Shown: positions 1 through 64,000 of the stretch, in pieces
Layout: every line of letters starts with the position of its first letter
How positions within the stretch are numbered: the stretch's first letter is position 1
Origin: an uncultured Prevotellaceae bacterium
GTDB lineage: Bacteria > Bacteroidota > Bacteroidia > Bacteroidales > Bacteroidaceae
Direction: 5' to 3'
DNA length: 64,000 nucleotides
NCBI GenBank assembly: GCA_900318115.1
Contig: ONJJ01000013.1
Span: 1-64,000 of the forward strand
Notes under the pieces: generated by a model
The model's input: only the letters and a program-made list of their open reading frames with translations
What the model was told of the DNA's origin: nothing
The model's database searches: none
Program-made: the position numbers and the translations under genes

Positions 1-2759
1 GCCTGACCATTGGCATCGACGGTGTAGGCACCGATGAGTTCGTGACCGCTCCATGTCGTGAGTGTAGGATCCTGACGGATGGTGATCTTGTCATCTACAA
101 TCTTACGGTTGAGTTTGGAGAAAATGGCTCTGTCGCTGCGGAGGTAAGGATGCCAGGCGCGGAAGTTGTGGCGGTTGCCGCTGGTAAGGTTGTAGATAAT
201 CCTACCTGCTGCTCCGTTCTCAAAAAGAACGGGACCTACATAATAGTCTTCCTCAGCGATGGAGTCGCAGAAAAGCTTGTATTGTAGCGCAACGTATTCG
301 CGTGCCCTCTTGGTGAAGCGGGCGCTATCAGCTAGCAGCTCGGAGGGAGAGGCGTAGTCATGACTCCAAGAGAGAGGGTTGGTGCCACGTGCGAAAGCGA
401 AGCGGAAGGCGATGGAACTGATGTCGTCCTGGAGCTGTGCCACGCGTACACCCTCGGAAGTGAGACGGTAGATGTAGGCTTGGTGCTGATTCATATTAGC
501 CTCGCTGAGGATGAGCGCAGGAAATTCCTTGGCCATACCTGAGAGACGGCGGAGGTAGTCGGAGAGCTCATCGACGAGGGTATCGCTGAACTCACGTGGC
601 TGCACCTGTATGCTGGTGATGGGCTGCGCCGGAATAAGGTCGTCGAGTGCTGCCTCGTCGGCAGGCAGTTGCACCTTCTTCAATTGCTGGCGCTTGATCT
701 CAAGGGATGCTATGGCCTGCTTGTAACGCGCATCAGAGGCGAACCAGGCCTGACGGCGCAGGTTGTTGTAGTCAGCAGCCATTGGGATGCCTACGCCTCG
801 CATGCCCGATTCGGGCTCGCGTAAGCTGCTGTGCTTATAGTCGCCCAGAATGACTTCGGCATCAAACTTCTGCGTCCAGGGAGACACTTGCATGGTAGTG
901 ATTTCACCAAAGGAAGAGGTGAGGTCGAACTCGCGTGAACGCTGCAGACGGTAGTCGATGATGAAGGGTGCGGGCTGGCCTTCGATGCGGAGGCTGTCCA
1001 TGCTGCGCTGCAGCTCATCGGAGAGGGCCGCGAAGATGACAGAATCCTCGGCAGAAGGCTGAGGGCTGAGGGCAGAGGGCTGAGTGGTGAAATCAGGAGC
1101 CTCCAGCACAGGCATGAGTGCACTCTTCTCTTGGCGTCGCTGGGTCTCGATCTTCGCACAAAAGACCATGGGCGAGGTGGCAGAGACAGGAACCCAGCCG
1201 CTCTCGGCGCCACATACGCCAATGAAGGTCGCAGGCGTGTCGCCGCCAGCAGTGATGTTGGAGAACATCGAAAGGGGGGTGCCGATGAGATCGACACCAC
1301 GAACGAGCTCGTCAGGACGTCCGTCAACGTAGATGCGAAAGACCTCCAGAGGCGTGACGTTGAAGGAGTTGATGCTGCCGCCCTCGCCTGTCTGGGTAAA
1401 GCCGCCGCTGACGCTTTGGAAAAGATAGCCATAGGGCTTGTCCTGACGACGTGCCTCGTCGCGCAGGAGCTGTCGCAGTTGGGCTTCGGTGTAGGGCTTG
1501 CGCGTTTCCACGACAAGATTAGACTGGCGGGAGACGGGAGTGCCACCTTCGGCCGTACGACCGTGGCTGTTGCTTTGAGGGAAGCTGTCCAGAGGCACGC
1601 GGCTCATGAGGAACTCCTTGAGCACTCCATCGATCACATTATTTACTCTGCGTGCGCGCGTACCTTCGTCATCATAGCGGTAGCCACCATTGAGGGGCTG
1701 GTCGCCGTAGTGGGTGAGCGTAGGATCGCAATAGACCTGGAAATCGGTGGGGAGAACTTGTTCACCAATCATCTTGCGGAACGTCTGACCACCGGTCTTC
1801 ATGCGGTGACCTTCGAGGCGGTGGCCGAAGATTTCATGAAAGAAGACACCGCTGGCCTCGCCACTCATCAGCGCAGGACCCGTGAAGGGATCTGCAACAG
1901 GAGCTTTGGACAACGCCTCGAGGCGGCGCCCGACATTTTCGGCATCGCGAATCATGACGTCCTCACCGGGCAGCGCATCGAGAGAAGTGGCATAGTAGGT
2001 CTTGTTAAGGGGCATTTCCATACCGTCGTCGGTCTTGACCTGGGCCTGAATGAAGACGCGGTAGCTGATGCGGTTCTGTACGATGGCAGTACCCTCGGTG
2101 CTCACGAGATGCGTTCGCTGATTCTCCACCTGGAGGTTAGCAACAGCCTCTCCGAACTGTGGCCACTGACGGAAGACGGCACTGATGCGGCAAAGACGCT
2201 CTTCCCATTCGCGTTGTTCGGCAGGGGTGAGGGCGGGATGGGTGAGGGGCGGTTCATAGTAAGACTCGGCGACGGAATCGCTGAGCATAGAAAAGCAGGG
2301 AGCCTTATCCTCGTTGTCGGCCTGTGAGCGGAGGCGGTTCTGAGCATCGCGATAAGCGGCTGTGGCGCGGTCGTAGGCGGTGAGCATTTGCGACCAGATG
2401 GCAACGCGCAAAGCATCGGTCGAAGCGTCAGTCAGCGGAAGCGGTTGGGTGCCGCTGCGCGATTGGTTGTTGAACTTGAAGTTATCGAGCTCGGGGGTTC
2501 CGACGCGTACCTGCGGCGTGAACGTGCGGGAGTGATTCTGATTGGAGATGCCGAGGAAACCGAAAGAAGCTGTGATGCGCGTGTTGAATGACTCCTGCAC
2601 ACGAAAACTCATGAAGTAAGGTTTGATGTCCTGCTTCTGAAGCTCGGCGAAATCGGCACTCAGCTCCTCACGGAGGACGCGGAGGAGGGTGTCGTTATCA
2701 GCAGTAGTAGAGGCGAAGGTATGGGAGGAGAGGAATAAGCATAGGAGAAGCAGACCCAC
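1..2759 (-). CDS. Secreted TldD/PmbA-family metalloprotease (3' end beyond window)
   Basis: The minus-strand frame is open from about 2759 to base 1, so the C-terminus is missing. The translation contains HEIFGHRLEGHR (about residues 300-315), the HExxxH zinc-binding motif of TldD-type peptidases, and later VFCAKIETQRRQ, typical of the TldD C-terminal half. TldD/PmbA proteins act on peptides and modified peptides and are usually cytosolic. This one begins with a hydrophobic stretch (GLLLLCLFLSSHTFAS) that reads as a signal peptide, so export is likely. No ATG lies directly before the signal peptide. A GTG at 2759 is the simplest start, but the frame stays open into the upstream repeat element, where in-frame ATGs occur at 2858 and 2876. 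The family is secure; the start is uncertain. Confidence 0.88.
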   Translation of the reverse strand, partial: MGLLLLCLFLSSHTFASTTADNDTLLRVLREELSADFAELQKQDIKPYFMSFRVQESFNTRITASFGFLGISNQNHSRTFTPQVRVGTPELDNFKFNNQSRSGTQPLPLTDASTDALRVAIWSQMLTAYDRATAAYRDAQNRLRSQADNEDKAPCFSMLSDSVAESYYEPPLTHPALTPAEQREWEERLCRISAVFRQWPQFGEAVANLQVENQRTHLVSTEGTAIVQNRISYRVFIQAQVKTDDGMEMPLNKTYYATSLDALPGEDVMIRDAENVGRRLEALSKAPVADPFTGPALMSGEASGVFFHEIFGHRLEGHRMKTGGQTFRKMIGEQVLPTDFQVYCDPTLTHYGDQPLNGGYRYDDEGTRARRVNNVIDGVLKEFLMSRVPLDSFPQSNSHGRTAEGGTPVSRQSNLVVETRKPYTEAQLRQLLRDEARRQDKPYGYLFQSVSGGFTQTGEGGSINSFNVTPLEVFRIYVDGRPDELVRGVDLIGTPLSMFSNITAGGDTPATFIGVCGAESGWVPVSATSPMVFCAKIETQRRQEKSALMPVLEAPDFTTQPSALSPQPSAEDSVIFAALSDELQRSMDSLRIEGQPAPFIIDYRLQRSREFDLTSSFGEITTMQVSPWTQKFDAEVILGDYKHSSLREPESGMRGVGIPMAADYNNLRRQAWFASDARYKQAIASLEIKRQQLKKVQLPADEAALDDLIPAQPITSIQVQPREFSDTLVDELSDYLRRLSGMAKEFPALILSEANMNQHQAYIYRLTSEGVRVAQLQDDISSIAFRFAFARGTNPLSWSHDYASPSELLADSARFTKRAREYVALQYKLFCDSIAEEDYYVGPVLFENGAAGRIIYNLTSGNRHNFRAWHPYLRSDRAIFSKLNRKIVDDKITIRQDPTLTTWSGHELIGAYTVDANGQ

Positions 2760-3028
2760 CCCATGCAGACCCACCCCCCTGCCCCTCCCTTGTAGGGAGG
2801 GGAGTATATACCTTTGTAAATGGGGCTTTAATGTATGTATGGGTGATAATATATTCATGGGTAACAATCTATTCATTGGTAATACTCTATTCATTGGTAA
2901 TACTCTATTTATAGGTAATAATCTGCCTAATACCTTGTTTATTGTCTATTCTTGTTCGGTATCTACTCCCCTCCCTTACAGGGAGGGGCAGGGGGTGGGT
3001 CTGGGAGGGTCTTTGTGGGTCTGCTTGG
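2745..3028. repeat. MITE-like element: inverted repeat arms around an AT-rich core
   Basis: Two arms of about 40 bp (2766-2806 and 2964-3003) are near-perfect inverted copies differing at a few bases. Each contains its own hairpin of the form CCCCTCCCT/AGGGAGGGG. The motif GTGGGTCTG, or its complement, is repeated twice in each arm, extending the symmetry to about 2745-3028. The core is AT-rich and holds 18-bp tandem repeats. No transposase is present. It fills the gap between proA and the protease gene and overlaps the first codons of the latter. Confidence 0.7.
2841..2930. repeat. Five 18-bp tandem repeats
   Basis: Units begin at 2841, 2859, 2877, 2895 and 2913. The core pattern is GGTAAtActCTATTCAT, with the outer units degenerate. 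Because the unit is a multiple of three, the minus strand reads as MNRVLP-like hexapeptides, continuous with the protease reading frame. Confidence 0.85.
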
Positions 3029-3032
3029 TCTT

Positions 3033-4277
3033 TTATTTCCGTATCTGCCCCTCTCCCTTTATGATCCACTTATACGTAGTAATCTCTTCGAGAGCCATGG
3101 GGCCGCGGGCGTGCAGTTTCTGTGTGGAGATGCCGATTTCTGCGCCTAATCCGAACTGCGCGCCATCGGTGAAGCTGGTGGGAGCGTTCCAATAGACGCA
3201 GGCAGCATCAACCTCTGCGAGGAAACGTTGGGCGGTCTCGGGGTTCTCGGTGACAATGCTCTCGCTGTGACCAGAGCCGTAGCGTGCGATGTGCTCCAGG
3301 GCTTCGTCCAGACCAGAGACGGTCTTGACGGTGAGTTTATAGTCCATGAACTCGGTGCCGTAGCTCTCGGGCGTAGCTGGTTGCAGGAACTCTGCAGGGT
3401 AGTGCCCGTCGAGTGCCGCAAAGGCTGGTGCGTCGGCATAGAGCGTGACACGCGCTGCCATGGGAGCCACCAGTGCCGGCAGGTCTGCGAGGCGTGACTG
3501 ATGAACGAGCAGGCAGTCCAGGGCGTTGCACACGCTGACGCGCCTCGTCTTGGCGTTGTTCACGATAGCACAGCCCTTGCCGAGGTCGCCGTCCTTGTCG
3601 AAGTAGGTGTTGACGACGCCGGCTCCCGTCTCGATGACAGGCACCCGGGCGTTGTCGCGCACGAAGTCGATGAGCTTGCGGCCTCCGCGGGGGATGCAGA
3701 GGTCCACATAGCCCACGGCGTTCAGCAGTTCGGCCGTGGCCTCGTGGGTGGCAGGCAGCAGGGTCACGGCGTCCGTGTTTACGCCATGGCTTTGCAACAC
3801 GTCGTGGATGAGACTTACGGCCGCACGGTTGGAGGCGTCGGCGTCGCGTCCGCCCTTGAGGATGCAGGCATTGCCGCTCTTGAAGCAGAGCGAGAAGACG
3901 TCGAAGGTGACGTTGGGACGGGCTTCGTAGATCATGCCGATGACACCGAAGGGCACGCTGATGCGATGCAGCTGCAGGCCGTTGGGCAGCGTGCGCTCGT
4001 TGGTGATATGTCCGAGGGGCGAGGGCAGGCTGGCCACGCTGCGCATGTCTGCGGCGATGGCCTCCAGACGCTCGGGTGTCAGCTGCAACCTGTCATAGAG
4101 CGGATTCTCCTTGGACATCTTGGCCAAGTCTTGACTGTTGGCAGCCAGGAGCTCTGCCTGACGGGCCAGGATGGCATCGGCCACCGCGTTGAGAATGCGG
4201 TTGCGCTGCTCGTCGGTCATGAGAGCCAGACGTCTGCTGGCTTGCTTCACACGCTGGAAAGTTTCTGTCAGAGGCAT
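3033..4277 (-). CDS. proA: Gamma-glutamyl phosphate reductase (ProA)
   Basis: Second step of proline synthesis: NADPH-dependent reduction of gamma-glutamyl phosphate to glutamate semialdehyde. The 414-residue length is normal for the family. The catalytic cysteine lies in [13 protein letters not shown], and the C-terminal [15 protein letters not shown] matches the family ending. Its first 10 nt overlap the end of proB, so the two are translationally coupled, as expected for enzymes that hand over an unstable phosphate intermediate. It is the last gene of the arginine/proline series; an inverted-repeat element follows directly and may end the transcript with its hairpins. Confidence 0.97.
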
Positions 4278-5035
4278 GGGAAGAATGCGGTATGGGGTGT
4301 TTGTTCGGGCTTTTGCATGAGGTCGAGGAGGATGTCGTCGCGTTCGCCGTTGGCGATGACGACGCGGATGCCGGCGGCCTGCACGCGGCTGGCGGTGGTG
4401 TACTTCGAGTGCATGCCGCCGCGGCCGAAGGCGCTCTTCTCCTCTTTGATATAGGTGGAGAGGTCGGTGCCAGGAGCCACCTCGCGGATGAGTTGCGACT
4501 GCGGGTCGTCGGGGTGGCCAGTGAAGATGCCGTCGATGTTGGAGAGCAGGATGAGCGTGTCGGCCTGCATCATCTCGGCGATGAGGCCGCTGAGCTCGTC
4601 GTTGTCAGTGAACATCAGCTCGGTGACGCAGACGGTGTCGTTCTCGTTGACGATGGGCAGCACGCCGTTCGCCAGCATCACGCTCATGCACGCCCGCTGG
4701 TTGTCGTACTGCTCGCCGGGCTCGAAGTTCTCCTTCATCGTCAGCACCTGCCCCACATGAATATGGAACTCACGGAAGAGGTCGTAGTAGAGGCCGATGA
4801 GCTTCACCTGTCCGAGGGCCGAGAAGAGCTGGCGTTGCTCCACGCTGTCCAGCGTGTGGTCCACCTTCAGTTCATTGCGACCGCATGCCACGGCACCCGA
4901 CGACACCAGGATGACCTCGTGCCCCTGCTGCCGCAGCCACGCCACTTGGTCCACTAGGGCCGAGACGCGCGTCACGTCCAGCTTGCCGTCCTTGCGGGTG
5001 AGGACGTTGCTGCCGATTTTGATGACGATTCTCAT
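4268..5035 (-). CDS. proB: Glutamate 5-kinase, kinase domain only (ProB)
   Basis: Phosphorylates glutamate to start proline synthesis. The amino-acid-kinase signatures are all present: KIGSNVLT at the N-terminus, [32 protein letters not shown] and [12 protein letters not shown]. At 255 residues it ends after the kinase fold, whereas the E. coli-type enzyme (about 367 residues) carries an additional C-terminal PUA domain. Nothing PUA-like remains before the overlap with proA, so this is a genuine short form rather than a frameshift. The PUA domain contributes to some regulatory properties in E. coli, so feedback control may differ (inference). Confidence 0.96.
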
Positions 5036-5053
5036 GAGGTAACAGATTATTAA

Positions 5054-5090
5054 GCGCGAATACGCGCTACACCCGACCTGAAAGCGGGTG
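5054..5090. repeat. Double-palindrome intergenic repeat (copy 1)
   Basis: GCGCGAATACGCGC (5054-5067) is followed by CACCCG...CGGGTG (5070-5090); both can form hairpins. The element sits between proB and proC. The first 14 bases recur exactly at 7039-7052, and CACCCGAC follows in both copies. Confidence 0.75.
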
Positions 5091-5091
5091 G

Positions 5092-5892
5092 TTATTTACT
5101 TTGGGGAATAGAGGCCATGAGACCTTCGATGATGGAGGTGGTGAAACCGTTGCGTTCCATGGCGTTGAGGCCACGGATGGTGAGACCTGCCGGCGTGGTG
5201 ACCTTGTCGATTTCAGATTCCGGATGTGAGCCGTCCTTTCCGAGCAGGCTGGCAGCACCCTTCATGGTCTGCGCCACGATGCGCTGGGCATCGGCGGGTG
5301 TGAATCCGAGGAGCACACCACCCTGGGTGTTGGCACGGATGTAACGCAGGGCGTAGGCGATGCCGCAGGAGGCCAGCACCAGGCCGGCATTCATCAGACG
5401 TTCCTCCACCAGCATGGCGTCGCCCAGTTCCTTGAAGACCGCCAGCAGCGCCTCGTCCTGCTCCTTCGTGGCTCCGGCCGACGAGAGGAAGGTCATGCTC
5501 TGGCGCGCAGCGATGGCGGTGTTCGGGATGAGGTAGTAGAGGGGGGGCACTTTGCCGTCCTTCCTAAAGATGTCCTTCAGATCACTGAGTCCCACGCCGC
5601 CGACCATGGAGGCCACAATCTGGTGGTCATAGTCCAGCCAGGGTTTCAGTTGCTCAGCTGCCTCCTGCAGCTTCCAGGGTTTCATGGCCAGCACCACGAC
5701 GTCGGCACCAGCGATGCACTCGCGGTTGTCGGTGGTGGTGCGGATGGCAGGGTCGAAGGCCTTGATGCGCTCCAACTTCTCGGGATGGGTATTACTGATG
5801 CAGATGTCCTCTGTGCGGACAAGCTTGCCTTGTGCGAGGCCGAAGGCCAGTGCACTGCCGATGTTTCCGGCTCCGATGATAGCAAATTTCAT
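5092..5892 (-). CDS. proC: Pyrroline-5-carboxylate reductase (ProC)
   Basis: Last step of proline synthesis, reducing pyrroline-5-carboxylate with NAD(P)H. The N-terminus MKFAIIGAGNIGSAL is a Rossmann GxGxxG nucleotide-binding site. The 266-residue length and the C-terminal VTTPAGLTIRGLNAMERNG (the usual family form is TSPGGTT followed by GL) fit. Its ATG overlaps the stop of the upstream acyl-CoA ligase gene by 4 nt (ATGA type), indicating coupled translation in the arginine/proline transcript. Confidence 0.96.
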   Translation of the reverse strand: MKFAIIGAGNIGSALAFGLAQGKLVRTEDICISNTHPEKLERIKAFDPAIRTTTDNRECIAGADVVVLAMKPWKLQEAAEQLKPWLDYDHQIVASMVGGVGLSDLKDIFRKDGKVPPLYYLIPNTAIAARQSMTFLSSAGATKEQDEALLAVFKELGDAMLVEERLMNAGLVLASCGIAYALRYIRANTQGGVLLGFTPADAQRIVAQTMKGAASLLGKDGSHPESEIDKVTTPAGLTIRGLNAMERNGFTTSIIEGLMASIPQSK

Positions 5893-7595
5893 TTCTTCTT
5901 ATCTTTGTTGCGGATTTCCACCCTGCGGATCTTGCCGCTGATGGTCTTGGGCAGTTCGTCCACGAATTCGATGATGCGGGGGTATTTGTAGGGGGCAGTT
6001 TCGCGCTTCACGTGCTGCTGCAGTTCCTTGATGAGGTCGTCGCCGGCGCGCTCTTTCCATTCTTTGCCCAGCACGATAGTGGCCTTGACGACCATGCCTC
6101 GGATGTCATCGGGCACGCCCGTGATGGCGCATTCCACCACGGCGGGGTGGGTCATCAGCGCACTCTCCACCTCGAAGGGACCGATGCGGTAGCCACTGGA
6201 TTTGATGACGTCGTCTATGCGTCCTTCGAACCAGTAGTAGCCGTCCTCGTCGCGCCAGGCCATGTCGCCGGTGTGGTAGAGTCCGTCGTGCCATGCCTCG
6301 TGCGTCAGTTCCGGATCGCGGTAGTATTCCTTGAAGAGCCCTACGGGTTTCTGCTCGCCCACTCGGACGACGATTTCTCCCTTCTCACCATCCTCGCACG
6401 GAGTGCCGTCGGGTTTCAGGAGGTCTATCTCGTATTGTCCGTTGGGCTTTCCCATGCTGCCGGGTTTTGGTTCCATCCAGGGCATGGTGCCCAGCGTCAT
6501 GGTCGTCTCGGTCTGCCCGAAGCCTTCCATGAGGCGTATGCCAGTCTGTTCCAGGAACTTATCGTAGACGGCGGGGTTCAGCGCTTCGCCTGCTGTGCAG
6601 CAGTAGCGCAGGGCGCTGAGGTCGTACTTCGAGAGGTCTTCGCGGATCATGAAGCGGTAGATGGTGGGCGGGGCACAGAAGCTGGTGACGCGGTACTTTT
6701 CCATCTGACGCAGCAGGCGGTCGGCATCGAACTTCTCGTGGTCGAAGACAAAGACGGTGGCTCCGGCGAACCACTGCCCATAGAACTTACCCCAGACGGC
6801 TTTGCCCCATCCCGTGTCCGCCACGGTCAGGTGGAGGCTGTCTTCCGAGAGGTTGTGCCAGAAGACACCTGTGGTGAGGTGACCCAGGGCATAGAGGAAG
6901 TCGTGGGCCACCATCTTCGGTTCGCCGCTGGTGCCGCTGGTGAAGTACATGATCATCGTGTCGTCGTTGTCGTTCTTCTCGGCAGGACGCTGGAAGGTGG
7001 AGAAGGCGGCAATCTCGGAGTGGTAATCGTGCCATTCCGCGCGAATACGCGCGGCACCCGACAGGGCTGGCGCAGAGGGGGAGGCGGCAGAGGGGGAGGC
7101 GCTTACCTTGATCAGTGCTTGCACGGTGGGACTCTCCGGCAGTGCGGCCTCCACCTGGCTCATCACGTAGGGGTCGTCCACGCAGATGATGGCTTTCACG
7201 CTCGCGCGCGTGTTCCTATATATTAAGTCGTGCTTGGTGAGCATGTGGGTGGCAGGAATGACCACGGCCGCCAGCTTGTGCAGGGCCAGCATAGTGATCC
7301 ACCACTCGTAGCGGCGCTTCAGGATCAGCATCACGGGGTCGCCCTTGCCGATGCCTAAGCTCTGCAGGTAGGCGGCGGCCTGGTCGCTCTCGACCTTCAG
7401 CTGCCCGAAGGTCGTGCGGCGTTCCTCACCCTCGTCGTTGGTCCAGAGCAGGGCCTGCTTCTCCGGCGCCTCCTCGGCCCAGGCGTCCATGACGTCGTAG
7501 GCGAAATTGAAGTGCTCCGGAATGATGAATTCCAGATGCTCGTTGTAGTCCTCGTAGGACGTGAATTGTGTTTGTTTGAGAAATCGTTCTACCAT
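5889..7595 (-). CDS. AMP-binding acyl-CoA synthetase
   Basis: Adenylate-forming ligase that activates a carboxylic acid with ATP and joins it to CoA. Motifs in order are MIMYFTSGTSGEPKMVAHD (P-loop), GFGQTETTMTLG, YHTGDMAWRDEDGYYWFEGR and the terminal KTISGKIRR with the catalytic lysine. The organisation resembles the acetyl/medium-chain acyl-CoA synthetase group; the substrate cannot be read from the sequence. An odd low-complexity stretch near residues 166-190 (ASPSAASPSAPALSGAARIRA) is encoded by an in-frame palindromic repeat and probably forms an exposed loop. The gene lies between the XRE-cupin regulator and proC, which suggests that regulator controls or senses its pathway. Confidence 0.93.
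   Translation of the reverse strand: MVERFLKQTQFTSYEDYNEHLEFIIPEHFNFAYDVMDAWAEEAPEKQALLWTNDEGEERRTTFGQLKVESDQAAAYLQSLGIGKGDPVMLILKRRYEWWITMLALHKLAAVVIPATHMLTKHDLIYRNTRASVKAIICVDDPYVMSQVEAALPESPTVQALIKVSASPSAASPSAPALSGAARIRAEWHDYHSEIAAFSTFQRPAEKNDNDDTMIMYFTSGTSGEPKMVAHDFLYALGHLTTGVFWHNLSEDSLHLTVADTGWGKAVWGKFYGQWFAGATVFVFDHEKFDADRLLRQMEKYRVTSFCAPPTIYRFMIREDLSKYDLSALRYCCTAGEALNPAVYDKFLEQTGIRLMEGFGQTETTMTLGTMPWMEPKPGSMGKPNGQYEIDLLKPDGTPCEDGEKGEIVVRVGEQKPVGLFKEYYRDPELTHEAWHDGLYHTGDMAWRDEDGYYWFEGRIDDVIKSSGYRIGPFEVESALMTHPAVVECAITGVPDDIRGMVVKATIVLGKEWKERAGDDLIKELQQHVKRETAPYKYPRIIEFVDELPKTISGKIRRVEIRNKDKKK
7039..7071. repeat. Palindromic repeat inside a coding region (copy 2)
   Basis: GCGCGAATACGCGC at 7039-7052, followed by CACCCGAC at 7055-7062, matches the copy between proB and proC. 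It lies in frame inside the acyl-CoA synthetase gene and encodes part of a Ser/Pro/Ala-rich segment. Confidence 0.75.
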
Positions 7596-7619
7596 AACGG
7601 TAAGTGATGATTTGATGTT

Positions 7620-8174
7620 TCAGAAGATGATGGCAAAGAAACGGACTTCCTTGCCTCCGAGGGCTCTCATGCCATGAGGCTGGGTGGCGTCGAAGTAGAT
7701 GCTGTCGCCCTCGTTCAGCACGAGTGTCTTCTGGCCCACGGTCAGTTCCATGGAGCCTTCAAGCACCATATTGAACTCCTGGCCGGGGTGCGAATTGCTC
7801 TCGCGCGGCGTGCCCTCCGGCTTGGGTTCCACGGTGACGATGAAGGGGTCTGCCTTGCGGCCGCGGAAGCCGCTGGCCAGGCTCTCGTAGTTATACGCCT
7901 TGCGGCGTTCCACGTGCAGGCCCTGTCCCTTGCGGGTGAGGAAGTAGGTGCTCATGTGCGGTTCTTCGCCGAAGAGCAGCACGTTCAGTTCCACGCCGTA
8001 TTCCTTGGCAATCTTCTGGAGGTTGGCCACGGAGAGTTCTCCCTCGCCGCTCTCCATCTTCAGGTAGTGTTCGAGAGTGATGCCGCAGAGGTCTGCCACC
8101 TCCTGTGGTTCGATGTCCAGCACGTCGCGCAGGCCGCGCAGGCGCTCGCCGATTTGCTTCAGTTGTTCGTCCAT
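7620..8174 (-). CDS. XRE-family regulator with C-terminal cupin
   Basis: The 184-residue protein has an N-terminal helix-turn-helix of the XRE type (about residues 8-65, including LCGITLEHYLKMESGEGELS) and a C-terminal cupin barrel (about 110-183, with HPGQEFNMVLEGSMELTVG and GDSIYFDATQPHGM). Cupin-fused XRE regulators usually bind a small ligand in the barrel and control nearby metabolic genes. It lies 24 nt upstream of the acyl-CoA synthetase start, in the same transcript, so that ligase is the most likely target or ligand source (inference). The ligand is unknown. Confidence 0.92.
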   Translation of the reverse strand: MDEQLKQIGERLRGLRDVLDIEPQEVADLCGITLEHYLKMESGEGELSVANLQKIAKEYGVELNVLLFGEEPHMSTYFLTRKGQGLHVERRKAYNYESLASGFRGRKADPFIVTVEPKPEGTPRESNSHPGQEFNMVLEGSMELTVGQKTLVLNEGDSIYFDATQPHGMRALGGKEVRFFAIIF

Positions 8175-8225
8175 TGGTGGGTTATGGGGTTAATGGGGTT
8201 AATAGGCTTTGTGTGGGAAGGGAAG

Positions 8226-9365
8226 TTACAAGACTCGCTTAAACTTTTCCAAAAATTCCTCTGCGTCACCTTGGCTCAGGCAGAGCGGGGGCAGGAGGCG
8301 CAGGACATTGGTTCCGGCACATCCTGTGAAGACGTGCTCGTCGAAGAGCAGGCGCTGGCGGATCTCCTTGTAGGGCACAGACAGCTCGATGCCTATCATC
8401 AGCCCGCGACCGCGCACGTCGGTGATGAGTGCGCCCTCGGGCTGCCCAGCCAGTTCCTTCAAGCTCCGGAGCAGGTAGTCCCCGACCTGGCGGGCATTCT
8501 CGATGAGGCCTTCGCCCTCGATGACGTCGAGCACGGCCAGGGCGGCTGCGCAGGCCAGGTGGTTGCCGCCGAAGGTGGTGCCGAGCTGTCCATAGACAGC
8601 CTCGAACTTCGGCGAGATGAGCACGGCACCCATGGGGAAACCGTTGGCGATGCCTTTGGCCACGGTGATGATGTCGGGGCGCACGCCCAGCCACTGGTGG
8701 GCAAAGAACTTGCCCGAGCGGCCGTAGCCACACTGGATTTCATCGCAGATGAGCACGGTGCCCGTCTCGTCGCAGGCCTGACGCAGACCCTGCATGAACT
8801 CGGCCGTGGCCAGCTGGATGCCACCCACGCCCTGGATGCACTCCACGATGCAGGCTGCCACGTCGCCCTTCTTTAGTTCTGCCTTCCAGGCTTCGAGGTC
8901 GTTCAGGGGGAGGAAGGTGGCATGGCCGTTTGCGTTGATGGGAGCGATGATTTTGGGATTGTTCGTCACTTCTACGGCGAGGGAGGTGCGTCCGTGGAAG
9001 GCTTTCTGAGCCGAGAGCACGCGCTTGCGCCCCGTGTGGAACGATGCCAGCTTCAGGGCGTTCTCGTTGGCCTCCGCGCCGCTGTTGATGAGGAACAGGC
9101 GGTAGTCCTCATAGCCGCAGGTGTGCCCCAGCCGTTCGGCCAGCTCGCGCTGGAGTTTGTTGACCACGGAATTGCTGTAGAAGCCCAGCTGCGCCACCTG
9201 ACGGCTCACGGCCTCCACGTAGTGAGGATGTGCGTGACCGATGGAGATGACGGCGTGGCCGCCATAGAGGTCCAGATATTCTGTTCCCTCCTCGTCCCAG
9301 ACGCGGCATCCCTGTCCGCGGACGATGTTGATAGGGAAGAGTGGATATACGTCGAAGAGTTGCAT
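8226..9365 (-). CDS. argD: Acylornithine aminotransferase (ArgD)
   Basis: Class-III PLP aminotransferase converting N-acyl-glutamate semialdehyde to N-acylornithine. The PLP lysine lies in TVAKGIANGFPMGAVL, with LICDEIQCGYGRSGKFF upstream. The length of 379 residues is typical. It follows argC by 53 nt in the operon. Bacteroides fragilis is known to run this pathway with N-succinyl rather than N-acetyl intermediates, so succinylornithine aminotransferase is a plausible specificity here. The sequence alone does not settle that. Confidence 0.94.
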   Translation of the reverse strand: MQLFDVYPLFPINIVRGQGCRVWDEEGTEYLDLYGGHAVISIGHAHPHYVEAVSRQVAQLGFYSNSVVNKLQRELAERLGHTCGYEDYRLFLINSGAEANENALKLASFHTGRKRVLSAQKAFHGRTSLAVEVTNNPKIIAPINANGHATFLPLNDLEAWKAELKKGDVAACIVECIQGVGGIQLATAEFMQGLRQACDETGTVLICDEIQCGYGRSGKFFAHQWLGVRPDIITVAKGIANGFPMGAVLISPKFEAVYGQLGTTFGGNHLACAAALAVLDVIEGEGLIENARQVGDYLLRSLKELAGQPEGALITDVRGRGLMIGIELSVPYKEIRQRLLFDEHVFTGCAGTNVLRLLPPLCLSQGDAEEFLEKFKRVL

Positions 9366-9418
9366 GAGATCTTTTTGAATTTACGGATTTACGAATTTAC
9401 AAATTTTACGTACCTTCC

Positions 9419-10393
9419 TCAGAATGCGCTGGGTTTGAGGTTGAGCCCTGCGTGTTCGTCGATTCCGAACATGAGGTTCATGTTCTGCACCGCTTGTCCG
9501 CTGGCGCCCTTCAGCAGGTTGTCTATCACGCTGGTGATGAGCAGCTTGTTCTCGAATTTCTGTACGTGTACGAGCGCCTTGTTCGTGTTCACCACCTGCT
9601 TCAGGTCCAGATCGCGATCGACGTAGTGTGTGAAGGCGGCCGACTCGTAGAACTGGCGGTACATCTTCACGATGTCCTCCTCGGGCAAGGCCGGGTCCAG
9701 CCGCACCACCTCGGTACAGAAGATGCCTCGTGCGAAGTCGCCTCTGTAGGGTATGAAGTCCACGGAGGACTCGAATCCGGGTTGCAGCCGGGCCAGGGAC
9801 TGGCGTATCTCGGCCAGATGCTGGTGGCGGAAGGGCTTGTAGATGCTCATGTTGCCCATGCGCCATGAGAAGTGGGTGGTGGCGGCGGGCTTCACTCCTG
9901 CGCCGGTGGATCCCGTGATGGCGTTGACGGCGATGTCCTCGTGCAGCAGCCAGTTGGCGGCCAGGGGCAGCAGGCCCAGCTGGATGGCCGTGGCGAAGCA
10001 TCCGGGGTTGGCCACGTGGCGCGCGGCACGGATTTCCTCACGGTTGAGTTCGGGCAGACCATAGACGTAATCGTGCTCGGGTGAGGCGATGCGGAAGTCC
10101 TGCGCCAAGTCGATGATGCGCACGTTCTGTGGCACGGGATGCTCGGCGAGGAACTCGGCACTCTTGCCGTGGCCCATGCACAGGAAGAGCACGTCCACGG
10201 ACTTCAGCGGCAAGCGGTCGGTGAAGCGCATGTCCGTCTCGCCCAGCAGGCCTTCGTGGACGTCGGTGAGCAGGTTCTTGGCGTTGGAGGTGCTGTGGAC
10301 GAAGGCTATTTCTGCTTCGGGGTGGTGCAGCAGCAAACGGATGAGTTCGCCAGCCGTGTAGCCCGCACCACCGATGATTCCTACTTTAATCAT
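9419..10393 (-). CDS. argC: N-acyl-gamma-glutamyl-phosphate reductase (ArgC)
   Basis: NADPH-dependent reduction of N-acyl-glutamyl phosphate in arginine synthesis. The N-terminal IGGAGYTAGELIRLLLHHP is the nucleotide-binding loop and NPGCFATAIQLGLLPLA holds the catalytic cysteine. At 324 residues it is the short form common in Bacteroidota. It begins 10 nt after the argG stop, so both are on one transcript. The substrate may be N-succinyl in this lineage (inference from B. fragilis). Confidence 0.96.
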   Translation of the reverse strand: MIKVGIIGGAGYTAGELIRLLLHHPEAEIAFVHSTSNAKNLLTDVHEGLLGETDMRFTDRLPLKSVDVLFLCMGHGKSAEFLAEHPVPQNVRIIDLAQDFRIASPEHDYVYGLPELNREEIRAARHVANPGCFATAIQLGLLPLAANWLLHEDIAVNAITGSTGAGVKPAATTHFSWRMGNMSIYKPFRHQHLAEIRQSLARLQPGFESSVDFIPYRGDFARGIFCTEVVRLDPALPEEDIVKMYRQFYESAAFTHYVDRDLDLKQVVNTNKALVHVQKFENKLLITSVIDNLLKGASGQAVQNMNLMFGIDEHAGLNLKPSAF

Positions 10394-10403
10394 ACATTTC
10401 TAT

Positions 10404-11612
10404 TTATTCCCTTTCTCCCGGATGTATTCCGTAGTACACGCGCAGGGGGGTGGAGAGGACCTTGATGAATCCCTTGGCCTCGTCGGCGGTCCATCCGGTC
10501 TGGGTCTCGCCGTACTCACCGAGTTTGCTGCGTGTGAGGTCGTTCTCGGAGTCCACGCCCACGGTCTCGAAGCCGAAGGGACGGAGTCGCAGGATGGCGG
10601 TGCCGGTGACGTTGCGCTGTGAGGAGGTGAGGAACGCCTCCAGGTCGGGCATCACGGGCTCCAGGTACTGGCTCTCGTGGAGGAACATACCGTACCAGTT
10701 GCCGAGCTGGTCCTTCCAGTACTGTTGCCACTTGGAAAGGGTGGATTTCTCCAGCAGGCGGTGGGCTTCGATGATGAGCTTGGGGGCTGCAGCCTCGAAG
10801 CCTACGCGGCCCTTGATGCCGATGATGGTGTCGCCCACGTTGGCATCGCGACCGATGGCGTAGCTGGCGCCGATTTCCTCAATGCGCTGAATGGCCTTCA
10901 CGCGGTCGTCGAACTTCTCATCGTTGACGCCCACGATCTCACCCTGCCGGAACTCAATCTTCAGCAGCGCGGACGGTTCCTTTGCGGTGACGTGCTTGAG
11001 GTAGGCTTCCTCGGGCAGTCCCTGTGTGGCGTCCAGTAATTCGCCGCCGCAGATGCTGGTTCCCCAGATGCCTACGTTGTAGGAGTACTTCAGCTTGGCG
11101 AAGTCTGCCTCGAAGCCATGCTGGTTGAGGTAGTCCACCTCCTCCTTGCGGGTGAGTTTCTTGTCGCGGGTGAGGGTGATGATCTCCACTCCCGGGGCCA
11201 TGACGAGGAAGGTCATGTCGAAGCGTATCTGGTCGTTGCCGGCTCCGGTGCTGCCGTGGGCGATGGCGTCGGCGCCGATTTCACGGGCATAGCGCGCTAT
11301 GGCTATGGCCTGGAAGATGCGCTCGCTGGAGACGGAGATGGGGTAGCAGTTGTTGCGCAGCACGTTGCCGAAGATCATGTACTTCAGCGACTTCTGGTAG
11401 TACTCCTGCGTGACGTCGAGCGTGACGTACTTTGTGGCTCCCAGCCGGTAGGCATTCTCCTCGTTCTGCTTCAGCTGCTCGGCGCTGAAACCGCCCGTGT
11501 TGGCGCAGGCTGCATGTACTTCATAACCCAATTCCTTAGCGAGGTACATGACGGTGTAGCTCGTGTCTAAGCCGCCAGAAAAGGCGACGACGACCTTCTT
11601 TTTCTTTTCCAT
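10404..11612 (-). CDS. argG: Argininosuccinate synthase (ArgG)
   Basis: Joins citrulline and aspartate using ATP. VVAFSGGLDTSYTVMYLAKE is the PP-loop of the N-type ATP pyrophosphatase fold, and HGSTGAGNDQIRFDMTF is the citrulline/aspartate-binding region. The 402-residue length is normal. It sits between the GNAT acyltransferase and argC. argB, the transcarbamylase and argH are not in this window and must lie elsewhere if the pathway is complete. Confidence 0.97.
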   Translation of the reverse strand: MEKKKKVVVAFSGGLDTSYTVMYLAKELGYEVHAACANTGGFSAEQLKQNEENAYRLGATKYVTLDVTQEYYQKSLKYMIFGNVLRNNCYPISVSSERIFQAIAIARYAREIGADAIAHGSTGAGNDQIRFDMTFLVMAPGVEIITLTRDKKLTRKEEVDYLNQHGFEADFAKLKYSYNVGIWGTSICGGELLDATQGLPEEAYLKHVTAKEPSALLKIEFRQGEIVGVNDEKFDDRVKAIQRIEEIGASYAIGRDANVGDTIIGIKGRVGFEAAAPKLIIEAHRLLEKSTLSKWQQYWKDQLGNWYGMFLHESQYLEPVMPDLEAFLTSSQRNVTGTAILRLRPFGFETVGVDSENDLTRSKLGEYGETQTGWTADEAKGFIKVLSTPLRVYYGIHPGERE

Positions 11613-11667
11613 TGTATTTCTTTTCTAATTGTTGTACGTTTTGTTAATGAAATCCGTAGAGTCGGCG

Positions 11668-12333
11668 TCAGTCGCGCAGCTCTTGGCTATTGGTGACGCG
11701 CCCTTCGAGACGGTTGATGCGGTCGATGACGCTTTGCGGAATCTTTGCAGGCAGGTGCTCCTCGGGGTCGAAGAGCATGGCGGTGCAGATGCAGAACTTG
11801 CGGTTGCGCTCGCGCAGCACATTGATGTTCACGCACCCCTCGCATCCGCGCCAGAAGGCCTCGTCGTCCGTCAGGTCGTCGAAGGTCACGGGCAGGTAGC
11901 CCAGCTGGGTGTTCATCTTCATGACGGCCTTGCCGCTGGTGAGGGAGAAAATCTTCGCGTGGGGCCAGCGGGTGCGGGCCAGCGTGAAGGTCATGTCTTT
12001 GATGCGCTTGGCAATCCCCAGTCCGCGGAACTTCGGGCTCACGATCAGTCCCGAGGTCGTCACGTACTGCTTGTTGCCCCACGTCTCGATGTAGCTGAAT
12101 CCGGCGAACTCGTCCGGCTCGCCCTCGGCTCCGGCGGCCAGGGCTATCACGGCCTTGGCCTCTCGCATCTTCGTGGCCAGGTACTCGTGGGTTCGCTTGG
12201 CGATGCCCGTTCCGCGCACCTTGGCGGCTTCCTCTATGGTTTTCAGGATGGTGTCCACGTATTGCTCGTGGCTCTCGTCGGCTACCAGGATCTTGATCTC
12301 GGGAGCGCCCTGAATGTTGTTTACGTCTTCCAT
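11668..12333 (-). CDS. GNAT-family acyltransferase of the arginine cluster
   Basis: The 221-residue protein has a GNAT fold with the acyl-CoA-binding signature SPKFRGLGIAKRIKDM near its middle. Its C-terminal third contains a cysteine pair region (CEGCVNINVLRERNRKFCIC). It lies between argR and argG on the same strand. That position fits the first step of arginine synthesis, acylation of glutamate, and in a lineage using succinylated intermediates it could be an N-succinylglutamate synthase. The assignment is by context only; it could also modify another amine. Confidence 0.82.
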   Translation of the reverse strand: MEDVNNIQGAPEIKILVADESHEQYVDTILKTIEEAAKVRGTGIAKRTHEYLATKMREAKAVIALAAGAEGEPDEFAGFSYIETWGNKQYVTTSGLIVSPKFRGLGIAKRIKDMTFTLARTRWPHAKIFSLTSGKAVMKMNTQLGYLPVTFDDLTDDEAFWRGCEGCVNINVLRERNRKFCICTAMLFDPEEHLPAKIPQSVIDRINRLEGRVTNSQELRD

Positions 12334-12381
12334 ATCTGAATAAGAACTATTTGTGTTTATCGTGTGTCATTTCTGTGCCAT

Positions 12382-12864
12382 TCATTCAATCCTCAGCGTT
12401 TCTATCGCATTCAGGCGGTTGAGCAGCATCTGGCGGTTGGTGTCCTCGGCCATCACGATGAATACGGTGTCGTCGCCGGCCACCGTCCCCAGCACCTCCG
12501 GGATATCGGCGTTGTCGATATCGTAGGCTACGTGGGCGGCATGTCCGGGCGGGGTCCGCAGCACGGCCATGTTCCCGCTGAATTTCACGCTGAGCGCACC
12601 CAGGCGGTTCATCTTCTGCACGGTCAGGTGCGTGTCGCTCACTCGCTGGTAGCGTCGCTTCTCGGGCAGCATATACACCTGCTGGCCGGCTTCGTTCAGC
12701 CCCTTGGCTATGCGCAGCTGGCGCAAGTCGCGGCTGAGGGTGGCCTGCGTGGAGGGAAACCCGGAGCGCTCCAGCTCGCGCAGCAACTCCTCCTGAGTAC
12801 TCAGTTCTTGGCTCGAGACGATCATCTTCACCACCTCCAGCCGGGTGTTCTTGTTGATGTTCAT
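12382..12864 (-). CDS. argR: Arginine repressor (ArgR)
   Basis: Arginine-responsive regulator. The N-terminal winged helix includes GFPSTQATLSRDLRQLRIAKG (recognition helix region), and the C-terminal oligomerisation/arginine-binding domain includes GTVAGDDTVFIVMAED. The 160-residue length fits. It is the first gene of the minus-strand arginine/proline series, so it probably controls its own operon from sites in the 12865-13168 spacer. I could not define operator sites there with confidence. Confidence 0.95.
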   Translation of the reverse strand: MNINKNTRLEVVKMIVSSQELSTQEELLRELERSGFPSTQATLSRDLRQLRIAKGLNEAGQQVYMLPEKRRYQRVSDTHLTVQKMNRLGALSVKFSGNMAVLRTPPGHAAHVAYDIDNADIPEVLGTVAGDDTVFIVMAEDTNRQMLLNRLNAIETLRIE

Positions 12865-12980
12865 ATACCTTATTATATATACGTGCGTGTGAGTATGCAG
12901 ACGTCGCCCTGGTGTACAAGGGACAGCGCGTCATCCGTCCGACTTCGGTGCTCCCGTGGCTCTTGGCGAGTTTGCGGGTG

Positions 12981-12988
12981 CAAAGGTA
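12981..12988 (-). promoter_or_regulatory. Probable -7 element upstream of argR
   Basis: On the minus strand this reads TACCTTTG, matching the Bacteroidota TAnnTTTG element, 117 nt upstream of the argR start. No clear -33 TTTG lies at the usual spacing, so the call is tentative. The remainder of the 304-bp argR/SDR spacer shows nothing else I can name. Confidence 0.5.
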
Positions 12989-13168
12989 TGAATAAATTTC
13001 CACACGACCGCACGTTTCTCCCAATAATTTGCATATTTTCGCGCTTTATGCACGAAAAACAGCATTTCCTTGCATATTCCGCTCGCTTTTCCGTAAACTT
13101 TATGTAACTTCGCCCCCGGAAACGCACTGGACGAGGCCGTCGCCCACCCAGAACAAACCATCCCCATC

Positions 13169-14035
13169 ATGTCCCAGAAAGTCATCCTCCTCACGGGCGC
13201 CAGCAGCGGCATAGGCCGCGAGACAGCCCTCCGACTGGCCCGCCAAGGCCACATCGTCTATGGCGCCGCCCGCCGCCTGCAACTCCTGGAGCCCCTGCGC
13301 GCCCAAGGCGTGCGTCCCCTGCAGCTCGACGTCACCGACGCCGACTCTTGCCGCGCCGCCGTGCAGACCGTCATCCAGGCCGAGGGACACATAGATGTAC
13401 TCATCAACAACGCCGGCTACGGCCACTTCGGAGCCGTGGAGGACGTGCCCCTGGACGAAGCCCGCCGACAGCTCGACGTCAACCTCTTCGGCCTGGCACG
13501 CCTCACCCAGCTCGTGCTGCCCCACATGCGCCGCCAGCACCACGGCCGCATCATCAACACCTCCTCCATCGGAGGTCACTTCACCAGCTACCTCGGAGCC
13601 TGGTACCACGTGTCGAAGTACGCCGTCGAAGCTTTCTCCGACGCCCTCCGCATGGAACTCCGGCCCCACGGCATCGACGTCGTCCTCATCGAGCCCAGCA
13701 GTATCCGCACACCCTGGGGTGACATCGCCGCCCAGCACCTGGAGGAAGTAGCCCAACCCCTACCCTCCCCCTCCTCCGTGTCCTCCTCCGAGGGCCACAC
13801 AGGAGCCTACCTCTCCGAGAGCCGCCGCACGGCCGCGTTCATCCGACGACTATGGAGTTCCAGCCTGATCTCCGGTCCGCGCGTCGTCACCGCCGCCATC
13901 TCCAGCGCCGTCAATGCACGCCGTCCCCGCGCCCGCTATGTCCCCGGCCGCTTCGGCCGCACCCTGATTTTGCTCCACACCCTCCTCCCCACCCGCCTCT
14001 TCGACTACCTCATGCGCCGCACCATGACCAGCTGA
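13169..14035 (+). CDS. Short-chain dehydrogenase/reductase
   Basis: Classical SDR of 288 residues. LLTGASSGIGRETALRLARQ is the TGxxxGIG cofactor loop, NNAGYG follows near residue 83, and YHVSKYAVEAF is the catalytic YxxxK, with the active-site serine in INTSSIGG. The substrate cannot be inferred. The gene is divergent from argR and has no same-strand partner; palindromic repeats begin just after its stop. Its codon use is strikingly GC-rich, with C in most third positions. Confidence 0.94.
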   Translation: MSQKVILLTGASSGIGRETALRLARQGHIVYGAARRLQLLEPLRAQGVRPLQLDVTDADSCRAAVQTVIQAEGHIDVLINNAGYGHFGAVEDVPLDEARRQLDVNLFGLARLTQLVLPHMRRQHHGRIINTSSIGGHFTSYLGAWYHVSKYAVEAFSDALRMELRPHGIDVVLIEPSSIRTPWGDIAAQHLEEVAQPLPSPSSVSSSEGHTGAYLSESRRTAAFIRRLWSSSLISGPRVVTAAISSAVNARRPRARYVPGRFGRTLILLHTLLPTRLFDYLMRRTMTS

Positions 14036-14073
14036 GGCGATTGCTACTCTCGTTTCCCTTTGGGCTGTTTTTC

Positions 14074-14235
14074 TTCCCTTTGACGCCCCTTGGGTCGTCA
14101 AAGGGAAGATCGGCTTCTTATGGCTGATACGTCCTGTTGTATCCTTTGACGACCCTGGGGTCGTCAAAGGAAAGACAAGGCTGTTTCCGGCATCACGGCT
14201 TGATGTGCGCTTTGACGCCCCTTGGGTCGTCAAAG
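14074..14235. repeat. Three palindromes with exact 66-bp spacing
   Basis: Palindromes of 26-34 bp lie at 14074-14107, 14142-14171 and 14210-14235. All share CTTTGACG...CGTCAAAG arms around a CCCTTGGGT or CCCTGGGGT centre. Their centres fall at 14090.5, 14156.5 and 14222.5. The intervening 34-38 bp differ from one another. There are no cas genes and the repeats are almost fully self-complementary, so I do not call this a CRISPR array. Confidence 0.85.
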
Positions 14236-14661
14236 GGAAAATGGGGATTTTGCAGAAAAAAAATATGGGTGTGTTACTACACAACTACACGGAATTTCTC
14301 GTATATGGCTGGTTATTAGCCGTTTGACAAAATTAGTTTTGTGTAGTTTTGGCTAATACTACATCAAAAACAGCCTATATTTGCACAAAAAAGGGGGTAA
14401 CTAGCACTGAAAAAGGTGCAGAGAACCGCAAAAATGGGGCATACAAGGTGGAAAAATGCAATAATTTGTGCAAAATTTGGAGATATGGAAAATTTGTCGT
14501 ATCTTTGCAGTTGTATTCAATGAACTAAGTAACAAATCAAACTCCAATGATATCGTTTTAGGACATCGAGACACGGAGCCACAGAGTAATTATTCTCTCT
14601 CTGCGCCGTCGTGTTTCTGTTTCTCAATTCATACATTGCACCTACTTAACAACCATTTCCT
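14236..14661 (+). promoter_or_regulatory. AT-rich promoter region of the VirE-like gene
   Basis: TTTG at 14476-14479 and TATCTTTG at 14500-14507 (20-nt gap) form a good Bacteroidota promoter about 150 nt upstream of the start at 14662. A weaker TATATTTG lies at 14376-14383. The region 14266-14365 holds repeated ACTAC/GTAGT words in both orientations, including GTAGT...ACTAC around 14343-14362. These may be binding sites. No coding sequence is evident. Confidence 0.7.
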
Positions 14662-16827
14662 ATGAAGAACGTAATGACTATTGAATTGCCCGGCAAGGGC
14701 CCGAGGCTGGAGCTGAAACCGCTGGAAGTCGAAGAGCTGGCAGCCCTGATCCGGGGCGACAAGGGAGACTATCGCCCAGCCATCGAGGAATTCCGGAAAG
14801 AACTGCCGGGAGCACGGGGCGCCGGCTTGGGACTGGACTACATCACCCAGGACGTCCCGAGGATATATCCCCTGGCGTTGCTGGCCAACGAGCGACAGCA
14901 ACTGGTGATGCGGCACAGTTCCGGGGTGTTACTACTTGACATCCAAGACGTTTACTCCGACGAAGAACGGGCACAAGTGCTGGCGGCGGTGCGCACGCTG
15001 CCGATGACGCTGATGGCCTTCGTGGGCAGCAGCGGGATGTCGATGAAGGTGCTGGTGCGCGTGCAGCCCGACAGCGGGCGCGAGGCTAAGACATTGCAGC
15101 TGACGGAGCTGTTCTACCGTGCCGCCCACAAGCAGATGCGCGCCATCTACTCCACGGTCGTGCCCCAGCGCATCAGCGTGGCCTACGAGCTGCGGATGAA
15201 CGATGGCTTCCTGCTCAGCTACGACCCCGCCCTCTACTACAACCCCGACGCCCAGCCCGCCATCGTGGACAAGACGTTGAAGGTGAAAGGATTGCGACCG
15301 CAGAAGAAAGACTATGCGGAGCGCGAGCTCCGGCGCCCCGTGCCTGCCGACCAGTACCACCGCGACTACTACGACAACCTCTTCGACGCCCTCCTGGAGG
15401 AGGTGCGCGAGGAGTTCATCCAGCAAGGGCGCGAGAAGGAGCTGGAGGAGACGGCATACTTGCGCACCGTGGTGGAGCGCGCCGCCGAGCGCAACGTGGA
15501 AGAGAGCGAGGTGCGGGCGCGCATGATGCGCCTCTTCGAATGGGAAATCGACGAGGACATACGCCGCTTCGTGCGCGAGGTGTACGAGAGCAAATATCCG
15601 TTGGCCTACACGGGCAACAAGGCCCGCGACGCCGTGCGAGGAATGATGCAGGTGCTGACGGAGGGCTACGAGTTCCGGCTGAACACCCTCAGCCACGCCC
15701 TCTACTTCCGTGAGCGATCGACCTTCGGCAAGTGGCGACGCGTGGAAGCGGCGGACGTGAACACCATGGCCTTAGAGGTGCAGGAGGCCGGCGTCCCCAC
15801 CAACACACATCAGGTGCAGACCTTCCTGAACAGCCGTCGCATACCGCAGGTGAATCCCATAGAACTGTTAATCAATCGTGTACGCGGAAAGTGGGACGGC
15901 AAGGACCGCATCGAGGCGCTGGCGCGGCGCGTACCCACGACGCTGAAGCATTGGCCGAAGTACTTCCACATCTGGTTCCTGGCGATGGTGCGCCAGTGGC
16001 TGGTAGCCTCGCCCGACCACGGCAACGAGGTGGTGCCCCTGCTGATCGGCCCGCAGGGCGTGGGCAAGAGCACATTCTGCCGCCGTCTGCTGCCGCCCGA
16101 ACTCATCGACGGGTACATCGACCACCTGGACTTCTCGCAGGAGAAGGAGGTGCTGCGCGCCATGGCCACCTTCCAGCTCATCAACATCGACGAGTTCAAC
16201 CGCTATAGCGCCAAGGACCAGGCCGGCAAGCTGAAGAACTACCTGCAGATGACGGACATCCGGCTGAAGACACCCTACCGCACATCGTTCGACATCCTGC
16301 AGCGCACCGCCTCGTTCATCGGCACCAGCAACCCCACGGAAGTGCTGGCGGACACGACAGGCTCGCGCCGTTTCATCTGCGTGGAAGTCACGGGCGTCAT
16401 CAACCAGCTCTTACCCATCGACTACACGCAGCTCTATGCCCAGGCCGTGGCCGAACTGGACGCCCGCGCCGCCCTCGGCGATCAGGCCAGGGCGAAAGAC
16501 GTGGGTCGCACCTACTTCACGAAACTGGAGGAGGCCACCATCCAACGCTCCAACCAGCGCTTCATGCAGCCGAGCGTGGCGGTGGAACGCTTCCAACTGC
16601 TGTTTGAGCCCGTGGCCCAGAGAAAGACAAAACGATTGACGGGAACAGAGGAACTGACCCTCGAGGAAATCTTCCAGGAGTTGCAGCAAGGACGGCAAGC
16701 CACCCTCAGCAATACCGAGCGCACTTTCCTCAAAGCCCACCTCCAGAAACTCTATAAAGACGGCAAAGTGTCATACAGACGCGGTGCAAAAGGATTTACT
16801 TATCACGTAAAAAGAAGAAAAGAATGA
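14662..16827 (+). CDS. VirE/primase-like P-loop ATPase with BT4734-like N-terminus
   Basis: A 721-residue protein. The N-terminal part (about 40-230) resembles the BT4734-like domain of Bacteroides VirE proteins. The C-terminal part carries Walker A GPQGVGKST (about 463-471) and Walker B FQLINIDEFNR, followed by a segment ending in TGSRRFICVEV, as in phage and island-encoded VirE/VapE ATPases related to replicative helicase-primases. Such proteins are common in Bacteroidales beside HU-like proteins, often on genomic islands. Here the HU-like gene follows after a 43-bp repeat tract. A DNA replication or mobilisation role is inference. It has its own promoter and no neighbouring integrase. Confidence 0.88.
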   Translation: MKNVMTIELPGKGPRLELKPLEVEELAALIRGDKGDYRPAIEEFRKELPGARGAGLGLDYITQDVPRIYPLALLANERQQLVMRHSSGVLLLDIQDVYSDEERAQVLAAVRTLPMTLMAFVGSSGMSMKVLVRVQPDSGREAKTLQLTELFYRAAHKQMRAIYSTVVPQRISVAYELRMNDGFLLSYDPALYYNPDAQPAIVDKTLKVKGLRPQKKDYAERELRRPVPADQYHRDYYDNLFDALLEEVREEFIQQGREKELEETAYLRTVVERAAERNVEESEVRARMMRLFEWEIDEDIRRFVREVYESKYPLAYTGNKARDAVRGMMQVLTEGYEFRLNTLSHALYFRERSTFGKWRRVEAADVNTMALEVQEAGVPTNTHQVQTFLNSRRIPQVNPIELLINRVRGKWDGKDRIEALARRVPTTLKHWPKYFHIWFLAMVRQWLVASPDHGNEVVPLLIGPQGVGKSTFCRRLLPPELIDGYIDHLDFSQEKEVLRAMATFQLINIDEFNRYSAKDQAGKLKNYLQMTDIRLKTPYRTSFDILQRTASFIGTSNPTEVLADTTGSRRFICVEVTGVINQLLPIDYTQLYAQAVAELDARAALGDQARAKDVGRTYFTKLEEATIQRSNQRFMQPSVAVERFQLLFEPVAQRKTKRLTGTEELTLEEIFQELQQGRQATLSNTERTFLKAHLQKLYKDGKVSYRRGAKGFTYHVKRRKE

Positions 16828-16828
16828 T

Positions 16829-16957
16829 AAAAAGTACACATATAAAGCCCGTTTTTGGTGTAGTACATACCAAAAAGTACACGTATAAAGCCCATTTATG
16901 ATGTAGTATATACCCAAAAGTACACGTATAAAACGCAAAGTACACAAAACTAAAAAC
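16829..16957. repeat. 43-bp direct repeats (iteron-like)
   Basis: Three units begin at 16829, 16872 and about 16915, each containing AAAAGTACAC(A/G)TATAAA. The first two units are complete, with a GTAGTA(C/T)ATACC end. A further AGTACAC lies at 16939 and an inverted GTGTACT at 16996. The tract fills the gap between the VirE-like ATPase and the HU-like gene. Confidence 0.85.
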
Positions 16958-17115
16958 GTCTAACCGCTGAGAATCAGACAAGTACTATTTTTAGCGTGTA
17001 CTTATGTAGTAAAATTGATAAAAAAATTCTGCACGCACCACCTTCCATCCACCATTTCCCATCCCCCTCCCCATTAAATCTCTATTTTTCTCAATTCCTA
17101 ATCCCCAACTTCCCC

Positions 17116-17724
17116 ATGGCCATTAAATACAGCATCTATGACAATCCCCCACGACGCGACGGCAAGAAACCCGAGCGCCACATACAGGTCAAGAATCTCA
17201 AGCCCGTCGGCAACTACGACATCGCGGGCGAGATGAAGAAAATCAATCCTTTGTATAGTCGCGGAACCTCCGTAGGCACGCTGCTGGTCCTGCGCGACGC
17301 CATCGAGCAGATGATAGCCGACGGCTGCAGCATCCATCTCGATGGCATCGGCACCTTCACGCCCAAGGTCAGCGCCGACATCACCACGCGCGCCGACCGC
17401 CAAGGCCGTCAGCGCCTGCATACCACGAACCTCAAGGTCACCGGCATCGACTTCCAGCCCGACGAGGGCCTGCTTGATGACATCAACAGCCACGCCCAGT
17501 TCGAATGGGTGGCCGGCGTGCGCACCTCACCTGTCAGCGACGAGGAGCTGCGCGCCGTCATCGACCGCCACTTCGCCAAGCACGACACCCTCACCCGGGC
17601 CGAACTGATGGAAGCCCTGAACATATCTAAGGATCGCGCACGCCTGTTCCTTAATAAACTCGTCGCCGACGGCACCCTCCGAAAAGGAGGCGTGCGGGCG
17701 ACGACGAGATATATGAAGGTGTAG
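17116..17724 (+). CDS. HU-like DNA-binding protein with C-terminal extension
   Basis: The start at 17116 (MAIKYSIYDNPP) is chosen over an upstream ATG at 16996, whose extra 40 residues are low-complexity. Residues 1-120 match the HU-related family of Bacteroidota (GTLLVLRDAIEQMIADGCSIHLDGIGTF falls in its core, with LKVTGIDFQPD after it). Residues about 135-202 form a second, helix-rich unit (AELMEALNISKDRARLFLNKL...GTLRKGG) resembling a winged helix. Nucleoid-type DNA binding is expected. Its place after the VirE-like gene and the repeats suggests it acts on that locus. Confidence 0.88.
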   Translation: MAIKYSIYDNPPRRDGKKPERHIQVKNLKPVGNYDIAGEMKKINPLYSRGTSVGTLLVLRDAIEQMIADGCSIHLDGIGTFTPKVSADITTRADRQGRQRLHTTNLKVTGIDFQPDEGLLDDINSHAQFEWVAGVRTSPVSDEELRAVIDRHFAKHDTLTRAELMEALNISKDRARLFLNKLVADGTLRKGGVRATTRYMKV

Positions 17725-17743
17725 GCCGACCCATTCTCCTCAA

Positions 17744-17785
17744 CCAGCGTTCCCGTGCAGGCGGAAACGCTGTTTTTTTTTAATT
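17744..17785 (+). terminator. Rho-independent terminator after the HU-like gene
   Basis: CAGCGTT pairs with AACGCTG (both with partial CC/GG extension), followed directly by a run of nine T. It lies about 20 nt past the stop codon. Confidence 0.85.
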
Positions 17786-17828
17786 TTTATCCATTTTTTT
17801 GCTTTTGACACACTTTTCTATCCGAAAA

Positions 17829-17860
17829 TTTGGGAGGAAAGAGAAATGTGCTTATCTTTG
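17829..17860 (+). promoter_or_regulatory. Promoter of the surface-protein operon
   Basis: TTTG at 17829-17832 and TATCTTTG at 17853-17860 are separated by 20 nt, a canonical Bacteroidota promoter. Transcription starting near 17867 would give a leader of about 565 nt before the start codon at 18433. Confidence 0.8.
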
Positions 17861-17955
17861 CAGCGTCCTAACCTCAAAAGTGGATGCTTCTCACGCCAAA
17901 AATGAAAGGATTCATAGAGATGCAGAAGCTGGGTGGGTGGGGCACATGACATATA

Positions 17956-18024
17956 AAGGCGTTTACGTGGCGTCTTGTTCTTGGCGACTCAGAATCTCGC
18001 AAATTCCGAACAAAAGCTCAAGAC
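17956..18024 (+). ncRNA. Structured RNA motif, copy A (leader)
   Basis: A short stem GTCTTG/CAAGAC (17972-17977 with 18019-18024) encloses a hairpin GCGA-CTCAGAATC-TCGC (17984-18000). The same hairpin, stem spacing and upstream GC(G/A)TTTAC(G/A)T word recur at 42282-42368. Over 47 aligned bases without gaps, about 34 match. I do not recognise a known riboswitch class. Confidence 0.5.
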
Positions 18025-18086
18025 AAGGCAATAGTAGATGTCCGTGTGAGATTATACAAAGGGAATATTGTATATCCACGCGTGGG

Positions 18087-18180
18087 CTTCTGCGTTGCTC
18101 ATCCTAGCTTTTTAAGGGCAATGCGAGAGCCTTGAGTCGCGGGATGAGCAACAGAATCAGCAACCCGCGCTTTTTTATTT
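18087..18180 (+). promoter_or_regulatory. Candidate attenuator: competing hairpins and terminator
   Basis: A terminator-like stem CGCGGG/CCCGCG (about 18138-18170) is followed by TTTTTT. An 11-bp perfect pairing GTTGCTCATCC (18094-18104) with GGATGAGCAAC (18142-18152) overlaps the terminator's left arm. A third pairing, GCGTTGC with GCAATGC plus GGCT with AGCC (18087-18131), would sequester the anti-terminator strand. The set looks like an on/off switch in the operon leader. No short leader peptide is obvious. Confidence 0.5.
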
Positions 18181-18255
18181 CATGTCACTTTAATCGTAAA
18201 GGACCAATCGTTACCCGATGACTGGCTTATTGAGTCCATACCTGTTTCTGTTTGG

Positions 18256-18307
18256 TCTGTTGCTGGCACACGTCTATTTGTTAGGAACCGGACGTGTGGG
18301 CAACAGA
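18256..18307 (+). other. Long leader hairpin
   Basis: TCTGTTG (18256-18262) pairs with CAACAGA (18301-18307), and CACACGTC (18267-18274) with GACGTGTG (18291-18298). No T-run follows, so it is not a simple terminator. TCTGTTGCT can also pair with AGCAACAGA at 18147-18155 in the attenuator, which links the two structures. The remaining spacer to 18432 shows only AT-rich sequence. Confidence 0.6.
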
Positions 18308-18432
18308 GCAAACATCGTCTGCCTACACCTTAATTAATATACGCGCGTAAGGAAACTCTTTTTGCTGCGCCCCTTCCCAATTTCCGAATTTCTAAGAACT
18401 AAATACCTTATAAACCATAAAACTTAATTATT

Positions 18433-21400
18433 ATGAAACAATCAGTACACAAATTCCGCCTGTATCTCGCAGGCATTGCCCTCCTGGTTGGAGGTAGTTT
18501 TGCATGGGCCTCCACAGCAGGGCTCAAAGTATGGGCCGAAAAGTTGCAGTCGCTCTTGGACGGTAACCTGACAGGGCTCAACCAGATTCAGGACTCAGGT
18601 CCCCTCTTGGCTGCTGATAATAACAGCGATCAGGCTTTTGCCGCAGGAGAGTATTATTTCAAGGCGGAATATGATGCCGATGGTGACGGCGTTTCCGAAA
18701 CTTACTTCTTAGGTGGCGCCAACAGTTGGGGAACCCATGCAGCACTGATTCCAAATTCTGTACTATGGGGATTGGAACATGTCGAAGGGAATGTATATCA
18801 CCTCGACTCCTATCAGAGCAATGGCGGTGAAATGCACTACCTCGGCTCTAATGCCTATGTGGACGCCGCAGTATGCGACATCTATCTCACAAAGGACGAG
18901 CAGGATGGCACCTACACACTCTCGCTCGAAGAATCCGCCAGTTACCTCAAGGTTACAGAAATGGGCTTCCACAATCATCCTGTGCTTGACTGGAATGGAG
19001 AAGTTCAGGATGCCATCAAGTTCAACATCGTCTCGTCTGAAACTGAAATTCAACCGGGTGACAATGTCACTTACTTAATCCGCGATGCCAACTTTGATAC
19101 CAACAATCGCTATGGTAGTCAAGGCTATGCGGACAAAGGTCTTGCTTGGACGGTAGAGGCCGGTAATTGGAATCTCCGTGGCGGGGAAGCTCCGAACACT
19201 TGCGCCGAGTCTTGGCACTCCTCCTTCAACATCTACCAGACCTTGACAAACATGCCCAATGGCGTTTATGTGATGACCGTTCAGGCTGCCGTCCGTGACG
19301 ATGCTGAGAGATGGGACGGCGTGGACTATCCCGTGGCCTACATCAACGATGCTACAGCTACTTTCATCGAGATGGAAGACAGCAATTATGTTGACTATGT
19401 CATCTACCGCTTTGGTGGAGACTCCTATTTTGGCAACTTCAACCAAGCCGTTGTTGGCGATGCTATGATGACAGACTTCAGCCAGCTGTTTGCTGAAGGC
19501 AAGTACAAGCTCACCGTCCCCGTACTTGTTACCGACAAGAAGATTACCCTCGGTGTCAAAGGAACTCGCGATGATATGTGGGCTATGTTCGATAACTTCG
19601 GTCTCACCTATTACGGATACAACGCAGCAGCAGGCTCCCTTTACTTGAGCATGGTATTAGATGCATCGGTGGTAGACGGCACTGATGCCTGCAATGCAGA
19701 GGTCAAGACTGCCTACGAAACAGCTTTTGCCACCGCCAAGACGATGGCCGAGGCTGGTACAGCAACTTACGACGAGTGTGTGGCACAGGGCAATGTGCTG
19801 GCAGCTGCCTATAATGCTCTCATCGAAAATATCAGCGCCTACAAGCAAGCACCTGAAATCATCAACGGCCTCACCGCTCAGATGGAAACAGTCAGAGCTT
19901 TGCAGAAAGAAGAATTGACTGACGAAGCGACAGCCTTCATCCGCAATCTGGACAATGGCTACAACCAGTGCACCCTGACCACGGAAGATATTACCAGCGC
20001 CAAGCAGAACTTCAAGGCCATCATCAGTGCTGCCCTGACCACCACGATGGTGGCTGGTGACGACCTCACGCTGCTCATCACCAATCCGACCTTCGACACC
20101 AATGGTGAGGGATGGAACCTCGATGGCTACGCCCAGGTGAACTACAATTATGGCACTGCCGAAGTTTACCACAACGCCTTCGACTACTATCAGGTGATTC
20201 CCAGCGCCGCAGCCGGTATCTATCGTCTGAGCTGCACCGCCTTCAACCGCGTGGACGGTAAGGTACGTTCAGCCAAGCTGTACGGTGGAATCTCTGAGGT
20301 GCTTCTGAAATTAATCACCGAAGAAGGTAGCACTTATGCACTGCTCAGCGACGTTCAGGAGACAGGAGCTGACGGTGCTCTGTTTGCTTCTTCTACTGGC
20401 ACCTGGCCTTACGACACAAGATCCAATGAAGTCACAGGCGCTGAAGGCGAGCTCCGCTTCGTCCCCAACTCCATGGAAGGTTCTGACCTTTATTTCAGCA
20501 CCATCAATCCTGCTACTGAACTTCCTTATTATTCGGTCTCCACTCAGATTGTAATGCCCAGACAAGGCGACCTCCGCATCGGCATCAAGAGCGATAGCAA
20601 CAGCGAGTGGACCATCTGGGATAACTTCAAGTTGGAATACGTTGGCAGCAACAACGACTTGATGTCCGACTATACAGCTCAGTTGAAGTCTTATTTGAGC
20701 AGTGATGTCCACTATACCGCTTCTCTGCGTCAGGAGGCTACCACGATTGTGGCTTCAGCCGAAGCGGGAACACTCAGTGAGGAAGAAGCCTATACCATCA
20801 TCGGTCGTATCGGGAACCTTATTGATCAGATCAAGAATTCCGTAGATGCCTACGCAGTCCTCAACAATGCCATAGCATCCGCCGAGGAACGGCTGACAAC
20901 GACTCAGAATATCGACGAGGATGTGGCTTCCGAACTCCAGGCGCTGCTTACTGCTGCCAAGACTGCCTACTCCGCCGGTTCTTACTCCGACGAGGAAGCC
21001 AAGGACAAGGCTTCCGAGGTCACGGCTCTGTCTCGCCGTCTGCAGTCTGGCTATCTCATTATTGAGATGGCAAAGGCCGGCACGTTGGGCGACATCGTGC
21101 TGGATCTCGTCGAGAACTTCTCCGATGTCAAGGGTATCACCATCATTGGCCCGATGAACGCAAGAGACATCGCTCAGGTAGCAAGCATGGTCAATCTTGA
21201 AGCACTTGACTTGAAGGATGCAAGGCTTGACAGGATTGAATATGAGCAGTTCCGCAACCATGATCTGCTGAAGACCGTCCGGTTGCCAAAGACCCTGACG
21301 TATTTGGGTGGTAATGCATTCTACGACTGCAACGGCCTTGTCTCTGTTACCATCTCCGGCAATATCCAATATGGATCATACTATGATGACAACGGCAATT

Positions 21401-23565
21401 ATCACAGTAGTAACATGGGCAGTTACATCTTCGGCAACTGCGATGCCCTAGAAGAGGTGATTGTCGAAGAAGGTGTAAAATCCATTGGGTATGAAATGTT
21501 CCAGAATTGTAACCGCTTGTCAAAATTGACACTTCCTGTGTCCTTAACCAGCATTAGCGATTACGCCTTCTACAATTGCTACAGCCTGGCAAGCATCCCC
21601 CTGCCCGGTAATTTGACATCTATTGGTGGATATGCTTTCTATCGTGATAATAAAGTAGGACTCGTGTATAATTACCAAGGCTATTATTATGATGACAACG
21701 GTAATTATCATGAAATCTACGATACTATCCCCAATCTTTGCCCCGAGCAGATTGTCATTCCGGCAAACGTTAAGAACATAGGTAGCTATGCATTCTATAA
21801 CATGGGTGATCTCAAGAGTGTCACTTTGAATGAAGGACTGACATCTATAGGTAATTATGCCTTCTACAACACAGGCATCCGCATCGCAACCTTTCCCAGC
21901 ACACTGACTAGTGCGGGTTACAATGTCTTTAACAGCGGCACACCTTATACCTGCTTGGCTCTGGAGCCTCCCACAGTCAGTAGCGGCTGCCCCGTTCAGA
22001 ATCCCGATACCCTGTATGTACCCATGTTGGTAACTAAGGCCTACAAGCAGGCCGCTGGTTGGGCTAACTTCAAGATTGTAGGAGCTGATATCATGCCAGA
22101 TAACCTGATCGTTCACAAGCAGATGAATCTGGACTTTGCCAAGGCAAATATCCCCGAGGGCTACAAGCCCAACTTAGAGATCCTGTGGACCAATATCAAC
22201 CAGTCGAGCACAGGCACTCCTTCCCAACTCGGTGCTCTGGAGGTACACAACGGAGGTACGTTCTCTGTCGGTTATCTGGAGATGAACTATAGCACGGCAC
22301 AATCCAATTATTACCGATATAATTATAGGAGTCGCTACGGTCAGTCTTCCTATACGCCCCAATATTCCACTATTATCACCGATGGTAGCATGCGTGCAGA
22401 TAACATCACCATCCGTGTACATATCAACGACGGGTATTGGAGTTTCATCAGCCTACCCTATGATGTCCGCGTAGGCGATATCACCTGCGAGACAGCAGGC
22501 ACTGACTGGGTCATCCGCCGTTATGACGGTGCTGCCCGCGCAGCCGTGGACTTCAACAACACTTGGGTAAATATGGGCGAAGATGACATCCTCGAAGCCG
22601 GCAAGGGCTATATCATGCACTGCGCATTCACCAACGACTGGTATGACTACCGCGTTTTCCGCTTCCCGGCTCTGAACAACCAGAACAAGAACCTCATCTT
22701 CAGTGCTGCCAACCGCACCCTTGAACTGGCAGAGTACCAAAGCGAATATGCCCACAACCGCAGCTGGAACCTCATCGGTAATCCCTACCCCGCATACATA
22801 GAGATTGGTGCTACAGACCTCGATGCTCCCATCACGGTCTGGGATGGACAAGGCAGCTACCTGGCTTACTCGCCTATCGATGACTACTTTGTCCTTAACC
22901 CCGGCGAAGCATTCTTCGTACAGCGTCCTCTGAACAAGAGCAGCATCACCTTTAATGCCGATGGCCGACAGAGCTACTACGATGTCACTGGCTATTCCAA
23001 TAACGTGAAAGCCATCCGCCAGAACAATTCGGACCGCCACGTCTTCAACCTCCTGCTCTCCGACGGCAATCTGAGCGACCGCACCCGCGTGGTCATCAAC
23101 CCCGCCGCCAGCATGGACTACGAGAGCGAGCGCGATGCCGCCAAGTTCCCCGCTATGGATGGCACAGCCACACAGCTCTACAGCCTTGCCGCCGATGTGC
23201 AGTATGCCATCAACGAGCGTCCTATCGCCGACGGTTCCGTGCAGCTCGCAGCTCACTTCGGAAAGACTGGCACCTACACCTTCACCCTCAGCACCAAGGC
23301 CACCGAGAGCGTCATCCTCATCGATGAACTCGAAGGCACCGCCGTCGAGCTGAACGGCACCGAAGGCTACACCTTCAATGCCGAGGCCGGTACTGTTGCC
23401 AACCGCTTCCGCCTGCAGATTGCCGGCACAGCCGACGGCATCGAACGCCTCAATGCGAACAGCCCCGAAGGCCATGTATTCACCATTGATGGTAAGACAC
23501 TGACCACCACTCCCAAGACGCCTGGCGTTTATGTCATTGGTGGCAAAAAGGTCATTAAGAAGTAA
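18433..23565 (+). CDS. Giant secreted BspA-type LRR surface protein (1710 aa)
   Basis: The signal peptide ends near ...GGSFAWAS. Then come a beta-rich module (about 65-200), two beta-sandwich modules (about 210-395 and 545-745) separated by helical linkers, and a BspA-like LRR_5 domain (about 930-1200) with repeats such as SLTSISDYAFYNCYSLASIPLP. A Bacteroidota-type beta domain follows (about 1310-1560, with SWNLIGNPYPAYIEIG), and a short tail resembles secretion-sorting tails (HVFTIDGKTL...GVYVIGGKKVIKK). BspA-like proteins act in adhesion to host or microbial surfaces. It heads a five-gene operon, 40 nt before a close paralogue. The exact ligand is unknown. Confidence 0.85.
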   Translation: MKQSVHKFRLYLAGIALLVGGSFAWASTAGLKVWAEKLQSLLDGNLTGLNQIQDSGPLLAADNNSDQAFAAGEYYFKAEYDADGDGVSETYFLGGANSWGTHAALIPNSVLWGLEHVEGNVYHLDSYQSNGGEMHYLGSNAYVDAAVCDIYLTKDEQDGTYTLSLEESASYLKVTEMGFHNHPVLDWNGEVQDAIKFNIVSSETEIQPGDNVTYLIRDANFDTNNRYGSQGYADKGLAWTVEAGNWNLRGGEAPNTCAESWHSSFNIYQTLTNMPNGVYVMTVQAAVRDDAERWDGVDYPVAYINDATATFIEMEDSNYVDYVIYRFGGDSYFGNFNQAVVGDAMMTDFSQLFAEGKYKLTVPVLVTDKKITLGVKGTRDDMWAMFDNFGLTYYGYNAAAGSLYLSMVLDASVVDGTDACNAEVKTAYETAFATAKTMAEAGTATYDECVAQGNVLAAAYNALIENISAYKQAPEIINGLTAQMETVRALQKEELTDEATAFIRNLDNGYNQCTLTTEDITSAKQNFKAIISAALTTTMVAGDDLTLLITNPTFDTNGEGWNLDGYAQVNYNYGTAEVYHNAFDYYQVIPSAAAGIYRLSCTAFNRVDGKVRSAKLYGGISEVLLKLITEEGSTYALLSDVQETGADGALFASSTGTWPYDTRSNEVTGAEGELRFVPNSMEGSDLYFSTINPATELPYYSVSTQIVMPRQGDLRIGIKSDSNSEWTIWDNFKLEYVGSNNDLMSDYTAQLKSYLSSDVHYTASLRQEATTIVASAEAGTLSEEEAYTIIGRIGNLIDQIKNSVDAYAVLNNAIASAEERLTTTQNIDEDVASELQALLTAAKTAYSAGSYSDEEAKDKASEVTALSRRLQSGYLIIEMAKAGTLGDIVLDLVENFSDVKGITIIGPMNARDIAQVASMVNLEALDLKDARLDRIEYEQFRNHDLLKTVRLPKTLTYLGGNAFYDCNGLVSVTISGNIQYGSYYDDNGNYHSSNMGSYIFGNCDALEEVIVEEGVKSIGYEMFQNCNRLSKLTLPVSLTSISDYAFYNCYSLASIPLPGNLTSIGGYAFYRDNKVGLVYNYQGYYYDDNGNYHEIYDTIPNLCPEQIVIPANVKNIGSYAFYNMGDLKSVTLNEGLTSIGNYAFYNTGIRIATFPSTLTSAGYNVFNSGTPYTCLALEPPTVSSGCPVQNPDTLYVPMLVTKAYKQAAGWANFKIVGADIMPDNLIVHKQMNLDFAKANIPEGYKPNLEILWTNINQSSTGTPSQLGALEVHNGGTFSVGYLEMNYSTAQSNYYRYNYRSRYGQSSYTPQYSTIITDGSMRADNITIRVHINDGYWSFISLPYDVRVGDITCETAGTDWVIRRYDGAARAAVDFNNTWVNMGEDDILEAGKGYIMHCAFTNDWYDYRVFRFPALNNQNKNLIFSAANRTLELAEYQSEYAHNRSWNLIGNPYPAYIEIGATDLDAPITVWDGQGSYLAYSPIDDYFVLNPGEAFFVQRPLNKSSITFNADGRQSYYDVTGYSNNVKAIRQNNSDRHVFNLLLSDGNLSDRTRVVINPAASMDYESERDAAKFPAMDGTATQLYSLAADVQYAINERPIADGSVQLAAHFGKTGTYTFTLSTKATESVILIDELEGTAVELNGTEGYTFNAEAGTVANRFRLQIAGTADGIERLNANSPEGHVFTIDGKTLTTTPKTPGVYVIGGKKVIKK

Positions 23566-23605
23566 TACCAATAATAAGTAAACACTTTCAATAAGTAGTC
23601 GCTTT

Positions 23606-26600
23606 ATGAAAAAGTATTTATTTATTCTAATAATGAGTCTCATGGCCGGAATGGCCATGCAGGCTCATCCTGGCCAGCAGGCAGCGCCTCTTGGGGATGG
23701 AGATGTCCAGTCCGAAGAGAGCGAATCCAAGTGGTCAGCGCCTGTAGAACCTGTTCTTGACGAAGTAGGTTCCGACATCCGCAGCGGAGAACTCTATTAT
23801 ATAAAGAATGTAGGTGCAGGTCAGTTCCTTACCGGTGCCAATAGCTGGTCTACGCAGATCAGCCTCACCTCTGCAGGATACAAGGATGCTAATAATCCTC
23901 CTCTTGTCATTCAAGTCGTTGACACGACCATTATCATGTCCGGCACATCCGTTTCCGGTTATGCGATGAAGGTCTATGGTACTCAGTGGGTCAATGGTAA
24001 CAATGGTGAGCGCTCAATGACGAACACGCTCTTGTTCCGCGATAGTGAAGAATGGGGGTTCATAGATTATAATAATCAAGGTCGCGGCTGTGTGTGGAAT
24101 ATCACTAAGCGCAACGGCTACTACCGCATCCGCACCGCTGATGGCGATATCGCCTATGAGAGCTTGGCTTACCAGTATGCCGGTTGGTATGACTGGAATG
24201 GTCCTATCGAGGTTGATGAAGACGGCTATCTCGTCTCTGGTGAAACTACAGTTAATTTCGCTTGTTGGGTGGATGCCGAAACTGGTGAGATCGACGATGA
24301 GAGTGCTCATGTCGATTGGTTGTTCATTCCTGTTATTCAGTATCAATCGAAGTTGAAACTCTATGAGGCTCGTCTGGCACTTTATGACCTCCTGAATGAG
24401 GCAGATGCTTATGGTGTAGAAACGAGTAAAGTCGGTGCTATCTATACCAATGAGGATTCCAGAATTGAGGACATAGAACGTGCACAGGTTATCTTGATCG
24501 ATGAAATCAATCGTGTCAAGTTCCTCGAGTATTTGGGTGACGCCACTGAGGAGAATCCAATTGAAGCTACTGAGTTTGTACTGGTCAATCCGGACTTCGA
24601 AGAAGGCAATATCGGTGGCTGGACAACCAATTATGTCAGTGGACAACAAGCCAACAACATTGGTTACCAAGGTGCAGTTTATCAAAATGGCGATGTGTAC
24701 ATCTCCCGATTCATCGAAGCATGGAAGAGCGATGGGCAGCCTTGGACTATCGGTGACGGCTATCTGCAGCAGACGGTCTATGGTCTGCCTCAGGGCAAGT
24801 ATGTGCTGGAGGCTGACGCAATCTCTGTTTACCAGTGGGCTGACCACACTTCTGACGGTTTTATCGGTAAGAATCCGGCAGAGGGCGTTTACCTCTTTAT
24901 TAAGGCTGGTAATAATGAAGTCAGAACCAATTTGGCCACAGGTAATGGTGCTCCAGAGCATTTCAGCATCACCTATGTCTGTCAGGAAGGCGACGTACTG
25001 ACCTTTGGCCTGAAGACCGTCAATGCCACCGCCAACTGGATTGCTGCCGACAACTTCAAGATTTTCTACTATGGTCCCACCACCGACAGTCAGGCTACTT
25101 TGGATCTGAAGGTGTTAGTGGCCAAAGCCAATGAGATGACGGGCATGACCTTAGATGTCAAGGCTGTATTGGATGCCGCCGTCAAGACTGCCAATGATGC
25201 CATCTCCAATGACGACGAGACCATCAAGGAGGCAGCTATCAGCAGCTTAGAAGCAGCCATTAAGAAGGCATCCCTGTCTATCGAAGCAGTCAAGGACTTC
25301 ATCTCTAATAAGTACCTTCCTTATTACAATGCTTACACCAGCCTTGCCCAATCGGGTCTGTTTACCGACAATACATATCCTGCTTTGATTTCGCAGATTG
25401 AAGGCCTCCGAGCTTCTTCCAGCTTTGAAAGCGAAGAGCAACTCTCTGAACTCTACGCCAGTGTGAAGGACGGGTGGGGCACTTACATCGGTTCGAAAAC
25501 CACGTTCGCCAATGCCACTCCAGAGCACCCCGACACGCTGACTGGAGCTATCATCAATCCCAAGTTCAGCGACCTCATCGGCATCCAAGGCCAAGCCAAG
25601 GGATGGGATGTCGTTTGGGATGGCACAGGAAATGTCAACGAAAGTGCCTATATCGCCGAAAACGGAACGACCACAAGTGGTTATGAACTCTGGAACACGG
25701 GACCCTTCCGCTTCACCCAGACACTGAAAGGTCTGCCCAAGGGATGCTATCGCCTCCTGATGGATGGTTACTACCGTTGCGGTACTCCGGTAGACGCTCA
25801 GGAGCGAATCTCAACAGAGACCTCTGTTGTGAATGTTTATCTGTTCGCCGCCGATGCCACCAAGGCCATTCACGACTGGGGTCTGGAAGGGTCTGAGACA
25901 CCGTTGGGTCTGAATAACGAGTACGAACTTACCCTGAATGATGGCAGACAGCTGTATGCTCCTGACCGCGTGGTAGATGCAGAGGTTTACCTGCGAAATG
26001 GATATTACATCGACAACGCTCTTGATTTCTACTTTGATGGTGCTGAAGAAGGGTTCTCCTTCGGCGTACGCAAGGACAATGTGATTCCCGCTGACTGGAC
26101 ATACATCGACAACTTCCGCCTGCTGTACCTCGGTAATGGCGTAGATGCTTACGCAGAAGCAATTCAGAGTCATATCGCAGAGATGAAGAAAGTCAAGGAG
26201 GAATGTATTCTTACAGTGGAAGGTATCAATCGCTACAATGCAGCTTTATCGGCTGCCGAAATCGCGTTGGCAGGAGAAGATGTTGCTGCTTGCATAGCTG
26301 TCATCGAACAGATAAATGCTGCCGCCCTGTATATTCAGGAGGGCGACGTTCTTGGCAAGAATGTGAAGAAGGCAATTGACAGCTATGTGGATCGTGTACA
26401 GTATGTCAACACGTCTGATGATTGGATGACAAGCTATCTTGCCGCATCTGTTGACTCTCTCTATAGTGGGACCTATCCCAGTAATGCATGGTTGGAGAAG
26501 AAAGCCACTCTTGTCCATTACGACTGGGGTGCTTTCATCATGCAAGATGCCAAGGGCCAGGCCTCTGACCTGAATCCCTATGATGCTTCTGCATTCTTCA

Positions 26601-29600
26601 CGGGCACGAACTTCGTGAACCACGATGGTTGGGGTAGCTTGTGTGACTGGGCTCTTGAAATCTCCGGATCGAGTTGGAGATGGTCAACATCCGGTGCAGG
26701 TGGCTTCGAAGCATGGGGTAGCCAAGTCCTCAGTCTTCGTCAGCCTACCTTCTATGGGCTTCCTGAAGGTTTCTACCGCCTAACTTTCAATGGTTTCTAC
26801 CGCGGTGGTTCGACCGCAGACCAGGCTGCAGAGATGCAACGCAACGGCACAGAAAAGTCGCAAGCAATCGTCTATATGAACGATGGTGAACAAGCAGACA
26901 GCGTACTACTCGCCAAGTATACCGATGGAGCTCAAGGGGCTCTTCTGGATGTTGGCGATGAAGTACCAGTTGTACTGAACGATGCCAATGGTAATATAGG
27001 AACTTATTACCTCCCGAACACCCTGAATTCGGCAAGTTCTTATTTCGCCAACGGCTGTTACCAAAGGACCCACGAAATGGAAATCAATACTGGTCAGCTT
27101 TCGGTAGGTGTCGTTCAACTGGGCGATAACCCTGGCAACTGGATTGTAGTCTCGAACTTCAAACTCGAATTCTTGGGTAGCATCGCCGACCGAAAGAATC
27201 AGTTGACAACGGCTCTTTCAACCTTGCAAGGTTACCTTGAGGATGGAAAGGGATACGAAAAAACTCTTCGTGAAGAAGCTATAGCCCTGACAGCTACTGC
27301 AAATGACCTCCTGGAAGCCGAAACTCCCGACGGAGCAGCTATGTCCTTGGCAACCAAGAGTATCAATGAACTCATTGGGAAGATCAAAGCCAGCATGGAA
27401 GCATATCAGAACCTGATGGCAACGATTGAGTCCGTACAGCAACGTCAAGCCTTGGTCAAAGATCTGAGCGACGAAGCCAAGGCAGAAGTGGAAGCCGCAA
27501 TCACCGCTGCCACTTCAGGCTACAATGAAGGTTCATTTACTGCTCAGGAAGTGAAGGCTGAGATTGCAGCACTCAACCAACTCGCCAATCGTTTGCTGAC
27601 CAGCTATCTGGTCATCACGGTTGAGGCGGAAGGTGTTTTGAGTGATTCCATCCAGAACTATGTGACGGATTTCACGCTCGTGGAGAATCTTAAGGTCATT
27701 GGTCCCCTGAACACCGATGATATCTTAACACTCCAGAGTCTCAACAACCTCGCAGACGTGGATCTCTCCGAAGCACGGATCACCAACCTCAACAATGCTT
27801 TCCAGAACCACACTATGCTGAAGAAGGCTGTGTTGCCCAGCAACCTGACAACCATCAGGAGTTCACTCTTCAGCGGGTGTACTGCTCTGGAAGACGTCAC
27901 ACTGCCTGGCTCACTGACCAGCATCGGTTCTTATCTGTTCGAGGAGTTGACATCCCTCAAACGGGTAGTCCTCGGCGAAGGCATTACATCCCTCAGCAGT
28001 TATATGTTCGAGAACTGCTACCGCCTCTCTGAGGTCGTCATGCCCTCCTCTCTTCGTAACATCAACAATGGCGCTTTCTACAATTGCTACAGCTATGCGA
28101 GCATCCAATTACCGGATGAATTGGAGAGCATTGGCAATTATGCTTTCTACCGGGATAATAAAGAACGTTATCTCTACAATGAGCATTCTGTTTATGATGA
28201 CAACGGCAACTATTTGGGTTATCAGTATGATACCATTCCTAACCTCACTCCCAAGCAGATAGAAATCCCCGCCAGCGTGAAGACCATTGGTGAAAATGCT
28301 TTCTTTAATTTAGCCAAACTTGAAAGTGTCACGTTCAACGAGGGCTTGACCTCTTTAGGGAGCCGCGCATTCTACAACTCAGCAGTCCGCACAGCCACCT
28401 TCCCCGGCACACTGACATCTGTGGGCTACCGGGTCTTCAACAGCGGTACTCAATACACCAGCCTCGCTCTGAATCCTCCCACAGCCAACAATGGTTGCCC
28501 CGTGGAGTATCCCGAGACGCTCTATGTGCCGCGACCCGCTGTGAAGGCCTACAAGCAGGCTGCCGGATGGAACAACTTTAAGATCTTCGGAGCCGATGTG
28601 ATGCCCGATGAGATCATCGTCAGCAAGCAGCTGAAACTGGACTTCGCCAACACTAACATGCCCGAAGGGTATAAGCCGGACCTTACCATCCAGCCTTCAA
28701 ATGTCAGCGTCAGCAGTACTTCCACTCCTTCCACGCTGGGCGCTCTCGAAGTCCTCAACGGCAGTAACCTCAACGTACGTTCATTCACACTCCAGGGTTA
28801 TAACCACGCGCAACGTAACTACTACTTCTATAACTGGGGCAGTAGCAACAACCGTAAACCGCAATACGCCACGCTCATCACCGATGGAATCATGACGCCC
28901 GACAATATCGACATCACCATGTCGCTGACAGATGGCTATTGGAACTTCATCAGCGTCCCGTATCACGTACGCGTCGGAGATATCACCCCGGAACAGGAAG
29001 GCACACAGTGGACCATCCGCTATTACGATGGAGCAGCACGGGCTCAAGGTGACCTCAACAACACATGGGTCAACCTGACAGCCAATGACATCCTGGAGCC
29101 TGGCCAAGGCTACATTATGCACTGCACCTATTCGCCCTCTAGGTATAATTATGTGACATTCCACTTCCCGGCGTTGAACGATGGGAACAAGTACCTCATC
29201 TTCAGCCCCTCAGACCGTACCATCACGCTCGACGAGAATCCAAGCGACACCCCCAACAACCGTGGATGGAACCTCATCGGGAACCCCTATCCCGCATACA
29301 TCCACATCAGCAGTCTGGGTTCCAGTGCACCCATCACCGTATGGAACGGATACAACGGATATTATGCCTACTCGCCGCTCGATGACGACTACACCCTCTG
29401 TCCCGGCGAAGCTTTCTTTGTACAGCATTCGGAGAATCAGGGCAGCATCACACTTTCTGCCGCAGCACGACAGAGCTACTATGATATCACGGGAACCACG
29501 AATTATGTGAAGGGCGTGAACCGTCATGCAAGCGCCGACCGTCGGGTCTTCAATCTCATGATTTCCGATGGTGAGCATACCGAACGCACCCGTCTGGTCA

Positions 29601-30085
29601 TCAATCCCGCAGCCTCCATGTACTACGAGGCAGAACGCGATGCCGCTCTCTTCCCGGCAATGGACGCTTCCGCAATGCAGCTCTACAGCATTGCTGCCGG
29701 CGTACAGTATGCTATCAACGAGCGTCCGCTCGCCGACGGTTCCGTGCAGCTCGCTGCTCACTTCGGCAAGGCAGGTACCTACACTTTCACCCTCGAGACC
29801 AAGGCCACCGAGAGCGTCATCCTCATCGATGAACTCGAAGGAACCGCTGTAGAACTGAACGGCACCGAGGGCTACACCTTCACTGCCGAGGCAGGAACCG
29901 CAGACAAGCGTTTCTGCCTGCTGTTTGCTGGTACTGCCGATGCTATCAACGAGCTCGCAGCAGATGAGCTCAGCGGTGCAGACGTCTTCACCCTCGATGG
30001 TAAGAAGATTGCAGGCAAGCCTTCCATCACAGGCATTTACCTCGTCAAGAAGAATGGTAAAGTCCGTAAAGTTTCTGTAAAATAA
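23606..30085 (+). CDS. Giant secreted BspA-type LRR surface protein (2159 aa), paralogue
   Basis: Signal peptide MKKYLFILIMSLMAGMAMQA. The layout matches the upstream protein but with one more beta-sandwich/helical-linker unit (modules near 330-490, 660-850 and 1010-1190). An LRR_5 domain follows (about 1370-1650), then the same C-terminal beta domains and a tail VFTLDGKKIAGK...GIYLVKK. The last kilobase is nearly identical at DNA level to the 3' end of the preceding gene, pointing to tandem duplication or gene conversion. Likely an adhesin or surface-glycan-binding protein; substrate unknown. Confidence 0.84.
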   Translation: MKKYLFILIMSLMAGMAMQAHPGQQAAPLGDGDVQSEESESKWSAPVEPVLDEVGSDIRSGELYYIKNVGAGQFLTGANSWSTQISLTSAGYKDANNPPLVIQVVDTTIIMSGTSVSGYAMKVYGTQWVNGNNGERSMTNTLLFRDSEEWGFIDYNNQGRGCVWNITKRNGYYRIRTADGDIAYESLAYQYAGWYDWNGPIEVDEDGYLVSGETTVNFACWVDAETGEIDDESAHVDWLFIPVIQYQSKLKLYEARLALYDLLNEADAYGVETSKVGAIYTNEDSRIEDIERAQVILIDEINRVKFLEYLGDATEENPIEATEFVLVNPDFEEGNIGGWTTNYVSGQQANNIGYQGAVYQNGDVYISRFIEAWKSDGQPWTIGDGYLQQTVYGLPQGKYVLEADAISVYQWADHTSDGFIGKNPAEGVYLFIKAGNNEVRTNLATGNGAPEHFSITYVCQEGDVLTFGLKTVNATANWIAADNFKIFYYGPTTDSQATLDLKVLVAKANEMTGMTLDVKAVLDAAVKTANDAISNDDETIKEAAISSLEAAIKKASLSIEAVKDFISNKYLPYYNAYTSLAQSGLFTDNTYPALISQIEGLRASSSFESEEQLSELYASVKDGWGTYIGSKTTFANATPEHPDTLTGAIINPKFSDLIGIQGQAKGWDVVWDGTGNVNESAYIAENGTTTSGYELWNTGPFRFTQTLKGLPKGCYRLLMDGYYRCGTPVDAQERISTETSVVNVYLFAADATKAIHDWGLEGSETPLGLNNEYELTLNDGRQLYAPDRVVDAEVYLRNGYYIDNALDFYFDGAEEGFSFGVRKDNVIPADWTYIDNFRLLYLGNGVDAYAEAIQSHIAEMKKVKEECILTVEGINRYNAALSAAEIALAGEDVAACIAVIEQINAAALYIQEGDVLGKNVKKAIDSYVDRVQYVNTSDDWMTSYLAASVDSLYSGTYPSNAWLEKKATLVHYDWGAFIMQDAKGQASDLNPYDASAFFTGTNFVNHDGWGSLCDWALEISGSSWRWSTSGAGGFEAWGSQVLSLRQPTFYGLPEGFYRLTFNGFYRGGSTADQAAEMQRNGTEKSQAIVYMNDGEQADSVLLAKYTDGAQGALLDVGDEVPVVLNDANGNIGTYYLPNTLNSASSYFANGCYQRTHEMEINTGQLSVGVVQLGDNPGNWIVVSNFKLEFLGSIADRKNQLTTALSTLQGYLEDGKGYEKTLREEAIALTATANDLLEAETPDGAAMSLATKSINELIGKIKASMEAYQNLMATIESVQQRQALVKDLSDEAKAEVEAAITAATSGYNEGSFTAQEVKAEIAALNQLANRLLTSYLVITVEAEGVLSDSIQNYVTDFTLVENLKVIGPLNTDDILTLQSLNNLADVDLSEARITNLNNAFQNHTMLKKAVLPSNLTTIRSSLFSGCTALEDVTLPGSLTSIGSYLFEELTSLKRVVLGEGITSLSSYMFENCYRLSEVVMPSSLRNINNGAFYNCYSYASIQLPDELESIGNYAFYRDNKERYLYNEHSVYDDNGNYLGYQYDTIPNLTPKQIEIPASVKTIGENAFFNLAKLESVTFNEGLTSLGSRAFYNSAVRTATFPGTLTSVGYRVFNSGTQYTSLALNPPTANNGCPVEYPETLYVPRPAVKAYKQAAGWNNFKIFGADVMPDEIIVSKQLKLDFANTNMPEGYKPDLTIQPSNVSVSSTSTPSTLGALEVLNGSNLNVRSFTLQGYNHAQRNYYFYNWGSSNNRKPQYATLITDGIMTPDNIDITMSLTDGYWNFISVPYHVRVGDITPEQEGTQWTIRYYDGAARAQGDLNNTWVNLTANDILEPGQGYIMHCTYSPSRYNYVTFHFPALNDGNKYLIFSPSDRTITLDENPSDTPNNRGWNLIGNPYPAYIHISSLGSSAPITVWNGYNGYYAYSPLDDDYTLCPGEAFFVQHSENQGSITLSAAARQSYYDITGTTNYVKGVNRHASADRRVFNLMISDGEHTERTRLVINPAASMYYEAERDAALFPAMDASAMQLYSIAAGVQYAINERPLADGSVQLAAHFGKAGTYTFTLETKATESVILIDELEGTAVELNGTEGYTFTAEAGTADKRFCLLFAGTADAINELAADELSGADVFTLDGKKIAGKPSITGIYLVKKNGKVRKVSVK

Positions 30086-30105
30086 ATCTCTAAATCATAT
30101 AAGTC

Positions 30106-33100
30106 ATGATACGAAAATCATTCAGCATTTTGTTCCTCTGGCTCTTTACTATGGTCGGAGTGGCGCAGACGGATGGCTATGACCCCGTCAACCCGCCCAA
30201 CCCAGATGTGCAGGCAACGACCTATTTGTTGGCGACTTCGGTTCAGCCGGCTCAGGCAGGCTCGACCAATGTGTCGGGCAGTAAATACTCGGCCGGATCC
30301 AGCGTGTACGTCTATACCTCCAGGAATAACGGGTATGTCTTCAAGCACTGGACAGACGGCACGAATATCGTTTCCACCGAAAGCAGTTTCTACTACACGA
30401 TGCCTGCCGGCAGCGCCCACCTGACAGCTGTCTATGAGTACAACCCCAACTCGCCAGACAACCCCAGCGGCGACTACACGCGGTCTCACGCGCTGGCTCT
30501 GAAGGCATCGCCCTCGCAAGGCGGATCGTTCAACTACAACAATAATGGAGAATACAAGCAGGGACAGCAGTTATCCCTGTATGCCTACTCCAATACGCAC
30601 TATGTCTTCAAGCATTGGGAGTATCAGGGCAAGGTTGTAAGCACCGATAGAAACTACAACTTCACCATGCCCGACGTCAACGCAGAACTGGTGGCTGTCT
30701 TTGAATACAACCCCACCAGTCCTCAGGATCCCGGCACCAACTCCTGGAATGCCGAGACGGGTGAACTCATCGTGGACGCCTTCGAGAAGGGCAACCTCTC
30801 CAATGCCATCTACAATGTAACTGGTGGAAACACCAACTCCGTGCAGACCCTGATTGTGAATGGCAAAGTCAGCAACTACGACATCGGCAACATGGAGAGC
30901 TATCCCTTCTCCGTGGTAGACTTCAGCCGCTGCGCCGGAGCTACTTCCGTTCCCTCGTGGAGTTTTGAGAACAATTCCACGCTGACTTCCATCTCATTGC
31001 CCAGCAGCATCACGAACATCGAGTACTATGCATTCTCCGGCTGCTCGAGCCTGACCAGCGTCAGCTGCTATGCCACCGTTCCTCCCACCCTGGGAACCAA
31101 TGTCTTCAACGGCATCAAGGAACAGCTCGTGGTCTTCGTGCCTGCCACCAGCATCGACCTCTATCAGGAAGCTGCAGGCTGGAAGGATCTGACCATCCTG
31201 CCGCTCTCCAGCCAGGTCAATGCCCTTGAGGTGAACTTGCCTGCGGGCAGCGACGACGGACGATTCAAGAATATGTTCATCGAACTGGTGAACGCCAACA
31301 GCGGACAGCGTATGCGCTACGTCATCAGCGACCGCACCGCCTACACCTTCCAAAACCTGATGCACAACACCAAGTGGAACGTCTACGTGAAGAACGCCAC
31401 AGGACAGGTGCTCGGTCAGATGGAGAACATCGAGATGCAGACCAGCGACCGCAGCGTGACCTTCCAAAGTCTGATAGAGCCTCAGACCATCAAGGCTGTG
31501 GTGAAGACTCCCGACGGCACCGACGTCAGCGGTCAGATGGCTTTCACCTGGATGACTGCCGACGGCACTTACCTGGCTCAAGGAGCCAGCGTCAGCGGCA
31601 TCCTTCCCATCGATGACGCTGCCGTCATCCTGCGTGCCACCCTGCCGCAGGCTCTGGCCATGCAGTATCAGCTGCTCGCAGACACCACCTTCGTGGTACA
31701 GACCTCTGGCAACACCATCACCCAGACCCTTGCAGCACTGCCCACAGCCAAACTAACGGGTACGGTGCGCGACGTGCTGACGAACGCCGCACTGGGCGGA
31801 GCCACAGTCACCGTTTCGCAGACCCTGAACGGCAAATATAGCAAGGCCTTCACCACAACGGCCAATGCACAAGGCGTCTATAGCCTTGATGCCTTCTACG
31901 CACCCACCAGCATCACAGCAGTGGCCACGGACTACATCAGTCAGACCGTTCTCTACGATTCCCTCACGATAGAGAACGGCGTGGCCACCCTGCAGGATAT
32001 CACTCTGAAGAGCATCAATGGTGCCACCATCACCCTGAACTTCACCTACACGCCCGCGGCACTCAGCGGTTCTGCTGCCGAGACCCAGACCTACTACAGC
32101 GACTACCAGAACGTGGCCTACGCTATCCGCGACATCACCACGGGGCAGGACATCAAGCAGTTCAACGTGCAGTATCCGCAGATTGTCCTGCTGGAGGACG
32201 TAGCGCTCGGCGACAGCCTGCAGCTCACCGCCACCAGCAAGACGGGAAGCTTCATGCCCGTGGTAGCCAAAGGTAAGGTCAACGATATGAACCGCGCAGA
32301 AGTCACTTTCGACATCAAGCAGCTCGGTCAGATCAGCGCCACCTTCGTCTCCACGGAGAACAGCGCTGTCAACGGCATCCTCTACGACAGCAAGGGCAAG
32401 TTCGTGAAGAACGTTGCATACTCCAACGCCGCCCTCAGCTTCAAGGAATTGACCGATGGTGACTATACCCTCATCACGATGGGCAACAGCAAGCTCTTCA
32501 ACACCATCTACGACCTGAGCAAGTTTGAGCAAGCTGGTTTGAAGGACGGCACGGACTATGTCGCTACTCCGGTAAAGGTGCAGAGCGGCGTTATCTCTGC
32601 CGTGAAGACCAGCTACGTTCCCTTCTTCGACGAGAGCAAGCTGTACTACACGGGTGACAACACCAGCTTCACCGTCAACAAGACACAGGTCACTGCCGGT
32701 AACTACCTGACCATCAACAGCCGCATCGACTTCAAATCGCTCTATACCAATGAAGTCTCCAATGTGCGCCTCGTCGTGGATCTGCCCAGCACCTGTTCTT
32801 TGGTTGACAACTCCGTCATGGTGGGTAGTGGCCTTAGCACCTACATCTCCGCAGCCGGTCGTGTTACCATTCCTGTGGACAACCTCAACGACCGCATCCG
32901 CTTCTGCGTGATTCCTACTGCGGGTGGTGACTACTCTCCCAGTGCTTACGTCCAGTTCACCTACAACGACCAGGATGTAACCCAACCTATAGGTAACGCC
33001 AACTTCACAGTGAAGGACTTGAGTATTACTGCACCAAGTGTAGTGGCCAAGACAAGTGTGCCTCTCAATGGTACAGCTGTCGGTAAGTCCAAAGTGGAAA

Positions 33101-36100
33101 TTTTCGACAATGGTGTTCTTATAGGAGAGACCACGGCTTTGGCTAACGGCACTTGGGCCACGAGTTGTGAACTGGATGACCCATACAATCTTTCAACACA
33201 TAAGGTTTATGCCAAAGTTACCACTTTGACTGGATTAGAGATGCAATCTGAGGCCAAGAATATAGTTTATGACATGAATGCTATTCAGGTTTCCAAAGTG
33301 ATAATGTATCACTACAATCCTGAGATGAACAAGACGTTCCAGTCAGCTTTTGACTTCATGAATCCATCAACTAAAGCCAATCAGTGGACGGTTTATTATC
33401 CAAGGAAGTTATTCACATATACCCTTGAATTCACAAACAATTCGCCAGATAAGGTATCAAATGTGAAACTCTATGTTCATACTGCAGATGGTCGAAAAGT
33501 ACCTCTCACGCCCAAATACGATGAGAAGAAAGATCTTTGGGTGGCTGATATTGATATGGGGAACCGTAGCGACGGATATTATCCTGTAAATGTCAGTGTA
33601 GGTTACAGCATCATGGGTGGAGAAGTTGAAATTGATTACAGGCAAATCCAGGATGCTTACGAAACCTCATTGGATTTAAGGCCGGATATTGAGTCAATCG
33701 ATGGAGAATACGAATCATTCACCCAGCAGCTTCTGAATGCATATGACAATAGTATTATTGACGGGGCGAAGATTGAAGGCATCTTGAGTTCTTATCGGAC
33801 GTCATTAGGTCTGAGTGAAGACGACTCTGAGACCATATATCTCCAGCTTAAGGAGATGACCCCCGAGCAACTTGCAGCATTCAGAGAATCCCTCTTACAA
33901 GAAGTTAATGCATTCGAGTCGGCTCCCATTCTTGATTATTATGAAAATGGCTCAGACTTGTTGAAGGACTATGACTACTCTTTCGTGATAGACGAAATAC
34001 CATTTAAGGTAATAAGGAAATCATGTAAGGATCTGGTTCCTGAGAATCTTGTTGCCGACGGGTTTAGGGAAGTATCTACTTTAAGCGGCGAAATCATCTA
34101 TGTAAAAGGGGACAACAACTATCTTGAAATAGTCGACTTCAAAGCAGATTATTACAGCAAAATTGAACTGGTTGACGGCTACTCCAATGTCAAAAAGATA
34201 TCTGTCTCTGGAATGTGGGAAACAGCAATCCGAAAGATGGATGAATGCAATAATATGCTCGTAAAGGCACAAACAGCAGCCTTGGATGCCATAACTGAAA
34301 TTGCAGATTTCTTTGGTCAGAAGATTGCCAACTTAACAAATACAGCGTCAAACCTGCGAGCTATGGCCAAAGTAGACAGAGAAATGGGGTTGTTAGAAGG
34401 ATCTGGAGAACTGCTTTCCAGTGCTAAGGATCTTGAAAAGCAGGCTATGGAACTAGAAAAACAGGCTGCAAAATATCAAAAACTCACAGCAGATGCCAAG
34501 GTTGCGGGCAAAGCAATCGTTGGCAAGATTGTCCAATTATTAGGCAGTGTTGCATCGTTGACTATTGATGTTAAGAACTGGTGGAACCTACATAAGAGAA
34601 TTGAAGCCAAGATTCCATGCAAAGGAAATGAAAGTTATGCCCTAGAGCTGAGCAGTGATGTGACCTATTATGGCAGTTTGATTTGCACTGGTGATGTTGT
34701 TACTCTTGCGGGAGCAGTCTTTTCAGTTTATTCGGCAGCAATGGGTTTGGCAGGAACTCCCTTAACTGGCGGTTTGTCGACAGTTATAGGTGGGACAGCC
34801 GGTCTTATTGGTGCAGAAGTTTCAATTGCTGCTGGCTTTGCTTTCGATTGGTTATCAAAACGCACCTATAATCGATTAAATAATGAGGTAAGCAAATTAA
34901 AATGTGAAGATGATGATGACGATGATGATGATGATGACGACGATGATGATAATGATGATGACTCAGGCTCTCCTGATGATGATGTCCAAATCGACCCCTC
35001 CGGCTATGTCTACGAGGGTGTACAGAGCAACCGCTTACAAGGTGTAACTGCAACCTGTTACTACAAGGAAACGGGCGAGGATATGTACGGCGACCCGTAT
35101 GAGAAGGAAGTGCTGTGGGATGCTGAGGAATACGCTCAGGAGAACCCGCTGTTCACCGACGAGAACGGTTTCTATCGTTGGGATGTTCCTCAGGGACTCT
35201 GGCGCGTGAAGTTCGAGAAGGAAGGCTATCAGACCACTTATTCCGAGTGGCTGCCCGTGCCTCCTCCACAGCTCGACGTCAACATCGCCATGACCCAGGA
35301 CCGTCAGCCCGAAGTCAAGGAAGCCAAGGCATACGAGGATGGTGTGGAAATCGAGTTCGACAAGTATATGCTGCCCGAAAACCTCACTACCGACAACATC
35401 ATCGTCAAGAAGAATGGCGAGAAGATAGAGGATGGTACCATCGAGCTGCTCAATGCCGAGAACCCCGACGGCAGCAGCGATGGCGACAACGGTGCCAAGC
35501 AGGCTCCAAGCCGCAGGGCTAGCGGTTCCGCAGAAAACGTCCTCGCCTCGAAGGTGAAGTTCGTGGTGCCCGATGGCACACAGCTGCTCAGCACCGATGA
35601 GGTGACGCTCATTGTCACCACGGGCGTGAAGAGCTATGTAGGACTGCCCATGCAGGAGACCTACACCCAGACCTTCGACGTCGAGAAAGCTGTTCGCAAG
35701 ATCTCTGCAGACTCCCTGCTGACCGTGCTCTACGAAGGAACACGTACCCTGCAGGTGAGCGCTCTGCCCGGCGATGCCGCAGCAGGCAAGACCTTGCGTG
35801 TGCGTCCGCTCTCCACCCTCATTGCCGACATCTCCGGCGAGGGTCTGACCCTGCAGGAAGACGGCTCGTCCACCATCACCCTGGACGAGGAAGGCCAGGC
35901 CACGCTGACCGTCAGCGGTGAGCTGCCCGGCTCCACAGCCCTGCAGTTCAGCATCGACGACACCAAAGCCGAGGGTCAGACCCTGGTGAAGGTGCAGCAG
36001 GCCGCCTCACTCGTCACTCCGAATCCTCGCGCTTCCCGTGCTTCCGGCAGCGCCGTCTATCGCGGCACGCTTATCAGCCTCAGCTGCGAGAATGAGAATG

Positions 36101-37383
36101 CCAAGATCTGGTACACCTTAGATGGTACGTGTCCGTGCGATCCCGCCACGGCTCTGGTCTACAGCCAGCCCATCGCCATCAACGACGATGCCGTGACCAT
36201 CAAGGCCATGGCCCAGGCCGAAGGCTTCGAAGAGAGCGAAGTGGTGACCTTCGAGTATACCGCCAAGAAGAACAACCAGGAACTCGCACTCAGCGAAGGC
36301 TGGACTTGGATTTCGCATAACGTAGCTAACAACCTCGCCGTAAGCACCTTCCCGGAGAAGACCCTTGAACTGAAGAGCCAGACTCGCGGTGTCATCCGCG
36401 ACGCAGTGCTCGGCCTCTTCGGTAACCTCCAGGAACTGACTCCCACGGAAGCTTATAAAGTCAAGATGTCTGCCAGTGCAACACTGCCCGTCAGCGGCGA
36501 TGCCTTCAATGCCTCGAAGGGCATCATCAGCCTCAGCAAGGGTTGGAACTGGATTGGCTACCCCATGGATCAGATTATGACGCCCACGGAGGCCCTGACG
36601 AATCTCTCCGCCGCCGAAGGTGATATGCTGGTAGGCCTGAGCGGTTCGGCAGACTTCATCGATGGTGCCTGGATTGGCGACCTCGAAACCATGACGCCGG
36701 GTCTGGGCTATATGCTCAAGACCAGTGCTCCGGCCGAGTTGCTCTACAACACCGGCATCGTCTCCAAGGCTGCCTCGCTGACCCGCGGCCGTCTGAACAT
36801 CAACAATTCGCCGTGGAGCGTGGACGAGCACGCCTACTCCAACGTAATGCCCATGCGCGCTCAGCTCTTCCGCGAGTCCGGACAAACGGACGATGACGAG
36901 TACACCGTGGCTGCCTTTGCCGGCACGGAATGCCGTGGCATCGGTAAGTACGTGCAGGGTGTCATCTTCATGAACGTCCATGGCGAAGGAGCTGAAGACA
37001 TCACCTTCCAGGCCGTACACAACGAGAAGGAGTACATCGTGGATATCCAGGAGACCCTACCCTTCAAGTCCGATGCTGTAGGCAGCTACCGCCAGCCCTT
37101 CGCCCTGCACCTGGGTGACGAGACTGTAGGCATCGAAGAGCGCTACAGCCAACTCGGCGTATGGCCCACCATGGCAACCACGGAAATCACCGTAAGCCTG
37201 AGTGGCAAGCCCATCGACCGCCTGACGCTGACCAGCACCGATGGTAAGATGGTACGCGCAAAGGCTTCCGGACTGACGCAGGAAATCATCAACGTGACGA
37301 ACCTGCCGGCCGGTGTCTACATCGTAGCAGCCCAGAGCGGCAACGAGTACTTCTACAAGAAGATAATGAAAGTGAATAATTAA
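30106..37383 (+). CDS. Giant mosaic surface protein with InlB-like, LRR, helical-hydrophobic and sorting domains (2425 aa)
   Basis: Signal peptide ending near MVGVAQ. Two divergent InlB-B-type repeats (about 40-205) are followed by a short LRR_5 segment (about 255-350) and several Ig/carboxypeptidase-regulatory-like modules (for example LTGTVRDVLTNAALGGATVTV, about 550-610). Residues about 966-1620 come from AT-richer DNA and include coiled-coil-like helices, a hydrophobic run (about 1525-1585) and an Asp run (1602 on). The C-terminal part has a carboxypeptidase-regulatory-like module, a chitobiase-like beta module (about 1975-2060), an AAFAGTECRG domain, and a type-IX-secretion-like sorting domain (GVYIVAAQSGNEYFYKKIMKV). 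Probable cell-surface adhesin or effector; no enzyme motif recognised. Confidence 0.83.
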   Translation: MIRKSFSILFLWLFTMVGVAQTDGYDPVNPPNPDVQATTYLLATSVQPAQAGSTNVSGSKYSAGSSVYVYTSRNNGYVFKHWTDGTNIVSTESSFYYTMPAGSAHLTAVYEYNPNSPDNPSGDYTRSHALALKASPSQGGSFNYNNNGEYKQGQQLSLYAYSNTHYVFKHWEYQGKVVSTDRNYNFTMPDVNAELVAVFEYNPTSPQDPGTNSWNAETGELIVDAFEKGNLSNAIYNVTGGNTNSVQTLIVNGKVSNYDIGNMESYPFSVVDFSRCAGATSVPSWSFENNSTLTSISLPSSITNIEYYAFSGCSSLTSVSCYATVPPTLGTNVFNGIKEQLVVFVPATSIDLYQEAAGWKDLTILPLSSQVNALEVNLPAGSDDGRFKNMFIELVNANSGQRMRYVISDRTAYTFQNLMHNTKWNVYVKNATGQVLGQMENIEMQTSDRSVTFQSLIEPQTIKAVVKTPDGTDVSGQMAFTWMTADGTYLAQGASVSGILPIDDAAVILRATLPQALAMQYQLLADTTFVVQTSGNTITQTLAALPTAKLTGTVRDVLTNAALGGATVTVSQTLNGKYSKAFTTTANAQGVYSLDAFYAPTSITAVATDYISQTVLYDSLTIENGVATLQDITLKSINGATITLNFTYTPAALSGSAAETQTYYSDYQNVAYAIRDITTGQDIKQFNVQYPQIVLLEDVALGDSLQLTATSKTGSFMPVVAKGKVNDMNRAEVTFDIKQLGQISATFVSTENSAVNGILYDSKGKFVKNVAYSNAALSFKELTDGDYTLITMGNSKLFNTIYDLSKFEQAGLKDGTDYVATPVKVQSGVISAVKTSYVPFFDESKLYYTGDNTSFTVNKTQVTAGNYLTINSRIDFKSLYTNEVSNVRLVVDLPSTCSLVDNSVMVGSGLSTYISAAGRVTIPVDNLNDRIRFCVIPTAGGDYSPSAYVQFTYNDQDVTQPIGNANFTVKDLSITAPSVVAKTSVPLNGTAVGKSKVEIFDNGVLIGETTALANGTWATSCELDDPYNLSTHKVYAKVTTLTGLEMQSEAKNIVYDMNAIQVSKVIMYHYNPEMNKTFQSAFDFMNPSTKANQWTVYYPRKLFTYTLEFTNNSPDKVSNVKLYVHTADGRKVPLTPKYDEKKDLWVADIDMGNRSDGYYPVNVSVGYSIMGGEVEIDYRQIQDAYETSLDLRPDIESIDGEYESFTQQLLNAYDNSIIDGAKIEGILSSYRTSLGLSEDDSETIYLQLKEMTPEQLAAFRESLLQEVNAFESAPILDYYENGSDLLKDYDYSFVIDEIPFKVIRKSCKDLVPENLVADGFREVSTLSGEIIYVKGDNNYLEIVDFKADYYSKIELVDGYSNVKKISVSGMWETAIRKMDECNNMLVKAQTAALDAITEIADFFGQKIANLTNTASNLRAMAKVDREMGLLEGSGELLSSAKDLEKQAMELEKQAAKYQKLTADAKVAGKAIVGKIVQLLGSVASLTIDVKNWWNLHKRIEAKIPCKGNESYALELSSDVTYYGSLICTGDVVTLAGAVFSVYSAAMGLAGTPLTGGLSTVIGGTAGLIGAEVSIAAGFAFDWLSKRTYNRLNNEVSKLKCEDDDDDDDDDDDDDDNDDDSGSPDDDVQIDPSGYVYEGVQSNRLQGVTATCYYKETGEDMYGDPYEKEVLWDAEEYAQENPLFTDENGFYRWDVPQGLWRVKFEKEGYQTTYSEWLPVPPPQLDVNIAMTQDRQPEVKEAKAYEDGVEIEFDKYMLPENLTTDNIIVKKNGEKIEDGTIELLNAENPDGSSDGDNGAKQAPSRRASGSAENVLASKVKFVVPDGTQLLSTDEVTLIVTTGVKSYVGLPMQETYTQTFDVEKAVRKISADSLLTVLYEGTRTLQVSALPGDAAAGKTLRVRPLSTLIADISGEGLTLQEDGSSTITLDEEGQATLTVSGELPGSTALQFSIDDTKAEGQTLVKVQQAASLVTPNPRASRASGSAVYRGTLISLSCENENAKIWYTLDGTCPCDPATALVYSQPIAINDDAVTIKAMAQAEGFEESEVVTFEYTAKKNNQELALSEGWTWISHNVANNLAVSTFPEKTLELKSQTRGVIRDAVLGLFGNLQELTPTEAYKVKMSASATLPVSGDAFNASKGIISLSKGWNWIGYPMDQIMTPTEALTNLSAAEGDMLVGLSGSADFIDGAWIGDLETMTPGLGYMLKTSAPAELLYNTGIVSKAASLTRGRLNINNSPWSVDEHAYSNVMPMRAQLFRESGQTDDDEYTVAAFAGTECRGIGKYVQGVIFMNVHGEGAEDITFQAVHNEKEYIVDIQETLPFKSDAVGSYRQPFALHLGDETVGIEERYSQLGVWPTMATTEITVSLSGKPIDRLTLTSTDGKMVRAKASGLTQEIINVTNLPAGVYIVAAQSGNEYFYKKIMKVNN
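34906..34960 (+). repeat. GAT/GAC trinucleotide run encoding poly-Asp
   Basis: About 18 near-consecutive GAT/GAC codons begin after Glu1601 of the 2425-aa protein. The run marks the 3' limit of the AT-rich insert. Such tracts can change length by slippage in steps of one codon, and poly-Asp may bind calcium or act as an exposed linker. Confidence 0.85.
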
Positions 37384-37409
37384 TGTTAACGTAAAGATTT
37401 GAATCCCCT

Positions 37410-38093
37410 ATGAAAAAGAAGATTCTCTTTACCCTGATCAGTGTTCTCCTGCCGCTCAGCCTCTGGGCGCAGGAGAGCCACTGGCAATTCGATTTTCATG
37501 AGTTCGAATATGACATGACTGTCTTTGTGAACCTCAAATTGGACGATGAGTTATTAACGGACTGGTCGAACTATGAGGTGGCGGCATTCTGTGGAAGCGA
37601 ATGTCGCGGCATACTGACCGCAGAAGACATTCTAGATACAGGTTCGGCCAAGGTTGGACAACTACGCGTTCGCAGTAATTCTTCCTCTGGCGAGACCATC
37701 ACCTTCAAAGTCTATGATAAGACTGAACAGAAGGAAATCAACGTTCAGGACACCAAAATCACCTTCTCCAGCAATGCAACCCAAGGCTCAGCTAGCTCTC
37801 CATTCAAGTTGGATATTACCCAAAAGTATACTCCAGGAGATACCAATGGCGATGGAGAAATAGACCTTACTGATGCTTCATTGATATTCAGATATTATAG
37901 TGAATTCTTTGAGGATGTAGACGCCATGGAAGAAGCTGGACTTACATTTGTTCTAGAAGCAGCAGATGTGAATGGCGATGGTTTTGTAGATCTGACAGAC
38001 GCCTCACTTGTATTCAGATATTATAGTGAATTCTTCGAAGATGTAGAAGCCATGAATGAAGCTGGACTTACAGTCTTAATACCTTCCATGTGA
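37410..38093 (+). CDS. Exported dockerin-domain protein (227 aa)
   Basis: Signal peptide MKKKILFTLISVLLPLSLWAQ. Residues about 22-140 form a beta domain containing AAFCGSECRG, similar to the AAFAGTECRG domain of the preceding protein. Residues about 143-225 form a type I-like dockerin with two calcium loops, DTNGDGEIDLTDASL and DVNGDGFVDLTDASL, each followed by FRYYSEFFEDV(D/E)AM. The two halves are nearly identical. There is no sorting tail, so surface retention probably relies on another protein. The next gene, 29 nt downstream, begins with a cohesin-like domain, the natural partner of a dockerin. Confidence 0.87.
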   Translation: MKKKILFTLISVLLPLSLWAQESHWQFDFHEFEYDMTVFVNLKLDDELLTDWSNYEVAAFCGSECRGILTAEDILDTGSAKVGQLRVRSNSSSGETITFKVYDKTEQKEINVQDTKITFSSNATQGSASSPFKLDITQKYTPGDTNGDGEIDLTDASLIFRYYSEFFEDVDAMEEAGLTFVLEAADVNGDGFVDLTDASLVFRYYSEFFEDVEAMNEAGLTVLIPSM

Positions 38094-38122
38094 AAATGAG
38101 TAAAACATAAATAACTATTCCT

Positions 38123-41100
38123 ATGAAAAAAATTAGTTCTTTATTATTCTTGTTGCTTGCGTCCATTGTGACCCAGGCTGCAGACCAGTTCTCTATGGCG
38201 AAAATAGACATTAAACCAGGAGAGACAAAAGTTGTTACGGTCAGCCTCACTAATGAACAAGAGACTCAAAGTGTTGTTGTTGATGTCACTCTTCCTGCAG
38301 GCCTGTCTTTCGTCAACGCCAATGGAGATGTCGTGACTCAGGGTAGTAATAACGGCGTCGTATTTGCAGATAGGACATCAGGCTTCATGAGCAAGACTGC
38401 CAACGTCAACAAGAATACGGGTCTCATGCGAACCAGTTTTACTTTTGGTTCAATGCCTGCTGGAGATGGAGAACTCTTCACTTTCAAAGTCAAGGCTAGT
38501 GAGAACGCAACAATTGGCGCTGTAAAAATAAACTATACAGGTTTAAAAGTCACTTATGGCAGCACTACCAATACGCATTCAGACATGACATCCGATGTCA
38601 ACATCTACGACATCTACAACGTCGCCGTAGCTACTGCCGACGCTTCCATGGGTTCCGTCTCCGGAGGAAATGCTGAAGCCATGTCTGGCACGCCAATGAC
38701 TGTCACCGCCACCCCCGTCACCGGCTATGACTTCGTGGCATGGAAGGATGGCGACACACAGGTATCCACCGATGCTGCCTACACCTTCACCCCGACCAAG
38801 AGCATCACGCTGACAGCCACCTTTAAGGCACATGTCTATACTGCAACCTTCAAGAGCGAAGGCAAGTCAGAGAACAAGAACATCGCTTTCGGCGAGGCCG
38901 TCACGGCTCCAACGCCGACTACCAAGACCGGCTACACCTTCAGCGGATGGGACAACCTACCACAGACCATGCCCGCACAGGACATCACCGTCACCGCCCA
39001 GTACACCATAAATAAATATAAGGTGACGTTCGACGTCGATGGCGTGAAGACCGAATCCGAACTGGAGTACAACGCCGCCATCACCAAACCTCAGGATCCC
39101 ACCAAGGAAGGCTACACCTTTGCCGGATGGAATCCTGCAGTACCCGCCAACGTACCCGCCAGCGCCGTCACCTACACCGCCACCTGGACCATCAACCAGT
39201 ACACGGTGAAGTTCGTGGTCGACAACACTGACGTCTACAACCAGAAGCAGGACTACGCATCCACTATCACCAAGCCCGCGAATCCCACCAAGAAAGGCCA
39301 TACCTTCAAGGGATGGACACCCGAGGTAGCTGCCAAGGTGCCTGCCGCTGACGTCACCTACACCGCCGTCTTCGAGGTCAACAAGTACAAGCTGACCTTC
39401 GACGTCGATGGCGTGAAGACCGAATCCGAGGTCGAGTACGATGCCGCTATCACCAAGCCCGCAGACCCCACCAAGGAAGGCTACACCTTCGCCGGATGGG
39501 ATGCTGAAGTGCTCGCCAAGATGCCCGACCAGGCACTCACCTACACCGCCACCTGGACCATCAACCAGTACACGGTGAAGTTCGTGGTCGACAACGCTGA
39601 CGTCTACAACCAGAAGCAGGACTACGCATCCACCATCACAAAGCCCGCAGACCCCACCAAGAAAGGACATACCTTCAAGGGATGGAACCCCGAAGTAGCA
39701 GCAACAGTGCCTGCAGAGGACGTCACCTACACGGCTGTCTTCGAGATTAACAAGTACAAACTGACCTTCGTCGTCGATGGAGAGAAGACCGAGAGCGAAG
39801 TGGAATACAACACCGCCATCACCAAGCCCGCCGACCCACAGAAGGAAGGCTACACCTTCAAGGGATGGGATGCAGAGATTCCTGCCAAGATGCCCGAACA
39901 GGCACTCACCTTCACCGCTCAGTTCCAGATTAACAAGTACAAGGTGAAGTTCGTCGACGAAGACCATACTACCGTACTACTGGCAGAAGCCGAATACGAA
40001 TACAATGCAGACCTCACAACCGTGGCTCCTGATATGACGAATAAGACGAATGTCGATGGTGCTCCCTTCTCCACCTGGGTGGCCAGCTTCGGAGACTGGA
40101 CAGGCAAGGTACCCGCCAGTGACGTCGTCTATACGGCTCTCTATGGCGGTGAGTTCGACTTGGTATTTAAAGTCGACGGCCAGGAAGTGAAGAAGGCTGT
40201 TGTGGAATACAACAACGCCTTCACCGCACCCGAAGCTCCCAGCAAGACGGGCTTCAACTTCACAGGCTGGAAGGATCAGTTCGACAAGGCGCCGGCTGAC
40301 TACAGCAGCAAGATGCCCGCCAAGAACGTCATCTTCGAAGCTCAGTGGGAAATCATCCACTACACCTTCACCTACACCCTCAACGGCGGTGCCATCGAGG
40401 GTGAGAACCCGAACCTGACCGATGTCACCATCGAGAGCAGCTTCACCCTGAAGAACCCCGTACGCAAAGGATATAACTTCGTAGGATGGACTGCCACGGG
40501 CATTGCCACACCTTCCACACAGGTAGCCATTGCCAACACACAGGCCAACAACACCTACGTCGCCAACTGGGAGGCTATCAACTACAACCTCACCTACAAC
40601 CTGAACGGAGGCGCTCTCCCCGAGAACATCACCAACCCCGCCACCTACACCATCGAGGACGCCGTTGCGCTAAACAACCCCGTCAAGGAAGGCTACACCT
40701 TCACCGGATGGACGGGCACGGAACTCGCCGAGGCCTCCACCTCCGTAACGATTCCTGCCGGTTCGGTGGACAACCGCAGCTACGAGGCCACCTGGTCTAT
40801 CAACAGCTACAAGGTCAAGTTCGTCGACGGCAATGATGTCCTGAGCGAAGAGACTATGGTCTTCGGCTCCAGCATCACGGCTCCCACCACTCCCAACAAG
40901 GACGGACTCGTCTTCATCGGATGGAATCCTGAGCTGCCCCAGACCGTACAGGCCGGCGACTTCACCTATTCCACCGTCTACGTCCCTGCCACCTTCAAGG
41001 CATACTTCAAGATCGACAATGCCGACTTCACGACCGTCGAAGTGAAGTATGGCGAGCAGATTCCTGCTCAGACAGCTCCCGAGAGGGAAGGATACACCTT

Positions 41101-42262
41101 CAGCGGATGGAGCGAGATTCCCGCCACGATGCCGGCCAGCGACGTCACCATCACGGGTACATACGTTCCTAATAAGTACACCGTCAAGTTCGTCCTCGGC
41201 AACGAAGTGCTCTACGAGCAGTTGCAGGACTTCGGTACCGCCATCACCATTCCCAATGTGACTGAACCCGAAGGATGGCTCTTCTCCGGATGGGATCCTG
41301 AGGTCGATGCCACCGTACCCGCACACGACGTCACCTACACCGCCACCCTCACAGAAAACAGCTTCCGGATTACCTATTACCTCGAGAACGAGCTCTGGAT
41401 CATCCAAGACCTGAAGTTCGGCGAGGAAATCGGACTCCCCGAGGTGCCCGAGAAGGAGGGTTACACCTTTGCAGGATGGAAGAACGCCGAAGACCAGAGC
41501 AATGTGCCCGAGACGATGCCCAGCCACGACATCACCTACTACGGTGACTACAACATCAACCAATACACCGTGAAGTTCGTCTTCGCCGGCAAGGTGATTT
41601 CCGAGCAGAAGTTGGACTATCAGGCTGCCATCACAGCTCCTGAGAACCCTGAGAATGAAGGCTACACCTTCCTCGCCTGGAATGAATTCGATGCCACCGT
41701 TCCGGCTCACGATGTTACCGTGGAGGCACAATACGACGTCAACACCTACAAGGTCACCTACAAGGTCGAAGGTCAGGAAGACCAGGTCTTTGAAGTCAAG
41801 TTCAAGGAAAAAGTGCCGACCATCGACAATCCGGAACTGGAAGGTCACACGTTCACTGGATGGAATCAGGAGATTCCTGCCACGATGCCTGCAGCCGATG
41901 TCACCATCACCGCTGAATTTGATGTCAACACCTACGCCATCCGCTACTACGTCGACGGCGAAGTCTGGGCCGAGGATTCCGTACAGTATGGCGCTACCGT
42001 AGAGCTGCGCGAATACCAGCTGGAAGACACCGACCGCTACTCCTACGTCTGGGATGGCGAGACCGTGGAGACCATGCCTGCCCACGACCTCGAGTACATC
42101 CTCTCGATTGTCGACGGTATCACAGCAGTCTTCGCAGAAGGACCTGCCGACGTCTTCACCCTCAACGGCACCAAGGTTCGCTCGAAAGCTACTGCCAAGG
42201 ACGTCCAGAACCTGCCTGCAGGTATGTACATTATCCGCGGTAAGAAAGTTTTGATTAAATAA
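38123..42262 (+). CDS. Surface protein with cohesin-like domain and Listeria-Bacteroides repeats (1379 aa)
   Basis: Signal peptide MKKISSLLFLLLASIVTQA. Residues about 20-165 resemble a cohesin: MAKIDIKPGETKVVTVSL at the start, LFTFKVKASENATIGAVKI later and a closing SDVNIYD strand. A divergent InlB-B repeat follows, then about 16 Listeria-Bacteroides repeats of 60-70 residues, each marked by a GYTFxGW-like core. The tail DVFTLNGTKVR...GMYIIRGKKVLIK resembles those of the first two operon proteins. The likely role is a long stalk displaying a binding domain at the cell surface. The cohesin assignment is by motif pattern, without a structure search. Confidence 0.8.
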   Translation: MKKISSLLFLLLASIVTQAADQFSMAKIDIKPGETKVVTVSLTNEQETQSVVVDVTLPAGLSFVNANGDVVTQGSNNGVVFADRTSGFMSKTANVNKNTGLMRTSFTFGSMPAGDGELFTFKVKASENATIGAVKINYTGLKVTYGSTTNTHSDMTSDVNIYDIYNVAVATADASMGSVSGGNAEAMSGTPMTVTATPVTGYDFVAWKDGDTQVSTDAAYTFTPTKSITLTATFKAHVYTATFKSEGKSENKNIAFGEAVTAPTPTTKTGYTFSGWDNLPQTMPAQDITVTAQYTINKYKVTFDVDGVKTESELEYNAAITKPQDPTKEGYTFAGWNPAVPANVPASAVTYTATWTINQYTVKFVVDNTDVYNQKQDYASTITKPANPTKKGHTFKGWTPEVAAKVPAADVTYTAVFEVNKYKLTFDVDGVKTESEVEYDAAITKPADPTKEGYTFAGWDAEVLAKMPDQALTYTATWTINQYTVKFVVDNADVYNQKQDYASTITKPADPTKKGHTFKGWNPEVAATVPAEDVTYTAVFEINKYKLTFVVDGEKTESEVEYNTAITKPADPQKEGYTFKGWDAEIPAKMPEQALTFTAQFQINKYKVKFVDEDHTTVLLAEAEYEYNADLTTVAPDMTNKTNVDGAPFSTWVASFGDWTGKVPASDVVYTALYGGEFDLVFKVDGQEVKKAVVEYNNAFTAPEAPSKTGFNFTGWKDQFDKAPADYSSKMPAKNVIFEAQWEIIHYTFTYTLNGGAIEGENPNLTDVTIESSFTLKNPVRKGYNFVGWTATGIATPSTQVAIANTQANNTYVANWEAINYNLTYNLNGGALPENITNPATYTIEDAVALNNPVKEGYTFTGWTGTELAEASTSVTIPAGSVDNRSYEATWSINSYKVKFVDGNDVLSEETMVFGSSITAPTTPNKDGLVFIGWNPELPQTVQAGDFTYSTVYVPATFKAYFKIDNADFTTVEVKYGEQIPAQTAPEREGYTFSGWSEIPATMPASDVTITGTYVPNKYTVKFVLGNEVLYEQLQDFGTAITIPNVTEPEGWLFSGWDPEVDATVPAHDVTYTATLTENSFRITYYLENELWIIQDLKFGEEIGLPEVPEKEGYTFAGWKNAEDQSNVPETMPSHDITYYGDYNINQYTVKFVFAGKVISEQKLDYQAAITAPENPENEGYTFLAWNEFDATVPAHDVTVEAQYDVNTYKVTYKVEGQEDQVFEVKFKEKVPTIDNPELEGHTFTGWNQEIPATMPAADVTITAEFDVNTYAIRYYVDGEVWAEDSVQYGATVELREYQLEDTDRYSYVWDGETVETMPAHDLEYILSIVDGITAVFAEGPADVFTLNGTKVRSKATAKDVQNLPAGMYIIRGKKVLIK
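39022..39918 (+). repeat. 369-bp tandem superunit within the repeat gene
   Basis: A two-repeat block (123 codons) starting at 39181 recurs at 39550 with very few base changes, and a half unit precedes it at about 39022. This suggests recent expansion by unequal recombination. Confidence 0.8.
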
Positions 42263-42281
42263 CTTTCAAGGTCTTTTACCA

Positions 42282-42368
42282 AAGCGCATTTACATCCAGT
42301 CTCGGCTTAAGCGACTCTGAATCTCGCAATTTTTCACCCCACTAAAAGGACGAGGCTGGTGTAAATGC
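42282..42368 (+). ncRNA. Structured RNA motif, copy B (after the operon)
   Basis: An outer stem GCATTTAC/GTAAATGC (42286-42293 with 42361-42368), extended by CCAG/CTGG and CTCG/CGAG, encloses the hairpin GCGA-CTCTGAATC-TCGC (42311-42327). The hairpin and spacing match the leader motif at 17956-18024. It lies 20 nt past the last operon stop and directly before a terminator, so it could be a 3' UTR element or a processed small RNA. Confidence 0.55.
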
Positions 42369-42375
42369 CTCAGAT

Positions 42376-42406
42376 TAGGGGATGTAGCCATGTGCTGCAT
42401 CCCCTA
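42376..42406 (+). terminator. Strong hairpin terminator after the surface-protein operon
   Basis: TAGGGGATGTAGC pairs with GCTGCATCCCCTA (13 bp, 5-nt loop), followed by a modest T-rich stretch. It separates the operon from the nucleoside hydrolase gene. Confidence 0.7.
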
Positions 42407-42508
42407 TTATCTTTCTATGTAGGAGACATAACGGCTGGTAGAGAGTTAGAATATCGGAGGTAAATTTTGGGCAAAAAAACTTCTTGCAGAGAAAAAAAGG
42501 GGCAAAGG

Positions 42509-42540
42509 TTTGCACAAATGACAGGAATGCCGTACCTTTG
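42509..42540 (+). promoter_or_regulatory. Promoter of the nucleoside hydrolase gene
   Basis: TTTG at 42509-42512 and TACCTTTG at 42533-42540 are 20 nt apart. The start codon is 36 nt downstream of the -7 element. Confidence 0.8.
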
Positions 42541-42575
42541 CCGCTGAAAATCAACGTGGGATAAATTCATCTGCA

Positions 42576-43616
42576 ATGAAAAAAGTATTTACTATCCTTC
42601 TGGCAGCCCTGACGATGACGGCTTTCGTCGGGTGCAGCAAAGATAACGATGAAAAAAAGCCTGAGAATAATGAATACACCGACACGCCGCGTATCATTCT
42701 CGACACGGACATCGGTTCTTCGACCGACGACCTCTTCTCCCTGAAGATGCTCTACCGCTACCAGGAAGAAGGGCGTTGCCAACTGCTGGGTGTCGTGGTA
42801 GATCGCGAGGGAGAGGACTGCGCAGCATGTGCCGACGTGATGAACACCTTCTTCGGCCACGGTGACATTCCCATCGGATTGGAACGCAACGGCATCAAGA
42901 AACCACGCGTGTACATCGACTACAGACATCTTCGCGACCTGAAAGATGAAGACGGCAAGCCCCTTTTCGCGACCACCATCAGCGACTACTCGGCACTGCC
43001 TGAAGGATGGAAGCTCTACCGCCAACTGCTGGCAGGCCAGCCCGACCATTCCGTCAGCATCTGTTCCATCGGTTTTGTCACCACCCTCGCCCATCTCCTG
43101 GAGTCGCAGGCCGATGCCTTCTCACCCTTGTCGGGCGTTGAACTCATCCGGCAGAAGGTGAAGTGTCTATATATCATGGGAGGCGTCTTCACATCTTCTG
43201 AAGAGCCAGAGTACAACTTTGCCCAAGGCCCAGATTTTGCCAAGACGTTCTTCAACCTGTGGCCAAAGGATGTTGACATCGTGTTCTCCCCCATGGAGGT
43301 AGGCAATGGTATTAATTACCTCAAAGCACTTGTCCTGTCCGACCTCTCCGGAACCGACCGCCACCCGCTGAAGTACATCTATGAGACCCTCTACGATGAT
43401 GCCGGCGGCCAAAAGATGTGGGATCCACTGACCGTCATTCAGGCCGTGGAGGGCGACGCCCTCTTTTCCCTCTCTGAGCGAGGCACCGTCACCATCACCG
43501 ACGATGCCGCCACCATCTTCACCCCTTCCGCCACCGGCAACTGCCGCCACCAGCTGGCAGGCTCCGCGGAGTGGAACAGCCAGATGCTGCAGAAGATCAG
43601 GGCAATAATGCCATAG
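42576..43616 (+). CDS. Nucleoside hydrolase-like lipoprotein
   Basis: A 346-residue protein of the inosine-uridine nucleoside hydrolase superfamily. ILDTDIGSSTDDLFSL is the DxDxxxDD calcium/ribose-binding motif. The N-terminal signal sequence ends in FVGCSK, a lipobox, so the protein is anchored in the envelope rather than cytosolic. It may split nucleosides, or a related N-glycosidic substrate, in the periplasm. It has its own promoter; the exported phosphatase gene follows after 125 bp. Confidence 0.88.
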   Translation: MKKVFTILLAALTMTAFVGCSKDNDEKKPENNEYTDTPRIILDTDIGSSTDDLFSLKMLYRYQEEGRCQLLGVVVDREGEDCAACADVMNTFFGHGDIPIGLERNGIKKPRVYIDYRHLRDLKDEDGKPLFATTISDYSALPEGWKLYRQLLAGQPDHSVSICSIGFVTTLAHLLESQADAFSPLSGVELIRQKVKCLYIMGGVFTSSEEPEYNFAQGPDFAKTFFNLWPKDVDIVFSPMEVGNGINYLKALVLSDLSGTDRHPLKYIYETLYDDAGGQKMWDPLTVIQAVEGDALFSLSERGTVTITDDAATIFTPSATGNCRHQLAGSAEWNSQMLQKIRAIMP

Positions 43617-43741
43617 ACGCCGCCATCGAAACCTTCGGGCAACACTGCAACGAAGGTCTCCAGCCCCCGGCCACCTGCACCTCTGCCTCCGACATGCAAT
43701 ATATTGCAACACAATAAAATGTCAAAAACAGATTGTGAAAT

Positions 43742-44632
43742 ATGGAACGTAAAAGATATACTATCGCAATCCTATTACTTGCCATGATGATCTGGCCATT
43801 CGCAACCACCATAGCTCAGACGCCGCGCGCCATTGCCTTCGAGGGCATCGAGAACGCCCGCGACATGGGCGGACTCGTCATGCAAGACGGCCGCACCATC
43901 CGCAGCGGGATGCTCCTGCGCAGCGGCAACCTCAACAAGGCTTCCGACGCCGATGTCGCCATCCTCAAGGACCGCTACCGCCTGACCGATGTCTTTGATT
44001 TCCGGCTGGAGCCAGAAGCAGCCGCAGCCCCCGACCGAGTGCTGGACGGAGTGAGCTACACGCACCTCTCTACACTCCCACAAGCGTTCATCGCCGCTTT
44101 CTCCTCCAGTCGCACCGACACGGCACGCATGGATCCGAAGAGCATGATGGCCACACTCGTGAAACACGCCTTCGACCCACAGGCACAAGCCGTAGCACAG
44201 AAGCTCTATCCCGCCATCGTCACCGATGCCCTGGCGCAGCGCTACTACGGTCAGTTTCTCCGGGAGGTGCTGGAGGCCGAAGGTGGTGTACTCTGGCACT
44301 GCTCCCAAGGCAAGGACCGCGCAGGCCTGGCGTCGGCACTGCTGCTTGCCGCACTCGGAGCCAGCAGAGACGTCATCGTCGAGGACTTCGACCTCTCCAA
44401 CCAAAGCTATGCTCCACAGGTGGAAGCCATATCCGCAAGAATTAGCGGCAAGGAGGGTGCCGAGGCTGCCTTGGAATTCATCCGGGCCATGGTCGGCGTC
44501 AGCCGGAAGAACTTCGAAGCCACGCTGGACCTCATCGACCAGAAATACGGCTCGCTGCCCGACTACGTGAGGAACCAGTTGGGATTCTCCAAGAAACAGC
44601 AGAAACAGCTGAGGAAGAAATACCTCCAATAA
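43742..44632 (+). CDS. Exported tyrosine-phosphatase-like protein
   Basis: A signal peptide (MERKRYTIAILLLAMMIWPFATTIAQ) precedes a protein-tyrosine-phosphatase fold of the Y_phosphatase3 type. WHCSQGKDRAGLASALL is the HCx5R active-site loop, and NARDMGGLVMQDG is the characteristic N-terminal motif. Related proteins act on phosphotyrosine or phosphoinositides; export suggests an envelope substrate. It stands between a nucleoside hydrolase and a kinase-like gene. Confidence 0.9.
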   Translation: MERKRYTIAILLLAMMIWPFATTIAQTPRAIAFEGIENARDMGGLVMQDGRTIRSGMLLRSGNLNKASDADVAILKDRYRLTDVFDFRLEPEAAAAPDRVLDGVSYTHLSTLPQAFIAAFSSSRTDTARMDPKSMMATLVKHAFDPQAQAVAQKLYPAIVTDALAQRYYGQFLREVLEAEGGVLWHCSQGKDRAGLASALLLAALGASRDVIVEDFDLSNQSYAPQVEAISARISGKEGAEAALEFIRAMVGVSRKNFEATLDLIDQKYGSLPDYVRNQLGFSKKQQKQLRKKYLQ

Positions 44633-44694
44633 AAGGACCTCACCTACGAGCAGGCACCTCTTAATAATAACACCAACCAAGATAAGGACCAATC

Positions 44695-45543
44695 ATGAAC
44701 TGCGAAGTACAAAAAATAAATCTGGATGAATACGTCCAGACCGGAGAAGGAGGCACCGCCCTCGCCTACACCCACAAGAACGGTCTCTCCCTGGTCAAGC
44801 TCTACATTCCGGGATTCACAGCCGACAAGGCTCGGGAAGAGTTCCTCATCGCACGCGCCGTGTTCGAGTTGGGACTGCCCACGCCCGAACCCTACAGGCT
44901 CGTGACCGACGGCGAGCGAAGCGGAGCCGAGTACGAACTCATCAAGAACAAACGCTCCTTCACACGCATCATCTCCGAGGAACCCGACCGGCTGGAGGAA
45001 ATCTCCATCAGATTCGCACGCAAGGCACGCGAGCTGCACGCCAAGCCAGCCGACACCACACGGCTCCAGTCCTACAAACAACGCATAGAGCAATTCTATC
45101 GCGAGAAGGACATGGTTCCTGAATTCTATAAGCAAAGAGCCCTACAATTCCTGGAACAAGTCCCCGACACGCCCAACTGCCTCCACGGAGACCTGCATAT
45201 CGGCAACATCATCACCGACGGCAACCGCGAACTTTGGATTGACGTGGGTGAGTTTGCCTACGGTGCTCCCGAGTGGGACTTGGGACTTTTATGGCGTATA
45301 ACGCACAATTTGAGTGAACAGCGCGCCGATCATCTCTTCCACATCACGTCCGAGATGATGACTTCACACTGGAACGTCTTCTTCCCCGCTTATCTCGGGA
45401 CTACCGACCCACAAGTCATCGGCCAAGCCACAAAACGGCTGCTGCCCTATGCTGCCGCCAAGATACCCTACGTGGTAGATATGTCACAACACGGACCGCT
45501 GCCCGACGAAGCCTTCCAGCGCCTCATTCAGATGTTTGGATGA
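44695..45543 (+). CDS. Aminoglycoside-phosphotransferase-like kinase
   Basis: A 282-residue cytosolic protein with the APH/choline-kinase catalytic core: CLHGDLHIGNII (catalytic Asp) and WIDVGEFAYGAPEWDLG (metal-binding Asp). It resembles a small family of putative sugar or small-molecule kinases (TIGR02172-like) found in anaerobes. The substrate is unknown; resistance to aminoglycosides should not be assumed. Confidence 0.85.
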   Translation: MNCEVQKINLDEYVQTGEGGTALAYTHKNGLSLVKLYIPGFTADKAREEFLIARAVFELGLPTPEPYRLVTDGERSGAEYELIKNKRSFTRIISEEPDRLEEISIRFARKARELHAKPADTTRLQSYKQRIEQFYREKDMVPEFYKQRALQFLEQVPDTPNCLHGDLHIGNIITDGNRELWIDVGEFAYGAPEWDLGLLWRITHNLSEQRADHLFHITSEMMTSHWNVFFPAYLGTTDPQVIGQATKRLLPYAAAKIPYVVDMSQHGPLPDEAFQRLIQMFG

Positions 45544-45577
45544 CTCTCAGGTTTCATGCACTAATTCGGTCCTGAAC

Positions 45578-45608
45578 TTGCGCGTTTGGAAATTAATTCC
45601 TAATTTTG
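45578..45608 (+). promoter_or_regulatory. Promoter of the SLC13-type transporter gene
   Basis: TTG at 45578-45580 and TAATTTTG at 45601-45608 have a 20-nt gap, about 105 nt upstream of the start at 45714. Confidence 0.65.
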
Positions 45609-45713
45609 CGGCACAAATCCGCTCAGCCATGAAACATGGCAGGGTCAACGCAAGTTATACACCTTTATTCATAAATAGTAACTAATAACACTATCATCTA
45701 AGAAACCATATCA

Positions 45714-47513
45714 ATGGAATCTATTCTTTTCTTAGGATTTAACCTTTATGCGTGGATCACCATCACCACCGTGCTGACGATGTTCAGCATCCTCTTGTTC
45801 ACCAAGTTGCGTGCCGACCTGGTATTCCTTGGCGCCATCGGCGTGCTGTTCGTGACAGGCGTCCTCGACGCCAAAGAAGCCTTCTCCGGCTTCAGTTCCT
45901 CTTCGGTGGTCGTCATCGGAGTGTTGTTCGTGGTGGTTGCAGGCCTGACGCACACCGGTGTCCTCCAATGGATTGTGAAACACCTGCTGGGGCAGCCCAC
46001 CAGCTACGCCAAAGCCGTCGTCAGGCTGATGTTGCCCGTGGCTGCACTCAGTTCGTTCCTCAGCAACACCACGGTGGTATCGCTCTTTGTCGGCATCGTC
46101 AAGATGTGGTCGAAGAAATTAGGTATCTCGCCGTCGAAACTGTTGATTCCCCTGAGCTATGCCTCGGGAATGGGCGGTGTCTGCACCCTGATAGGTACGC
46201 CTCCGAACCTGATTATCTCGGGGCTGTACGCCGAAAACTCGGGCGAGGCGATGAACGTCCTTGCAACGACCCTCCCCGGACTGTTCTGTCTCTTTGTCGG
46301 CGTGCTCTCCATCATCGCCATGCGCAGATTGCTGCCCGATCGCAAGGCTCCGGAGTCCGCTTTCGAATCCACCACCGACTACACGGTAGAGATGCTGGTT
46401 CCCTCGGACAACCGATTCATCGGGCAGACCATTGCCGAAGCCGGACTCTCCGAGGTAAAAGGCGGTAACCTGATTGAGCTGATACACTTCGACACCGTGA
46501 TCTCTCCCGTTCCTGCCGACGAGCCACTCATGGGCGGCGACCGACTGGTGTATGCAGGCCAGGTGGACGAGATCCTGGATCTCAGGAAGAGCCACGGACT
46601 GGTGAACGCTGACCACCACGTGTTCTCCATGAACGAGATTGAGAAAGACCGCCAGTTCCACACGGCATTCGTTACCTTCAGCAGCAGCCTGATTGACAAA
46701 CGCATCTGCGACAGTTCCTTGGAGAAAGAGTACAATTTGGTTCTTGTGGCCGTGGCCCGCAGCGGACAGCGCATCGACCAGTCGCCCCGTGAGGTCAGGC
46801 TCCGCGCCGGCGACACCCTCCTCTTCGAGAGCCCGGCGAAAGTGCATATCCAGACAGACCGTCTGAGCTCGCAGTTGCAGTTCTTCGACTCGCCCCAGGT
46901 GCCCAATATCAGCAGCAAGACAATCCTGTCCACCGTCATTATGCTTGCCATGGTGGTGATCTCTGCCTTGGGCATCCTTCCTCTGCTGCAATGTGCCTTC
47001 ATCGCTGCCGCCGCCATGCTTCTGCTGCGTTGCTGCAGTACAGATCAGGCCATGAAATCCATCAACTGGGACATCCTCATGGTGTTTGCCGGTTCCGTGG
47101 TGCTGGGCCTGGCCATCCAAAAGACCGGCATCGCCGAACGTCTGGCATTTGGGATACTTGATGTCTGTGGTACGAACCCCATTGTGGTGATGACAGCCAT
47201 CTGCCTGGTGGGCACATTCATCACCGAGTTCATTTCCAACACGGCAGCCGGCGCCATGTTCTTCCCCATCATGTATGAGGCTGCCGAGAAACTTGGCTAC
47301 GAGCCTTATCCGTTCCTGATTGCCCTGATGATCAGCGTCAGCAGCAGCTTCGCCACCCCCATTGGTTCGCCTACCCACATGTTAGTCTATGGTCCCGGCG
47401 GCTACCGCTTCAGCGACTTCATGCGTATCGGCCTGCTGATGAACATCATCATTCTGGTGGCCAACATCTTCATCGTTAATCTCATTTATCCTCTCACTCC
47501 GCTGAATCCCTAA
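45714..47513 (+). CDS. SLC13/DASS-type anion permease with TrkA-C domains
   Basis: A 599-residue membrane protein. An N-terminal set of hydrophobic helices contains SNTTVVSLFVGIV and GTPPNLIISGLY. Two soluble RCK-C/TrkA-C domains (about 215-385) follow, then a second helical half with SNTAAGAMFFPI and FATPIGSPTHML. The paired SNT and TP motifs are typical of sodium-coupled dicarboxylate/sulfate symporters. The inserted RCK-C pair suggests regulation by a bound ligand. The transported anion is not evident. Confidence 0.92.
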   Translation: MESILFLGFNLYAWITITTVLTMFSILLFTKLRADLVFLGAIGVLFVTGVLDAKEAFSGFSSSSVVVIGVLFVVVAGLTHTGVLQWIVKHLLGQPTSYAKAVVRLMLPVAALSSFLSNTTVVSLFVGIVKMWSKKLGISPSKLLIPLSYASGMGGVCTLIGTPPNLIISGLYAENSGEAMNVLATTLPGLFCLFVGVLSIIAMRRLLPDRKAPESAFESTTDYTVEMLVPSDNRFIGQTIAEAGLSEVKGGNLIELIHFDTVISPVPADEPLMGGDRLVYAGQVDEILDLRKSHGLVNADHHVFSMNEIEKDRQFHTAFVTFSSSLIDKRICDSSLEKEYNLVLVAVARSGQRIDQSPREVRLRAGDTLLFESPAKVHIQTDRLSSQLQFFDSPQVPNISSKTILSTVIMLAMVVISALGILPLLQCAFIAAAAMLLLRCCSTDQAMKSINWDILMVFAGSVVLGLAIQKTGIAERLAFGILDVCGTNPIVVMTAICLVGTFITEFISNTAAGAMFFPIMYEAAEKLGYEPYPFLIALMISVSSSFATPIGSPTHMLVYGPGGYRFSDFMRIGLLMNIIILVANIFIVNLIYPLTPLNP

Positions 47514-47542
47514 AAATCCAGTCGCACAATACATTCTTCCCC

Positions 47543-48121
47543 ATGGCAAATAAGCCCTTAGACACAACCTTGCTGGACCGAGCAATTGAATTTGCAGTCC
47601 ATGCCCACTCCGGAACCGAGCGCCGCGGCAAGGGTTTCCCCTACATAGTCCATCCACTGGAGGCCGTTGCCATCGTAGCAACGATGACCAACGACCCAGA
47701 ACTGCTGGCTGCTGCAGCCCTGCACGACACCGTGGAGGACACCGACGTCACCGCAGAACAGCTTCGTATCGAATTCGGCGAGCGCATCGCTTCCCTGGTA
47801 GTCACCGAGAGCGACGTTCCCGTCAGCGGCATGAGCCAGGAAGAAGGATGGTATGTCCGCAAGCAAGCCGCCATCGACCGCCTGACCAGCGCCCCTCACG
47901 ATGCCAAGATGGTGGCTTTGGGCGACAAGCTGTCGAACATGCGAGCCATCGCCAGAGACTATGCCCAGCAGGGCGATGAGCTTTGGAACCTCTTCCGAGT
48001 CAAGGAGCGCAAAGCCCACGAGTGGCACTACCGCGGCCTGGCCGCAGCGCTCAGCGAGCTCCACGACACGTTTGCCTTTCAGGAGTTTGAGCAACTTATC
48101 CATCAAGTGTTTGGACAATAG
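47543..48121 (+). CDS. HD-domain (p)ppGpp hydrolase-like protein
   Basis: A 192-residue protein with a RelA/SpoT-type HD hydrolase fold: GFPYIVHPLEAVAIV, then AALHDTVEDTDVTAEQL (metal-binding His-Asp and ED motif) and LGDKLSNMRAIARD. It lacks any synthetase domain. Small stand-alone hydrolases of this type can degrade (p)ppGpp. Its stop is immediately followed by the solute-binding protein gene, and a synthetase-only protein lies five genes on, completing a hydrolase/synthetase pair around a signalling module. Confidence 0.9.
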   Translation: MANKPLDTTLLDRAIEFAVHAHSGTERRGKGFPYIVHPLEAVAIVATMTNDPELLAAAALHDTVEDTDVTAEQLRIEFGERIASLVVTESDVPVSGMSQEEGWYVRKQAAIDRLTSAPHDAKMVALGDKLSNMRAIARDYAQQGDELWNLFRVKERKAHEWHYRGLAAALSELHDTFAFQEFEQLIHQVFGQ

Positions 48122-49093
48122 ATGACATTTATGAGACAAGCAGCGTATCTGTTTTTCCTCTTAGTGATGGTTGTTGCGGCACCTCTGGCAGCCGCATCAG
48201 ACGACACCATCGTGTTCACCCCCCAGTGGACAGCCCAGGCGCAGTTCACGGGCTACTATGTGGCCGAGGCAAAAGGCTTCTATCGCGAGGCAGGAGTGAA
48301 GGTGCGGATTGAGCACCCGTCGGCCACCCAACCCGCCATGAGCCGCCTGCGCGCCAACGAATGTCAGGCCACGACACTGCAACTCTGCCAGGCCCTGGAA
48401 ATTGTCGATGGGGGTATTCCGCTGGTGAATATCCTGCAGACCTCCATGAACAATGCCATGGTCATCGTCTCGGCCCGCGACAAGGACCCGCTGACCCAGA
48501 AGGGAGCGCGTGTCGGCATCTGGAGCGTAGGCTTCGGACAGCTGGCCATCTGCATGAGCAACAAGGACCACCTGGACTACCAGTGGGTGCGCTTTGCCCA
48601 GAACGTCAACCTGTTTGTCTCCGGCGCCCTCGATGCCACCTTAGCCATGAGCTACAACGAATACTACCAACTCCTGCAGGCAGGAATCCAGATGAGCGAC
48701 AAGAACGTCTATCGCTTCTGCGACCACGGCTACAACGTCCAGGAAGACGGCGTTTATATGACCCGTGCCTACTACAATCAACACCGTGAGCAGGCCCACC
48801 GCTTCGCCGAGGCCAGTCGCAAGGGTTGGGAGTGGGCAGCACAGCATCCCGAAGAAGCCCTGGACATCGTCATGCAGTACGTCAACAAAGGCCGCATTGC
48901 CACCAACCGTGTGCTCCAGCGACTGATGCTGACCGAGGTGCTCCGGCTGCAGGCAGACCGCGAGTCCGGCAAACGGGAGTTCCGGCTCCGGCCGGATATG
49001 GTCCGCCAAGCCAGCAGGATGATGCATGAGAACAAGATGCTCTCCCGCGAAGTAACCTACGAAGAACTCACCGAAAACGAGAGTCCCCAATAA
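48122..49093 (+). CDS. NMT1/THI5-like periplasmic solute-binding protein
   Basis: A 323-residue protein with a signal peptide (FFLLVMVVAAPLAAA). QWTAQAQFTGYYVAEAKGFY matches the NMT1/THI5-like substrate-binding family usually paired with ABC importers. No permease or ATPase gene is nearby. Its stop shares a base with the start of the sensor phosphatase gene, so it more likely presents a ligand to that protein's extracytoplasmic domain than serves transport (inference). Confidence 0.87.
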   Translation: MTFMRQAAYLFFLLVMVVAAPLAAASDDTIVFTPQWTAQAQFTGYYVAEAKGFYREAGVKVRIEHPSATQPAMSRLRANECQATTLQLCQALEIVDGGIPLVNILQTSMNNAMVIVSARDKDPLTQKGARVGIWSVGFGQLAICMSNKDHLDYQWVRFAQNVNLFVSGALDATLAMSYNEYYQLLQAGIQMSDKNVYRFCDHGYNVQEDGVYMTRAYYNQHREQAHRFAEASRKGWEWAAQHPEEALDIVMQYVNKGRIATNRVLQRLMLTEVLRLQADRESGKREFRLRPDMVRQASRMMHENKMLSREVTYEELTENESPQ

Positions 49094-51477
49094 TGGCACA
49101 ACGACATCACAATATGAATAAAATCTCCTCATACATCCGTCGCAAGCTCTCCGTCAAGGTCAGCCTGTGGGTAGTCATGTTTGCTGCCGTCATTTTCATC
49201 GCCGCCCTTGGTATCTTCTTTTATCAGGCGCGCGAGGCGGTGCGACAGGAAGCCATCAACCGCGCCACACAGATTCTGGACAAGACATCGCTGCGCGTGG
49301 AAGGCATACTGAATCGCGTAGAGGTCGCCACGGACATGACACAGTGGCTCGTGCAGCGACATCCCAACAATCCCGACTCGATGTTTGTCTATAGCCAGGG
49401 CATGCTGCTCAACAATCCGGACTTCTACAACTGCTCCATCGCCTTCGAGCCTTATTATTTCAAGGAGAAGGGGCGCTACTTCTCGGCCTACACCAAGTTC
49501 GACTTAGACTCCCTCCGGACCATTCAAGGCGGAAGCGACTACTACCAATACTTCTACATGGACTGGTACCTCATGCCCACCCTACTCGACCGCCCGTGCT
49601 GGACAGAGCCCTACATGGACTTCGACGTTTCCACCAACAGCTATGAAATGGTCACCAGTTACTGCCAAGCCATCAAGGACAATAAAGGGCGCAAGATCGG
49701 AGTCATCAACACCAGTCTCTCTCTGAACTGGCTCTCACAGACCATATCTGGCGTGAAGCCCTATCCCAACTCCTATAGTATCATGATTGGGCGCGGAGGC
49801 ACCTACTTCGTGCACCCGGACACCACCAAGATCACCCGCCAGACAATCTTCACACAGACACTGGAGCAGCCCGACACCGCCATGACCGCACTCGGTCATG
49901 CCATGCAACGAGGCGAACAAGGAATAAAGCGCATGAGCATCAACAACGAGGACTGCTACGTGTTCTACAAACCACTCGGAAAAACGGGATGCAGCATGGC
50001 CATCGTATGTCCCGAGGACGACATCTTCAGCGGCTTCGACCGCTTGCGCCGCGCCGTCATGAGCATGGTCATCATGGGACTGTTCCTCATGTTGTTCTTC
50101 TTCATTCGTATCATCACACGGGAACTCAGCCCCCTGCGCCGGCTGGCCCTCGAGGCCGAAACCATCGCCTCCGGACAGTTCGATGCTCAACTGCCAGAAC
50201 TTCACCGGACTGATGAAATCGGACAGCTCAGCAACTCCTTCGCGGATATGCAGCAGTCACTCGTCAGGTACATGGGGGAACTGCAAGACACCACCGCACA
50301 AAAAGCATCCATCGAGCGAGACCTGCACATCGCCAGCGGTATTCAGATGGGTATGTTGCCCAAGAACTTCCCCACATATCCCGACCGTGACGACGTACAA
50401 CTCTTCGCCTCCCTCGTTCCCGCCAAGGAGGTCGGAGGAGACCTCTTCGACTTCTATTTCCACAACGAGAAGCTCTTCTTCTGCATCGGCGACGTCTCGG
50501 GCAAGGGAGTGCCGGCATCACTCGTCATGGCCGTCACGCGTTCCATCTTCCGCACCGTGTCCGCGCGCGAGACGGAGCCCCACCGCATCATGACCACCAT
50601 GAACCAGGCCATGGCCGAGATGAATCAGACCAATATGTTTGTCACCCTCTTCGTCGGTGTGTTGGACCTCCCCACGGGACATCTCCTCTACTCCAACGCC
50701 GGGCACGATGCTCCGCTCCTCATCGCCGAGGGCGTAGAAACCCTGCCATGCGACTCCAACATCCCCGTAGGTGTGCTGCCGAGCTGGAGCTACACCCGCC
50801 AGGAAGCACAGATATCCACCGGCACGACCATCTTCCTCTTCACCGACGGACTCACCGAGGCTATGAACGCCGACAAGGAGCAGTTCCGCCAGGAGCGCGT
50901 CGATGCGGTGGCCGCGCAGGCACTGGAGCAACGCAGCTACGAACCGCGCCAACTCATCGCACAGATGACACAAGCCGTGCACCAATTCGTGGGCGATGCC
51001 GAGCAGAGCGATGACCTCACCATGATGGCCATACAATACATCAAGAAGCAGGACGACCCCGACATCCACAAAACCCTCGTACTTTCCAACGACATCCAAC
51101 AAGTGCCACGCCTCAACGACTTCGTGCAGGAAGTCTGCGCAGACGTACACACCCCTGCCCCACTGGCCATGCAACTGCAGCTCGCCGTGGAGGAAGCCGT
51201 GGTCAATGTGATTAACTACGCCTACCCACCCGACACCACGGGTGACGTGAACATCGAGACCATCGCCTCCGACACGCAGATTCAGTTCATCATCAGCGAC
51301 TCCGGCACGCCGTTCGACCCCACCCTCCAACCCGATGCCGACACGTCCCTCTCTGCCCAGCAGCGACCCATCGGTGGACTCGGCATTTTCCTCGTCCGGC
51401 AAATCATGGACACCGTCGCATACCGCCACGACGGAACACATAACATCCTCACCCTGACAAAAACACTGAAATCCTAG
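49093..51477 (+). CDS. Membrane sensor SpoIIE-type phosphatase fused to an anti-sigma-type ATPase
   Basis: A 794-residue protein with TM1 (about 25-46), a periplasmic Cache-like sensor (about 47-315), TM2 (about 321-342) and a HAMP linker (about 343-395). A PP2C/SpoIIE domain follows (about 420-650, with KEVGGDLFDFYF and FCIGDVSGKGVPASL), then a C-terminal HATPase (about 665-790, with LAVEEAVVNVINYAYPP and GGLGIFLVRQIMD). Both arms of a partner-switching system, phosphatase and kinase, are in one chain, and the STAS substrate is the next gene. ATG at 49114 (MNKISSYIRRKL) is an alternative start. Confidence 0.92.
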   Translation: MAQRHHNMNKISSYIRRKLSVKVSLWVVMFAAVIFIAALGIFFYQAREAVRQEAINRATQILDKTSLRVEGILNRVEVATDMTQWLVQRHPNNPDSMFVYSQGMLLNNPDFYNCSIAFEPYYFKEKGRYFSAYTKFDLDSLRTIQGGSDYYQYFYMDWYLMPTLLDRPCWTEPYMDFDVSTNSYEMVTSYCQAIKDNKGRKIGVINTSLSLNWLSQTISGVKPYPNSYSIMIGRGGTYFVHPDTTKITRQTIFTQTLEQPDTAMTALGHAMQRGEQGIKRMSINNEDCYVFYKPLGKTGCSMAIVCPEDDIFSGFDRLRRAVMSMVIMGLFLMLFFFIRIITRELSPLRRLALEAETIASGQFDAQLPELHRTDEIGQLSNSFADMQQSLVRYMGELQDTTAQKASIERDLHIASGIQMGMLPKNFPTYPDRDDVQLFASLVPAKEVGGDLFDFYFHNEKLFFCIGDVSGKGVPASLVMAVTRSIFRTVSARETEPHRIMTTMNQAMAEMNQTNMFVTLFVGVLDLPTGHLLYSNAGHDAPLLIAEGVETLPCDSNIPVGVLPSWSYTRQEAQISTGTTIFLFTDGLTEAMNADKEQFRQERVDAVAAQALEQRSYEPRQLIAQMTQAVHQFVGDAEQSDDLTMMAIQYIKKQDDPDIHKTLVLSNDIQQVPRLNDFVQEVCADVHTPAPLAMQLQLAVEEAVVNVINYAYPPDTTGDVNIETIASDTQIQFIISDSGTPFDPTLQPDADTSLSAQQRPIGGLGIFLVRQIMDTVAYRHDGTHNILTLTKTLKS

Positions 51478-51519
51478 ACATCCAGTATTTTATAAATCAT
51501 TAAACACAAAGATATCACT

Positions 51520-51822
51520 ATGCAAACAACCATCCAAGAACAAGAAGGCAACATCATCGCCATCCTCGAAGGCAGCCTCGACACCGCTGCTGTGCCCGAA
51601 ACAGAGACCGCTATGAGTCCCCTACTCGAAGCCACCGACAAGGACGTCATCATCGACTGCACGGACCTCAAGTACATCTGCTCCGGAGGACTGCGTATCT
51701 TCCTCGGGGTACTCAAGAGCACTCAGGAAAAAGGCCACCAAGTCTTCATCAAAGGGATATCCAACGATGTGCGAGCCGTCTTTGCCATGACCGGATTCAT
51801 CAACCTCTTCAAATTCAAGTAA
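51520..51822 (+). CDS. STAS-domain anti-sigma-factor antagonist
   Basis: A 100-residue single STAS domain. IIDCTDLKYICSGGLRIFLG is the segment carrying the phosphorylatable serine; the following residue is Gly rather than the usual Ser/Thr/Ala. It lies 42 nt after the SpoIIE-type protein, which should dephosphorylate it, with the fused HATPase as the probable kinase. The final target, an anti-sigma factor or another partner, is not encoded here. Confidence 0.93.
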   Translation: MQTTIQEQEGNIIAILEGSLDTAAVPETETAMSPLLEATDKDVIIDCTDLKYICSGGLRIFLGVLKSTQEKGHQVFIKGISNDVRAVFAMTGFINLFKFK

Positions 51823-51834
51823 CCCCCCTTACAC

Positions 51835-52905
51835 ATGGCCGCTTACACCCACCTCGATGCCCATGCCCAGGAACTCCTGCAGGACTACCGCCAGCTCAGG
51901 CCTGCCCTCGAAAAGCTCGCCCAGGAAGCCTACGAGATACTCCGTCAGGCACTATCCCAGCAGGGCATCTACGTCACAGCCATCGAGTACAGAGTCAAGG
52001 CCGAGGCCTCGCTCGCAGGGAAACTTGAGTTGAAAGGAGCCAAGTACAAGACCATACGCAACATCACCGATCTCGTAGGCATCCGGGTCATCACATCTTA
52101 TTCCGACGACGTCGACAAGGTCGCTGCCATCGCCAAACGCATCTTCGACGTAGATTGGCAACAGAGTGTCGACAAGCGCAAGCTGCATGAACTCAACTCC
52201 TTCGGCTACAACTCGCTGCACTATATCTGCCGGATGCCGTCCGGGGACATCCCCTTCGAGCTGCAGATGCGGACCGCGCTCCAGCACGTGTGGTCCACAC
52301 TCGTACACGACACCGGCTACAAGTCCGACGTCAAGATTCCCCAAGAGTACATCCGCCAGTTCAGCCGGTTGGCAGGGATGATGGAACTCCTGGACGACGA
52401 GTTCAGCCGGCTCCGACTCGTACTCGCCGACTACCGGCGCCACATCCAGTCCCTCGTCAAGAGCGGACAGCTCGACGAGGTGCCCCTCTCGGCAGATGCC
52501 TTCCGGAATTTCCTCCAGCTACAACCCTTCGACCGCCTGAACAAACGAATCGCTGCTGTCAACCAGGCCGAGATCTATCCCGTATCACTCATGCCCTTCC
52601 TCAGAGTGCTCCAGTCCTTTGGACTGGAAACCATCGGCGACGTCCAGCACTTCATCGAAGAGAACACCGAGGACGCCTATCAGCTCGCCGTATCACAACT
52701 GGCCATCACCGACCTCGACATTCTGTCCGCCAGCACAGCTCTCCAGAACCTATGCCTCGTATATGCACTCAAGCAAGGCCGGGGACGCGAGGGGATAAAG
52801 GCCATCTACGATGCCATCAACGGCGAAGATCCGGCCAACGCCATGCTGGCCGACATGGTCTTCGAGCAAGCGTCGACACTACCATTCATGAACGCCAAGG
52901 AATAG
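51835..52905 (+). CDS. RelA/SpoT-type (p)ppGpp synthetase-domain protein
   Basis: A 356-residue protein. The N-terminal half has the synthetase fold: YRVKAEASLAGKLELKG, DLVGIRVITSYSDDV, HELNSFGYNSLHYI and FELQMRTALQHVWSTLVHD. There is no HD domain; the C-terminal half is helical and unassigned. It starts 12 nt after the STAS gene. Together with the upstream HD protein it suggests that alarmone level is an output or input of the partner-switch cassette. Confidence 0.9.
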   Translation: MAAYTHLDAHAQELLQDYRQLRPALEKLAQEAYEILRQALSQQGIYVTAIEYRVKAEASLAGKLELKGAKYKTIRNITDLVGIRVITSYSDDVDKVAAIAKRIFDVDWQQSVDKRKLHELNSFGYNSLHYICRMPSGDIPFELQMRTALQHVWSTLVHDTGYKSDVKIPQEYIRQFSRLAGMMELLDDEFSRLRLVLADYRRHIQSLVKSGQLDEVPLSADAFRNFLQLQPFDRLNKRIAAVNQAEIYPVSLMPFLRVLQSFGLETIGDVQHFIEENTEDAYQLAVSQLAITDLDILSASTALQNLCLVYALKQGRGREGIKAIYDAINGEDPANAMLADMVFEQASTLPFMNAKE

Positions 52906-52987
52906 ATTCACAATAAAAAAGCACATAAATAATAAAATCCGCGCGCACGGCAAGCCCTTGCGCTGGGAACCAAACAAGCAACAAGCA

Positions 52988-54079
52988 ATGAGAAAATTGA
53001 TGAAACTCTGGATGCTGACCGCCATCCTGACACTTTGCGGCCCCATGATGTTCACGTCATGCTCCAAGGACGATGACATCGCAGTGACTCCTGCCAAGAA
53101 GGAATACTTCACACTCTGGAACAACTGCGAAGCACTGACCGCCCTCAAGAACTATGTGGAAGACGTCACCAATCCTACCTCCAAGAACTTTATCAAGGAA
53201 GAGGACCGCATCGCCACCTTCGACATGGATGGTACCTTTGTCGGAGAACTGTACCCCACCTACTTTGAATATAACCTACTGGAATACCGCGTACTGGACG
53301 ACGCTACGTACAAAGACCTGGCTCCGGCTGATGTCAAGGAGACGGCTCAAGAGATTCGCGACTTCGTCCGAGAGGGCAAAGCGCTGCCTTCGCACTTCGA
53401 CATGAAGCACGCCAAGGCAGCCGCCAAGGCCTATGCAGGGATGACGCTGGCTGAGTTCGACTCCTACGTCAAGTCCTATGCTTCCAAGCAGGCCAACGGC
53501 TTCCGCGGCATGACCTATGGCCAGAGTTTCTACAAGCCTATGCTTCAGGTCTTTGACTATCTGAAGGACCACGGCTTCACCTACTACGTCGTTTCCGGCT
53601 CCGACCGGTTCATCTGCCGCACACTGGTCAATGAAATCGGCATTCAACCCAACCGCGTAATTGGTATGGACGTGAAACTTCGCTCATCCAGCCAAGGCAC
53701 CGAGGCTGGCGTGAACTACACCATGGGTAAGGAAGAGGATCTTGTCCGCACCGATGAACTCATCATCAAAAACCTGAAGACCAACAAGGTGCTTCAGATC
53801 AGCCAGGAAATCGGCAAGGTACCCGTCCTCTCATTCGGCAATAGCGGCGGCGACTGCGCCATGCATAACTTTTGTCTGAGTAATCCGACCTACAAGACGG
53901 CCGCCTTCATGCTTATTGCCGACGACGATGCACGCGACCACGCCAACCGCGAGAAAGCACTCAACCTAGGCAAGCAATGGCGTGAGGCTGGTTACCACGT
54001 CATCTCCATGCGCGATGATTTCAAAACCATCTATGGCGATGGCGTCGAAAAGGTTGACTTCACCTTCCCCTCGGAATAA
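52988..54079 (+). CDS. HAD-superfamily phosphatase lipoprotein
   Basis: The start at 52988 (MRKLMKLWMLTAIL) is preferred over 52958 because it gives a clean lipoprotein signal ending in FTSCSK. FDMDGTFVGELYP is HAD motif I, VVSGSDRFICR motif II, and FGNSGGDCAM the terminal acidic motif. An envelope-anchored phosphohydrolase acting on a small phosphorylated compound is likely; the substrate is unknown. It starts a run of three exported hydrolases. Confidence 0.88.
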   Translation: MRKLMKLWMLTAILTLCGPMMFTSCSKDDDIAVTPAKKEYFTLWNNCEALTALKNYVEDVTNPTSKNFIKEEDRIATFDMDGTFVGELYPTYFEYNLLEYRVLDDATYKDLAPADVKETAQEIRDFVREGKALPSHFDMKHAKAAAKAYAGMTLAEFDSYVKSYASKQANGFRGMTYGQSFYKPMLQVFDYLKDHGFTYYVVSGSDRFICRTLVNEIGIQPNRVIGMDVKLRSSSQGTEAGVNYTMGKEEDLVRTDELIIKNLKTNKVLQISQEIGKVPVLSFGNSGGDCAMHNFCLSNPTYKTAAFMLIADDDARDHANREKALNLGKQWREAGYHVISMRDDFKTIYGDGVEKVDFTFPSE

Positions 54080-54118
54080 AAGTCAAATAGGACACACCAA
54101 AATAATGAACCAAGAGTC

Positions 54119-54907
54119 ATGAAAGAAATCAGACATCGAATCCTGGCAGCCATCATCACCCTCTGCGGAGCTTTTGTCCTGACCAGTTGCCACTGCAGTG
54201 AGGATAAAGCCGCCCTCCATCCTGAAGAGGACTGCAGCCAGTTCGTGAACATCACCGACGTCGTGCCCGACGTCATCCTCGAAATCCGATACTACGGCAC
54301 CTATAACTTCGTAGGCACCCGCATCGACGGCTACGAACAACCCACGGCACTCCTCACCCGCCAGGCGGCCGAAGCACTGAAGGCTGTCAGCGACGACGTC
54401 AAGGCACAGGGCTATCGGCTGAAGATTTATGATGCCTACCGTCCCCAGAAGGGTGTTGATCACTTCGTGCGGTGGGCTGCAGACTTGCAGGCCACGGAGA
54501 TGAAACCTTACTTCTACCCCGACCTGGACAAAAGCTTGCTCTTCGAGCAAGAGTACATCTATGAGAAAAGCGGGCACACACGCGGAAGCACGGTGGACCT
54601 CACACTCTTCGACATGCAGACGGAGAAGGAACTCGACATGGGCGGAACCTTCGACTGGTTCGGACCGGAGAGTCACCCCGACTTCTGCGGCAATCCCGAA
54701 ACGGGCGAGTACACCGGAGACAACAGCAAGTCGCCAACCGGACGCAGCATCACCCCCGAGCAATTCCAGCATCGCATGATCCTGCGCCGTGCCATGACGG
54801 CTCATGGCTTCAAGCCCTTAGACTCTGAGTGGTGGCACTTCACCCTGAAGAAAGAACCCTTCCCCGACACCTATTTCACCTTCCCTGTCAAACAGCTGAA
54901 CAGATAA
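54119..54907 (+). CDS. VanX-like D-Ala-D-Ala dipeptidase, exported
   Basis: A 262-residue protein with a lipoprotein-like N-terminus (FVLTSCHCSED). YEKSGHTRGSTVDLTLFD holds the zinc-binding His and Asp of the VanX/DdpX family, and EWWHFTL the catalytic Glu and final His. Such enzymes cleave D-Ala-D-Ala dipeptides. Outside resistance operons they serve peptidoglycan turnover or nutrition, and no vanHA genes are present here. It lies 39 nt after the HAD gene. Confidence 0.9.
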   Translation: MKEIRHRILAAIITLCGAFVLTSCHCSEDKAALHPEEDCSQFVNITDVVPDVILEIRYYGTYNFVGTRIDGYEQPTALLTRQAAEALKAVSDDVKAQGYRLKIYDAYRPQKGVDHFVRWAADLQATEMKPYFYPDLDKSLLFEQEYIYEKSGHTRGSTVDLTLFDMQTEKELDMGGTFDWFGPESHPDFCGNPETGEYTGDNSKSPTGRSITPEQFQHRMILRRAMTAHGFKPLDSEWWHFTLKKEPFPDTYFTFPVKQLNR

Positions 54908-54939
54908 GTGCAGCACTGCCCCCGAAAAACGACTGAGCT

Positions 54940-55731
54940 ATGAAACGCTACCTACTGACATGGGTCTTGGTTGCAATCGCATGCACCATGACTTGGGCTC
55001 AAGCTCCGCAGACACGCCCCCTGACAGTGCGCACTCAGACCATCGCCCATCGCGGCGACTGGAAACCCGAGGGTTCGGCACAGAACTCCAGGACCTCGCT
55101 GCAGCGGGCACTGGACCTCAGAATCTTCGGCTCAGAAATCGACATCTGGCTGACTACAGACGGACGAATCATGGTGGACCATGACGGGAAGCGCAAGGGA
55201 ATCAGCCTGCAGGACACGTGCTTCAAGGCCTGCAAGCGACTGACGCTGACCAATGGTGAAAAGATGCCACAATTGAAAGACCTGCTGCGCATCCTCAAGC
55301 GGAGCCAGAGTCCAACAAAGCTCGTCGTGGAAGTGAAGCCACACCGCGACCCGCAGCGCAGCCGCGACTGTGCCACGGCTGCCGTAAAAGCCATTCGCAA
55401 GCGGGGGCTTCAGAATCGGGTCATGTACATCTCGTTCTCCATCGAAGCGTGTGAGACCATTCATGCCCTGGAACCACAAGCAAATGTGGCATACCTCAGC
55501 GGCGACCGCACACCGGCGGAACTGCATGCCATGGGACTTACGGGGCTGGACTATCACATCAATGTCTTCCGCAAGCACCCCGAATGGGTGGCCGAGGCTC
55601 ATGCACTCGGGATGAACGTGAACGTCTGGACCGTGGACAAGCCCGAAGAAATACAAGAGATGCGCGAGCTCGGCGTGGACTATATCACCACGAACGAACC
55701 CGCGCAATGCGAAGCTATGTTGTCGCGCTAA
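54940..55731 (+). CDS. Exported glycerophosphodiester phosphodiesterase
   Basis: A 263-residue GDPD with a signal peptide ending near MTWAQA. AHRGDWKPEGSAQNS, GSEIDIWLTTDGRIMVDHD and VEVKPH are the metal-binding and catalytic segments. It hydrolyses glycerophosphodiesters to glycerol-3-phosphate plus an alcohol. It ends 6 nt before the convergent esterase gene, with no obvious terminator between them. Confidence 0.92.
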   Translation: MKRYLLTWVLVAIACTMTWAQAPQTRPLTVRTQTIAHRGDWKPEGSAQNSRTSLQRALDLRIFGSEIDIWLTTDGRIMVDHDGKRKGISLQDTCFKACKRLTLTNGEKMPQLKDLLRILKRSQSPTKLVVEVKPHRDPQRSRDCATAAVKAIRKRGLQNRVMYISFSIEACETIHALEPQANVAYLSGDRTPAELHAMGLTGLDYHINVFRKHPEWVAEAHALGMNVNVWTVDKPEEIQEMRELGVDYITTNEPAQCEAMLSR

Positions 55732-55737
55732 GACGAA

Positions 55738-58700
55738 CTAACGCACCAATCCCTTGTGGCCCTGGCTGATGACAATTCCATGATAGTTGGAATTGCAGCG
55801 CTGTCCCGTGAGGGTGTAGTATTCTTTACATTCCTTGGAAGCAGCAGGAGCGCTGACACTGGTCAGGCGCTCGTCCAGCCATTGCAGCCAATCCTGCAAG
55901 TCGGCCACCATCTGGTCGTGGTATGCATAAGTAGTGTTGAAGCCGAAGCCATGCCCTCCTGAGGGGAAGGTCTTGGTGCGAACGGGCACACCAGCCTTGC
56001 GGAGCGCCGAGGCATAGCGGGTGCTATTGGAGGGCGGCACGGTGCCGTCGTTGCTGGCCCAGCAGAGGTAGGCGGTGGGGGTCTCTGCGGTCACTTGCTT
56101 CTCGTTGCTATAGAGGTTCACAAGTTCCCGACTGGGATTCTTGCCGAGCAACTGCTCGCGGCTGCCGGCATGGGTGATGGTGGCATCCATGGAGATGACA
56201 GGATAGTAGAGGATCTGGAAAGCCGGACGCTCGTCGCCCTCAGTGTGGGTGGCAATGGTGCTGGCCAGATGGCCTCCGGCGCTGAATCCCATGACACCAA
56301 TCTGATCCGTCTTCAGACCATAGTCCTCCGCATGGTCGCGGAAGTACTTCAGGGCGGCACGACCGTCGGTCAGGGGCACATCACTCTGTCCGGCCGGAAG
56401 ACGATAGGTGAGAACGCCCACGGTGTAGCCCAAATCATTGAAGAGCGGAGCCCAGTCGGCTCCCTCGGTTCCTCCTGCGATGTAGGAGTAACCACCTCCC
56501 GGACAGATGATCACAGCACGACCATTCACTTTCTCGCTGGCTGCTGGAATGACCTTCAAGGAAGCTCCAGTGGAGAGACGGACGTTCTGAGCGGTCTGCT
56601 CGCCGACCTCGGAGATTGTGAAGATACTGCCCACGTCGGAGAGGTTGTGCCAGAAACCGAGTTTTCCGCCTGCGCCACCATATTCATTAATTAAGGTGTT
56701 CTCGTTCTCGCCAAGGAGGAATCCCTTGGCATGCTCATAGATTTGCCAGCGGTAGATACCGTCGGCCAAAACGGCTCGGTCATCCACTTTGCTCAGGGTC
56801 TTGTTGACATCAGAACGGTTGTAGACCACTATTCCTTCGTAGGGATTGCCTTGGAATGCCCATTGGTACTCGGGCTGCAAGAGTTCGTCCTTGGTGGCAA
56901 CGAGGTTGCAGGCATAGTCGTTGGCCGCGGTGACGATGTCCGCCCCTTCGCGCAGGGCGAGGTTGTACCAATGTGCATCCTGAAGATTGGGCGAAGTGGA
57001 GAATGGCAGCTGGAACGCGGCTTCCACGGTGACGATATTTCCTTCGCCTTTCTGGAGCGTGACAGGCTGACGAACGGTGTAGAGGGTGTAGGTCATGCGC
57101 TTGAGGGCATCGGGCACCATGGTGATGGTTTGCCCGGCGCGGCCGCCGACGGTCTGCTCCTCCAGCAGTCGGTCGTCCACATCAACGATGCGATAGGTGA
57201 CCAGCACCTCGTTGCTAAAGTATTCATCCAGGATTTTCTGCGCCTCGGAGGGATCGAAGTCCGAAGCCTCGGCCACGGCCACCTGGTTGCCTCCGTCGTG
57301 GTTCACCCAGGTGTTCAGGCAGACGCCTTTCTGCGTGCTGGCGGCCACGTTGAAGACGTAACCCTGCGAGGTCATGAAATAGGGATACTTGGAGTTCACT
57401 CCGGTGTAGCCCACGTGAATGGGGTCGAACTCCTCGGTACTCAACACACAGTTGCACCAGTCGTCGCGATAGGGGGTGGGGTCGCGATGCACGAACTTCT
57501 TGTCTGCCACACTGTAGAGGTACATCTTGCCATCGCGGACGACGAAAGCGAACTCTCCCTTGGAAGCACCCAGAGACGAATTGACGGTGTTGGTGAGGAA
57601 ACCGTCCTTCGTGCCGTAGTCGCCACGGGCTGTGGTAATCGTATAGGTCTTGTTGGGCTGAGGACGGAAGGTGCCGTCGGCAGGCAGGTCATTCTTCAGT
57701 TCCACGCCATCGGACTGGATGAGTTCAGCAAGGCTGCGTGCCCAGATCTCAGCCAGCCGTTTGGCACCATTCACATTGGGATGCAGGAAGAAGGTACCGC
57801 TGTTGCCCGACTCGGCAGTGAACAATGCCTTGTTGTCCTCAAAGAAATCCCATACTTCACGGTTGCCGGCGAAGACACGGTCGTAGGAGGCTGCCAGCTC
57901 ATCGATGATGGGATAGTAGCTGTGAAGGCGGTTCATGCCCTCCTCAAGATAGCGGGCTCCGTTGTGGGTGTTGGGGCTATACCAGATGGGATAATTGACG
58001 AGGATCTTGCAGGTGGGGAAACGCTTCAGCAGTTCCTCGATGATCTTTTTCATGTTCTCGCGATAGGTGTCGGTGGAGACGGGAGCTCCCTCCGTGCCGC
58101 TGATAGCGCTGTCGTTGGTACCCAGCATGATCGAGAAGTACAGGAGTCCGCCGTTGCCCTTGACAAAGGAATTGGCAGCGGTGGCACACTGGGTGAAGTC
58201 CGTACGACCTGGCAGGAACCCAAGCGTCGTGATGCCGGAGTGACCACCGTTGTGGACGTGGGTCTTCACACCCGTGGCTTTCTGGATGAGCTGACGGCAG
58301 ATGACGGGCGGCGCCTGGGTAGAAGGAGAGCTCAGGGTGGCACCATAGGTGATACTGTTGCCTATGAAGACGAGGTTGATGTTTTCCTTCGGATCCACGG
58401 GATCGGGCGTGGGTTCCTCGCCCTCCACAGCCTCATAGACCTGGAAGCGGCCCAGCGAGAGGAGCAGTCCTGTCTTGGACGTGCCGTCGGCGTTGCGGTT
58501 CACGAGGGTCTTCTTGACCAGGAACTTCACGTCGGTGTAGGCAGCGCCGAGGTCTATGTGCGGAGACGTGTAGCGTTCGGGACGCATGGCGGTGAAGTCT
58601 GCATCCATATTCTCCAACTTCTGAATCATCTTCCACTCGCCATCGGGCAGGTTGGCAGCAAGGATCTCCACCTCCGTGGGAGTGTCGTAGGTCGATTGCC

Positions 58701-59025
58701 AGTTGGAACCGATCATCGAAAAGATGATGTGCTGCTCGGCCTTCTTGAAGTGAACTTGCAGGAAAGGATCGGTGCCCGCCGGGATGACGTTAGCCCCGCT
58801 CCAAGCGGTGTGGAAGATATACTGATTGGTGCCCACGCCATCACTCTCCGGGCGCAGCAGGTTGTCCACATCGAATTGTGAACTCTGAGGAGGTGTAGAG
58901 GTGATCTGGGAGGCTTCGGTGAGCAGGGCTTCGCCCTTCACCCAGGTCGTTCCGGCAACGGCCTTTGTGAGCCCTACCATCAACAGCAGTAGTGCCATGC
59001 ACAAGTTTTGAGTGATTCGTTTCAT
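55738..59025 (-). CDS. Secreted bifunctional esterase: SGNH hydrolase plus alpha/beta-hydrolase
   Basis: A 1095-residue protein with a signal peptide (LCMALLLLMVGLTKAVAG). Residues about 25-200 look like a discoidin-type beta module. An SGNH esterase follows (Ser in FIGNSITYG about 224, LGTND about 301-305, HPN about 415), then two beta-rich linker modules (about 440-830). The C-terminal alpha/beta-hydrolase (about 840-1060) has an oxyanion-type CPGGGYSY, nucleophile GFSAGG about 913-918, and a final SGGHGFG histidine. Two esterase folds in one chain suggest removal of two acyl substituents from a glycan. It is divergent from two glycosidase genes. Confidence 0.9.
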   Translation of the reverse strand: MKRITQNLCMALLLLMVGLTKAVAGTTWVKGEALLTEASQITSTPPQSSQFDVDNLLRPESDGVGTNQYIFHTAWSGANVIPAGTDPFLQVHFKKAEQHIIFSMIGSNWQSTYDTPTEVEILAANLPDGEWKMIQKLENMDADFTAMRPERYTSPHIDLGAAYTDVKFLVKKTLVNRNADGTSKTGLLLSLGRFQVYEAVEGEEPTPDPVDPKENINLVFIGNSITYGATLSSPSTQAPPVICRQLIQKATGVKTHVHNGGHSGITTLGFLPGRTDFTQCATAANSFVKGNGGLLYFSIMLGTNDSAISGTEGAPVSTDTYRENMKKIIEELLKRFPTCKILVNYPIWYSPNTHNGARYLEEGMNRLHSYYPIIDELAASYDRVFAGNREVWDFFEDNKALFTAESGNSGTFFLHPNVNGAKRLAEIWARSLAELIQSDGVELKNDLPADGTFRPQPNKTYTITTARGDYGTKDGFLTNTVNSSLGASKGEFAFVVRDGKMYLYSVADKKFVHRDPTPYRDDWCNCVLSTEEFDPIHVGYTGVNSKYPYFMTSQGYVFNVAASTQKGVCLNTWVNHDGGNQVAVAEASDFDPSEAQKILDEYFSNEVLVTYRIVDVDDRLLEEQTVGGRAGQTITMVPDALKRMTYTLYTVRQPVTLQKGEGNIVTVEAAFQLPFSTSPNLQDAHWYNLALREGADIVTAANDYACNLVATKDELLQPEYQWAFQGNPYEGIVVYNRSDVNKTLSKVDDRAVLADGIYRWQIYEHAKGFLLGENENTLINEYGGAGGKLGFWHNLSDVGSIFTISEVGEQTAQNVRLSTGASLKVIPAASEKVNGRAVIICPGGGYSYIAGGTEGADWAPLFNDLGYTVGVLTYRLPAGQSDVPLTDGRAALKYFRDHAEDYGLKTDQIGVMGFSAGGHLASTIATHTEGDERPAFQILYYPVISMDATITHAGSREQLLGKNPSRELVNLYSNEKQVTAETPTAYLCWASNDGTVPPSNSTRYASALRKAGVPVRTKTFPSGGHGFGFNTTYAYHDQMVADLQDWLQWLDERLTSVSAPAASKECKEYYTLTGQRCNSNYHGIVISQGHKGLVR

Positions 59026-59071
59026 TTCATTTGGATTGTTTAGTTAATATATAATAAGGTGTTTTCGGGCA

Positions 59072-59079
59072 CAAAGATA
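59072..59079 (-). promoter_or_regulatory. Probable -7 element of the esterase gene
   Basis: The minus strand reads TATCTTTG about 47 nt upstream of the start codon. No good -33 element is seen at 20 nt. Confidence 0.55.
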
Positions 59080-59171
59080 AGAAGAAATCGCACACCTTGT
59101 TCTTTGCAACTGTAGTTTTTTACTTTTTTTTGCAATCCAAGCCCTTCTCTGTGTTTTTAGTTGAACTGAAA

Positions 59172-59203
59172 TTTGGCCATTCCGGTAAATTGCCTTACCT
59201 TTG
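59172..59203 (+). promoter_or_regulatory. Promoter of the alpha-galactosidase gene
   Basis: TTTG at 59172-59175 and TACCTTTG at 59196-59203 have a 20-nt gap, leading to the start at 59275. Confidence 0.8.
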
Positions 59204-59274
59204 TGCTCAGAATCCCAAAGCATGAATAATGCTTGCGGAACACAAGCCTACTACTACACCGAAGCACTAAGAAT

Positions 59275-61437
59275 ATGAAAATCAAAAACATTCTCACCTA
59301 TTGGGCTTATTGCGCTCTCGCAGCAATCCTCCTTCCCGCTCCCGCCCAGGCCGACGAACTCATCCGCATCCAGACCCGCAGCCTCGACCTCATTCTCAAA
59401 GCCAAGGACGACGGGCGCCTCACCCAGTCCTACTTCGGGAAACGCCTGCTCCACGACAGCGACCTCCACTGGCTGGAGGACGGACGCGAAGCCTACCTCA
59501 CCCGCACGGCCGACGTTTACTTCGAACCGGCACTGGACATCATCCACGCCGATGGCAACCCCTCCACCCGACTGCGCCACACCGCACACACCACCACTCA
59601 GCTCGCAGCCGGCGTGCAGGAGACCGTGGTCACCCTCGAGGACGACAAGGAACCCGTCAGCGTCCGCTTGCACTATGTCGCCTACACCGCCGAAGACGTT
59701 ATCAAGGTCTACACGGAGATCCAAAACCGCCAGAAGAAACCCATTCAGCTGAAAAAGTTCGCCTCCTCCATGCTCCACTTCGACCGTCCGGCCTATTTCC
59801 TCACGCAGTTCAATGGAAACTGGGCAGACGAGGCCAAGATGACCACCACGCCACTCGTCTTCGGCAAGAAGACCATGGACAGCAACCTCGGCACACGCGC
59901 TGATATGTACTCCTCGCCGCAGTTCATCGTCTCCCTGGACCAACCCGCCACGGAAACCACGGGCGAGGTGCTGCTGGGACAGCTGGGCTGGACAGGCAAT
60001 TTCCGATTCGTATTCGAGGTGGACGAGCAGGGAGGACTGCGCATCCTCTCGGGCATCAATTCCGACTTCTCCGAGCGCACACTGGCAGCTGGCGAGACCT
60101 TCCGCACGGCTGACTTCTACTTCACCCTCAGCCAGAATGGTCTGGAGCAGGCATCCCACAACCTCCACAACTGGGCACGACGCCACCAGCTCAAGGATGG
60201 CACAGCCGACCGCATGACGTTACTCAACAACTGGGAAGCCACCTACTTCGACTTCAACGAGGAGAAACTCATCACACTCATGGACGATGCCGTGCGGCTG
60301 GGCGTGGATATGTTCCTGCTGGACGACGGCTGGTTTGCCAACAAATACCCCCGCAGTTCCGACAATGCAGGACTGGGCGACTGGGACGAGACCCACACGA
60401 AACTGCCCAATGGGGTGGGACGGCTCTGCGACGCCGCACGCGAGAAAGGCATACGCTTCGGCATCTGGATAGAACCGGAGATGGTAAATCCCAAGAGCGA
60501 ACTCTACGAGAACCATCCGGACTGGGTGCTGCAGACACCCGGCCGCGAGCCGGCCCTTTTCCGCAACCAGCTCACCCTGGACCTGACCAATCCCAAGGTG
60601 CAGGATTTCGTATTCAGCATCGTGGACAATTTGATGACCAAATATCCGGAGATTGCCTTCTTCAAGTGGGACTGCAACTCGCCCATCATGAATCCCTATT
60701 CACCTTATTTAAAAGATAAGCAGACACACCTCTATATAGACTACGTGCGCGGGTTCTACAACGTGCTCGAGCGCATCAAGGCGAAGTACCCCCGACTGCC
60801 GATGATGATGTGCTCCGGAGGCAGTGGACGCATCGACTACAAGGGGCTGGAGTATTTCACGGAGTTTTGGGCCAGCGACAACACCGACCCCATCGAGCGG
60901 CTGTTCATCCAATATGGCTACAGTTTCTTCTATCCATCCAAGGCTGTCTGTGCCCACGTGACGACATGGAACAGCCGCGCCAGTGTCAAGTTCCGGACCG
61001 ACGTCGCATCCATGGGCAAGCTGGGCTTCGACATCAAGCTCACCGACATGAGCGCCAAGGACATCCAGTACGCACAAGAGGCGGTGAAGAACTACAACCG
61101 TCTGAAACCTGTCATCATGGAGGGCGATCTCTTCCGCCTCGTATCGCCCTACGAAGGACAGCACGCCGCCAACCTCTACGTCACGTCCGACAAGAGCCAT
61201 GCCGTGCTCTTCACCTTCGATGTCTATCCCCGTTTCGGCGAGCAGCGCCACAACGTAGTCCTTCGCGGACTGGACCCCGACCGCAACTACCGCCTCCAGG
61301 AAATCAACCTCATGCCAGGCCAGGACACCTGGGTCCACGACCGCACCTACAGCGGCGACTACCTGATGAACATCGGACTCGACCTCTTCACGGGCAACAA
61401 GCTGAACAGCCGCGTCATTGAACTCACCTCAGAATAG
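59275..61437 (+). CDS. Exported GH36-type alpha-galactosidase
   Basis: The start at 59275 (MKIKNILTYWAYCALAA) gives a proper signal peptide; an upstream ATG at 59233 adds only a 14-residue hydrophilic lead. The product is about 720 residues, normal for GH36. FFKWDCNSP carries the nucleophile (Asp about 466), and CSGGSGRIDY followed by FWASDNTDPIERL (about 532-544) carries the acid/base region. It should remove alpha-galactosyl units from oligosaccharides or galactomannan in the periplasm. A second clan GH-D gene starts 67 nt after its stop. Confidence 0.92.
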   Translation: MKIKNILTYWAYCALAAILLPAPAQADELIRIQTRSLDLILKAKDDGRLTQSYFGKRLLHDSDLHWLEDGREAYLTRTADVYFEPALDIIHADGNPSTRLRHTAHTTTQLAAGVQETVVTLEDDKEPVSVRLHYVAYTAEDVIKVYTEIQNRQKKPIQLKKFASSMLHFDRPAYFLTQFNGNWADEAKMTTTPLVFGKKTMDSNLGTRADMYSSPQFIVSLDQPATETTGEVLLGQLGWTGNFRFVFEVDEQGGLRILSGINSDFSERTLAAGETFRTADFYFTLSQNGLEQASHNLHNWARRHQLKDGTADRMTLLNNWEATYFDFNEEKLITLMDDAVRLGVDMFLLDDGWFANKYPRSSDNAGLGDWDETHTKLPNGVGRLCDAAREKGIRFGIWIEPEMVNPKSELYENHPDWVLQTPGREPALFRNQLTLDLTNPKVQDFVFSIVDNLMTKYPEIAFFKWDCNSPIMNPYSPYLKDKQTHLYIDYVRGFYNVLERIKAKYPRLPMMMCSGGSGRIDYKGLEYFTEFWASDNTDPIERLFIQYGYSFFYPSKAVCAHVTTWNSRASVKFRTDVASMGKLGFDIKLTDMSAKDIQYAQEAVKNYNRLKPVIMEGDLFRLVSPYEGQHAANLYVTSDKSHAVLFTFDVYPRFGEQRHNVVLRGLDPDRNYRLQEINLMPGQDTWVHDRTYSGDYLMNIGLDLFTGNKLNSRVIELTSE

Positions 61438-61504
61438 CCCCGCCTCTCTCCCCCCTTTCAGTGTGTTCGGCGGTTTTCCCGCCAAAAAAGTCCTTCCTCC
61501 ACCT

Positions 61505-63853
61505 ATGAAAAGAACCTTCCTCTCTATCTGCGCATGTTGCTACCTGGCTGCCGCCCTTTCTCCCCTTCCCCTCCTGGCCTCCGACATCACCTTCCAGGCC
61601 GCCAACCTCACCATCACCTGGAACAAAGCCGACCGCGCCTTCAACATCCAAGGCACCCTCAACGACGGGACCTCCAAGAGCATCGTCACTCGCAGCAAGC
61701 CCAAGGCCACCTACATCAACTCCGCAGGCGCCGACCGCGGCTACTTCACCACCGACCGCTACTCCGACATCAGCTATCGCACGGAACCGATTTCCGATGA
61801 GTTCGGCAACGGAACCGCACACATCTTCACCTTCTCCGCCCCCGACAAGGCCGCTGAGGACAAGGTGATGATGGAACAAGTCTTCTACGCCTACGACCAA
61901 CTCCCCTACGTGTTCACCCGCCTGCTCCTCATCAGTCAGGGCGGCACCATCAGCTCCCACCACCTGGAACCCGTCTGCTGCGAATCCGCCACCTGGCAAT
62001 TTCTCAGCACCAAACAGGCAGACAACCGTATGCTCAAGGTGCCCTTCGACAACGATGGATTCGGCCGCTACCACACCTACCACCTCACCCGCTCGATGAC
62101 CTCCTACGAAGTCAGCTGCCTCTTCGACGGAGCAGCACGCTACGGCGCCGTCTACGGCAGCGTGGATCACGACCACTGGAAGAGCGGGATCTGCGTGGAA
62201 GCGTCCAGAGGCACAAGCATCAAGAAACTGCAACTCATCTGCGGCATGGCCGACGGCGAGACACGCGACCACCTCAGCGACTACGACAAGCAGAGCCATG
62301 GCAACCTCACAGGCGACACCATCCAGAGCCCTCGTTTCCTGCTCGGACTCTTCGATGACTGGCGCACGGGCATGGAACAGTTCGCCGACGCCTGCGCCAT
62401 GGTGCACCCCGCTCGCCACTACTGGCAACACGGCACTCCCTTTGGATGGCAGAGCTGGGGAGTGATGGCCGAGAAGAACTCCTATGAGGCCGACCTCGAG
62501 ATTTGCCAATACTACGCCGAAGAACTCCAGCCCGCAGGCTTCTGCAGCGAAGACGGCTCCGTCGTCTTCAGCCTCGATGCCAGTTCCAATATCAGCGACA
62601 CACAGCGCAAACAGCTCACCCGCAAAGGCCGCTCTACCAATCAACTGATAGGCAGCTACTGCACGCCCTTCGCCCTGTGGTGGGACGAACCCAGCATCTA
62701 CAATATCAACGCCACATGGACGGAGAAAGGGAAACAGGTCTCGAAGCCCTTTGCCGAAACGCTGATCAAAATCAATGGCAAACCCGTGAAGTACGACGGA
62801 GCCTACTGCCGCGACCCGACGCACCCTGCCACCAAGCAGGACATTCAAAATTATGTACGCGCACGCGTGACCGAGGGTGTCAAATGGATCAAGGCGGACT
62901 TCCTCAATTGTGGTATCATCCAGTCCGACACCTACTACCAGGAAGGCATCACCACCGCCGTGGAAGCCTACAACGAAGGCATGAGCTACCTGAGTGAACT
63001 TTGCGAGAGGTACGGCATCTTCCTCGACCTCAGCATTGCTCCACTCTTCCCGCACGGCTACGCCAACGGACGTCGCATCGCCTGCGACACCTGGGCACGC
63101 ATCGACCAGACGGAATACGCCATGAACGCCATCAGCGGAGGATGGTGGACCGACCGCCTCTACCAGTTCAACGACCCCGACCATCTGGTACTTGTCGGGA
63201 ATGGTGACCAAGGAAGCACCACCTTGGGAGAGAACCGCGCACGCATCACCAGCGGAGCCATCACCGGAATGATGCTGGTGGCTGACAACTTCAGCATCAC
63301 CGACACCAGCGGACGTGGCAACAGCACCCTCAGCCGCCAGCGAGCTGCCAAGGTGCTGACCAATGCCGGTATCAATGCCATTGCCCGCCTCGGACGTTCG
63401 TTCCGCCCGCTCTATGGCCACAAGGAATATGACCTCAACAGCGACCATGCACAGAACCTCTTCGTCCACGAAACGGACTCCTGCATCTATCTGGCTGCAT
63501 TCAACTTCACAGGCTCCAGAGTGACTTTCGACATTCCGCTTTCCGACCTCGGCAACTTCACGGCCGACGACTTCAGTGAGATCCTCGAACTATGGATGGG
63601 CGAGGCCCTCAGCCCCAGTCCCTCATCTCTGAAGTTCTCGGTTCCCGCCAAGGATGCACGAGTGATTCGCCTCCTGAAGTCCCATCCCAAGGACCGAGTC
63701 GCCACGGCCCCGCCCCTCTCGGCAAGCATCATACGCACAGAGTACTTTGACCTCGTGGGGCGCAGAGCCACCCCCGATGCACATTCCGCATTGCTTTTGC
63801 AGCGAGCCACCTACTCCGACGGAACAATCCACACACGCAAAATGCTCCGTTAA
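61505..63853 (+). CDS. Exported clan GH-D glycoside hydrolase (alpha-galactosidase-like)
   Basis: The start at 61505 (MKRTFLSICACCYLAAALS) begins a signal peptide; an in-frame ATG at 61418 would overlap the preceding gene and hide the signal. In the 782-residue product, PFGWQSWGVM, GVKWIKADFLNCG (candidate nucleophile Asp about 465) and YQFNDPDHLVL (candidate acid/base about 557) match the GH27/GH31/GH36 superfamily. The exact family and substrate are uncertain. It is probably co-transcribed with the upstream GH36 gene. Confidence 0.86.
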   Translation: MKRTFLSICACCYLAAALSPLPLLASDITFQAANLTITWNKADRAFNIQGTLNDGTSKSIVTRSKPKATYINSAGADRGYFTTDRYSDISYRTEPISDEFGNGTAHIFTFSAPDKAAEDKVMMEQVFYAYDQLPYVFTRLLLISQGGTISSHHLEPVCCESATWQFLSTKQADNRMLKVPFDNDGFGRYHTYHLTRSMTSYEVSCLFDGAARYGAVYGSVDHDHWKSGICVEASRGTSIKKLQLICGMADGETRDHLSDYDKQSHGNLTGDTIQSPRFLLGLFDDWRTGMEQFADACAMVHPARHYWQHGTPFGWQSWGVMAEKNSYEADLEICQYYAEELQPAGFCSEDGSVVFSLDASSNISDTQRKQLTRKGRSTNQLIGSYCTPFALWWDEPSIYNINATWTEKGKQVSKPFAETLIKINGKPVKYDGAYCRDPTHPATKQDIQNYVRARVTEGVKWIKADFLNCGIIQSDTYYQEGITTAVEAYNEGMSYLSELCERYGIFLDLSIAPLFPHGYANGRRIACDTWARIDQTEYAMNAISGGWWTDRLYQFNDPDHLVLVGNGDQGSTTLGENRARITSGAITGMMLVADNFSITDTSGRGNSTLSRQRAAKVLTNAGINAIARLGRSFRPLYGHKEYDLNSDHAQNLFVHETDSCIYLAAFNFTGSRVTFDIPLSDLGNFTADDFSEILELWMGEALSPSPSSLKFSVPAKDARVIRLLKSHPKDRVATAPPLSASIIRTEYFDLVGRRATPDAHSALLLQRATYSDGTIHTRKMLR

Positions 63854-63918
63854 CGGCCTTTTGACACATATTAACTAAAAAAATCCGTTCAAGTCTAAGG
63901 AGTATCAGAAAAAAGTCG

Positions 63919-63926
63919 TATCTTTG
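63919..63926 (+). promoter_or_regulatory. Probable -7 element of the last gene
   Basis: TATCTTTG lies 31 nt upstream of the ATG at 63957. The -33 region is not clear. Confidence 0.6.
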
Positions 63927-63956
63927 CCCCAAAGTTTACCTAAAGAACAACTAAAA

Positions 63957-64000
63957 TGAGCATCCTACAACAAGGACAAAACATCGGAAAATATACGGTG
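63957..64000 (+). CDS. Partial gene, possible serine/threonine kinase N-terminus
   Basis: Only 14 complete codons are present (MSILQQGQNIGKYT). The GQNIGKYTV pattern resembles the first strand of Hanks-type kinases ahead of the glycine-rich loop, but this is too short to assign. A -7 element upstream supports it as a real gene start. Confidence 0.4.

Follow-up and report, generated by a model that had tools for sequence, protein, structure and literature searches.

A dockerin-ended protein and a cohesin-family anchor protein encoded side by side: a probable surface docking pair in a Bacteroidales bacterium

Do two neighbouring genes of an uncultured Prevotellaceae bacterium, one for a 227-aa protein that ends in a dockerin and the next for a 1379-aa protein that begins with a cohesin-like domain, encode the two halves of one docking system? 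They lie in a 64,000-nucleotide stretch of contig ONJJ01000013.1 (the window), and their host is related to rumen Bacteroidales. Dockerins are known from rumen Bacteroidetes without known partners: one account says of their role in Bacteroidetes gene clusters that it 'is not defined yet' (PMC7480376), and a camel-rumen survey reports 10 of 11 dockerin-bearing Bacteroidetes bins as having no cohesin by standard profiles (PMC6071333). From sequence comparisons, we consider it probable (about 0.73) that the two proteins are a cognate surface pair, the 227-aa dockerin docking on a T9SS-anchored 1379-aa cohesin protein; the family of the latter's N-terminal domain would then supply concrete candidate partners for such dockerins.

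An earlier note on this DNA had described adjacent genes with a gap of 29 nt, and both open reading frames are indeed found there on one strand (Table 1). A scan of positions 30000-43000 found no plus-strand terminator-like site between 36304 and 42375, the next such site 3' of gene 2 being a 13-pair stem at 42376-42406. Promoter scans of the locus were set aside, as Bacteroidales promoters differ. The upstream giant ends (37383) 26 nt short of the dockerin gene and may be part of the same operon. Its homologues precede the dockerin gene in genomes G111 and G043 as well (gene maps).

Table 1. Positions of the features of the dockerin/cohesin locus within the window, with the basis of each assignment.
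Feature	Position	Strand	Basis
2425-aa T9SS-type giant, upstream neighbour	30106..37383	+	Por_Secre_tail 25.7 bits (cut-off 27), gene maps
Gene 1, for a 227-aa protein with a C-terminal dockerin and no sorting tail	37410..38093	+	ORF listing, Pfam PF00404
Signal-peptide-like N-terminus, residues 1-21	37410..37472	+	Sequence reading; crude hydropathy and lipobox test
AAFxGxECRG domain, residues 22-138	37473..37823	+	Alignment of 5 proteins
Type I dockerin, two repeats, residues 142-204	37833..38021	+	PF00404 44.3 and 46.3 bits (two scans)
Calcium loop 1 DTNGDGEIDLTD, residues 144-155	37839..37874	+	Loop motif
Block without BLASTN alignment versus G043, 722 bp	37866..38587	+	DNA identity per 100-bp bin about 45-62%
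Calcium loop 2 DVNGDGFVDLTD, residues 186-197	37965..38000	+	Loop motif
Intergenic gap, 29 nt, without terminator-like site	38094..38122	+	Terminator scan, ORF coordinates
Gene 2, 1379-aa cohesin-like anchor protein	38123..42262	+	ORF listing
Cohesin-family domain, residues about 21-165	38183..38617	+	Held-out HMM, PDB profile matches, hhalign
InlB-type repeat stalk (approximate limits)	38618..42100	+	PF09479 386 bits, 15 stretches; PF18998 143.3 bits, 11 stretches
T9SS-like C-terminal tail (approximate)	42125..42259	+	Tail regex; TIGR04183 11 bits

The 227-aa protein had also been described as ending in a two-loop dockerin and as having no sorting tail, and both descriptions hold. Its dockerin exceeds the curated PF00404 cut-off of 22.9 with 44.3 bits, it has two complete DxNxDGxxxxxD calcium loops that keep their ligand residues, and a tail-pattern test found no sorting-like tail at its end. 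The two dockerin repeats of the window protein share 18 of 22 residues (19 in G111, 15 in G043), while repeats compared between genomes G000 and G043 have just 9-11 of 22 in common, as expected if one partner is recognised by both repeats. The near-identity of the repeats suggests that the dockerin could bind in either of two orientations.

The domain at the start of the 1379-aa protein, which follows a signal-peptide-like sequence, has no match to Pfam Cohesin (PF00963) at E ≤ 0.1, a miss that means that the curated profile is not reached and shows no defining residue to be lost. A family HMM built from 62 domains, with the window domain and its two closest relatives held out, scores the window domain at 65.7 bits; the best of the shuffled controls (1000 shuffles, 995 scored) reached 10.0 bits. 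Searched against the PDB, the 62-sequence family profile matched 29 sequences at E ≤ 10 (best 5n5p, E 9.9e-7), 26 of which we classed as cohesin modules: five are named cohesin, and the other 21, named scaffoldin or anchoring protein (15), NagJ (4) or Endoglucanase (2), we take to be cohesin modules. The window domain alone gave three PDB matches, the first two being to an autonomous cohesin (E 0.043 and 0.047). A narrower subfamily profile (A3) placed NagJ modules of Clostridium perfringens on top (2jh2, E 0.0028), with cohesin modules making up 7 of its 14 matches; the NagJ cohesin module is non-cellulosomal and, unlike the present domain, is part of an O-GlcNAcase without a T9SS-tailed stalk. 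By hhalign, A3 matched five cohesin domains taken from relatives at 99.2% (E 5.6e-20), against 0.5% for a control domain; a single protein, which itself scores 75.2 bits with PF00963, supplied three of the five. Pfam misses are usual among the relatives: when six full-length proteins of the genus with cohesin and tail were scanned, none passed the PF00963 cut-off of 24.1 (two fell just under it with 20.6 and 21.4 bits, and four had no PF00963 among the matches listed), and of three multi-cohesin proteins one passed. By profile, then, the N-terminal domain groups with the cohesins, as had earlier been supposed, in a family that Pfam mostly misses. The single Pfam Cohesin match elsewhere in the genome was weak and was rejected as spurious because it lies inside the SprA ORF.

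Beyond this domain, the 1379-aa protein had been described as a repeat stalk with a sorting-like tail. The stalk is borne out by InlB-type repeats (15 Flg_new and 11 Flg_new_2 stretches in Pfam); its end, LPAGMYIIRGKKVLIK, resembles a T9SS C-terminal signal and matches the tail pattern but scores only 11 bits with TIGR04183 (cut-off 23), so that the tail may work like a T9SS tail without reaching the curated model. The genome encodes the SprA translocon (2654 bits). Among the fetched loci, the tail pattern, a regular expression written after such tails had been seen, was found in 0 of 38 C-terminal-dockerin proteins and 19 of 23 cohesin-only proteins; three of the four misses among the latter are tailed by eye (L079, L083 and L092), and the remaining one (L080) has an out-of-frame end near a contig end.

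The two genes are one instance of a recurrent gene order. We counted neighbours in 14 genomes of the genus, taken in the order of their handles from those that each of the two profiles matched at least once (G017 had both and was left out). For 28 of 136 dockerins, several of these cases being orthologous, a different ORF had a cohesin-like domain no more than 1.5 kb downstream, and for 29 when either side was allowed; for the latter count random placement, a null that ignores surface-gene clustering, averaged 0.45 and reached at most 4 over 2000 runs. The direction, 28 versus 1 by a domain-to-domain distance that is biased against upstream cases, becomes 28 versus at most 4 of 136 when bounded by whole ORFs as neighbours, a bound for which 45 dockerins were countable (those that share contig and strand with a cohesin-like match) and the other 91 were not. 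For the remaining 107 of the 136 dockerins, no other ORF carried a cohesin-like domain at a distance of up to 1.5 kb.

The fetched loci, which were chosen for holding dockerin or cohesin domains (L094, L095, L098 and L100 were dropped as duplicates, and L011 and L012 were also dropped), extend the order further. In multi-cohesin loci from three other families, the dockerin was in the preceding gene in five of five cases. Among 39 genes whose product ends in a dockerin (the tail count, for which the end also had to be complete, has 38), the next gene was cohesin-like in 17, the previous one in 6 and both in 4. Exceptions occur: two of eight named loci (L097 and L101) have a dockerin gene without a cohesin-like neighbour, and L081 and L082 have the two genes in reverse order, cohesin first. 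The 28 tandem pairs of these loci fall into 21 clusters at 40% cohesin identity, which is too high a count of independent cases because L111-L114 form four clusters and yet look like one dyad.

A comparison with G043 bears on whether the two domains change together. The window and G043 are collinear over 20.8 kb at 91-97% identity with two breaks, one of which, the 722-bp block of Table 1, covers most of the dockerin, the intergenic gap and the cohesin. The divergence is not peculiar to the pair, because the second break, likewise a diverged block, lies in the upstream giant, and DNA identity also falls to 67% inside the AAFxGxECRG domain. Across the 28 tandem pairs, dockerin identity and downstream cohesin identity were uncorrelated (Spearman 0.08; 726 of 5000 permutations as high), as they were with one pair per cluster (0.11; 652 of 5000).

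The pairing that the earlier note had flagged as its own inference thus gains from the gene order in the genus, the multi-cohesin loci, the complementary ends and the co-diverged block, with the broad co-variation test negative. In the arrangement that we favour, the 1379-aa protein would be exported by the T9SS, its C-terminal tail retaining it on the outer surface, and would display a single N-terminal cohesin atop the InlB-repeat stalk; the tail-less 227-aa protein would be held, in a calcium-dependent manner, by its C-terminal dockerin on the neighbour's cohesin, exposing the AAFxGxECRG domain. Since the plug ends gene 1 and the socket starts gene 2, within about 0.8 kb, the two could be exchanged together. 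A cellulosome was rejected for this pair because it has one cohesin-like domain and no enzyme domain, in keeping with the non-cellulosomal character proposed earlier. The further description of the pair as self-contained stands in part: two tail-less dockerin proteins were found in the genome and each is followed by a cohesin-plus-tail gene, but four more dockerin-family matches are present, one of them below the cut-off. This last (C17:68140) was discarded as a dockerin protein, covering 22 of 57 model positions with its motif followed by more than 100 residues.

Adjacency might instead reflect no more than the clustering of surface genes, the dockerin serving other cohesins, whether encoded in its own genome or borne by other cells, and the adjacent cohesin receiving other dockerin proteins. 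Dockerins do outnumber cohesin-like domains (136 versus 76 matches in the 14 genomes; 30 versus 1 in G016), and this explanation would also accommodate the uncorrelated identities, a null blind to clustering and the fairer direction of 28 to 4. We nevertheless judge it unlikely, as clustering alone leaves unexplained the excess of downstream over upstream cohesins, the complementary ends, a diverged block whose ends lie close to the two domains, and a cohesin-plus-tail gene behind each of the two tail-less dockerin genes. Binding might, alternatively, have been lost, leaving the dockerin-like end as a calcium-stabilised cap and the co-divergence against G043 as an ordinary recombination block; a cohesin-like neighbour is missing for many of the genus's dockerins, the L081 dockerin has only the first calcium loop, and the two repeats of the L097 dockerin are alike in only 10 of 22 residues. 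For the window protein this is very unlikely, given that its loops keep their ligand residues and that repeats are more alike within each of the window, G111 and G043 proteins than between G000 and G043.

The nature of the socket can be questioned too, as the N-terminal domain could be a generic Ig-like or bMG10-type module that does not bind dockerins. Cut out alone, it matches bMG10 with 29.4 bits (cut-off 26.2) and PF00963 not at all, and L118, a multi-cohesin-like protein from a different family, likewise matches bMG10 (25.3 bits) without PF00963. We considered this reading and rejected it as highly improbable on the PDB matches, none of the 29 being a macroglobulin-named entry, and on the family counts, in which 24 of 62 members match Cohesin and 2 of 62 bMG10; the 99.2% profile match with cohesins also speaks against it, as does a protein of like parts (L119: cohesin, InlB repeats and T9SS tail) that is over the Pfam cut-offs for both Cohesin (58.8 bits) and Por_Secre_tail (33.8 bits).

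By analogy, the best reading of the cognate pair is that the 227-aa protein may dock on the 1379-aa protein much as CttA, which carries an X-dockerin, docks on ScaE in Ruminococcus. ScaE is described as the cell-surface anchor for ScaB and CttA, the latter with two cellulose-binding modules, and cttA precedes scaE in the cluster, so that there too the gene for a docking protein is followed by that for a single-cohesin anchor (PMC4081043). The Ruminococcus system differs in its sortase and Gram-positive wall, where the present pair has a T9SS-like tail and an InlB-repeat stalk, and Pfam detects no enzyme or carbohydrate-binding module in the pair. A cellulosome-like complex inferred from MAGs of Candidatus Stygibacter (Cloacimonadota) likewise joins signal-peptide enzymes with C-terminal dockerins to a cohesin scaffoldin with a surface-attaching T9SS-type C-terminal domain; unlike the present pair, it belongs to another phylum and has degradative enzymes and a single 3755-aa scaffoldin that carries CBMs and tandem cohesins, and the available text of its description does not include the tandem dockerin-then-cohesin gene order (PMC8542988). 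Where a 2025 review describes anchoring of docking systems by sortase and SLH (PMC12484212), this pair suggests an outer-membrane route. It may help to explain how dockerin-bearing proteins are retained on the surface of such bacteria, through a cohesin family whose members largely escape Pfam, carry T9SS-like tails and often have their genes beside dockerin-ended ones.

A more speculative and rather doubtful extension is that the clasp serves as an export ticket, tail-less dockerin proteins with Sec signals folding in the periplasm, binding the cohesin of a T9SS-tailed partner from the adjacent gene and crossing the wide SprA channel together with it. Were this so, tail-less proteins, enzymes included, would gain type IX secretion and surface access in Bacteroidales, with plug and socket swapped as one linked cassette.

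The AAFxGxECRG domain that the docked protein would present perhaps serves in ligand binding or adhesion. It has no relative in the PDB (best E 0.53), and its five members gave nothing above cut-off in Pfam; weak Bac_rhamnosid matches below the cut-off occur in two of the five (best E 0.0039). The upstream giant has a stretch resembling this domain close to its C-terminus, as a search of the bacterium's own genome showed.

The two genes lie on the same strand, and their ORF coordinates agree with the 29-nt spacing reported in the earlier note, which had also described a two-loop dockerin at the C-terminus of the 227-aa product. This dockerin scores 44.3 bits against a Pfam cut-off of 22.9, with its loops located from residue 144 (DTNGDGEIDLTD) and residue 186 (DVNGDGFVDLTD). 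Both proteins begin with a signal-peptide-like sequence, followed in the 1379-aa product by an N-terminal domain (approximately residues 21-165) and a stalk of InlB-type repeats (15 Flg_new and 11 Flg_new_2 stretches in Pfam). The C-terminal end of the latter resembles a T9SS sorting tail but scores 11 bits with TIGR04183, below the cut-off of 23; the proposed stalk stands, and the tail stands by resemblance though not at that cut-off. The source genome (3.33 Mb, 74 contigs) contains the T9SS translocon SprA (2654 bits); a weak Pfam Cohesin match on its contig C34 (3964-4122) falls inside the SprA ORF and was taken as spurious. Three giant proteins of 1710, 2159 and 2425 aa are encoded 5' of the pair on the same strand. 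The AAFxGxECRG domain of the dockerin protein occurs a second time in the window, in the C-terminal part of the upstream giant (approximately 36808-37116), with further similar stretches elsewhere in the genome; PDB and Pfam searches with this domain found no relative.

A Pfam search of the window N-terminal domain gave no Cohesin match, and the excised domain matched bMG10 slightly above the cut-off. A family profile, for which relatives were gathered from the genus and then iterated across the fetched loci, scored the window domain at 65.7 bits when built from 62 domains that excluded the window, G111 and G043 (two close relatives); the highest-scoring shuffle of the domain reached 10.0 bits (1000 shuffles, 995 scored). 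The 62-member alignment matched 29 PDB sequences at E <= 10 (best 5n5p, 9.9e-7), 26 of which we classed as cohesin modules. A six-member alignment of the window subfamily had 14 PDB matches, seven of them cohesin modules, with four NagJ entries at the top (E 0.0028 to 0.0036), and the window domain as a single sequence had three, an autonomous cohesin accounting for the top two (E 0.043, 0.047). Across the 62 members, Pfam at E <= 0.1 found Cohesin in 24 and bMG10 in two. The 689-aa protein of one relative reached 75.2 bits with Pfam Cohesin (cut-off 24.1); three domains from it and two from proteins that narrowly miss this cut-off, at 20.6 and 21.4 bits, formed a set of five to which hhalign aligned the window subfamily at 99.2% (E 5.6e-20, 106 columns), compared with 0.5% for the AAFxGxECRG domain as control. 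Held-out profile, PDB matches and hhalign together argue for the cohesin-like character suggested earlier for this domain.

Whole proteins of relatives gave a mixed Pfam picture. None of six cohesin-plus-tail proteins of the genus exceeded the Cohesin cut-off (two fell just below it and four had no match), and one of three multi-cohesin proteins from other families did so. This protein (from locus L119, 1239 aa) carries Cohesin (58.8 bits), InlB repeats and Por_Secre_tail (33.8 bits), each above cut-off; it has the same set of parts as the 1379-aa protein, but all with curated Pfam matches. Pfam Cohesin had no match at E <= 0.01 in the remaining two, of 1716 and 2466 aa.

T9SS-like tails were called on the loci at hand with a pattern of our own. 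The pattern was absent from all 38 C-terminal-dockerin proteins, including the 227-aa protein, as the earlier note had claimed for the latter, and present in 19 of 23 cohesin-bearing proteins without a dockerin and, where the dockerin is internal, in 15 of 17. The same 38 proteins include 37 with a hydrophobic N-terminal stretch and three with a crude lipobox match. Two dockerin-ended tail-less proteins were found in the source genome, in the window and on contig C47, each with a cohesin-plus-tail gene directly 3'. Nine dockerin-ended proteins without a cohesin-like domain, from other genomes of the genus, comprised two peptidases (M6, S8), one rhamnogalacturonan lyase, three proteins with leucine-rich repeats and three with no further Pfam match at the limit used. 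Similar dockerin ends, of the IADVTALVN type, occur at loci L102-L105, L116 (genome G016) and L115 (G003), including two peptidases and the rhamnogalacturonan lyase; G016 has 30 dockerin matches and one cohesin-like match.

Most likely, the 1379-aa product would be fixed by its tail and present its cohesin on the stalk, and the tail-less 227-aa product would be retained via its dockerin, placing the AAFxGxECRG domain on display. At its boldest, the reading extends to a putative clasp that may also ferry proteins lacking a tail through the type IX channel, for which transport of folded proteins is described (PMC9251779). In Ruminococcus flavefaciens, cttA precedes scaE, with CttA anchored by ScaE (PMC4081043); the window pair is similar in that the putative docking-protein gene precedes the putative anchor gene. 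Cohesin anchoring of the T9SS type already has a precedent, since such a C-terminal domain was inferred on a cohesin scaffoldin of Candidatus Stygibacter (Cloacimonadota; PMC8542988). Anchoring by sortase and by SLH is covered in a 2025 review of cellulosomes, and words beginning Bacteroidetes or Bacteroidota are absent from its main text (PMC12484212). The published picture of Bacteroidetes dockerins and cohesins is mixed: dockerins are present in rumen Prevotella, with an undefined role (PMC7480376), and in cockroach-gut Bacteroidota (PMC10266427); one study reports no cellulosomal components, in line with other Bacteroidetes genomes (PMC5831590); and a camel-rumen study reports cohesins in certain Bacteroidetes, its Table 1 giving two cohesins and no dockerins for Bin129 and one cohesin and five dockerins for Bin136 (PMC6071333). 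Within the accessible portions of the open-access literature, neither a tandem dockerin-then-cohesin gene order nor T9SS-tailed cohesins are reported for Bacteroidales.

Coordinates of features in the window and at fetched loci (L-numbers)
Feature	Location	Strand	Description
Gene 1	37410-38093	+	ORF, 227 aa
Gene 2	38123-42262	+	ORF, 1379 aa
AAFxGxECRG domain	37473-37823	+	motif in gene 1
Diverged block vs G043	37866-38587		dockerin through cohesin end
Second diverged block vs G043	33252-34989		within 2425-aa giant, residues ~1050-1620
Multi-cohesin-like protein	L118 4706-9856		own profile, other Bacteroidales family
Multi-cohesin-like protein	L119 5477-16741		own profile, other Bacteroidales family
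Multi-cohesin-like protein	L120 3698-7897		own profile, other Bacteroidales family
Multi-cohesin-like protein	L121 1-4504		own profile, other Bacteroidales family
Multi-cohesin-like protein	L122 4765-12003		own profile, other Bacteroidales family
Minimal dyads	L111 4181-5558; L112 3676-5178; L113 4346-5708; L114 4277-5640		

Eight named loci were retrieved with the dockerin protein as query. Those of G111 and G043 (L094, L095) have the window order of giant, dockerin gene and cohesin-like gene. At L098 and L100 a cohesin-like giant lies immediately 5' of the dockerin gene, with another dockerin ORF 5' of the giant, and in the small dockerin protein of L098 the first loop alone is retained. A cohesin-like giant at L099 is followed by an AAFxGxECRG-family gene, with no dockerin found up to the contig end; L096 is truncated by a contig end; and at L097 and L101 the dockerin gene has no cohesin-like neighbour. 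By title, four of the eight loci come from ruminant gut samples, and the other four carry RUG isolate numbers, which denote rumen genomes.

Within the genus (131 genomes), Dockerin_1 matches occur in 118 genomes and cohesin-like matches in 105. The 14 with complete lists hold 136 dockerin and 76 cohesin-like matches, 63 of the latter within 3 kb of a dockerin. A cohesin-like domain lies within the same ORF for 28 of the 136 dockerins; in another ORF, it lies within 1.5 kb downstream for 28, upstream for one and on either side for 29, and random placement gave a mean of 0.45 and a maximum of 4 for the last count (2000 runs), a weak null because surface genes cluster. The domain-to-domain distance is biased against upstream cases; an ORF-length bound gives 28 downstream and at most four upstream in these 14 genomes. 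For 39 C-terminal-dockerin genes at the fetched loci, a cohesin-like gene is next in 17 and previous in six, and four of these six have one on both sides. The downstream direction is therefore a strong tendency rather than a rule. Beyond the genus, the cohesin-like family was found at E <= 1e-6 in 23 of 294 other genomes of the order, and at all five multi-cohesin loci fetched from these (three families, 5 to 10 domains per protein) the immediate 5' neighbour of the first multi-cohesin gene bears a dockerin. In the minimal dyads, both proteins have a signal-like start and a cohesin-like domain, combined with a dockerin in the first (224-229 aa) and a tail-like end in the second (211-253 aa).

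Window positions 18636-39432 are collinear with G043 except for two breaks, and the aligned segments are each 91-97% identical in DNA. The edges of the block spanning the pair lie 33 bp from the dockerin start (37833) and 21 bp from the cohesin end (38608); approximately 0.35% of random placements of an equally long block in the same span would put its start no more than 35 bp from a given point. At the protein level, the dockerin is 53% identical to that of G043 (in an alignment with 27 gap columns) and the cohesin 51%, as opposed to 75% for the AAFxGxECRG domain and 96% and 98% for the post-cohesin repeats. The two dockerin repeats of one allele are alike at 18, 19 and 15 of 22 positions (window, G111 and G043), and just 9-11 of 22 are common between window and G043; those of L097 agree at only 10 of 22. 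The contrast with the flanks is absent against G111 (AAFxGxECRG domain 62%, dockerin 78%, cohesin 62%, next repeats 76%), and dockerin and cohesin identities are uncorrelated over 28 tandem pairs (Spearman 0.08; 726 of 5000 permutations as high). Exchange of dockerin and cohesin together as a linked cassette therefore has one clean case, the single G043 comparison, and the broad test fails to bear it out. Identity to G043 also dips to 67% in DNA at 37501-37700, in the AAFxGxECRG domain. At the second diverged block, the sequence of the giant shows a poly-aspartate run and a hydrophobic stretch rich in glycine.
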